Both the position numbers and the translations under genes were made by a program. A DNA stretch of 64,000 nucleotides from Syncephalis plumigaleata (Eukaryota > Zoopagomycota > Zoopagomycetes > Zoopagales > Piptocephalidaceae), in NCBI GenBank assembly GCA_025201365.1, contig JAIXMF010000011.1, forward strand, positions 620,001-684,000, given 5' to 3'. This document shows, piece after piece, positions 1 to 64,000 of this stretch (position 1 is the first letter of the stretch; each line of letters opens with the position of its first letter). A model generated the notes under the pieces. That model was not told the DNA's origin. It searched no databases and was given only the letters and a program-made list of their open reading frames with translations.

Positions 1-3000
1 ACTCGTTCAAGTGAGCGTGACTATAAGAAGCAACGTATCCTAGCATATAACCATGTTGATTAGGTGACTGATACCGCTGACTATGCAAATATCCTACATC
101 GATTGAACGTCTATGAACCGGAACAGGTTTGTCATCCAGTATAAAATGAACATGCAATCGATCGATTATTGACCAATGTGCATATATACAATGACATAGT
201 TGATACTGCCTGCTACGAACAAGATACAATCTAGTGTTGCGCGTATGGAGGAGCAGATCAAGCTGTACTTTCCTCGACTACCCTTACAATCAATGCCGGC
301 TAGCTATTTCAATCATGGTATAGGGAAGCAGTACATCCAGCAATACGGTCTAGCCGTTGAGAAAATACACTACTCACTGATCTGTTCACTAAGCAAGTAG
401 CATCCATATAAACTATGACCATTAGTAAATGATGGCAGTGTACTCAATGCTAATCCATTTTGTTCTATAGAGAGATAGCATTAGCAGCAATTGCCGGCTT
501 ATTCAGGTATTTAGCTTGCTTAGTTAAAGTGAATGCATGCATGCATTTATACTAGGCTATAGATATTTGGAAAGTGACGAACGATGGATGTCACCCACTC
601 GTGGTATACGCTTTTATTATCATGCATTCGAAGGTAGCAATAGAATTGTATCATGTTGATCCAGTGTTACTAATCATGTCATCTATTAGATATTATGATG
701 ATTGGTATGATAAATATTGATTGGTAGATCGACGACATTAGCTGATGTTTCTCTTGTTAGATTTTATTACAGCACAATGCCTGGAGATAACACAAAGCCT
801 TAATCAGTCATGTAATGGATACACATTGCTTGGTAGGAGATCCTATATATAAATGTGATTTATCTATTAATTGTTACTATTATCGTATAGATTCCATCAA
901 TTGTACTGTTACAAAAGCAGGCAGTAAGCAGATAACAACGATATGTGAGCATTGTAATGACAATGCAGCTAACGTATTCTTGATTGTAGATCAACTATTG
1001 AAGCAAGCATTACTTGAACCATTAACGAGTAGCTAAAGCAGCAGTATTTGCTAGAATTGTATGATCTAATCAAAGTATGCTCTATTCTAGGTATTGCTGA
1101 TATTGAGGATCGATTAGATGCGGTGCAAGGTAATTTGTATCCAATATTGTAATAATAATAATGAGTCTAACATCATTGCATCTAGAATTAGCAAATCATT
1201 CTGTAAGTATCATTTATTTGCATAGACATCGATTAACGTTGTTTATTTACAGGATAAGATTCTCCCTATACAAAGCAGTAAGTGGAACTAGCATTAGCAG
1301 CATCGTATATTCACATATATTAGTATTAGTAATGACAAAATCTATCGGATCTGCTATTAACAAGGTGATTAACCAGTATACTTGCAATTAATCTGATAGC
1401 TTACACCATTTCTATCATACCTACTATGAACAGTAGCAATCAATGATGACTGGTCGTATCCTGTAATGCTAGACTTGATCGTGTCCATTTATAAGCTTAG
1501 TAGAGCAGCACACGATATTTCATCCATTATCAAACCATTGAATTCATCGCTCATTAAGGACCTTTACAAGGTAGTCTATTATACTTATCATCAATGACTA
1601 GTCATCTAACAGCAGTGTAGGCCTACAATCAAGCATCATTACGACATTATATGAAAAAGACGGAGGAATTGATTGAATCCAAATGCCTGCTGGCAGAATT
1701 GAATTCAAAATCAAAAGATATGGAAATTCGATTATTTGTTATCAAGGTAATTAGTACTCATGATCATTATTCCGAACTAGAGCATTAATGGAGTATAGAC
1801 TGACAAGGATCTGCAGCTTGGTGTTGGTAATATAGTCTTCATGGCATTAAATAGTGCTGACATCTTATCATTGATGTCATGTAGTATATCAAATGTATAC
1901 CGAGACCATGAATGACTTTCAATTATTACTTACCATTACAACGGTAAATCATATGATGACTAGTATCAAAATAATGACACAATAATCATATTACCCATAG
2001 AGAAATACGGTATCAATTTGGTGCTGATACTTGATAAACGATATGAATTCAATTCGTATCTAGTACGGCATGCGAGCTAATGAGGAACTAGTATTAGTAC
2101 AGACGCAGGGGAAGACAAAGTTCTACTATTCATCATTGCTAATTGTAAGTGTTATTACGAAGATGACATTACACGATTAATAATGGCATATAGAAAAAAT
2201 GAATGCCAGAATAGGTCATATCATCAGTGAGATCCATACGATATCTAAACGGTTTGTCATTTACTACGCGTATTTGCCATAGCTAACATACATCAATGGA
2301 TCGATACTTATTCAGACATCTCAAACCATTGCTTAATTATATGCGGCTAAACAATTGCAGCTACATACATTGATGCAAGCTATCGCATTACTGATATGAT
2401 TACATGTTTTGCTCGGAATGCTACGAGTGGACATCAAGGTAGATGAACGATAAATCAATGCGCCATAGATATACAACTAGTAATACAACATGTAAAAAGT
2501 TCGTCCTGTATTTGCGAATAGCTTAGTACTGAAACACACGGACATGCATACAAAGAACTAGCAATAGTAATAACAGCAATAATCTACCTGCTTACATGGT
2601 AAAGAATGACGTATACATGGATTCAACTAGCAATTTACAATTAATTACAGGGTAAGCAATGCATAGCAATCTATTAAACTATACAGCAATAACTCGTCAG
2701 CAACTAGATCGAATATGAGTGGCAAATCAACGTATATCAAACAAGTGGCAATAGCTACAATTATGGCACAGATAGGATCATTGTAAGATGCATTGACTAG
2801 ATTGACATGAACGTGTGTATACCAATTCGTATATCATTGCTAATACCGGTATACAACTGTAGTGTTAGTGCAGATTATGCAGCAATTCAACCATGTCATC
2901 GTTTATTCTTTAGAAATTATCTAAACTGCATCTTCTCTGGTACATCAGCATTTGTACATCAGCTACAAGAGATGAAGTTCTCCTCTATTCCTTGAATGGA

Positions 3001-3812
3001 CACACACTGTTCTACTCGATGAAATGGAGAGAAGTAATACGCATACTAATATTGTACTTTTTACTTATTATACTCGAAATAGACACGACATTTATGGAAG
3101 CAGTTGGTTTAACAGCAGCATTCTGTAAAGAACTCATCAAACATGATGTATACTAGTGTAATCGATACCCAGTATAATTGTATACTAATCTATGACTAGG
3201 TGTATATCATGGTGGTCACGCATGCCACAGAACTCGTACAATGCTGTCATAAACTTGGTCTATCCCCTATGCATCTCACGGTGAAGGTAATTTCATGATC
3301 AATATATATTATGTATGTTAACATATAGTTTGTATTAGACCATGCTAGATGAAGAAACAACCAGATGAAATATTGCTACTCCATCGTATCTCATACTAAT
3401 CATGATAATGATAATGATAATGATATCAACTATGGTAGAGTCATTCAATGATATGAATGAATCATCTCATTAAGATTATACACATACACGTAGGTTTACT
3501 CACCGCACAACATGTTTCCTTTCCACCTGAACTATTAAACACTGCATATCAATTCATGCAACAGGTAATGAGACTGACTATATCAGTAGAATACATCTAT
3601 GCATTAACATGATTGACCTAGTTGAATCAAACAACAATACTAGTCAGACTACATCATTGATAATTGACTTGATACAACTGGCACGTACACAATCAGTATT
3701 ACCATATGATGATGATGTAGTAGAAATATCATTACGCAAACAATTGAACAACTTCAGCAACAATTCCAATCAAAGTGACATTAAAGCATGTCTAATAGTA
3801 TGCAAACATTGA
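1..3812 (+). CDS. MSH4: MSH4-like meiotic MutS homologue (5' truncated by window)
   Basis: Meiosis-specific MutS homologue; the family pairs with MSH5 to stabilise recombination intermediates in the nucleus. At least ten short introns split it. Joining exons by GT-AG sites gives MSH4-like blocks in order: DYANILHRLNVYEPEQ (near 95-126), MEEQIKLYF and YFNHGIGKQYIQQ (200-395), ALAAIAGLFRYL, EPLT-SIADIEDRLDAVQ across the intron ending near 1091, KMNARIGHIISEIHTISK (about 2195-2250), the Walker A block GSNMSGKSTYIKQ (about 2710-2750), a Walker B-like LLDEM (about 3015) and VVTHATELVQ (about 3215). The C-terminal helix region (DLIQLARTQSVLPYDD) ends at the stop at 3812. Odd points: Walker A has Ser where the family has Pro, and the GRGT motif after Walker B is not conserved. 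MSH5 is less likely from the blocks named. The N-terminus lies outside the window. Confidence 0.8.
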
Positions 3813-4042
3813 ATACTACTAATAGAAGCATTTGTTATGATAAATGTAACATGTCTATGGCAAATCATGATGTTTTGTTTTTGTTTTTGTTTTCAGTAAC
3901 CACCACTACAGTCTATGAGTAACCTTTCTTCATTTACTTTCATTTCAAGCTTGTTAACTTTATACTGAATTACTTGTTACTGTGCTTGTATCTTTCATTT
4001 AGCTTATGCTTATTCTATTCTATTCTATTCTATAATAATATA

Positions 4043-6639
4043 ATGCCTAGTGATTACAAGAAACTTTTCCTATTCCTTTATTTACTTCGTTTGCTACTTG
4101 CATTAGCACCGGGCTACGTTCATCCTGATGAATTCTTTCAATCACCTGAAATCAGTGCAGGTCACGTATTAAACGTACGTAACTGGATACCCTGGGAGTA
4201 TGACGCAGACTATCCATGTCGTTCTATCGTATTTCCGTAAGTTATATCAATGTATATGACGTGTATATATTTACATGTTGCTGACGTGTGTGTATCTGTA
4301 TATGTTTATCATTGAACTAGTATGTTGACAACTGGTATACCTTTCCTATGCTACGCTTCTGCCAAGCTATACTCGATATGAGTGGACTATCAAGTAAGAT
4401 AATCATGCATAATCATGTTACTATATGTTATTAATTCAATTGTGTTATTCCTATTAGTCAATTTGATAACACCATTGGCGGTATTCGCCACTACTCGATT
4501 AGCTTTCTTTATCTACTCGTTTCTTATAGGTAATAGACACGCGTATAAGTAGTAGATACTTGTATTCTACCCACTAATCATCATCTACTTAGACTATTCG
4601 ATCTATCGTATATGTCGTTTGAATAATCAGGATCCATGGCGTCCTATGCTAATTGCTGCTTCCTCTTATACACTTGCCGTGTATCATACGCGTTCCTTCT
4701 CGAATACCATCGAGTCCATACTGATTGGATTTGTGTTATGGTCATTCTTTGATCTAGTACGTCACGGTCTTGGTAGGCGAGCTATTCATTTGGTAGGTTA
4801 ATTTATAGTATTTGATTACTTGTTACTTATCCTATTGCTATGATGCTTAGCATCTTACACGTCGCACAGCATTACTAGGCAGTCTAATGATGATAGGTGT
4901 ATTTGCTCGTATCACTATGGTATTCTTTTGTATTCCAGTGATATTAGCATTCTGCTATGTTGTTGATCAACGATCAGGACATCGCAAGATTGGTAGCTGG
5001 TGCGTCTATCGATTGATATGTAGTAGTCATAATACTCACCATTATTACTATTGATTATTAGGTGGTGGCGTGGTCAAAATATAGTATACCAAGCTATACC
5101 AGCTATTATTGGTGCTCTAATCACCGGTGTCACTTGTATCCTAGTGGATTCCTTCTACTTCCGTAGTATTAAGCTACTAGCCTATGACAATCCCATAACA
5201 TGGTCAGATGTATGGACATACATACAACAACCATTGCTTATTACAACAACACCATTATCGATTGAGGTAGTGCAATACTAGCTGTTACAATAGTAAGCAT
5301 ACTAACTGATTACTATTCATATATAGGGATCATTAACTATTGCACCATGGAATAATGCTCGTTATAACATGAGCACAGAGAATCTAGAACAACATGGTCT
5401 ACATCCACATTATCTACATGCATTAGTCAATATGCCAATGTTATACGGTCCATTAATATGGATAGCGTATAAGCAACTATTTAACAAAATAATGAAACGT
5501 GAACTATCAAGTAAACTCTATTTCCGTACAGGTAATTAATAACACGAATAATCACTATTAGTAATCTACATATACTCACCACTAATGATATAGTAAATGG
5601 ATATGTGACACTCATTGGTGTAATGGCATTGTCACTTGTACCTCATCAAGAAGCACGTTTCCTATTACCGGTGATTATTCCACTCATCTGTCTATAAGTG
5701 AATATTTCAATAATCGATCAAGATCATTTTGGGTAATTAATATCAGTATAGCATTATTAATCATTTGTTAACATTGTTAATATAGTTATTATGGATATTG
5801 TTCAATACAATAGGTGCTATACTATTCGGTGTACTACATCAATCGGGTATTGTACCTGCTATTAATCATATCTACACAAGTAGTCAGTATTCACAGTGTA
5901 GTCTATCGAAAGAGGTCAATCCATTACAGTTACATTGTGTACCTGTAACTAATGACACCATAGCAATCACACCAAGTAAGTAGTACATAAATGATGAACT
6001 ACACTACGAATACTAACAAGTATTTTGTATACAATTAGATTATCCTAGACGTACAAAAGTGATATTTAACAAAACTTACATGCCACCAGAACATTTATTC
6101 CTACAAAGTAATGAACTAGATATACTTGGTAGGTAGATATTATGATAGAATGATAATAGACTTGTTACTAATACACGTACATGTTATCAAGGTAATTCAG
6201 ATGTCAATGTCATTGATCTAGGTGGTAGTGAATTATCAGAACTAGTATCACAATTGATAACAAGTCGTCATTACTTGTCAGTGAGCAGAACACGACTATC
6301 TAATGTGTATTCAACTAGTAATACGAAATTGAATACTACACATCCAGCTATTTACGTATTTAATCCAGAACATGATTATTATGAACGGTAATTATTGACA
6401 TCTAACTAACTAGTTGTATAGATTAATAGATAGATTAACATTTGTTTCTATTAGTACATTGGTAGTAATGCCAATTTTATTCCTTTATATGACACGGAAT
6501 CTGATCCATTATACGAGCGATTATGGCCAATAGCTACGATATTCCTCATTTAGGTCTTGATGATCTTGATGTATGGGCAAGAACATCGAACAATGTAATG
6601 CAGGGTCTATCACTAACCATTTATCAGTTTGTACAATGA
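4043..6639 (+). CDS. SMP3: GPI mannosyltransferase 4 (SMP3/PIG-Z), GT22 family
   Basis: Predicted ER membrane enzyme that adds the fourth mannose to GPI anchor precursors using dolichol-phosphate mannose. The first exon carries a hydrophobic N-terminal segment followed by [16 protein letters not shown], the HPDEFFQ hallmark of GT22 mannosyltransferases. A later exon has [12 protein letters not shown] (about 4680-4715), the conserved TRxFSNxxE motif, and further exons are rich in membrane segments. The protein ends with [14 protein letters not shown] and a stop at 6637-6639. The start chosen is the ATG in TAATGCCTAGT at 4043; an upstream in-frame extension is leucine-rich and has no ATG. About eight short introns. 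It follows MSH4 by 230 bp in the same direction and converges with the next gene 82 bp away. Confidence 0.85.
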
Positions 6640-6721
6640 TGCTACTCTATCCACCTATATCACATATATTATTAGTATATTAGTATAGCTATACTAGAGT
6701 AATAGTAGTAGATTACCAATA

Positions 6722-7615
6722 TCATAAAATCTTTATCGTCCATGCTTGTTTCAATAGTTGTGCAAGTGATGCATCATTCATTGATGATATCATTAAATAA
6801 TCATCAGTTTGACATGCCCTATCTTGAGTTGTACATGATACAGGTGTAGACATCGGTGTAGACATTGATGTAGGCATGGATGTAGATGTTACTGCTGGTG
6901 TACATAACAATGATGGCTGATACGCTGTTGATACTGAAGACTGTTGATAATCCATATTCGATTGCGATTGACTCCAACTGGATTGACTCTTGATTGATGG
7001 AGCAAATGATGACAATGACAATGATGGATTATCATACTCACTATACTATTAGTAGTAGTTACATTCAGTCTAGTATTTCTTAATGTCATCTGTGCTTTCG
7101 ATAACATTCGATAGGATTGTATCAAATCGTAACATTGTTGACAAGCCATTCTATCATAGAAATGCAAATAGACGCGCGTATCTCTAGATGATTTCTAATG
7201 GATGATATAGATTAGTGATCATAAGTATAGCAATACTAATACTAATACCTCATGTGCTATTACTAATTGTTGTCGTATAATCAATTGAGTATCATTACAT
7301 TTGATTTGCAACTTGTTCTGTTCAATATGATCTACGGCTAATGATAGTGTCCACTAGTAATAGAAGTTGTTGAGCTGTATATATATATAGAGAGTAATCA
7401 ACTTACAAGTAGTGTATTCTGTTGACAATGCGTATTAGCTATAGACATGGATGTCTTGTAGATCAATAGTTGATGTTGTTGCTCATCAATGACTGCATAT
7501 ACATCAGTAAATACTGATTCTTTATTTGTATGCATATGCTAGTCAATAATTGTACAGGTTTCCAAGTAAATCGTACTATATGCCATCTCAATTGTGTTGT
7601 CATTATATTATCCAT
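6722..7615 (-). CDS. Hypothetical coiled-coil protein, multi-exon
   Basis: Not recognised. The likely start is the ATG at 7615 (MDNIMTTQLRWH). Later exon-like blocks read VYAVIDEQQHQLLIYKTSMS (about 7440-7500), a glutamine/leucine-rich stretch with QNKLQIKCNDTQLIIRQQ (about 7260-7320), and RMACQQCYDLIQSYRMLSK (about 7090-7150), all with coiled-coil character. The C-terminus is serine, threonine and methionine rich (STSMPTSMSTPMSTP) and ends in LAQLLKQAWTIKIL. Introns near 7020-7070, 7190-7250 and 7375-7410 have GT-AG ends; the first intron (about 39 nt) is uncertain. The size of roughly 230-260 aa and the helical content would suit a small complex subunit, but I make no functional claim. It is divergent from the RABL6-like gene, with 268 bp between the start codons. 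Confidence 0.5.
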
Positions 7616-7883
7616 GATTATTCATATAGTAATAATGATAAAGAGAAGCTTATTAGAATCAACTAGAAACAAGTCATGTCATAGCATTACAAGAATGCAT
7701 ACAATATAATTATAGTCGATGATGACAATATCATTTGATTGGTTCATGTCTCATTACACTTACAACAAATGATGATTGTTCCCCATTCACTATAATTCCC
7801 TTCTACTCTTCTATCCACTTCAACACTCATATATACGTATATATATATATATATATATATTAGTATAGCTTGTCTACTACACT

Positions 7884-10366
7884 ATGGTAACTAATACAAA
7901 TAGATACAAGTGTATACAGTTGTAGTAACTGTATTCTATATCATAGGGCAATGAACAAACTAAAGGAGAACTGCCAACTGGCTTGACACCCACCACTACA
8001 AATGACGTGAATAATCGACGAGGTCAATCACTACCGAGTACACCTGCTATTCACCGCATAATAACACTAGTATAATAACACTAGTAATAGTATTAATACA
8101 CGGTTTAAACCAATGTCAGTAGATGTTAGTCGAGGCGTGCATTGTAATTGTAAGTAGTATATTTGAATATGAATCTGTATTGTATTCATGTTTATTGTTG
8201 TAGTAAAGATTGTTATACGAGGTGCACAAAAGACAGGCAAATCAACATTATGTGAGTATAGTAATATATATATATACATATACATATATATGTATGAATA
8301 TTGACGTATAATCATGTACTCTCTCGATAGTTCATCGAGTACAAGGATTATCATTTGATGAACAGTACACACCAACACCGCAAATACAAGTGGAGAACAT
8401 TCAATGGAACTATGATGGTAAGCGATATGTTAATAGTAATAATAACATATGTATTTATATAGATGACTTGTTAGATGTCAAATCTAGTATTATTAAAGTA
8501 GAGTTTTGGGATGTAGTTGATCATGGTATTGCTACGGGTAAGTCAATATACTCTATATGTATTATATATATATATCCTATGTATTGATATAAGCAACAAT
8601 GTTAGAACAATCCAACAAGTCACCATTACCTGATGATATAACATCTACAATGTTACTCGATGCAGATACAGTCGATGTTTATCGAGGAGCTAATGCTGTT
8701 GTGTTAATGTTCGATGTGACACGTGAGGAATCACTAGACTACGTAAAGAATCATCTAGCAAGTGTACCACACGGTATTCCTATTCTTATTCTAGTATGTT
8801 ACTACAACTCATCAAGTATACTAATACTAATCATTAATGAATTATAGGCAAATTTCTGTGATAGAATGTAAGTGTATATTTATACATATACTGAATAAGT
8901 GATTCTAACTAGCTATTAATACGAATACAGTGAAGAACGACAAGTAGAAAAGGAACAAGTGATAGAATGGCTCAAAGAGTATAAAGAGGAGAAATCATCA
9001 TCACCGGATTTCGTATTTGAATTCATTCGATACACAGAAGCAAGTCTTAAGAATGGACAAGGTCTTGATTACTTGTATCGATTCTTGGGTGTACCATTTC
9101 TAGCATCACAAGTAAGATGATATAGATGACATTATTTGTGATAATTGTATTATTTACTAGTATTTATTGTATTACTAGGTGGATACACTACGACGACAAC
9201 TAAAGGCACGAGCAGAAGAGCTTACACAATTACTACAATCATTAGATCAATTCGGTCTATCTAATGGTAACTATTACTCTTGTTATTAGTTATTTATATA
9301 GTAATAGTAATAATGTAATATAGAAGACAAGTCTAGTAAAGATGTAGATAAATCGATAAAGACTAGTCCACCTGATGAATTAATGATATCCGATGAGAAT
9401 GCATGGCATGATACACCCAATTCATTATCATCTCCACCATCGACTCAATTACCTATAATGACATCCATGGCTAATTATTCACCTAATGGTCATTCTCACT
9501 ATACAAATCATATGACAGAACAGGAAATGGCACATCAACGAAAGCGTCGACAACGACAAGGTGCCATACTTAAACATTTGTCACATGCTAGCTGGGAAGA
9601 TGATGATGACGAAGATGACGAAGGTGATGGTGATGAGGAGTATGATGGAGATGATGACATACATGATAGTTCATTAGGTGATTTATCTGTATCTCCACAT
9701 AGATCTAGGAATACTACTCGTCATTATCCGACATCATCATCATCGTGGACATTAAACAATAGTGGTACACCAAATAGATCTAGTAGAAATCATTACTATT
9801 CAGTAGATGGTGATGATGATGAAAGAGTGGTGAGACCTAATCCATTAGTAGCAGGCGATGAAGATGTTGAAGAAGAGGAGGATGAGGAAGAAATACTAGT
9901 AGATAGACAAGTGAATACTACTACAAGTATAATCAATACTCATTCATTATATTCTGATTATAATAATGATGCAATGAATGATTCTACAATACAGCATCGA
10001 TCTACTGGTGAATTAGTAGCGGTATTCAATGGAGTACACGAAACAAAACATGAATTGATAGAAGAGATGGAGACAGTCGAGCATACTCATTTCGAATTGG
10101 GATCATCGCCATTAGAGGAGAGAGTAGACTTTCCACTTAGTATGACCAGTATGGATCGAGTAATTGATGAGGCAATGGAACCATTGGAGATATCAATAGA
10201 GCATACAGATGAACATCTACAACCAGAACCCACTCCATTAGATGCTTATAGTACAGCAACTACTACCACGACAAGTGCTACACATCTTGCATTATCAACA
10301 GATTATGCGTCATCTCCTGTATTATCGGATAGTTACGTCGATAATAGTAATCCATGGGCTAACTAG
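7884..10366 (+). CDS. RABL6/Parf-like GTPase with long acidic C-terminal tail
   Basis: Atypical Rab-like GTPase. The G-domain has LKIVIRGAQKTGKST (P-loop, across the intron ending about 8203), HRVQGLSFDEQYTPTPQIQV, VEFWDVVDHG in place of the usual DxxG, LDADTVDVYRGANAVVLMFD (about 8660-8720) and YTEASLKNGQGLDYLYRFLG (about 9030-9090). These follow the order and wording of animal RABL6. The tail from about 9383 is acidic and low-complexity, with NPLVAGDEDVEEEEDEEE, comparable to NPMVAG in RABL6. The start needs splicing: the ATG at 7884-7886 is followed at once by a GTAACT donor, and the next exon begins at 7947 directly after an in-frame TAG. The protein therefore starts MGNEQTKGE, a possible N-myristoylation site. 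About six short introns. It converges with the SFT2-like gene. Confidence 0.85.
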
Positions 10367-10602
10367 TCGATTTACTTTTTATTGTTTTATGTCTATTTCT
10401 TGTAATTAAATTATTCAATTCAACTGATATTACTTGTGGATAATCATGTTGTTTATTATGTAGTAGACAAATACTAATCGATATACGAATAATACACATG
10501 GATTATAGTATATATATATGTATGTATAGAGGAGAGAGAATCACATTGCTATGAATGTCTATTGTAGGTATAGATGGTGAATTTTATAACAAAACAAAAC
10601 AG

Positions 10603-11607
10603 TTAAATGGGTAGAATATTGGAGACACTACGACCTAGGGTTCTTGTACCGTAGACGAGTGTTGTTCTGCCACCGGGTAAATACGATACCAGATACCTAA
10701 ATCATAGAATAGATATATTAGTGAAATGGACATATACTGTCATTTCGAATGAACACCTACCAAACAAGTGCAACAATCTGAATGATGCACCGATTAAAGT
10801 GAGGATATAGTTCTTTAACTAATGTTATTTATCATCGACAAGTATCAGTATCGTGTGGTTAGCAATGATTAGTATGCTACTATACAACTTACACCAAGAG
10901 AGAAATAAAGGGTTAATACCATAGAGGTGATATAGGTAATTGTGAATGGTAGACGTTCTCGTGATATCAAGTGCGTCATATGAGCTTGTGGTCCTTTAAA
11001 CAGAGCAAAACTATGAGCATCATTGTAGTTAGTTACAATTCATTGACTATTCATGTCACTAGTTATTCATTACCTAGCCATAGTAAATAGACTGCCAAAC
11101 GTGAATGATACGGCGAATTTACGTGGCACTACCAAGAGCCATGGCAGAGTGAAGAATGCCTATTATAAGGGAGAAAGTATGTAACATTCCGTTCTCTTGG
11201 CATTAGTCATGTTATCGCGCTAATGATATCTCGAATATACTTGCCACAATAAAAAAGATACATCCGGTAGCTAGACATACTGCAAATCCAATCATACGCT
11301 AGAAAGAATAGTGAGTGAGCAGTGTAATGAGATGGATACGTAGATATATATATATATAGCCTACCTGATAATAACTTAGACCGAACCAGGATTCCTGTTC
11401 AACGACAGGTTCACCCAACGGACTGAAGCCCTGTAGACGGTTGGAGAAGGAGGACCAGCCGGTCGATGCGGTAGACGATATCCTACCAAAGAAACCGGGA
11501 TTAGTCGAGTCGGTAGCTGCGGTAGTGGCGAAGGGAGACGATGTGACATTATTGTTGCTGTTACTGCTGCTACTACCATAGCCGAATGCACGTAGACGGT
11601 CGGCCAT
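10603..11607 (-). CDS. SFT2-like Golgi/ER transport membrane protein
   Basis: Small tetraspanning membrane protein of the Got1/Sft2 family, which acts in vesicle fusion with the Golgi. The N-terminus [11 protein letters not shown] is followed by a Ser/Asn/Thr-rich cytosolic stretch and [11 protein letters not shown], the block just before the first membrane helix in SFT2 proteins. Exons further along the minus strand encode membrane segments, the conserved loop [18 protein letters not shown] (about 10960-11010) and the terminal [17 protein letters not shown] (about 10640-10690). The stop is at 10603-10605. The ATG at 11607 is preferred because the in-frame upstream extension begins with GTG. 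Five or so short introns. It converges with the RABL6-like gene (236 bp between stops). Confidence 0.8.
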
Positions 11608-11920
11608 ATTTACGACAGGAATCACTAGAGTTCAATATAAAAGTAGCTACTATACTCAATGGAGAAGACTCGAGATGATAATTATAAGACGAACGAGTGT
11701 GGTTACCGAGTAAAAGCGTCACTTCATATTTTGTTATTGTCGTCAACCGACATCATCATAGTGATAATGTGATCGTGGAAATACATCTCACACACATTCG
11801 ATTATACACTCAATAATGATTCTAGTAGTATTTGTCATTAGAAAGCATAATTAGTATTATTCGTATTATTATTGATGGTAATGGAATTGAAACCAGAAAA
11901 GAAGAAGAAGAAGAAGAGAT
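11608..11920. other. Intergenic, SFT2-like promoter side
   Basis: 313 bp between the start of the SFT2-like gene and the stop of the START-domain gene, both on the minus strand. AT-rich, with a purine-rich run GAAGAAGAAGAAGAAGAG near 11900-11918. No gene seen. Confidence 0.6.
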
Positions 11921-13241
11921 CTACAAAACAAATGCCTTCTTCATGGACTCGTCGAGAACACGCGCTAATTCGGGTGCACCATCAAGAAGATTGCCCTCAT
12001 AGCTGCTGGTGCCGTAGTTGTCGCACGCCTGAGTGAATCGTTTAATCCACGCTGGAACGCCCTTTGTCAATGCCCAATCGAACAGAGTAGTGGGCAGGTT
12101 ACCGCGCGGATCCTCGCGATAATACACGTAGACTAGCGTGGAGAATGGCGTGGTAGGCGATGCTTGCAACACCACCACTTGGTGGCAATCGTGTACACGA
12201 ATACAGTTGGCATGTTCGGTCTCGGTGGCAGACGTGTCAGTTTTGGTAAGGATAACCCATGTAGCCTCGCTATCCACTTCCTAATAGCGTGCGATGATGA
12301 TAGTTAATAACGCGACATATCATACTCATTATTGCGTCATAAGATGCTTGGTGCTTTTTTCACTTTATTCATTGCGAGCTATGTGCCACTAGTACTACTA
12401 CTACTACTATGCTACGCCTCACTTACTAGATAACGACTCTCGCGCCAAAATAATAGTCGCGATTCTGGATGGGCCTGCACTCGTACGTGCAATGTCGTTG
12501 ATGATGGACGACATAAATAATATTAACGACCTCGATTAGAATACTATTTCTCACGGAATGTTGCTCTTTAGTCACTTACCAGCGATGTTCTGTTGCCAAT
12601 AGATACGATGCAAAGCTTTTGGACTACCGGCATCCGTGCTAGGATCATCACCGGTCGATTGATTGTCGTTTACGACGTGCAGCGTATCCGATTTGTAACT
12701 GTCCCAGCGACGACTAAAAGCATGAACAGCGTTGCATGATTACTACAAAGGCTTTCTACCCTACATGGCAAGAACGAACTAGGGACTCGTCGTACAGCAT
12801 ATGTTCAAATAACGCGACACAATTCGCGTATTATGTAGTACGATGCACCCCAACCTGCATAGTCTCCCTTGCCCTCTCTCTCATGTCCCCACGTACGCAA
12901 GTATTCGTTATTTGTTGCTGCCACAATAAATGAATTGTAACATTTGATACAATATGAATATTTACGTGTATTCATTATTCGTATTATTCGTATTACTATC
13001 CTCACTCCCATCCGACTTACCGATAATCGAGATCAACGAATACATCATGACAGATGCTAGGTTTCACATCAACTAGTTCACCCCGAGCCATATACTCGTA
13101 GCCATCGTCTTTTGATAAACGACGGAACAACAAAAGTTCGCCGACTTTGCCAGCAGCTTCCCAGCCATGTTCGCCAACTTGCTCCAAAGGCCGCTTAAAA
13201 TCGACAATAGCACTATTGAAATCCTCACTGGTAAACGTCAT
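11921..13241 (-). CDS. START-domain lipid-transfer protein (PCTP/STARD7-like)
   Basis: Predicted cytosolic or membrane-associated lipid carrier. Reading the minus strand from the ATG at 13241, the exons give EDFNSAIVDFKRPLEQVGEH, LLFRRLSKDDGYEYMARGEL, then HDVFVDLDYR|RWDSYK, the conserved YxVFxDxxYRxxWD block of PCTP-type START domains split by an intron. Then come RIYWQQN (about 12590), SRYLV|EVDSEATWVILTK, NCIRVHDCHQVVVLQA, and the C-terminal helix with TLFDWALTKGVPAWIKRF, matching INWAAKNGVPNFL of PCTP. The stop is at 11921-11923. The domain fills nearly the whole protein, with no targeting sequence visible. The ligand cannot be told from sequence; phosphatidylcholine is the family precedent. 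Three introns, the largest about 290 nt (about 12730-13019). Confidence 0.8.
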
Positions 13242-13898
13242 GGTAACAACAACAACAACAACTAAAGAACAAGAGAATACTGAAAGGAAAAGGAAAAAGG
13301 CGAGGGATAACACGGATAAAGCAGTTGCTACTGCGTTGTTATTGATGGGAACAACTGGTTATCGTTGTTTTCGTGCGACCTTCTCTTCTAGGTTGACGAC
13401 AATATGTGTGTACGTATGCATGTCCGCTTGTTTTCATACGTGACGGCGTTGTCATTAGTCGTTGTCGGACTGGGATTGGCTTTCTAATTGGCGTGATATT
13501 GAATGACCACATCGGTTGGTTAGCTGACTGGTTGACCATGTCGGACATGTTATGCAGGCACTGATGAAATAGTAATCCCTATTAATAGAGATATTCAATT
13601 CTCGACGATGAATCAAGTATCACTATTGTGTTAACTAGCATAGGCCATTGGTTAGCACTGTTTACGACTGTACTAGTAATGGTACTATTGTTTACTTTAT
13701 TCGCCAGTCGATCCAAGCAAGCAATCGACTATATAAAGAGGCTTGTTATCTTCGTATTCCACCACTTGTTTCCTTACCACACACGCACTGCATCTTTTTG
13801 TAAACAACTTCATCAGCAATCAAGCAATTCAGCATTTGCATTATTTAGCAATCATTGGCTTCATTCCAGCTACACTCATCCACTACCACATTAACAAC
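13242..13898 (+). promoter_or_regulatory. Divergent promoter region with TATA box for CAP gene 1
   Basis: 657 bp between divergent genes. TATAAAG at 13732-13738, 167 bp before the CAP1 ATG, is followed by a leader without a conserved ORF. The leader ends AACAACATG, similar to the other secreted-protein genes here. Confidence 0.6.
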
Positions 13899-14387
13899 AT
13901 GCATTTCTTCACTGCTTCCGTCGCTCTCTTGGCCTCTGTCGCCACGCTCCTTTCCACGGTCGATGCCGGTTTCTACGAGCGGGATATGTTGTGCAAGGTT
14001 AACGACTGGCGTGCACGTAATGGCAAGACCTATTTCGTCTACGACGAGGGTTTGAAGACCGTGGCCCAGAATCACAACACCCTACAAGTGAAATACCGCC
14101 AGATGCGATTCCAATTCCCTGGCGAGGAGGCACTTGGTGAGCGTATCAACAAGGCCACCGGCAAGAATGACTGGCGAGGATACAGTCAGTTGATGGGATG
14201 GAACTACAAGACTAACGAGGCCTTCGCCAAGGCTATGGCCACGGAAAGCCCCAAGCAATACTTTGACGGCGACTACACGCACTTTGCCCTTATCCGCGAC
14301 GATGCCAACGGTGAATCCTGGTGGACGATGGTCATGGCCAAGAAGCCTGGATTCACTCCAACCAACGTTAAATGTAGACCTAGTTGA
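13899..14387 (+). CDS. Secreted CAP/SCP-like protein 1
   Basis: Single-exon gene of 162 aa. The N-terminus MHFFTASVALLASVATLL with VDA is a signal peptide. The mature part opens with ERDMLCKVNDWRARNGKTYF, the counterpart of the KMLCLVNELRTKN block in the CAP gene at 46215, and ends with DYTHFALIRDD and SWWTMVMAKK, the degenerate equivalent of THFGCG and YWTQ. CAP proteins (SCP/PR-1/Ag5) are extracellular and often bind sterols or fatty acids. The usual catalytic-looking histidines are only partly kept, so function is open. Codon usage is more GC-rich and regular than in the housekeeping neighbours, which suggests high expression. It is one of four CAP genes in the window. In-frame upstream sequence exists, but the TATA position and the signal peptide favour this ATG. 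Confidence 0.8.
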   Translation: MHFFTASVALLASVATLLSTVDAGFYERDMLCKVNDWRARNGKTYFVYDEGLKTVAQNHNTLQVKYRQMRFQFPGEEALGERINKATGKNDWRGYSQLMGWNYKTNEAFAKAMATESPKQYFDGDYTHFALIRDDANGESWWTMVMAKKPGFTPTNVKCRPS

Positions 14388-15639
14388 ACGATTACGCTAT
14401 TTAAAAGTGTGTACACACATCTAAATAAATGTTGAATGGCTTGTAAATGCAATAGCAATGGATCGTACATAATGACATTCACTTGTAATATCAATTAACA
14501 CCTATGTTACTTGTTCTAATACTACTATTGATTGATCATTGATCATTTATTACTTAGTGCTATACTGTCTGACATATGTAGAATACATGTCCTCTAATGT
14601 CTTCTTATTCTTTCTTTCTTTTTCTTTCCAAGTGCAATAATGGAATAATAAGAATAGATATCATGGATAGCGAGTACGTCATAATAACCAGAAGAGATGA
14701 GAAGAGAATGCCATTGTGATCATAATAGCCATAGGATGGCATGAATAATTTCAGTGCAATACATGTGGAATGGCAACGCGTAATATCCCTTTCCTTTCCT
14801 ATGTTCTTGCGTAGAATTGTACGTCGTGTGACATACGCTGCACCATTATTATCGCATATGTGTTCCATTGCACCATATGAATGATAAAGTGCTAATAATG
14901 ATGTATTTGTTTTGTTTGTTTGTATGATGTTATCATTATTACTCCATAGAATACATGATATTCGGAATAATTATCGTAATGCTGGAGTAATAGGAATGAG
15001 TGTGAATTGCGCATGGTATGGTTATCGTAGGAGACACGTCAGAGCAAGAGCGAATGTGAGAGGAAAGTGATGGAAAAATGGATAGCATGGTCATGTAAAA
15101 GTCCTGCCATGGTTGTACACACACACTGATTACAGAGACATATCAGTCAATGGATAGGCGGGAAATGGCAGTCATCCATTCTGCTGCCTTTGATGCTTCA
15201 TAGCTATTCTATACTGCTACTATTGCTATTGCTATTGCTATAATTATTACTCGATACTGATGATAGGCGAGAAACGTTGCGTCAGTGTAACAAAAATAGA
15301 TATGTATTTTTTTGTGAAGTATAGACGAGTGCGCCTTTGGTCCCACCATGTTCTATGCGCATACGGCTACACGTCATTCCTTTTACATTTGAGCATAGCG
15401 GAATGAACAGGATGGATAATTGATCATGGCATAGTCATAGGAGAATAGCATGCTCATCATTCTCTACGGAAATATTCAGTATAAATCGACGAGCATCCGA
15501 GTGGCATTCCAAACTGTTTGTTCTCTACCGCATCATACTTCATTTGCACATTATTCAACAAATCTCATTTTGTTTTTAGCACTTTTACCATTAACAGCAT
15601 CAGCAATCAAGCAACAATCAAGCAATATTAACTAGCAAC
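14388..15639. other. Intergenic region; TATA box of CAP gene 2 at its end
   Basis: 1.25 kb with no supported gene. It holds a pyrimidine-rich tract near 14603-14628 and several short non-conserved ORFs. TATAAAT at 15480-15486 lies 160 bp before the CAP2 ATG. Confidence 0.6.
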
Positions 15640-16238
15640 ATGCGTTTCTCTACCGCTTCCGTTACTCTTTTGGCTACCGTGGCTACATTCGCACCAAGCA
15701 TCTTTGCCGCTACTACTGCCGTGGCTACTACTGCCGTGGCACGTAGCAACACTGCACCACCACCACCACCGCCAATAATGAGGCTATCGCCGCCTATGAC
15801 CCAAAGAAGCTATTGTGCGCCATTAACAAGTATCGCAAGCAGAATAACCGTCCATACCTCACCTTCTACCAGGGTCTTAACACTGTGGCCACCCACCATA
15901 ACGATTTGATGGCAGGACGTGGCGAACTCCAATGGCAATTCGACGATGAGGCACCACTCTACGATCGTATCAAGAATGCCACCGGTACCGCTGACTGGCA
16001 AGGAACCGCACAACTTGTAGCACAAGGCTACCCCACCGAGGAGGACTACGCGAAGGCACTATCGACTGACTCGCGTACCAAGGATATCTTCAATGGCAAC
16101 TACACGCACGTCGGTCTAGCTCGTAATGACAACAACAACGGACCATGGTGGACGCAAACCCTCACGTACAACGCCAAGACCAAGCCAACTTCGTCGAGTG
16201 CCCTAACTAAGCAAAGGCATATTAACGAAATAGTGTAA
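15640..16238 (+). CDS. Secreted CAP/SCP-like protein 2, with one frame break
   Basis: Paralogue of the gene at 13899. The signal peptide MRFSTASVTLLATVATFAP is followed by an alanine/threonine linker (TTAVATTAVARSN) and a proline run. The CAP-like part is in another frame: AIAAYDPKKLLCAINKYRK, NDLMAGRGELQWQFDDEA, NYTHVGLARNDNNNGPWWTQ. The switch falls in the CAC/CCG repeat at about 15750-15775, so a single base lost or gained there would join them. A 47-nt intron is a poorer alternative because its donor would be GTGGCA. The C-terminus (KTKPTSSSALTKQ) lacks the terminal KC or CRP found in the other CAP copies, so either a second frame problem lies near the end or the gene has diverged. The protein class is clear; whether the gene is intact is not. 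Confidence 0.65.
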
Positions 16239-16460
16239 TGTCTCCTGAATATATTACCTTTAATCAATAAATAAAGCTCATCATGTAATCAGTTGAGATG
16301 TAAACTATATATCTCATCATTTGTTGTTAAATGTGTTTGCTTGTTTTATTAAACTAATATAAGCATTATCGAATAAGTAAGAATAGAACAGAGAGAGAGG
16401 AGAGAGAAACTATGATGAATGTGTGTGCACGACAAACAATGATTTATATGACATGACTAG

Positions 16461-18639
16461 TTATGATTGTTTAGCTACAGGTACAGGAATGGTCATAGTA
16501 GGCACATCTAATGCCGTAGCTGTAGCTGTAACTGTTGTAGTCGTGGTAACTTTAGCAGTGGTAGTCTTATCATTTGATGTTGATTTACCATTACTATGGC
16601 TATTGCTACTGTTCAATGATGTATCAGAAGATGTCGTTCTAACCTCTCGTACTTGTATCCGGTCATTGATCCATTCCATGATACTTATATCGAAATGAGC
16701 CGTTTGTTCAGTGACAAAGCAAGAGGCTGATGCAGCGGCAATACCTCGTTTAAATGATTCCACCGGATCCTATCCATGTCATTGTTAGTCTAAATTATCA
16801 TAACCTACATGCTACACATTATAACCTACCGTGTATCGATGTAATCCATTAGGAATACGGCACTGGCCGTGTCTCCAGCACCGAGTGGATTCAGTAATAA
16901 CTCGGTGCATTCATTATATTTACGATGATGCATCTTTTGCATAACATCACTTAATCCATTGGTGGCACCGCTAACAGATGAACTAGCCGATGTTCCCGCT
17001 AGACTAATACTATCGTGTCCATTACCCGCTACCGCTAGATGATGCTGATCAGCAGCTAGGGGTGTAGCCACATCAGTATCATTACCCGTACTTGGAGGGA
17101 ATAAACGAAGGCGTAGCATTTCCTCGTTAATCTCATCGAGTGCTACTGGTGATGGCAATGAACTGGGTAGACTAGCTGTGTCGCTGTAATCCGGCAATGG
17201 ACGATGATTCGCTCGCATACTCTTCATTATATCGGACAATGAGGGTAGATCGAATACATGATAATGATCAGCCGATTGAAATAAATAGGCACTAATGGTA
17301 ACATGTTTGTTATTATATACTTATAATGACTATAGTAATGCAGTTACCTGTCAGGTCCATTGGTAACACCTAATAGACCAATTCGATATTCCTTCAATAG
17401 TTCACGAGCTAACTCTGGAATAGACATATCGCAATAACTATCAATCAAGTGAGGCATTAGTATTTTTCCTTTCTTTATTCAATATTATTTACTTACCGTT
17501 CACTTAGAGCAGGACTGACTGCCGGTGCAGCGAGTGATGATGATGATGTTGATGATGATATACCATGAATTGCTCTACTCACTCCAGATGCATTCGATAA
17601 TGCAATCGATCTCTTTTCATTATAGCTGATCTCCTGCACTAGCAATCCCAATTCCTCACGATTAATCTTGAAAATATCCACTTGATCGGTAGCTAGCACA
17701 GGAGTAACATCCTTGTATGCATCGAGCAGCAATACTGTTTGCGGCGTTTTGGCTCGTGCAATACGAGCATACGTTGATCCCGTAATACCAGTAGGATAAG
17801 TTCCTATTATCATATACAAACACATAATATGAATAAAACGCTAGTTCATACATCTCTCCTCTCATCTCCGTACCACATAGAGCAATCGCTTGCAATTGAG
17901 CTTGACCATTAGCAATCAATGTTTCGGCCAGGTTCTCGAGCGATTCACGTTCCGCACGACATATTAATCCGGTAGGTTCCTAGTAATATATATATACATC
18001 AGTATATATTCAGTATTTGGTAAGATCACCTCGTGGTATGATGATTACACTACTACGTACAATCAATTCCGTCATATCATTGACTGATTGATCCAGAACG
18101 GTGGTACAGGTTCGTGTTGCTTTTCGCGTAGTCACTAGAAAGTAGTTGCCATCATTAAGTCAACCACTATTACATGTTATTCAGTAGTGCAGTTCATACC
18201 ATTTACTTGATGAATCTGTTTCTCATCGAGTACTTGTGTAATAAAGTTGCCTGTCATACCGCCTACAAATTGTAATAGCGTTACTCGATCATGCTGCGCG
18301 TATTGCTCGCATGCCATGGCAAAGTTTTGTCCTAAAACAGAAGACAACATATAATGGTATAGTATGTAAGTTATCTCGCCTATCTTCGAGCTATTAGTCT
18401 AGCGACGAATTACCTTTGCCACCAATTGAGTGCGTCTTTTTGAATGATCGGTTAACGCCGCCCTTATTGAAATGTTCAAAGTGTAGCGTAGTTTGGAATG
18501 CCGGATTCAATCCTTTAAACATAGCATATTAGTATATGTTATTGCTACTATTACTAGTATATTTACCAACACATAGAACTTCCTTAGGCATCAGTTGGAA
18601 AGTGTCCGGCTTGTCAGAGGAGTCGGTGATTGCAGTCAT
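16461..18639 (-). CDS. pfkB-family sugar kinase (1-phosphofructokinase/tagatose-6-P kinase type)
   Basis: Ribokinase-fold kinase, probably cytosolic, acting on a hexose phosphate or related sugar. The start is the ATG at 18639 (MTAITDSSDKPDTFQLMPKE). The next exons read NPAFQTTLHFEHFNKGGVN, HSIGGKGQNFAMACEQYA (the GGKGxN substrate motif) and LLQFVGGMTGNFI. TYARIARAKTPQTVLLLDAY and IFKINREELG lie near 17640-17790. The catalytic signature NPLGAGDTASAVFL, with the GAGD catalytic Asp, is near 16850-16890. About seven short introns. A serine/alanine-rich insert (about 16960-17230) precedes the active-site block, and the C-terminal tail is Thr-rich. The substrate is inferred only from subfamily resemblance. 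It shares a 722-bp divergent promoter with UMP1. Confidence 0.85.
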
Positions 18640-19361
18640 ATTGAATCTTCTAGTTGTTGTTGTTGTTGTTGTTTCGTTCTACGCTAACAAATAGTTACAA
18701 CAAAATGTATTGCGCAAGAGTAGAGGAGTACGCACTATTAGAGTTAGTAGAGAATACGATAGGACAGATAATGAATAAAGAAAAGTAAGGTGGGGTGTGC
18801 AGAGGCATATGTAGATAAGAAAGGAACCTTTAAACATGAATTAAAGATAAGCCGTCAATAATCAAGGGTCAGATGATAATCGATGCATGTGACAAAAGAA
18901 AGAGCGTGTGTATACCACTAGTCAGTAATGCTCTAGTATTTGTATCATAATGAATACGTAAATGATTCTAGACAGCAGTAATAGCAACCAATGTATTAAT
19001 TACAATTAATATAACTAGTGACCCATCTATTTGTACATGGTAACTGGGTTAAGCAATATCGGCTAGGGAAAACAATGTTTATTACTACTCTTATACATAT
19101 ACAGCAATTGTAATATAGATATGATATTAGATTAATAAATGATGCCCTTGTTGTATTCCATGATAATACTAAAGATGATCAATGGTTAAATCTATTTAGA
19201 GCATACTCATCAATTTCTTTTACTGCGTCATCATCATCAACATCACCATTAACTTTATCTTATTTCGTTTCCTTGTTTGTTGTTTACAACAATCAACTCC
19301 ATTACACATTGTTCTAGTTAACACTTCATACGCACGTATACACTCAGTCTACTGATTCAAT
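18640..19361. promoter_or_regulatory. Divergent promoter, pfkB kinase / UMP1
   Basis: 722 bp between two start codons. It contains a GTT repeat (about 18656-18672, in the kinase leader) and AT-rich stretches. No ORF of interest and no clear TATA box at a fixed distance from either start. Confidence 0.5.
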
Positions 19362-20072
19362 ATGGTCAATGTTTGTATTATACATATTGACTTGTTGCTT
19401 CTTACTAATACTTCTATATATATATATATATATACTAGACGGATGATCTACGCTTGGTACCCAGTACAGCAGGTACACCATCCACTGTTACCACGGCGGC
19501 CACTTGTAACGATCTAGGTGTCCATGACACACTACGCTATGGTCCATCCTCCTTGGCAACATCGGTTAGACCGTCCCATCCACTAGAACATCGTTTGAAA
19601 CACGTAATTAACTAGCTGATGAGCAAATATACAATATACTAATATACAAGTATGAATAGTGGGAAGAGACTCAGATGAATGCACGCATGACATTGCAACG
19701 TCGTATCTTTGGTATTCACGCACCTGTACGTCAATTAATGGAACAATCCATTGTTGCCAAGGTAAACAATCAATGATCGTATATTACTACTACTATTACT
19801 CATGAATGTAATGATTTATTCGCTATCATTTTGTATAGACTCGGCGTCATCCCACTCTGCCATCCTCCAATCTAGGTTTGGATATTCTACGCGGTAAAGA
19901 TGAAACTATTGATGTGGATGATATCTTCTCTGGTAAGTTTATTATACACTTGTAGTAGTGTAATAATACTATACAATCATGCTCATTCATATTGTTACCT
20001 CGTATAGATCCATTCATGTCAACAGAAATGGTAGATGTACCAGCTGTAATGGCTCGTACTTATGGTGTTTAA
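19362..20072 (+). CDS. UMP1: Proteasome maturation factor UMP1/POMP
   Basis: Chaperone for assembly of the 20S proteasome, which it degrades on completion. Joined exons give DDLRLVPSTAGTPS, GVHDTLRYGPSSLATS, HPLEHRLKH, ARMTLQRRIFGIHAPVRQL, LPSSNLGLDILRGKDETIDV and DDIF, ending VPAVMARTYGV. The family signatures HDTLR, HPLExRL, FGIHAPVRxxME and LPSSNxGLDIL are all present. The first coding exon is only 9 nt (ATG GTC AAT, 19362-19370). It is followed by a 69-nt intron with a TTACTAATAC branch site and a TA repeat before the acceptor. Four introns; the stop is at 20070-20072. The length, about 135-140 aa, fits the family. It converges with INTS3, 143 bp between stops. Confidence 0.95.
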
Positions 20073-20215
20073 TCACATCAATCTACTACATATATATATA
20101 TCTACTACATATATAATAAATCACTCTTGATTCACTATGACAACATTCTATCCTTTCAAATGGTAGCTGTATTAGTAATTTATTACAATGTTAAAATCAT
20201 GTATCTCCTAGTTCA

Positions 20216-23200
20216 TTAGTCACTATCCTCTAGAATACGTCGTTTCTTTGGTCGTGCTGTTCCTTGTTTACGTAGTGTATCTGTCTTACTAGAACGTGTA
20301 GATGTACCCGTAGATTGATTTGATACACTTGACATGGAACGTGTACGTCGACGTCGTCGTGGTCCTGTATCTTCATTATCGGACATTTCCTTGTTGTCAT
20401 CTGAATTATCTGATGTATTCGCTTCTTCATCAGAACCTGATTCCTCTTCATTATTATTGACTTGCTCTTCATCATCCTCATCTTCTATAGCACTATCCTC
20501 TTCCATATCATCTGAGTTTCTTGATACAGCATCTTCATCATCTTCATCTTCATCGGATTCATTCTCTTTAGTCTTCTTGTTGGCAGCAGCTCGTGTAGAT
20601 CGACGAAGATTCTTTTCTGCTGTTTTCTTATTAGTATTCTTTTTAGACTTGTCATCAGATTCACTTTTCTCTTCCTCTTCCTCTTCTTCTGAAGATGATG
20701 AAGATGAAGATGTATGACTACTCTCCTCTGCATCAAATAAATCATTCTCCTTCTTAGTCTTCTTAGTCTTACTCTTAGCCTTACTCTTTTGAGATCGTGA
20801 TTTCTTTTGTAAAGATGACACTGAACTACGACGACTACTACTGCCATTGCCTAACAGTGCAGATGCTGTATCAGAATCATCTGCATTGGTAGTTGGTGTC
20901 TTTTTGTTGTTGGTGCTAGATTGACATGTAATGAGTATCCTATTATTACATATTAAATACACTTACCTCCGTTCTTCCATGCTAATCGAGAGAATGGATG
21001 TTCAAGTAGATTGTATCGCTTTAGTAATTGTCGAATACAACGCACTAGACGTGGTCCGCCTAGCCAATTGTCTATTGCATCCATAGTAACATTTAGTATA
21101 GAATGATCATATACATGTATATAATTTCATCTTACCTATAGTTTCTTGTTTATACTTGCGCCAATATTCTAGCAAGTGTAACAGGTTCATGTCCCATTGT
21201 TTAATCTGTTCCTTGTTCTCATCTGTCGTTGATTTCTCCTCTTGTTCCGTGGATCTACTCTCTTGTTCATCCATCCATTGTTTAAGTGCTTCTTTCAGTT
21301 CTGCTTCATGATTAGCATGCCATTGAATAAATGCATTCAATGCAAATTGTTGCTGTATCGTGATTGCACTACTCTTGTCATTCATCATCATTGATGGCCA
21401 TTCAATGTCGACAATAGTACATGCAGTAATGAAGATGTGGGAGACAAGCCACGTAGTAAGGCTAACAATCCCGCTAATGCATCCTGATTGACTATAAATG
21501 AATGTATACACATATCAACATCTATCTATCTATCTATCTATCCTCATCATTATAACATACCACTAGGATCAATGATCTCTAATAATATTGTACTAGATCA
21601 CTTGCTTGTTCGGGTGATGCCACTAATTCAGCTTGTAATAAATGCCATGCATTCATCTGTTCCAATGTATCCCATGATTGTAGCATTTCCCCTTGATTAT
21701 CATTCATATTAGTATACATTTCTTGTAATAATACTAATGATTCACTTACGCAATACAGCTTGACATTGAGATCCGAATAGATGCCATTGTCCACTAATTA
21801 GATTACACGTTACCTCAAACAGCTATATTGTTATCATAATGAATAAGTATGCAATATTCGTTAGATATCATTGACTAGTAGATACTTGTTAACAAATGTG
21901 TAATATTTCTTACATCATTGGGTTCAATCACTGATACTAGTGTATGAACTAGGAATTCATTGCCTACAGCAATATCGGGTAAATGCTGGAATAGTGTAGC
22001 TAAACAATTAAAGCATGTTTCTGGATGATTCTCTTGAATCAACTATAGTCATCATGGAATGAGTAAATAACTCTAACTAATCATGTACACTCACCTGAAT
22101 GTCGCTGTTTAATCTATCTGCAACATCTGTAATTCCTATAGCATTTAATGCTACTTTGTAGGGCAGATACTGTTGCATTGTATCCTTGATTGTTCCTTCT
22201 TCATATATTGTCTAGTAAATAATGTAAATAACAATGACTACTTTGTCATGTAGTAATAACTTACTTTGTCAGTATAACACCATCTTGCACTTAGGATGTT
22301 GATCGATTTAATATTGATGCAGTACTTGAATGGTTTTATCCTGATCGTGATTGTAACCATCCCAGCATGAATTGAATAGCGTGTCAATGATATCGATATC
22401 ATTCGATGTAGAATCGATCAAATAACTACGTGGAATGTCTGATGTTTCCTTTGCCATTTGAATTACGATCGACGAATAACTGGAATGAATCATCGATTGG
22501 TACTGCCTAATGATAGTGTATTATTACATTTACTATGAGTTTATCACATGTATTATACTTACCATACTAGAGAATACTACCAGCATATCCTTTAATGATT
22601 GAGATGCTTGCACGCTATCTCGATTGCTTACTGCTGCACGATACTCGTTGACACTGCCACCTAGTAGCCATAGTGATTCGCCATTGACTTCCTCCTCTTC
22701 TCCTTCATCTCTTCATCTTCATCTGCATGTTCTTGCTCTTCATCATTCGCTTCCATTTCATCCTCCTCCACTCCTTCTCCCTCTTCTCTTTCATCTTCTC
22801 CATTGATTTCATTCTCGACTTGACCTTGTAACATTGTAGAATCCATTTCTACTGCACCATCATCATTGACTAGGATCTCCATTTCACTATCAGGAATCGT
22901 CTTATCCGCCATCTCTTCATCTTCACCTAATGATACTATTGTTATATAATTGAATAACATATATAAAACCGACTTACCAATGGCTGCATTCGACAATAAT
23001 TCACCATCTTCATCCGCTAATCCTTGCGGGAATGATTCTACCGGTTGTGAAAATAGATCGGGTGTAGCATGACTGGTGCTGCTGATGCATTAGATGGTGG
23101 ATTGGACGCGAGTAAAGCCTGGAATGTCGTTCTAGCCACATCCTCACATGACTATCAATGCCGCTACATTCGACGATGGGTACAAGGGAACTAGCATGAC

Positions 23201-25355
23201 ATGATAAGTAAATGATATAAACAGTAAAGATATACTCACTTTATCACATTCTTTTGTAGTATATCACTTAGTGCTGATTGAACATGTTACGAATAGCTTG
23301 TTGTATAGGTGGGTAATATTCATCGATGCAACATAGTAGGAATTCCAATAGTGTGCCTGTCATGTAGGCATATTTATCCAATGACTTGTACATTAATAGA
23401 ATGGCCGGTTCTAATGAATTTGAGTAAGCAATACAGAATGGAGTCACGTCAAATCATCAATTACTTGCCTATATTCATGATACTATCAATAGATGGCTGA
23501 TAGAACAAGAAATCGTAGAATATGGCCAGTTTAGTCATAGATGCTGCTACATTGGTCTATTACATGACATAGATATACATCAATATCTACTACTATTATT
23601 GTTGTTGTTTGTGTAATTACCTTGATATATCGTACTATACCACCAATAACTACATAGCGTGGTACGATATTCGATGCTAATACTTCATTTGATGGATGAT
23701 ACACCCAACAATATACCGAATTACATCTGCAATAATTGCATCTGACTCGGGAGTGGACAAGTAACGTTCGACGAACCAGGACAAGTTACGGCGATGTCGC
23801 TCCCATGATAACTAGAAGATGAATAATTCAGTATTGATTATTGCCTCGTAATACTGATGAATAAATAATCACTTACTCGTTCCATAATAAATAGAATACG
23901 TTGCTCCATCTCGAGTGTAAGTCGACTTTGTAATAATGTCGTGGTGTTGGTTTACGTAGTAATTCCACTAGACCTGTATATAATATTAGTATTATGATCA
24001 ATAAAGTAGTGGTATTATTATTACCCTTGCAGTGTGGACTCAGTTTACGAGGTTCCACCAGTAGATCACGCCATATTTGTTCGAATTCTGGAATACGCGC
24101 CACATCCTGTAAGGCACGTATAAGATCTCGACCGATATCACTGCATTCCAGAAACTAATGAATGTTTAATTAACAATGGTAGTTATTACAGTAGTAGTAA
24201 TGTACTTACCTTTTCACGTAGTAAACAAGAGCAAAATGCTACTTCTCGCTCTAGAATCGGTGTAAACTTGGCGTGATCCAGCATTAAACGAAGATACACG
24301 TAGAGCGACGTTGATATCAAACGTGGATGTGTAAATAGCCAATCACGATGTCGCATTAGTAGTTCGAGTGTATTGCTAATTAGCCAGATGTTCTGTGCGG
24401 TGACATCACCACCTAAAGATCGAGTGTACTATTGTTAATACGTAGAAGATATGGCTATTTCTTCTCTTCTCTATTACCTCGTAGTTGTCGTAGTAAGGTA
24501 AGAATGACCGTCTCCATACTAGGTACACTTAGTTCTACCATATGATTTAATACCATAACAACTAATGCGGATCAGTTAGTATTATAGAACTAAGACTGGA
24601 TAGCATCTACTTGCCTGTCGTTGACACTCGTTCTTCATTCGACTGAATCGAGCAAGCCCAACCATGTAGCGCATTACACCTACAGCGTGTGCATAACCAT
24701 CACGAACAACAAAGTTCATATAATGAAGCCACTACACATCATCAAACATGACATATGCATACATAGATGCGTTTATGCGTGTATCACTAATATTAGCCTG
24801 TGTAATCATTTGACTATTGCCTATGATATATGAGAGGAGATGTCTATGCAAATCACAACTTACCTGTTCCGCATTCTCTCCATCTGTTATCATGCCGTAA
24901 ATCAAACCGCCCACCATTTCTGCATGATTTTCAAGGCTTTCCGATGACTAAGGAGAAGGGATAAGATCAGTATTAGTACATGTATAAATAGAGGATGATT
25001 AAATCAAGTAAAAAACAAGTCAACTTACCGCTTTCTGTAACATGTGTTGCACTTCAGTCTCTGGCTTGCCTTGCAATTGCGTGGCTAAGACATCAAATGC
25101 CGCGGCCATTTTCTAATTGAACAAAGGAAGGAAACATATATAGGCATTAGTATCGAGTAAGGGTAATGAGCCAAATGACCAGCAAATAAAAATAAAAGAA
25201 TACTGTAATATGGACGCGTCATATATATATATGTATATATATATGCGTGTATGCTGTCTACTTACTAATTCCTCAGTGTCAACTTCATCGATCGGATCAA
25301 GTTCGAGAAGCCGAGAGGTCGGTTCGACCAGATTAGGTTCATTGGTAGGATTCAT
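20216..25355 (-). CDS. INTS3: Integrator complex / SOSS subunit 3 (INTS3)
   Basis: Large alpha-helical scaffold of the Integrator complex (snRNA processing, RNA polymerase II attenuation) and of the SOSS single-strand DNA repair complex. From the ATG at 25355 (MNPTNEPNLVEPTSRLL) the exons read HAEMVGGLIYGMITDGENAE, GYAHAVGVMRYMVGLARFS, GGDVTAQNIWLISNTLELLM, STSLYVYLRLMLDHA, CSDIGRDLIRALQDVARIPE, FEQIWRDLLVEPRKLSPHC, TNVAASMTKLAIFYDFLFYQ and PSIDSIMNI. The corresponding human INTS3 blocks are GGDVTAKNIWLAE, IGRDLVRLLQNVARIPEFE and SNVAASNAKLALFYDWLFF. The centre is acidic (about 22660-22960) and the C-terminal tail is an acidic/basic low-complexity region ending RPKKRRILEDSD, echoing the human tail. 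More than 15 short introns. The gene spans 5.1 kb and is divergent from PRP22 over 300 bp. Confidence 0.9.
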
Positions 25356-25655
25356 GTTGTTGTAATGATGCGGTTACTACTACTACTGCTGCTACTGCTA
25401 CTATTGTTGTTGTAATTACACTTGCTATACTTGCATTATGAATAAAGCAAAAGAAACGAAAAGTGGCGAACGTTGGCGACCAACTTATAAACTTGCAAAT
25501 CGTATCAAATAAGATTGACGCGATCTCGATTGACCTGCCATAATAATTGTAGCATCGTTTACTCGCTCGTACCTGATAAGCAACACATTTCTCACTTGTT
25601 GTTTTTCTTTATTACTGTTTTGTTCTTGTTATAGCGTGTGCTTTACTTTACGGTA
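25356..25655. promoter_or_regulatory. Divergent promoter, INTS3 / PRP22
   Basis: 300 bp between two start codons, with a TAC/TGC trinucleotide-rich part next to INTS3 (about 25370-25415). Nothing coding. Confidence 0.5.
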
Positions 25656-29679
<4,024 letters not shown>

Positions 29680-29920
29680 ACAAGCACGTTACTTTACTAT
29701 TGTTTGTTCCACATCATCATCATCATTACTATCATCATCATCCACACTATTAGAAATAACAATGTTATTATGTATCTAAATCATTTAAATCAATAAACTA
29801 GTACTAATAGTACCAAGATTTAGTATTTATCTATAGAATACAAAAATAAAAAAGCAATTACAAAAGCACAATTATTAGAAAGAGAAGAGAAAGAGAAAAG
29901 GTAAGAAAGAAAGCAAGGAA

Positions 29921-32900
29921 TTACTGCGCTGATACTAGAGAAGGCAACGAAGTATTAGAAGATATATTTTTTGTTGTAACCAGATTGTTATTCGTTGATG
30001 TTGTTGTTGTTGTCGAATGAGATGTATGTTGTGTATCTACCGCCATTGTCTCCTGTACTGTTCCATTACTAGTATTACTACTAGAAGTGGTAGTAGTAGT
30101 ATTGGATGGCGTTGATCGTCCAAATAGGAATCGTCGTCGTGTACCAGTAGTAACAGTTGCTGCCGTTGTTGCTTCATGATTAGCTACTACAGAAGCTGCT
30201 GCACTATGACTACGGTGATGCTGATGCTGATGATGCTGATAAATATGAGGTGAAGCAATGATTGCTGCTGCATTTGCTGTAGCCATAGCCAATGCCATTG
30301 GACTAGTTATATTAGGAGATGGTGGCATTTCCGACATGGGATGATATGAAGTGCCGTTAGAAGTAGTAGTAGTAGTAGTATTGCCACTACTATTAGATGA
30401 GTTGGATGGTGTGGTAGATGAGGATAGACTGGATGGTGGCAATGGATTATTGTTCGCTGTACTATTAGTTTTATCAGTGGCATTACTAGGACTACGTGTT
30501 CTAAAGAAGGAGAGACGCTTAGCGGTGGCCGATGTTGCACTGGCTACCACTTGACGAGCAACACCTGTCGTAGAAGTAGAAGTGGTAGTTGTAGTAGTAG
30601 TGCTATTAGTATTCGATGTATCTGGCAATGACGATGTCGATGATGTATCCTCAACAATAGCCGATGCAAATGAATTACGCGCAGTGGATCGTTTATTAGG
30701 CGGTGATGAATCACTAATACTACCATTAGTCATGTTGGCCGCTTCCTCTTCAAGTCGTGTTACTACTACACCTACAGATGCTGCTGTTGTAGCTGCATCA
30801 CTATTACGACCGCGTAATCGTAACTTACGTCGTACAGCTGTTGCCTTACTACCCACACATGGTGATGTTGCAGTTGAAGTAGTTGTTGCAGTAGATGTCA
30901 CAGTTGAACTAGTAACAGATGGATGAGTAGGAGCAGTAGCTGTAACGGGTGTTGGCGGTAGAGTAGCTAATTCAGGCTGATTATTAACTAGATTACCATT
31001 TGCATTGCTATTGTTGTTATTGCCACGATGTTTAATCAATCCACCCATCCATTGCTTTGCCCAATTAACACGTTGTCGTACAGATCTAATATGTAGCAAT
31101 ACATAAACAAATGAGTAACAATAGTAGTAATAGTCATACAATGTGAATCATAACTTACCGTTTAGCTAATGTCATATTGACACGACGAGAATTCTTCATT
31201 AGGAAGAGCATGCCACAATTTGAGGCAAATAGTACAAGGATGAATAGATCAAAGGAACAATAGCGTACCAATAGAATAAATAGCGTAAAATAGAATAAAA
31301 CTCGTCTGCGTTGTCGTACTTGAGCCATGTCTCGTAGAGCTATCATTATTATTATATATTAGATACATACTAGGAAATATGAAATAATCACACTTACTCT
31401 GATAAGAAGGTCGTCCATCTGTTTCAGGCATGCTAAGTAGAGCTACAAATTGGAGTGGAAACTCCCATAACTGTTCAATACCCACAGATGCTAAAGGCGA
31501 TGTAAGATTGGCCGGTGTCGATTGAGCTCGTTTCCTACCGGTAGATCCTTGTGTAGTAGTGGCATTGCCATTAGCAGCCGATGAAGGTGAGAGTAGATTG
31601 GACGCGTTGAAATCATCCTCCATGATATCCGTATCCATGGATGGTCTACCTGGTGACAAATAGACATCTGCTCCATTGTCAGCGGATGCCACCCATCTAG
31701 TATAGGATTCTAGTGTATCCCATAGACTAGTATCTTGTGATGGATCATTGCTACTTGAATGGCTAGCTAGCGTCATTCCATGATTAGTGGCAGTAGTTGT
31801 TGATTTCTTTGTAGTTGCAGTAGAAGTGCTAGTGGTAGGCGGTGGTAATGGTGGATATTTCGGATAGACACGCGTTTTACCATGATTCATGGTATGTTGC
31901 GGTGTAAGTGAGGGTGATTGTGAAGCATTCAATGCCATAGGAATAGCAGATGTAGTAGTAGTAGTTGCTGTTGTAGTATTGGCACTAGCAGGTTCATAAC
32001 TACCAGCTGACCAACTACGTTTATGCTGTTTACTTGTACTCTTGCTTAATGGAACAGATGATGATAGTCGTTCACATTGATCACTATCAGTTCGTGTAGG
32101 ATCTGTCATTATAGTATACTGGTTAGCTAGTTATAGTAAATGAATGATAAGATATTACCATGTGGATCCAATGGTATTCCTAATGACGTGGTAGAGTGAG
32201 TTCTATCCATGGGTGCATCAAGTGATTCCTCTTCCTCTTCCTCTCCCTGCTTATTTACAGGTATAGTTGGTGAACGTACGAGTAATAAGGGAGTTTTAGT
32301 GTGTTTAGCATATGTAGGCACTGGTGTACCACTTGAATATCTATTCTCTTCCTCTTCCTCATCATCCAATGATGATTCTGACGATGAGGCATAGCCTGTT
32401 TCATCAACTTCATTAAGTTGATGTGCCTGCTTTAAATGTGTGGCAGATTGATTGATATCCATAATGTCATGTTGATTAATGGAATGCTTCAATAATGGTG
32501 GTAATATCTAATAATGCTATTAGTTATACATTGTAATAAATGAATAAATAGATAGATAAATAGATGACTTACCGATTCACCATGCGAGTGCCAGTTTCTC
32601 AACCATTTTACAACCTTCTTCGATGTTAGTTTCCCTTCTACTCGTGGTAATACCGTTTGTTGTAGTTGCTCTAAATCCTCTAGGATATCATTCCATTCTA
32701 TGGCTTCTGCCACTAAATGATACATAATCAATTGTATTAGGATAATGAACAACTGCTTTGACACTATTAATCATGCTTATTTACCTCGATAATGAGGAAA
32801 GTTACGTGTAATAATCCGATAGATTGGATTACGCGGAGAAGTGTGAATAGTAGCGGAGACTGGATGGTTACTAGTGCCATTAGTGCCACTATGATTAGAA

Positions 32901-33145
32901 TGCGTAGAGTTGGTACTCGTTGTGATAGTAGTACGTCGCTTGGCATTAGTGCCACTACTCGTTGTAGTAGCAGTAACAGTAGCAGTAGGGTTGGTAGTGT
33001 TGGTACCACCTTCTGAATTGACCGCTTCTTCATAGGCCATAAGTGCGGTGTCGTTGCGTTGTAGTATAAATGGATCGTCTGACGACTGAATTGTCTTCCA
33101 AACTGAGCGCACCAACGAACCAGTCATAGTTGGATAGACCCACAT
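29921..33145 (-). CDS. Unknown protein with two adjacent membrane segments and low-complexity arms
   Basis: Not assigned to a named family. From the ATG at 33145 (MWVYPTMTGSLVRSVWKTIQ) the first exon turns Thr/Asn-rich. A conserved-looking exon reads AEAIEWNDILEDLEQLQQT and KLTSKKVVKWLRNWHSH (about 32580-32720). It is followed by long acidic and Ser/Thr-rich stretches, then QLWEFPLQFVALLSMPETDG (about 31420-31475). The core is basic (RQRRRVLFYFTLFILLVRYC), with two hydrophobic segments (about 31200-31300) and then MKNSRRVNMTLAKR|SVRQRVNWAKQWMGGL. That block looks like a strongly constrained membrane hairpin with a basic amphipathic follow-on. The C-terminal 350 or so residues are Ser/Thr/Asn-rich. 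A membrane-anchored adaptor is possible. An alternative start is the internal Met at residue 7. Confidence 0.7.
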
Positions 33146-35276
33146 GGTTAAAGATGATTAAATAGCTGTAGTTAGAACGGAATTGCAGAGTGAAACTAAT
33201 AGGTTGCGGTGTAAGATGCTGATGAAGAGGACGGAATGCTTAACGTGTAGCTGTATTAAACGAAGAAGCAGTAGGTGGACGAGCAAGTATGAAGGAACGA
33301 ACAAGCGAACGGACGAACAAGGACAAGACTGTAGGGATGTTATTCGTATGGGATAGCACGTGTCAACCCTATTACCATAGATATACGGCTTAGGTTGACA
33401 ATAGCCGAGTAATAATATAATAATATAATATGATAATAATATGATATGATATATGATAAAATAATATGATAGTGTAAGTCAAGGTGAGAGTGAGGCACAC
33501 ACCACACACACGCGTACACCACAAGACAGGTTACAACGGGTTGTAACAGGAACGAGAGAGGTAACAGCAAGAGAGGTGTGGTGTGGTTAGCTGTGTTGCA
33601 ATAGGAGAATCGAAAGACGACAAGGAGAGGAGATGAGAGGAGATAGAGAGGAGAGAGAAAGATGAGCGTTGACTTGCTATAAAATACCAATACGCTTTGT
33701 TTTAGGATTACTACTCCTGCCCAAATTAGAATAAGCATGGCTACGCTTTATAGAGAAGTCCGGTTGATTCGATAATGATGATGATGATGAATGAATGATA
33801 CAAAACAAGTCACTCGTGTGATACCAGAAGCGTATAGTATCCCAATATCACCATTGCAAGTAGAAGTAGGAAAAGCACGGATATACGATGATAATATGTT
33901 CACTAGACTAGAGTATATTCTTAGTAATGGTATTACAAAAAGATTGACAATACCTGTAAATGAAATGACGCAATAGTGTAATAATAGTCATTTATTTATA
34001 GACTACGTAATTTGTACTAGGATTGCAAAGGAATGAGTAAGTATTACAGATCAATAAGATTATATGAACTATTGATGCTAGAATATATACATATACATAT
34101 GATAAACGGTACTTTTCTACTCTTTGTTTGATATTATTTTACTACATTATCATGTTCTTTCCCCACATAAGTAGTAAATAACCAGTTTTGTATGTCAATT
34201 AGAATACAAACCTGTATAAATAGATGAGACATGGTCATTGTTATAACGATGCTCCTTATAGCAGTGTTATCGCCTATCAATTGATCAGTCGCGGCATTAG
34301 CATATGCAAGTAATAATGAAGACACAGCAAACTAGCTATACTTGATACTGCTCACCTCCTTCTATGCCAGCTTATATGACTCACCCCTTTTGTCTATCAG
34401 TAACCATTACTAGCATGCTGTTAATGAAGCGTCTTGTCATTTAGATAATCAAATGATATTCAAGGATGTGGATATCATCTTATGTGTTATAAGCATTGTT
34501 GACTCATCATTATCCCTATCATTATCACTGTGGTCAATGAAAGGATACATATCAGTGACATCTTTCATGTTATGCCGTGTATTATCGAATAAATCTCCTT
34601 TGACTAATTCAACTCATTGATGACTAGTTGTAGACTTGTTAACTAATGGTTATTAGCGTTGTTATTGAGAAACCCACTTGTTTCTAGTCTGGTTTATCGT
34701 GGTATACTTGTGTGTCATCAAGAGCATCGCTAATAGTTGTGTATCACAACATCTTTTCTCTTCAGAAGCACATGCATATTGCCTGTTTGTTTGTTTGTTT
34801 GTTTGTGGCTCAACATTACTCAATAGTTTTTGTGTGAATGCGTATCCATCTACTACAAGAGATTATCTAAATCTTCGTAATTGTTTCCCTCTTTTATCTA
34901 TTACGGTTGTGTTTATTGACTACGTCTTTTTCGGCCTTCTTATTCACCGTGTACGTATACGTGTACGTGCGTGTGTGTGTGTGTGTACTACAACTATCAG
35001 GTAAGTTAGCGTCGTTTATCGTCTATCTATTGGCATATTATGAAGGGGAATTCACTAGGCATATAGTTTGTGATCATATGCATTACGAGTGGCTATCATA
35101 GTATAGCAGTGTCTATACGCTACCTTTCCCTCTCTTTCTTTCCTTCTCCCACTCTCTCTCTCTCTCTTTCACCTATCTGTCGGGTGTTGTGGTGGGCACA
35201 GTTATTACTTTTTTCGACAAACTAACATTTCCGGATCAGAGACGGTTCTCTTCCTTCTTCTCGTTCATTTTGCAGC
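33146..35276. promoter_or_regulatory. Large divergent intergenic region and probable LARP1 5' leader intron
   Basis: 2.1 kb, long for this window. TG and TTTG simple repeats sit at about 34783-34806 and 34965-34987. GTAAGT at about 35000 and a pyrimidine-rich tract ending TTTTGCAG at about 35275, just before the LARP1 ATG, suggest a 5' UTR intron of about 275 nt. A 61-codon ORF at 33791-33976 and others here show no recognisable motif, and I do not call them genes. Short AT-rich repeats lie near 33415-33470. Confidence 0.5.
34783..34806. repeat. TTTG microsatellite
   Basis: Perfect (TTTG)n run upstream of LARP1. A second, longer TTTG run lies at 37799-37831 inside the proposed LARP1 intron. 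Confidence 0.9.
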
Positions 35277-38200
35277 ATGGTTGATTCTCGCTTGCCTAAG
35301 CTGTCGTCTGCAGATCAGGCTAATGAGCAGGGTGTTGCCCGTGCCTCTACGCCTAGTGCTGCTTCCACTGCAGACTCTGCTAAAGCAACCGCTAATCCAT
35401 GGAAAACCGGCAAGCCAGCAGTCACGATAGATGCCGAAAGCACCTCTGCCTCGGCTGCTAATCCTGAAGGTGAGACGATAACAAGATCACGCAGTGTTTA
35501 TACTAATAGATCGTGTATTTAGGAGAAGATAAACGTCAACAAACAGCCGATAAAAAGGGACAGAATGACGGTAAAGGCAATCATGGTACTACAACTACTA
35601 CACTACTAGTTCTACCACCAATGCATTGACGACATCACCACAACTTACGGATCCTGAAGTGTGGCCGGTGCCACAGGAAGCTGCAGCTATAGCCGCTCCA
35701 TCGCAAGCGAACACAAGTCAAACGACTAATAATAACAGTAATAGTTCGCATAATGATGCTACTGAGAAGGTTACTGCTACCGCTACTGCTACTACCACTG
35801 CTGATTCACCCAAGAAGGATAAGAAAGGTAGCTATAATGCTAGCAGTGTCATTATCATTGTAGTTACTAATTAGCATATATGCTGTATTAGGCAAGGGTA
35901 GATGGATTCGAATGGATGTTGACATCAAGCATAAACAGCCAGCCAGCCAGTCTGGTTATCGAGCAGGAGCATCAGGCGAGAAGGATGAATCTGCCACGTC
36001 GAATCGATCACGTAGCGGACGTAGCGGTCGATCCAATCGTCGTGGTGGAGGCGGTGGACGTGATAAGCGAAATCAGTCAGTCGCCTCTAGTTCGACTACT
36101 TCAGCACCACGATCAAATCGTAACGAGGGCGGTGAACGTGCCAAACCAACGACCAGCAGCTCGACGACAACTCAGAATGTCAAATCAACAAGTGGCACGA
36201 CTACCACGACTGCTACCACTAGTGCTGGTACTACTGGCACTACCACTGGCACTGGCACTACAAATGCACGTAGTCATGGTGGAAGAGGCAATCGTCATCG
36301 TAACAATCAGCATCATCAGCATCAACATCAACATCATCATAGTAATAATAATCGACATGGTGGTAATCGTAAGTAGTAACGGAAAGAAGAGTAGCATTTG
36401 AATGGTAGATTAAATGGTATTTATATTAGGTCGAGGACATGGTTCTGGTCAACGACATGGACCTCGCCATTATGGTCCAGGTGCATACGATGCTAATGCG
36501 GACATTACAATGGCCTATGGCACTGCATATCCATGTGTGCCAGGTTATCCGGCAGTAGCGGCCAATCCAACCTCAGTTGACAAGAACACAATGGAGCATT
36601 ATCTACGTATGCAAATGTAAGTGTGATGGACATTGTTTACGGATTACAAACTAATACATATATACGTATGAACATAGTGAATATTATTTCAGTATTGAGA
36701 ATTTATGCCGTGACATTTACCTTCGTTCTCATGCAAGTATATATATACAGTCATGTTTATTATACACATACAATGCTAATGATGCTTGTACTATATAGAT
36801 GGACGATGAAGGCTACGTCCCTATAGATATTTTAACATCGTTTAATCGTGTAAAGAATCTAGCCCAGCCTACATCGACTGTGCTTGAGGTAAGCTTGACG
36901 GGAAACATTCCTACAGTGATAATGATGACTAAACATATTGCATAATAGGCATTGGCATCTAGCGAGTTATTAGAAGTAAAAGATAAGCTAGTTCGTAAGC
37001 GTAATGACTGGAAGACCTGGCTACTACCGGAAAACATGAAAACCACAACGTCACGCTCAGCAACACCCTCATCATCCACCCAGGTAAGTTGTGTATGGCT
37101 TATTGCGCTTGATGGTTAGTAGATTGACATATAACATTCATGCTATGACTATTGCTTGTTTTAGCCAACTGCCACTGCCACTGAACGTTCTACGACAGCA
37201 GCGAAACCTTCGTCGGAAAACGATTCCTCATCTACTGCCGAGGTAGTAACCAAATAGTCGTGTTAATGGCGTGGTTAATAAGTGGTGGCGGCAGTGGGTT
37301 GCGGTGGGATGGATCTATCTACATATATATATACATATACATATATAATATATATATATGATTACTACAATAATAACAATATCAATGATGAGGATGAGGA
37401 TGACTATGGGTGGATACACGCGTATTTGTTGTCAAAGAAAAGCCAGAGCAATATCAGGAGACAAACGAGCGAACACGAATGGTGAATAGAGAGAGAGAGA
37501 GAGAGAGGAGATGATTACACTTGATACCAATGGCTCTATTACTATCATTATAGAGAGAAGGATAGGAAGAAAGAGTAGATGATTAGTTAATCGCCTCTCG
37601 CTCTTTCTTTTCTCTTTCATTTATTTACTCTTTTATTATCTCTCTAGTAATTCGTTATTAGTACGAATTGATACTGAACTACCCTTTTATCATTTTCTAC
37701 CTATCTTCTATTACATACTTACTATTCAATAAGCAATCTGCATAATTTTAAACATTTAATTCGATTTGTTACTTTTTTGCAACCTATTATTATTATCATT
37801 TGTTTGTTTGTTTGTTTGTTTGTTTGTTTGTATTGGTATGGCATTACCATTGGGTGTTAATGAGGAATAGCAGTAATAGCATCAGTAATAGTGTAGTGAT
37901 ATTGGTGGGTTTATTTAATTTACATATGCGTATATTATATTATATATATAACCATTATAGCTATCAAGCAAGTCGGAAATGGATGCAGGCTGGACCGTAA
38001 AAACCAATAGACGTCAACGACGTGTTACTCGTGACACATCAACTCATGATAAACAAGAAGTTAATGGAACACCATCATCATCATCATCACTATTATCGAC
38101 TACAACCAAATCACTTAATGGAAAACAGATGAATGATGATGTATTCACATTCGATGATGATGCAACATGGCCTGAACAAGCATCAGGTAGAGTGCAACGT

Positions 38201-40242
38201 TATGAGGCACCTTCTGATGAAGATAATGAAGATAATGAAAATGGCAACGCAACTACTTCTAATGCAAAGCCACGTCAGCCTCATCAGCATAGACAGCTTC
38301 ATAAGGAGGATTATAATGACGGCATATGGATACGTTGCTTGTGGGAGATAGTGACTATGAAGATGGATATGATGATGAAGATTATAGTAATTACAAATAT
38401 AATCAGCATTATGACTACTACTTGGAAGGTGACTGGGGTGACGATGAGGAACTAGACGACGATGCAGTGGCATCTCTCGTGCTAGTCACGCAAAAACGTC
38501 ATGATCGTACTCATGTCTCATTTGAACGTAAAGCTTTCAATGGTAAGAGTATAAACGTATGAGTACACATATACAAATGATTAATATGATATTGATTTCA
38601 CTCTTAGATGATATTAATGACATGATTAATCAAGGTCTTCATTACTATGAATTAGATATGCGTAAGAAAAAGTAAGATGACTAGTGTAGTACGGAAGAAC
38701 AATGTTAACTAATTGTATATGATAGACAATTTGACCAAAATATATCGTCAAATCACAAGGTGGAAACCATTAGGTTAGTGAATGCAGTAGTATATGTTAC
38801 GTACATTTCATATAATTAATGATTATATGCATCGAGTAGTAGTGAGGAACAATTTGCCGAGATGCAAAGTAATATTCGATCACATACTTCCTATATGACC
38901 AATGGAGGTGGTAGTCATATATCGAGTAAGATTATTCATCTTACGGATGTCATGTAAGCAATATGAATATGAATATAATCACAAATACTAATGCATAACA
39001 TTATCAACTATATATGTATAGTGATAAGACAAAGAGTCAAAAGACGAAGAAAAAGGAGTTACGTCAACATAAGGAGAGACAACAACAACAACACCAGCAA
39101 CAGCAGCAACGACAGATGAAGGCCACCACTAAACAACGATTCTTCCCATTGAAGAATACACAAGTGGCATCGGATTCACGTCGATACTTTGCACAAACAG
39201 CTGTAGGATGGGTTATTGGGTAAGTTATGAAGTGTAGATGATGAGATAGATCCTATATATACATAATAACTAATCGCATATTGTCTTATTTGTTGTAATC
39301 TATTAATCATGAATAGTGAGCCTGATGCAACTGGTGCATCCGGTGTAGATATACTACACGAGGAACAGATTGTATCGCCTAAATCTCCTAATATTGGTAT
39401 ACTGTCAAGTTCCATGGATAGTATGGCCAACTTTCCTGTATTTGAACATCCTAGTCATGCACTATTACGTGAGAATGGATTTATTCAACATAAATACTAC
39501 AAGTATCACGCAAAGGCACTGAAAGGTTAGTTTAAAACAATGAAATACACGATATCTCTACTCTAATGAACGACTACATTGATTGATAATAGAGCGTAAA
39601 CGATTGGGCATTGGTAATTCGCAAGAGATGAATACACTATTCCGATTTTGGTCACATTTCCTACGACATAACTTTAATCGTCGTATGTACAATGAATTCC
39701 GTAAATTGGCTGAAGAAGATGCCAATGCCAATTACCGGTAAGCTTTTAATTATAGTAATAAGAGCAGTAATACTGATATGAATGACAATTAGCTATGGAT
39801 TGGAGTGTCTATTTAGATTCTTTTCTTATGGTTTAGAGCGTCGTTTCCGACAAGATCTATTTGATGACTTCCAGCAATTGACGTTAAATGACGTTAATCG
39901 TGGTGAGCTTTATGGCTTAGAAAAGTTCTGGGCCTATTTGCATTATCGTAAGGATAAGACAACGCATCCAGTTCAAGTGATGTCTGCACTTGAAGGACAT
40001 CTTGGCAAGTTTAAGGTAAGTAAACACAAGAATAGAATTCTATTTACACATACTAATTGGATTACAACATTATTATTACATTATAGACGATTAATGATTT
40101 CCGTCAACAACAAACGTCGTCGAGATCAACAAAGGAGGAGAATGATGCTGATGTTGATGATGATGCGAGTATTGCGCAAAATACGGCTGAACAACTTGAC
40201 AAGAACTTCCCGCCCCTTGGTGCCTCACATCATGCTCATTAA
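35277..40242 (+). CDS. LARP1: La-related protein 1 (LARP1) with La motif and DM15 region
   Basis: RNA-binding regulator of TOP mRNA translation and stability. In order: a Ser/Ala/Thr-rich N-terminus; [17 protein letters not shown] (about 35890), the LARP1-specific block before the La motif; RG- and His-rich linkers; the La motif [20 protein letters not shown] across an intron near 36680-36800, then [19 protein letters not shown] and [15 protein letters not shown]; a linker with [16 protein letters not shown] and [17 protein letters not shown]; and the DM15 repeats [54 protein letters not shown] and [15 protein letters not shown]. The two halves join in phase through a 718-nt intron (37243-37960), long for this locus. 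Reading through its donor stops after VVTK at 37257. One-base breaks occur near 35600 and 38320. The stop is at 40240-40242. An alternative is two separate genes, with the second starting at 37979. Confidence 0.87.
37243..37960 (+). other. Proposed long intron of LARP1
   Basis: GTAGTA donor after GCC GAG and an ATTATAG acceptor before CTA TCA AGC; both ends are in phase 0. The interior holds a TA-rich block (about 37320-37360), a GA run (about 37488-37506) and the TTTG microsatellite at 37799-37831. No ORF of interest. Confidence 0.65.
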
Positions 40243-40571
40243 TAAGCGAATAATATAGAATGCATTACATAGCAGCATGCTTGTTAATTAGCATGTCTGA
40301 ATAGTAATGATTTGAGACTAGTTAAATATTATTATTATTCAGTACTACATTATTTATATAGCCATCAGTAATAGTGTTATTATGATTATATGATCAGTGA
40401 ATAATGGTATAAAGTATACAAAAAAAGGAATAAATAGAATTGTAGTGCTTCGCTTTTGTTATAGACATGCAAACACGTATACATATATACATATACAATC
40501 ATTTAGAAATAAACAGTGTTTGGCTTTATTGAGTAAAACCAGAATGACATAACCCTATCTGTTGATGATAT
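40243..40571. other. Intergenic, tail to tail
   Basis: 329 bp between the LARP1 stop and the NDP kinase stop. AT-rich, with AATAAA-like signals for both transcripts near 40430 and 40508. No gene seen. Confidence 0.6.
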
Positions 40572-41017
40572 TTACTCGTAGATGAGAGTTTGAATAGTAC
40601 GGTTGTACTCCTTGACATCAGAACCGAACCAGAGACCGATCTCCTTCTCGGCACTCTCGACGCTGTCGGAACCGTGGCACAAGTTGCGTCCCATATCGAT
40701 GCAGAAATCACCACGGATGGTGCCTGGAGCGGAAGCCAATGGGTTGGTGGCACCGAGCATGACACGGCCAGTCTTGACGGCATCCTTACCGGCCCACACC
40801 ATACCGACAACTGGGCCAGAGGTCATGTAGGTCATCAACTAGGGAAGAATGGCTTGGTCTTAAGATCGGCGTAGTGCTCCTCGAGCAACTCGCGAGTTGG
40901 GTGGATAAGACGGAGGGCAAGTAGTTGGTAACCCTTGCGTTCGAAACGGCTAATGATATCGCCGACCAGACCACGCTGGACACCGTCAGGCTTGACCATA
41001 ATGTAAGTGCGCTCCAT
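40572..41017 (-). CDS. NDK: Nucleoside diphosphate kinase
   Basis: Transfers the gamma-phosphate between nucleoside di- and triphosphates through a phosphohistidine. The single exon from the ATG at 41017 reads [56 protein letters not shown], then [40 protein letters not shown] and [20 protein letters not shown]. The active-site His sits in NLCHGSD, and all nucleotide-binding blocks are present. The frame breaks once between PFFPS and LMTY (about 40836-40840), where one T is missing from what should be a TTT run. With it restored, the length is 148 aa, as usual for the family. Because the protein is otherwise intact, the break is probably a sequence error. GC-rich, regular codon use suggests high expression. 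Confidence 0.95.
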
Positions 41018-41739
41018 GATGACAAGTGGTGATAACTAGAGTACTAGGTGCTGTTCAAGTAATCGACACAAAGAAGAATGAAAAGTGGACGAGTGGGATA
41101 AAGGTGGTATCGAGCAGGAAATGTCGTCGGCTATAAACGGGCGCGGGGAACGAGCGGATGACGAGTACACTGAGGAGTTTTCTTTTTTGTAAGTTTTTGC
41201 ATCTTTTTTTTTCCTCGTTTACTACGGAATCAACTAGCATGGGTAAATAATGATAATATGACAATGAGGATGGTAACACAATTGAGTGAGCCTTTCAATG
41301 GAATGAGGTGTATAACGAATATAGCAATTGGATAACACAGATACACGCACGCATTATAGACATGTAGCATGGGATAATCTGTTCATATGACAGTTTAAGA
41401 AGTTAAACTATAGTTAATGGCGATGATGCTCTGTGCTTATCCAATATCTCCTGTGCTCATTGTTGTTACTCGTATTTACCATTGTCTTATATTAGTGGCT
41501 GTATTCTATTAGATTGAATCGTTAAAAGCATGAATTTATTTCAATAAATCGTACTAGTCATGTACACTACTCTGTATTGTTATGTGCTCATCAATGATGA
41601 GCCACGATGTCTAAATAGTATTGCTGACTAGTTGTGTGATAATGAAAAGTGTAATTGGTATGCGAGCCAGCAAACATGAATCACTATTTGGACATCTATG
41701 CTATAATGTATGAATAGTTGACAATGTCAATTCACAATG
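41018..41739. other. Intergenic, NDP kinase upstream region
   Basis: 722 bp. A pyrimidine tract (TTTTGCATCTTTTTTTTTCC, about 41194-41213) lies in the upstream region. Apart from short unconserved ORFs I see nothing. Confidence 0.5.
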
Positions 41740-42276
41740 CTATACCAATGATACTGTGATGGTCATTGACATCCATACAGACCGGCTATTGGATAATAAG
41801 CGATTGTTTCTTAGTGTGTTTACGTGTAGCGCTTCTTCACTTTGTGTCAACGATGAAGGATACAGCTTGTGTAGTGTATCCACAAAACTACTACAATCTT
41901 GACTACTGGCGACTAGATGATCTACCTTGACAAGGGAAATGTAAGCATCTGTAGCCTGTTCAATCTCCTCATTGGTTGCAGAGCCTAGTGTCGTCTTCTC
42001 CTTGGCAATTTGACTGCTAATACTCTGCTTTATCCGTTCACGTTCCTTGTCCGAGACAGTGGACGGTGTGGCCAGCATACTCCTCGTAATGTAGTCTGTC
42101 AATGTGTTGACGAGCACCTTCTCAAAACCATCACATTTGTAACTGTTTCGAGTATCGGTAGCTTTTGCTGGTGTAGTATTACGATTCAGCATTTGCTTAT
42201 TCCCACTATTAGCGAGTGTTGCATCGAAGCCAATGAGCATTGCCGTCAATTGCCCAGCATCTTGTCCTTGGATCAT
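41740..42276 (-). CDS. Hypothetical protein, 178 aa
   Basis: Open single frame from the ATG at 42276 (MIQGQDAGQLTAMLIGFDAT) to 41740. The composition is soluble and helical, with DKERERIKQSISSQIAKEKT and EEIEQATDAYISLVKVDHLV, three cysteines, and no signal peptide or membrane segment from this start. Not recognised. An upstream exon could exist: a TTTATAG acceptor-like site lies at about 42284-42290. The length and protein-like composition make it more likely real than chance, but it has no homologous block I can name. It sits head to head with the micro-exon gene, 412 bp apart, at the edge of the secreted-protein cluster. Confidence 0.45.
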   Translation of the reverse strand: MIQGQDAGQLTAMLIGFDATLANSGNKQMLNRNTTPAKATDTRNSYKCDGFEKVLVNTLTDYITRSMLATPSTVSDKERERIKQSISSQIAKEKTTLGSATNEEIEQATDAYISLVKVDHLVASSQDCSSFVDTLHKLYPSSLTQSEEALHVNTLRNNRLLSNSRSVWMSMTITVSLV

Positions 42277-42688
42277 AACATCTATAAATGACGTGCATTA
42301 GATTACTGTAGTGTAATTTGATACATTCTAAGCAACGGTGGTAATGCAGTCATACGATAATTGGCCCTGGCAGTTCATGTCAATATTGCTTCTCTATATC
42401 TATTTGGATCGCATTACCGGTTAGCCGAAACAGGTTGACATGTATTCCTTCATCTAATTGGTATTAATATACTCCGCATACCATCCATTGCTTGTAGATT
42501 GGTAGTTTGACTATATCGATATCTGCCGTCATCTCGGCTATAAATCAAGCGTTTTTTGACACACTCGACTTGTCATCTTCATACTCGTTCTTCTGCTCTG
42601 TTCTGCTCTCTTCTACTCTCTCTCACTACTTTCTACTCTCGTTCTAGTCAGCTTGTCTGTCTATCAATTCCAACAGGCCAACATCAAC
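42277..42688 (+). promoter_or_regulatory. Promoter and leader of the micro-exon gene (TATA at 42539)
   Basis: TATAAAT at 42539-42545, 150 bp before the ATG at 42689. The following leader (ACTCGACTTGTCATCTTC, pyrimidine-rich, then ACATCAACATG) closely matches the leader of the glycine-rich gene at 44820-44978. This suggests a duplicated promoter. Confidence 0.7.
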
Positions 42689-43908
42689 ATGAAGTTCTCT
42701 GCCATTATCGCTATTGCCGTCGCCATTGTCGCTCTCACCAGTCTGGTCGCCGTTGAAGCTAGTCCCGTCCTGGAACGTCGTGGTATGTCTGGCCGTGACC
42801 CTATCAACTGATGTACTAATCGTAGCCTATTGCTTCATTGTCTACCAATGATTATCGATAGCTCGTAAGTTCATGTATATCAAGTGGTTGTTTTGATACG
42901 CTAATCACATCATAATGTTTACTCTATCTATTAATTTTTTAGCTGACGAAGAGCGTAAGCTAGTTTATAAAGCATAACAAGTGCTATGCTAATAGTAATA
43001 TAAATCAAAATCATATGTGATTATTACTTTAAGAAGTAAGTTACTAATTTAACCCCAACAAATATAAATATTTACTAATTACAATCTGGTGCATGATCCA
43101 CGCACGCTTTAACAGTGTGTAAGCCAACATCTTGATTGCAATGTTAATCGCTAATTTCAATATGGCAGTGCGTAAGTTAGCACACTAGCTGCAATATCCG
43201 TCATGCTAATTACACTATGACACATGATCCACATATTTTGCGTATTCTAGAAAGTAAGTTACCATTTCGATTACAATCTACGGTATACTAATCATGCTAT
43301 GGCATATGAATACACCTATCTTCCTGTATGATAGGGCGTAAGTTACTACTCTGATCGTAATGAATGACGTACTAATCACGGTATTGCACACGATTTACAT
43401 ATGTTTTTGTATGATAGGTCGTAAGTTACGATACAAATATAGCGTATGAGTACTAATCACGCTATGACATGTGATCGACGTGTGTTCCTGTACGATAGAT
43501 GGTAAGTCACGATACAACTATAGTGTATTAGTACTAATCACAATATGCCATATGGTCCACGCATGCTTGCGGATAACAGTGTGTAAGTAAACATTCCGGT
43601 TGTAACCTATGCTGTATTAATTTCGATGTGGCACATGGTCCACATATGCTCCCGTACGATAGCAAGTAAGTTACCCTTATGAATATGCGATGAATGAATG
43701 CGCTAATCACAATGCTACTTATGGTTTATGTATGGCTGCACATAACAGTGCGTAAGTAAACATTCCAACCGTCATCTATGTAACACTAATTACAATACGA
43801 TATACATTAATTGAATGATAGTAATAAGCGGTAAGTAATAATCTACAATAATCACACCCATACTAATCCATTATGATTACAGAACAAGACAAGGACATCA
43901 TCAAGTAG
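42689..43908 (+). CDS. Micro-exon gene for a small secreted peptide
   Basis: Exon 1 (42689-42782) encodes a signal peptide, MKFSAIIAIAVAIVALTSLV, then EASPVLERR, and ends in phase 1 at a GTATGT donor. Thirteen candidate exons follow, separated by GT-AG introns of mostly 78-83 nt: CTC 42862-42864; 12 nt 42943-42954; AA 43034-43035; TGT 43116-43118; TGC 43169-43171; AAA 43251-43253; GGC 43335-43337; GTC 43418-43420; ATG 43499-43501; TGT 43580-43582; CAA 43663-43665; TGC 43749-43751; 9 nt 43822-43830. The last exon starts at 43883. Exon 1 joined directly to the last exon reads RR-EQDKDIIK-stop (stop 43906-43908). If the 2-nt exon counts as it stands, the micro-exons read APDEEQ-CCKGVMCQC and then meet TAA. 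If it is skipped, or is really 3 nt, the frame returns to EQDKDIIK. Not a known family. Confidence 0.65.
42783..43882 (+). repeat. Tandem array of homologous introns with 3-nt spacers
   Basis: About fourteen GT-AG units. Most begin GTAAGT, carry a CTAATCAC-like branch site about 35-50 nt before the acceptor, share a block like CATGATCCACATATG downstream of it, and end ACGATAG, ATGATAG or TAACAG. Introns 4 and 6-12 are visibly related to each other; the introns at 43119-43168 and 43831-43882 are short (50 and 52 nt). The units look like direct duplicates of one ancestral intron plus a three-base exon. Confidence 0.75.
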
Positions 43909-44977
43909 ATATTATAGGTATTCAAGTCAAGAATGTATTGGTGCAAGACCCTTTAGTGTCCATACTATTCAAGTCATTATTCCTTGGTACAACAACAAAT
44001 ATATCTACAAGATCGTTCAATCATTTATTGAATAAATATGTCAATCTATATTCATACACATGATACTCAATACAATCATTTCAATAGAATATAACCAGCC
44101 ATGATGGTTGTAACAGGTGTACGTGTCAATAGTAATGCTGTGTTCTGACAGCTTTGAGGAAATGTGCCAACAAATTGGGAGTTTAGATACTACGATTAGG
44201 ATGAAATTGCATTAGTAAACTGGTATTTTCCGTTCGCATTATTGATTTTGTATCATGGTAAAACAGATGGACAGACTGTCCTTCCTGTATGGCCTTCTAT
44301 AAGTTTGTACGTGCATTTTAAAATGGCCAAGGAGTAATGATTACTATGGAACTTGTCAGCTTCATGTATTAACTAGGAACAAATGGCCAATCATGGTGTA
44401 GCAGCAAGTATTGTTTGTTTTATATCCATGAGGGGAGAAAGGCCTATACGAGGATGTTCGTTACATGTCAATAATGGTAATGATATGGAGGGAATACACA
44501 TAGCATCTTGAGCAGCTCGCATTGATGCCAAATCAACACTCATTAAGGTTTGTCGATATGTGCTTTATTGTTCGATCAGCGTATATTCGATAGCTATACT
44601 ACGGACAAGCAACAATTAACCATTTGGTTACACCGATATTACTGCTACTACTACTGCCATTACTCACTCTCCGCATGTACGGAGTAATACGGAGACACGC
44701 TCTCTGATACTTGTTAGGCCAATGATAGCATACGGCATATGGATTAATGTAAGGAAACAGTATAACTCATCCATAATGGTGCTTTTCCTATCTGTATGAT
44801 ATTCCATTACTATTTCGCCTATAAATACAGTACCATTCATGTAGTCGACTTGCCATCTTCTTACTTACTCTTCTACAGCACTCCTGCTACGTTCTACTAA
44901 TACAACTGCTCGTGCTTACAACCACTTTATAACGCATCCCTCTATCCACTCGTCTCTTCCAATAGATCAACATCAAC
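43909..44977 (+). promoter_or_regulatory. Intergenic region and promoter of the glycine-rich gene (TATA at 44820)
   Basis: AATAAATA near 44032 may serve as the poly(A) signal of the micro-exon gene. The middle holds no gene I can support. TATAAAT at 44820-44826 lies 158 bp before the next ATG and is followed by the same kind of leader as at 42539. Confidence 0.6.
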
Positions 44978-45916
44978 ATGAAGTTCACCGCCATTATCGT
45001 TATTGCCGTTATCTCCATTGTAGCTAGCTTGGCTACGGTCAATGCTGCACCTATGTTTGGCAGTGATCCATCTGGCTTTGGTGGTGGTCTAACTGGCTTC
45101 GGTGCTACTTCTCCTGGCATGAGCGGTGGTTTACCTGGCTTTGGCGCTACTTCACCTGGTATTGGTGGTGGTCTAAATAGCTTCGGCGCTACTTCACCTA
45201 TCATGGGCGGTGGTCTAACTGGCTTCGGTGCTACTTCACCTATCATGGGCGGTGGTCTAACTGGCTTCGGTGCTACTTCACCTGGCATGAGCGGTGGTCT
45301 AAATAGCTTTGGCGCTACTTCACCTGGCATTGGTGGTGGTCTAACTGGCTTCGGTGCTACTTCACCTGGTATTGGTGGTGGTCTAAATAGCTTCGGCGCT
45401 ACTTCACCTTATGGGGTGGTCTAAATAGCTTGGCGCTACTTCACCTGGTATTGGTGGTGGTCTAAATAGCTTGGCGCTACTTCACCTGGCATTGGTGGTG
45501 GTCTAAATAGCTTCGGCGCTACTTCACCTGGTATTGGTGGTGGTCTAAATAGCTTCGGCGCTACTTCACCTGGCATTGGTGGTGGTCTAAATAGCTTCGG
45601 CACTACTTCACCTAGCATGGGAGATGCTTCACTTGGATTGGGTGCTACTTCACCTGGCGTGGGAGATGCTTCACTTGGATGGCGCTACTTCACCTGGCGT
45701 GGGAGATGCTTCACTTGGATTGGGTGCTACTTCACCTGGCGTGGGAGATGCTTCACTTGGATTGGTGCTACTTCACCTGGCACGGAGATGCTTCACTTGG
45801 ATTGGGCCTTCACTGGCGTGGGAGATGCTTCACTTGGATTGGGTGCTACTTCACCTGGCACGGGAGATGCTTCACTTGGATTGGGCGCTGCTTCACCTGG
45901 CACGGGGATGCTTTAA
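44978..45916 (+). CDS. Secreted glycine-rich tandem-repeat protein, frame interrupted in the repeats
   Basis: The signal peptide MKFTAIIVIAVISIVASLAT is followed by NAAPMFGSDPSGFGGGL and then a repeat of 14 residues (42 nt), GFGATSPGIGGGLN with small variations. The first open frame stops at 45424 after SFGATSPYGVV. The same DNA repeat goes on to about 45610 and then changes to a second 42-nt unit coding GDASLGLGATSPGV, ending GAASPGTGML-stop at 45916. Five or more one- or few-base length changes throw the second half out of frame. A protein of about 300 aa is the likely original design. Such Gly/Ala/Ser/Pro repeats suit a cell-wall, adhesive or surface-coat protein, but this is inference. 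Slippage in tandem repeats and sequence error are both possible causes. The paralogous leader links it to the micro-exon gene. Confidence 0.7.
45066..45913 (+). repeat. Two-type 42-bp tandem repeat
   Basis: About 13 units with core GGTGCTACTTCACCTGG (type A, 45066 to about 45627), then about 7 units of type B with GGAGATGCTTCACTTGGA (about 45620-45913). Both keep the GATSPG core. Several units have shortened lengths. Confidence 0.9.
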
Positions 45917-46214
45917 CTGGCAAAGCCATTCATTTATTTGATTTGAACATAAGCAATATTCCACAACTTCCCTCTAAAGTTCGAGAGCTCATCTAACTGC
46001 TTGAAACTCATAAGCAAGCCATTATAAAAGGCAATGATCAAAATAAAGATATGTATTTGAAGGATATTTACACGCTTTTGGTCAATATCAGTACCAATAA
46101 GACCACATCACAATAATCAATACAGCGTGTATATTATTCATCTTAATTCATTACTACTAAATGATTTTGATTGTGTAAATAAAAGATTTATTATTTTAAC
46201 GATACGCTTATCGT

Positions 46215-46721
46215 CTAGCATTTTGGAAGTATCATTGGCAAAAGCGTATTCTTGCCAAATGTTTGCGTCCAGTAAACCTTGCCATCCTTGCTTTGTGCTT
46301 TACCAGCGCCAAAATGAGTGGCATTGCTAAGCATGTTTTTAAGATGACCCTCCGCGCCAGCCCAATTCTTCATGACCTTCTCCTCTGTGTCGAATCCAGA
46401 TGCAATGTTCTCGGCACTGAATGTCCAGTTGCCAGTGGTAAGGATACGTTGATTGAGCGCGGGTTCACCGGGAATGGTGTGTGTAAGCTTATTGTTCTCC
46501 GCTTGATATTCACTATGCTTCTGGGCGATCTTGACTAGTTCCTCGTTCATGCCAAGTGGAGCAAGCTTGTTCTTAGTGCGTAGTTCGTTCACTAGGCATA
46601 GCATTTTTGTGGGATTGAATCCGGTACTAGTTGCGGTAGTGCTAGTCGGAGAGGCAGTAGCTTGACCAGTATGGATGGCTATAAGAGCGGTGGCAATGGC
46701 GATGACTGCGGTGAACTTCAT
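46215..46721 (-). CDS. Secreted CAP/SCP protein 3
   Basis: Single-exon, 168 aa. The signal peptide MKFTAVIAIATALIAIHTG is followed by a Thr/Ser linker and a full CAP domain: KMLCLVNELRTKNKLAPLGM, IAQKHSEYQAENNKLTH, GNWTFSAENIASGFDTEE, VMKNWAGAEGHLKNMLS, NATHFGAGKAQSKDG and VYWTQTFGK, ending LPKC. The four CAP signature positions (HSEYQA His, AENIA Glu, GHLKN His, THFGAG) are all present, so this is the best preserved copy. CAP proteins are extracellular and many bind lipids. Its signal peptide resembles those of the micro-exon and glycine-rich genes although the mature parts are unrelated. On the minus strand, tail to tail with the glycine-rich gene, 298 bp apart. Confidence 0.93.
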   Translation of the reverse strand: MKFTAVIAIATALIAIHTGQATASPTSTTATSTGFNPTKMLCLVNELRTKNKLAPLGMNEELVKIAQKHSEYQAENNKLTHTIPGEPALNQRILTTGNWTFSAENIASGFDTEEKVMKNWAGAEGHLKNMLSNATHFGAGKAQSKDGKVYWTQTFGKNTLLPMILPKC

Positions 46722-47402
46722 GGTGATAGAATTTAAATGAACCTTAAAAAGTATTATAGGTTATCGATTGTGGTATACTTGAGAAATGTCTTGTCAGACT
46801 AGCTGTAACAAGCAGTGCAATGTTGATAAAGAGAGAGAGCGTGTGTGTGCGTGTGTGCGCGTGAGCAGAAGAATAGAGTAGTAGTGAGCTGATGTTGTAA
46901 TGCTATGTTGCAAAAGTATTGGCTGGCTTTTATACTTCTTGAAGAGCGCTACTCGTAAAAGTAACGAACAACGAATGTAATGGTTGTATTTCGAACGAGA
47001 CATTGTTAATGAATAAAGCTGAGCGTATCACTGAAACAAACAATCCAAGATGCTTGACCATTCCACCATTTGTACTCTTAACAAGAAACGAATCCTTGAT
47101 TGTATTATAGACGAACAATCATTGATCACACATGTCTATTGTGCAGACAATGCCTTAACATCAAAGAATGCTTATTCATCATACACTAGATCATTTATTG
47201 GTTTGTTTAAGGAATAACTGGTAATACAAACGATTAATATATTCCTTATTTGTATTGATTGTTCATGTAGCATGTCGTTATCATCACTATAGTAATATGG
47301 AATAACAGCATTGTGTTAAAGTTCTAATTGTATCGGTAAAATGATAATTATGCAGGCGAGTTATCCTCAAGCCTTTGTTTATTATTTATTTCTCTCTCTC
47401 TC
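46722..47402 (-). promoter_or_regulatory. Upstream region of CAP gene 3 (TATA at 46928-46934)
   Basis: TATAAAA on the minus strand at 46928-46934, about 210 bp before the ATG at 46721. A GT/GA-rich leader repeat lies near 46827-46865. No other gene seen. Confidence 0.6.
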
Positions 47403-47885
47403 TTAGCATTTTGGAATATTCTTGGGTAAAGCGTGGTTACAGGCGAAATCAGCCGTCCAGTAGGGAACACCGTCGTCGTTGACCGACATACCACAACCGA
47501 AATGAGTTGCCGTATCGGTGAACATATGGGCATACTCGCTATTGTTGGTCCAGTACTCGAACACGCTCTCCATGGAGTTGTAGCTGCACGCGACACTCTC
47601 CTTCAAGTTGGTCCAATGGACACCGTGAGCGGAACAACGCTTCAACAGGTTGTCCTCGTCGGCAAAGTACTGCGCCACCTTATTATGTCTGGCCTGACAT
47701 TCGCTATGACGTTGAGCGGACTCGTTCAGCGTGTCGTGTAGACTTAACGGGGCGAGACCCTTCGACTGACGATAATTATTCACGAGACAAGCCATCTTGG
47801 TGTGGTCGAATTCGACGTAGTTGGCGGACACCTCATTCACGCCGACGACGGCCATGATAGTAGCAATAACCAAGGAGAACTTCAT
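47403..47885 (-). CDS. Secreted CAP/SCP protein 4 (cysteine-rich)
   Basis: Single-exon, 160 aa. The signal peptide MKFSLVIATIMAVVGVNEVS is followed by a CAP domain: KMACLVNNYRQSKGLAPLSL, AQRHSECQARHNKVAQYF, LKESVACSYNSMESVFEYWT, THFGCGMSVNDDGVPYWTAD and FACNHALPKNIPKC. It has six to seven cysteines in the mature part, more than copy 3, so it may be more disulphide-stabilised. The glutamate equivalent to AENIA is kept as ESVACS, but the GH dipeptide of copy 3 is replaced by EYAHM. Same strand as CAP3 and 681 bp upstream of it, so probably a tandem duplicate that has diverged. Confidence 0.92.
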   Translation of the reverse strand: MKFSLVIATIMAVVGVNEVSANYVEFDHTKMACLVNNYRQSKGLAPLSLHDTLNESAQRHSECQARHNKVAQYFADEDNLLKRCSAHGVHWTNLKESVACSYNSMESVFEYWTNNSEYAHMFTDTATHFGCGMSVNDDGVPYWTADFACNHALPKNIPKC

Positions 47886-48658
47886 TGTTGACTAACAGCA
47901 AGTGAGGATAGTAGTATGTAGGTTAGGTGTAGATGACTAAGATGATAGTATAGCGTTGTAATTCTTATTAAACTGATGCGATAATGTAGACACTTGAATT
48001 GAACGACCAATATTCGTTCTCTTTTATACATGATTCCACGACGATTACATGGCAACAACGCGTATAATAGAGTGGATCATCAATATCATCAGCAATGCTA
48101 GCAATGATGTGGGATTGCCTAAAGTTCAAATGATAAGTATATGCATGTAGTGGATTTGCAGATCGTATCACTTTGTGAATATGAATCATGCCTAGCATCA
48201 TGCAAAAAGGACAAGCAAATGATGCACCCTAGTATTTACGAGGAGTGGCGGTAATGAGCAAGTTACATGAAAAATAATTGCACGTCACTCTCATCCAACT
48301 TGTAAGCATTGCTCATTACTCCAATAATAATAATAATAGAGCAATATGCAAGTAACCATAAAGTTGTTAATCTTTTGTACGATTCATCTTATTGACTATC
48401 AGTTATAGTTGTGAATAATGAATTACGATAGATATTTATTAAGCATAACTGCCATACAATTGCACTTGTATACTCGTATTTTCACTGCTCTGTATGGCAA
48501 TGAATCAAGGTTGACGCAGTATAAACTAGACAGATATTAATATATGTGTATGTCGATGATACATCACTAATGATATGATTATGTATGGCTGCTGCCTTGT
48601 CCCTTTCTTCTCCTTTTCTTTCCCATATTCGTACATGATGTCCTACATGTAATGTAGA
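47886..48658 (-). promoter_or_regulatory. Upstream region of CAP gene 4 (TATA at 48022-48028)
   Basis: TATAAAA on the minus strand at 48022-48028, 137 bp before the ATG at 47885. The rest, up to the PRP16 stop, has no supported gene. Confidence 0.6.
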
Positions 48659-51600
48659 CTACAGACCGAATCCTGTACGAGGTCGACGTGGTGTTTGCAT
48701 ACGAACACCAGGTGTGGAGATACGCGTTCTATCCCAATTCAATTGCATTACTCGTCGTTAGCCATGTTTATCACTCATCATCTTATCATCCCACGCCACT
48801 GCAGCCATTTTCTTCATCGATCATGTCTACTCACCTTGGTGTTGGTACGGTCGAGGCCAACTCTTGCTCGCGTGATTGTCTCTCGGTGGCACGTCGTAAC
48901 TCTTCCTCCATCGATTTGTACTCCTTTTTATCGTGTTGTCGTCGTTCTTTATGTGTCCAACCCGCTTCTTTGACACTATAGAACATAGGGCCTATTATCA
49001 TTACCTTGTGTTAGTGTGACTATCATTTACGCTGATGCATCAATACTAACCTAGTTCCGCCAGCCAATAGGGATCTACTGCTGTGACACACTGCATGTAT
49101 TCCTTGGAGGTAAGTACCAGTTCATGATAGACGATATAATCCGGTATAGCTATAGATTACGCGTCAAGAAGTAGCATTAAAGACTAACTATTACTACTAT
49201 TACTACTAATATTCTTATTATACACGATAAAGGATACAGCCCATGCCGTAGAGTGCACTTGTTGGATGTAAATGACATTTCATACCAGTACGCAAGTTAA
49301 GATAGTCACCGATACCTTTCACTCGAGCTGCTTGATGGAAATAGGCAGAACAGATGCATTTACTATTTGAGTAGCATGAGTGTACATGTTAACTATCAAT
49401 ATATAAGAAATAACCTTACCGTACAGCATCCCAGCTATTGCCGCATGACACGTAAGGCATCTTTACCACTTTCATAATATCCATGAGTTGCGATCGTACT
49501 TCTTGCGCCTTACGCATTGCCTTTGCGTGTATGTAATGCTGCGTACACCATCGATCACTATAACTATAAGGCAATAATGAATAAATAAATAAGCAAGTAC
49601 CTAGTAAACTAGTATACTTACTTGTGTGATTTCCATTGATTATATACATTGAGTAATGTTAAATGATCACTCTCTGGTACCATAAACTTCTCCCTTGCTG
49701 CATCACTTTCTTCCATACGTTCCTTGGGTCGATAGAATACAGTAGGTACGGATAACATGGATACAATGATCTATCCATATGGTTACTATTCCACTATTCA
49801 TTCTATATATATATATATATATATGCCGAATACTTACTAGAATCTCTTGTGTACAACCGAGTTCCTCCGAGGTGATCAACATCTTGGCCAGTTGTGGATC
49901 CAACGGGAACTCCACCATACGTCGACCTAATGCCGTCAGGTCACCGGTGTTATCGAGTGCACCCAGCACCCATAGTTGATACATCGAGTTCAATATGGTC
50001 TCTTGCGGAGGTGGATCCATAAAATCGAAATCTAATAGATTCTTGACACCTAGCGATTTCAATTGCAACACGACAACCGACAAGTTGGTACGCTGAATCT
50101 CCGGTATAGTATTGGGAACATTTCGCAATCATACGCTTGCTCCGTGTACAATCGATAACATATACTATGTCGCATTATTAGAGTGTTAGTTACTCGTTGG
50201 CTGAATGGTGATGATGATAATGACATCTTCATCGCTACTTACCCAGGACCTGTACGACCAGCTCGACCGGACCGTTGATTGGCATTGGCCTGACTAATCG
50301 GTGTGATTTGCAGGGAATCCATACCGATACGCGGGTTATACACGGTCAACTTGTAGTAACCCGAATCGATCACGTACATGACACCATCGAGGGTGAGCGA
50401 TGTCTCGGCGATATTCGTGGCGACAATACACTTTCGCTGACCACCCTCGGCACGTTGAAATATCTTTGCCTGTAGATCGGCAGGCATTTGCGAATAGATG
50501 GGCAGGACGGCGAGTGGTTCCGCATCATCCAATTGCTCGAGTCGTTCTATTATTGATTTAGTATAACATCTCATCTAGAATCTATTAACTTACCATTTAG
50601 TACTTCACAAGTAGTTTCGATATCTTCTTGACCCGTCATGAATATTAGAATATCACCAGGTCCATGTGATAAATGTACGCTTAATGCTTGTTTCACCGCA
50701 CTCTCTACGTAATCCTCGCATGGTGTCTTGCTGAATGATATATCCACCGGGAACGTACGACCAGGAATGGTAAATGCTGGACATGACCAAAGAATGTAGA
50801 AAACTAGTTCACATTGTTACTAACAGCAATAGCAATAATCTATATGATCCACTTACCTTATCTGCATTCATGGTAGCCGAGGTAACAATCAACTTTAAAT
50901 CACGTCGACGTGTAATAACTAGTACATGACCATTGTTAGTATAAATAATCATCTAGTATAAACAATTGAAGCACTACCTCTACGTACAATCCCATAAGCA
51001 CGTCTGTTTGCATGGAACGTTCGTGTGCCTCGTCCATAATAATACAGCTATACTTGTCTAGATCCGCTTCCTTGAGTGATTCTCGTAAAAGTACACCATC
51101 CGTCATGTATTTAATAAGTGTCTCTGACGATGTACAATCCTCGAATCGAATCGAGTAACCAACTAGTTTACCCAGTTGACAGTCCATCTCCTCGCTAACA
51201 CGTTTAGCCACCGACATGGCAGCCACTCGACGTGGTTGCGTACAACCAATGAGACCATTACGACTGTAGCCGGCTTCATGTAGATACTGTACCAGTTGAG
51301 TGGTCTTACCGGATCCTGTCTCTCCTACTACTACGATCACTTGATGATCACGTATGATTTGTAATAGTTCTTCACGAACTGCAAATGCTGGTAGAAATTC
51401 ACGCTGTTCTTGTATAGATTTAGTTAGAGCAAACTGACTAACTGCATCCGATGATTTATCCATATGTTTAGCAAATTTCGACTCTTTCATGCCATCATTT
51501 GGCTTATTATCTATTAACATTATTAGTATTAGTATACCTTGACATACTATTGATCCATTATTACTTGCCTTCATCTCTATTCTCTCCATCTTCATCTTCT

Positions 51601-53749
51601 TCATCTTCATCTCCCAGACCTTCCTCCTTTTGTGTTATACCCATTACATTGCCCAATGCTGTACCGGCTAATTTGAATTTCTCTGCATTCTAATCCATCA
51701 ATAATAGTTGATATTTGTTAATACATTATACATGGAATATGTATATATATATATATGGCACTTACTTTCATGCGTTCTCGTTGTTCGCGTTTCTCCTTAA
51801 CTAGACGACTGCCTTGACGGGCAAACTTGGCCATATCCGAACTAAGATCACGTACTGGCTGTACCATTTCCAACTGTTTCGTAAACACCATATGTCCACT
51901 AAGGAATGGCGGTTTCAAATCGTGAATCAATAGATGTACTCGTACCTAATATCAATCGTTAATCTATATATGTGTGTATATACAGTTTGCTAGTAATTAC
52001 ATCGTCATCATTATCGAAATCTGTATCCACTTGAGTTCGATGCATAATACCGCTTGTCAACATTCGATTGGTCTCCCAAAGCTCGTTATCTTGATTGTAC
52101 TGCGCTTGTCGAGCAGACATACGCTTCGCTTGTCGCTGTGTCAACTCTTCTTCTTTACGCTGATAATACGCATCATGATCACCAAATGGTGTGTCTTCAT
52201 TCACCTACTCGTATAATGTATTAGTTAAGGTAATAGTCAACTATCATCGTCAATACGCGTGTATTCATTCCTCGTCTACTTACGCCAAATTCCTCGCTGT
52301 TGTACCAATCACGATCTAATCGAGTCTGTTCCTCCTCCCATTCTTGTCGATCAATCTCGACTTCCGCCGTATCTGGCACCGTACTACTAGATGGATCATC
52401 GTAGCCAGTCGACGTAACAAGCGGTGTGGCCATCTCCCATTCCGATCGACGTACTGATGATTTCATTCGATCATATTCTACATAGAATTCATTAGTATTC
52501 GTACACTCATTGAATAACACGGTCATCTACTAGATGATTAACATACCACTACGTGTGGTTAGACCACCTCGTATACTAGGCGTGTAATCCGATCGCATCG
52601 GTGTCTTTTCCCAATCACTTCGCGAGTAGCGTTGAATTTCACGATCTTCCCGTGGTGCCACATGATCATCATTGCTACGATTACTACGACGAGAACGCTC
52701 CTCGTGCTGACTATCTCGAGATCGAGTTTTCTCTTGCAAACGATGACCTATCATTGACATGACAAATGAATGTTAGTGATCAACATGACAAACTAACATC
52801 AATACTAGTGACATACCTCGATTCTTGTCACGTTCACGTCGTTCCTCAACGCGTGCTTTATACTCATCGCTTACACCACCTGTATGTGATGGTGTTTCAA
52901 TACGACGTCCTCGTATCTTTGCTCGTTTCACCGATCCTTCCTCTTTATTACGCGTGTGATAACATTATAGCATGGTAAATATCTTCTAATACAATGGTAA
53001 TCATCCATGACACTCACCGCCATTCTGGAAACTTAGTCGAGATGATATAGGGTTAGGTCGTTTAAATTCGATCTTCTCTGGATTTCGCTCATTAGAACCA
53101 GCTGTTGATGATGTTGAGGCAGAGGCAGCAGCAGCAGCGAGTTCACGACGTTTTTCATCAGCAAGTCGATCTAAACCAAGCATTGATTGTCGTGGTGGTG
53201 GCTTCTTGAATACAGGTTGCTAGTTGATGTTTACTTTATTAGTACAAGCAAGCAATACTTGATAGCTGACTACTGACTCCATCACTTACATTATCCATTG
53301 ATTTGTTACTTAATTTACCAGATGGTCGACGAATAAGACCACCACGTTCCATATCAGTATCCATGTCATTATCGGTGGGCTGTACTGCTTTAATTTCAGT
53401 GGCTGCCAGAATAGTAGTTGGCTTGTGCCATTTCTTAATATCATAATAGATATTCTGTAGGAATTCATCGTCAAATCTACCAAATGCACGACATACTAGT
53501 AGAAGAAACTGGTCATCAGTAACAATAATAGCAATCGCGTCATCTAGCTTGTTCATCATCTCACTTACATTGCTTAAACTTCTCGCTGCCATCTCCGGAA
53601 TTAACGGCAAACGATACGACGCGTTCGGCTAGCGTGCGATTGGCTTGGGCCGTGTTAAGTGCTCGTGATAATCGTGTCGCTAATTCTTGGATCTGCTCCT
53701 CTGACACTCCACCTGCGGTACTATTCGACGACGATGACGACGACGACAT
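48659..53749 (-). CDS. PRP16: DEAH-box spliceosomal helicase PRP16 (DHX38)
   Basis: RNA helicase driving the rearrangement between the two catalytic steps of splicing. The start at 53749 reads [19 protein letters not shown]. The N-terminal part has [28 protein letters not shown], an RS/RE-rich region, [31 protein letters not shown] and [14 protein letters not shown], all PRP16-specific. The core reads [92 protein letters not shown] and [20 protein letters not shown]. The C-terminus, [18 protein letters not shown], matches the family ending. The stop is at 48659-48661. About 15 introns. One base appears to be missing near 50125-50132, between TEQAYD and [14 protein letters not shown]. Lacks the S1 domain of PRP22. 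Confidence 0.93.

Positions 53750-64000: not shown

Follow-up and report, generated by a model that had tools for sequence, protein, structure and literature searches.

The window, by which we mean the whole 64-kb stretch of DNA analysed, comes from Syncephalis plumigaleata, a zoopagomycete of a genus described as mycoparasitic in the portions of the literature available. At 42689-43908 on its plus strand, the original prediction had placed a secreted-peptide gene with ten 3-nt exons, among which lie exons of 12, 9 and 2 nt, in a spacing judged very unlikely by chance. Indeed, AG-N3-GTAAG[T/C] is matched 11 times in this interval, with 15 matches on the plus strand and one on the minus strand for the entire window, while after dinucleotide shuffling this 1,220-nt interval has 0.036 matches on average and two at most (n = 2,000). 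Given that the match at 42950 is an alternative AG within the 12-nt exon, these represent ten distinct 3-nt exons and not 11. All the predicted exons are recovered by a parse of the splice signals, which yields 14 introns and 13 micro-exons between a 94-nt exon 1 and a terminal exon, the micro-exons measuring in order 3, 12 and 2 nt, nine times 3 nt, and 9 nt.

A TATAAAT box read from the sequence at 42539-42545, 5' of the start codon, is a putative promoter element of this plus-strand gene. Exon 1 (42689-42782, 94 nt, phase-1 end) would encode a signal peptide and pro-segment, MKFSAIIAIAVAIVALTSLVAVEASPVLERR, plus a G. As it ends one base past an Arg-Arg pair, which is presumably a Kex2 site, Kex2-type cleavage would free the peptide encoded by the micro-exons, save one base. 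According to the splice parse, intron 1 (42783-42861, 79 nt, GTATGT...TACTAAT...ATAG) precedes the 3-nt exon CTC (42862-42864), the 12-nt micro-exon CTGACGAAGAGC (42943-42954) and the 2-nt micro-exon AA (43034-43035), which moves the frame out of phase 1 into phase 0. The parse then gives nine single-codon exons, namely TGT (Cys, 43116-43118), TGC (Cys, 43169-43171), AAA (Lys, 43251-43253), GGC (Gly, 43335-43337), GTC (Val, 43418-43420), ATG (Met, 43499-43501), TGT (Cys, 43580-43582), CAA (Gln, 43663-43665) and TGC (Cys, 43749-43751), and a 9-nt stop micro-exon, TAATAAGCG (43822-43830), which begins with an in-frame TAA in phase 0. The last intron (43831-43882, 52 nt, GTAAGT...TACTAAT...ACAG) leads to the terminal exon with the 3' UTR (43883-44060), whose start is placed from splice signals and whose 3' end is approximate. 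A CTAAT branch-point box is found in 13 of the 14 introns, the exception being intron 43583-43662, and intron 43119-43168 has only 50 nt. Hence the first 94 + 3 + 12 + 2 nt make 37 codons, followed by nine triplets in phase 0 and the TAA, and the decoded product is MKFSAIIAIAVAIVALTSLVAVEASPVLERRAPDEEQCCKGVMCQC, which in the proposed reading would be divided as MKFSAIIAIAVAIVALTSLVAVEASPVLERR-APDEEQCCKGVMCQC. The 2-nt exon as phase adjuster, the TAA opening the 9-nt exon and the recurrence of this layout genome-wide go beyond what had been predicted.

Downstream, at 44979-45920 (plus strand), lies a gene for a secreted-looking Gly-rich repeat protein with a 42-nt unit in about 17 copies; its start, MKFTAIIVIAV, resembles the start of the array family, no micro-exons were noticed there, and the signal exon may derive from it or be its sibling. 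The same MKF-type start is seen in two CAP-domain (PF00188) proteins encoded on the minus strand at 46215-46721 and 47403-47885. The window also contains a helicase gene with S1 and HA2 domains (26487-29328, plus strand), which we take to be Prp22-like, and a second helicase gene with a DEAD/DEAH helicase domain (50936-51610, minus strand), perhaps of a kind acting in splicing.

Occurrence and architecture of the array loci

Patterns were counted over 32.6 Mb in 383 contigs, with both haplotypes included. GATAG-N3-GTAAGT is found at 1,172 sites compared to 54 in the reversed control, while spacers of two nucleotides (37 sites, control 49) or four (39 sites, control 45) remain at background; chance spacing was rejected on this comparison and on the shuffles of the window gene. 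Furthermore, the branch-box pattern gives 467 matches (control 59) and a pattern spanning two units 933 (control 7), and a 32-mer with which the terminal exon begins occurs in 156 genomic copies at up to 3 mismatches, 89 of them exact, with none in the control. Exon 1 with intron 1 (42660-42870) resembles 39 other places at 91-96% identity, and the terminal exon with the 3' end another 39 at 90-97%; in both cases 40 places were scored with the window's own counted in, out of 201 and 223 candidates, respectively. Judging from these sequence matches, the window gene very probably belongs to a family that numbers roughly 150 loci, a size taken from the 156 terminal exons of both haplotypes.

We examined 45 loci, that is, the window and 44 fetched stretches (L009-L052). 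The first 40 stretches surround places among the 100 listed of the 467 branch-box matches, those listed having zero mismatches, and the other four are relatives from similarity searches with exon 1 and the 3' end; being selected by the branch-point pattern, the sample is not random. Arrays are present in 43 of the 45 loci, L021 and L039 being without, and comprise 1,199 micro-exons, of which 1,047 are of 3 nt, with the longest unbroken run of one-codon exons reaching 45 in L048 and L052. The exact GATAG-N3-GTAAGT context surrounds 443 of these 1,047 single-codon exons, from which (1,172 - 54)/0.423, or about 2,600, single-codon exons can be extrapolated, a number that counts both haplotypes and builds on arrays picked by pattern. 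Removal of nine near-identical partners leaves a non-redundant set of 34 loci with 966 micro-exons, of 2 (11 exons), 3 (840), 5 (22), 6 (28), 9 (42), 12 (11) and 15 nt (8), and single ones of 11, 14, 20 and 24 nt. No micro-exon of 1, 4, 7, 8 or 10 nt is found in these 34 loci; the end-to-end parse has in addition one exon of 8 nt (L038), one of 13 nt (L027) and one of 22 nt (L040), which are apparent mis-parses.

A total of 33 genes, with both ends inside the fetched stretch, were parsed end to end from splice signals only, with the reading frame ignored. Six further starts gave no parse, an end or the chain being missing, and one of these, on the minus strand of the window, is a non-member. 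The usual layout begins with a 94-nt exon 1 that ends in phase 1 just past Arg-Arg and continues with a few micro-exons, up to 45 one-codon exons, a stop micro-exon and a 3' UTR exon. The length of exon 1 is 1 modulo 3 in all 33 genes, and in 25 of them exactly one micro-exon is not a multiple of 3, always among the first four; this phase-restoring exon has 2 or 5 nt in 24 of those 25 genes, and it sits at the third or fourth ordinal in most paralogues. Variations of the layout can be seen as well. L024 (G000:C58:8000-17900) mixes 3-nt and 6-nt exons (AAACCC, ACACCT, AATCCC, CCT) encoding a Pro-rich stretch, and in L040 (G000:C113:159000-165000) the 9- and 12-nt micro-exons of the pro-region are repeated (CTCCACCTC and similar), indicating that more than one type of unit can be amplified.

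Triplets as codons

Despite the parse being blind to frame, the triplets of 23 of the 33 genes form one frame that stays open to the last micro-exon, an in-frame stop exon, as expected for a coding micro-exon gene, and 25 of 33 stay open to the last two. Position-matched random triplets leave 12.4 and 14.1 genes open on average, with maxima of 20 and 23 (n = 1,000), in a control run on all 33 genes which has the same mean as with the 23 open genes only. In each of the 23 frame-open genes the last micro-exon contains a TAA, in L040 by the mis-parse of its last exon, so that 22 rather than 23 are clean. The other ten parses fail through indels in exon 1 (L010, L019), the lack of a recovered 2- or 5-nt phase adjuster (L017, L020, L027), a mid-array 2-nt exon that disrupts the frame (L029, L038, L043) or a stop one micro-exon before the last (L035, L050). 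With earlier parsers fewer genes stayed open (17 of 27 for one version), since they allowed neither GC donors nor AAG acceptors; the final parser was altered in splice signals only, though after the failing genes had been seen.

The content of the triplets points in the same direction. Among the 840 non-redundant triplets there is no stop, with 24.2 expected from positional base frequencies, and because TAG contains AG and may be barred anyway, it is worth stating that TAA and TGA together are likewise absent with 17.6 expected; a simpler definition keeping all loci has one TGA among 625 triplets. When the triplet runs are read in the three frames, phase 0 has no stop in 785 codons, while phase 1 has 3 and phase 2 has 85, each in 745. 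Given that the phase-1 frame is nearly stop-free too, the lack of stops alone cannot designate the frame. The triplets of the 34 loci use all 20 amino acids. Adjacent Cys-Cys pairs occur 16 times, in 16 of the 34 loci, compared to 7.5 in within-array shuffles (maximum 15, n = 2,000), and of the 23 decoded peptides ten have four Cys, twelve have none and one has two. The four-Cys peptides of L016 (GAEWDCDDQICCKVINGETTGYCRDRH) and L041 (AEGPCIKISNRCCYENSDKPGTLFCDDR) display a C...CC...C pattern.

Another reading would take the whole array as one long composite intron made of repeated intron-like units, 1.1 kb in the window gene, removed at once or recursively, with no triplet included and exon 1 joined to the terminal exon. 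In its favour, exon 1 in phase 1 joined to 43883 stays open as ...LERR-EQDKDIIK-stop (43883-43908), a tail also met in one mis-parse, and the identity of the terminal-exon 32-mer in 89 of the 156 copies would suit it. However, the reading leaves unexplained the absence of stops among the 840 triplets, the asymmetry between frames, the Cys-Cys excess, the 2- or 5-nt phase adjuster of 24 of the 33 genes and the in-frame TAA, and it does not account for deposited gene models that include triplet residues; we regard it as highly improbable. Even less credence, to the point of being hardly tenable, is given to the arrays being decaying untranslated relics, an intron minisatellite beside silent signal exons. 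The broken copies L010, L019, L029, L038 and L043 and the divergence of triplets at least as fast as introns would be in keeping with decay, but neither stop-free triplets over 34 non-redundant loci nor 23 of 33 parses open to a stop exon (12.4 expected) would be anticipated from relics.

The deposited models are independent of our parse, although they may be ab initio predictions, and the alignment to decoded products covered three of 26 relatives, deposited or predicted. The protein BDF22DRAFT_685769 (P0003) holds NPINGSMDYVYWKPIVPGYWGPIN-GL-CY-TPSMEK-ECAPEK, which is the succession of triplet residues of L048/L052 in order, minus five single residues, and reads RKFMYINYS ahead of them where the L052 parse gives LA. 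P0004 matches most of L044, without a G and a TP and with a different end, and P0001 agrees with L031 after exon 1 only at P-QEWNEF; by eye, P0015 shares stretches with L033. Automatic annotation gets these genes wrong, as several deposited family models run into intron sequence or miss codons. Searching 5.8 billion proteins with a profile returned 26 hits at E <= 1, of which 17 are from S. plumigaleata and the remaining nine are seven JGI 'hypothetical protein' entries, one ENA entry and P0002. P0018-P0020, P0022 and P0023 end in a P0002-like tail, which is exon 1 read into intron 1, while in P0021 the signal sequence is part of a longer, uninterrupted protein. The occurrence of such tails in relatives outside the S. 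plumigaleata set suggests that the same exon-1/intron-1 junction may also be present in other fungi.

Together, the behaviour of the triplets as codons in one frame, the frame-blind parses reaching the last micro-exon in 23 of 33 genes and the two deposited models with long runs of the same residues agree with the original prediction of a secreted-peptide gene with a run of single-codon exons. We therefore consider it very likely that, in a multi-locus family of S. plumigaleata, nearly every codon of the mature secreted peptide has an exon to itself. The decoded members have a hydrophobic N-terminus, as judged by eye, and their peptides are highly variable. A Pfam search of 15 decoded proteins returned none at E <= 0.001, the hits being to six families with one member each and a best E of 0.046, and PDB searches returned nothing below E 2.3. 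Their signal sequence and Cys patterns, together with the lifestyle known for the genus, suggest that the peptides probably have an extracellular role, with host fungi as a possible target.

Array introns, proposed splicing and change of the arrays

The array introns are stereotyped, with a modal length of 80 nt, a GTAAGT donor and a TACTAAT/C branch box whose A usually lies 43 nt before the acceptor, and a consensus was built from 817 of them; a CTAAT/C box is missing in 103 of 625 introns. Between box and acceptor, AG occurs 108 times in 507 introns compared to 897 in mononucleotide shuffles, a depletion broadly consistent with use of the first AG, and 106 of the 507 introns still have an AG there. 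Only 56 of 625 triplets end in G, hence no preference for a donor-type final G, and GC-AG introns follow directly on TGG codons (TGG then GCAAGT) in the arrays of L012, L015, L027 and L036. As to RNA structure, the introns fold with a mean z of -0.34 relative to mononucleotide shuffles (120 introns), RNAalifold run on 200 rows gave an empty conserved structure, and column covariation over 814 distinct rows shows a slight excess of pairing at column pairs 60-73 and 61-72.

In the mechanism that we propose, exon 1 would supply the signal peptide and a pro-segment ending in Arg-Arg, and the repeating unit would consist of an intron of about 80 nt, with a strong GTAAGT donor and usually a branch box about 43 nt from the acceptor, and one codon. 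Splicing would most likely proceed by intron definition, the introns being removed one by one, and every removal would append one codon to the growing upstream exon. Since the recognition signals are nearly all intronic, the triplet would be free to be almost any sense codon. The stop would be carried by the last micro-exon, with the conserved 3' UTR exon next. Given that one unit equals one codon, the gain or loss of a unit would alter the length of the peptide with the frame kept, making the locus a codon-cassette array under conserved ends. For the array genes, we infer transcription, constitutive inclusion of the triplets, splicing order, cleavage and function from the genomic sequence.

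Constitutive inclusion may be set against the possibility, raised in the original prediction, that the triplets are optional exons, so that in-frame skipping of codon cassettes would yield many related peptides from each locus. A single intron consensus is common to the units, and any 3-nt exon can be skipped in frame; furthermore, the five single residues of the L052 product that are missing from P0003 (C, P, C, R and E) could be skipped exons as well as prediction errors. Against it, skipping one codon requires an intron of about 163 nt, roughly twice the array norm, and scattered skipping would destroy the C...CC...C patterns. The size objection is not decisive, as a crude scan of the window with a ceiling of about 200 nt gave 53 candidates for ordinary introns, of which 8 measure 120-200 nt, 4 of these 8 being of 150-200 nt. 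On balance we find optional inclusion doubtful.

How the arrays change can be followed in the nine near-identical pairs, which are haplotypes or recent duplicates. Of the 193 triplets they align, 9 differ, all of them non-synonymously, which corresponds to 14 nt in 579 sites (2.4%) compared to 280 in 17,046 sites (1.64%) for the introns. Purifying selection on individual codons is thus not seen between these near-identical copies, a result in keeping with highly variable peptides but no proof of function. Five of the 9 altered triplets carry two-base changes, with 0.15 expected (Poisson P = 7e-7), and the 15-nt flanks of changed triplets have 1.0 and 1.4 mismatches compared to 0.18 and 0.29. 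Positive selection on codons was considered as the sole account and set aside, because with such diverged flanks an exchange of units, that is, patchy replacement, explains the changes equally well. Whole units differ too within pairs, by 2 in L018/L032 and by 12 in L023/L034.

Adjacent identical triplets number 67 compared to 37.0 in shuffles (sd 5.5), and the introns are more than 85% alike in 25% of 51 identical non-Cys neighbours compared to 4.6% of 692 different neighbours. Some units are recent duplicates, for example in L011, L024, L029, L034 and L051. As a general origin, however, recent tandem duplication was rejected: mean intron identity is 69% between neighbours and 67% between genes, and with neighbours hardly more alike most units must be old. 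The arrays could also have arisen through mobile intron copies of the introner type, which would have invaded ordinary coding sequence and left a codon between insertions. The 817 aligned introns do form one sequence family, and an excess of adjacent identical triplets is what a 3-bp target duplication would yield; but tandem duplication of intron plus codon gives the same excess, as the 25% and 4.6% of near-alike introns illustrate, and the two pairs named above differ in whole units. We hold such an origin to be quite unlikely, and it would in any case bear on where the arrays came from and not on their present function. Beyond the encoding of a peptide by single-codon exons, we tentatively raise, as a possibility that we would not favour at present, that the arrays form a diversity system, in which exchangeable intron-plus-codon units are duplicated, lost and swapped, and in which skipping may also yield many peptides per transcript.

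Comparison with known systems

The layout proposed for this family, with an intron of about 80 nt between neighbouring amino acids, is far more fragmented than that of any gene family found in the literature searched. If the proposed reading is true, the spliceosome builds peptides almost codon by codon, with up to 45 consecutive 3-nt exons per transcript, so that the minimal size of an exon, a sequential order of splicing and the sufficiency of intron definition become testable. The same reading would provide variable secreted peptides whose length shifts by single residues without frameshift, in a setting of little-studied fungi that attack other fungi, and, should the diversity system be real, a eukaryotic case in which splicing edits a peptide residue by residue. 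A run of 3-nt exons was not found among the matches listed for open-access titles and the beginnings of abstracts, and may be described elsewhere, in subscription papers or preprints. In the available portion of the open-access literature S. plumigaleata is named in one paper, a binning analysis that includes its genome among several, and the text obtained of a single-cell genome paper with S. pseudoplumigaleata (PMC6784888) does not contain 'intron', 'exon' or 'secreted'.

Isolated exons of 1-3 nt are described, in the parts of the sources available, for Arabidopsis APC11, Fusarium CYP621A and Dactylellina haptotyla lipS (PMC4674806, PMC12940212, PMC5639578), the nearest case found being two 3-nt exons in the lipS genes (PMC5639578). 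For the 1-nt exon of APC11 the authors suggest intron definition combined with recursive splicing (PMC4674806). These descriptions concern one or two tiny exons per conserved gene, whereas here dozens follow consecutively, would make up the whole mature peptide and recur in a large family. Stwintrons, as far as the material at hand describes them, are likewise complex fungal introns needing consecutive splicing, but in a stwintron the internal intron interrupts a splice signal of the external one, while here complete introns are separated by a codon: in the window gene each of the 14 introns comes with a donor and an acceptor of its own, and 13 with a CTAAT box of their own.

Introners and introner-like elements of algae and fungi resemble the array introns in being similar spliceosomal introns in many copies per genome, but the portion of PMC4457414 available describes near-identical copies in unrelated genes, whereas the units here average 67-69% identity within one gene family, with the qualification that the examined loci, which have exon 1 and the terminal exon in common, were chosen by pattern, so that scattered copies may exist elsewhere. 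Identity above 90% is seen in 0.2% of 2,882 random between-gene intron pairs; an all-pairs comparison gives 200 between-gene pairs at 93% or more, and 18 of the 25 listed are introns preceding the first micro-exon, shared by descent.

Aphid bicycle genes, according to the part of PMC9168663 available, are putative effectors with many very small internal exons and rapid evolution, one related gene having more than 100 microexons. Their internal exons are almost all in phase 2, in contrast with the single-codon exons here, which are in phase 0 (23 of 33 genes open), and runs of single codons, a feature of the present family, are not mentioned for them in that part of the text (PMC9168663).

The closest analogue, likened by description and not by sequence, is the micro-exon genes (MEGs) of schistosomes, which the available part of PMC5825161 presents as a system for protein variation with short symmetric exons of 6-36 bp over about 80% of the coding region. 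Secreted or exposed products and a coding region made mostly of short symmetric exons would be common to both (PMC5825161). However, the modal exon here is 3 nt (840 of the 966 micro-exons in 34 loci), below the 6-36 bp given for MEGs in the text available, the 3-nt runs extend up to 45, the array introns form a single sequence family, and the genes are those of a fungus. Since the exon size of MEGs, the phase of bicycle genes and the near-identity of introners all fail to apply, the expectation that this is not a known system holds, and the family looks like a new category, set apart from MEGs, bicycle genes and introner-like elements by their descriptions.
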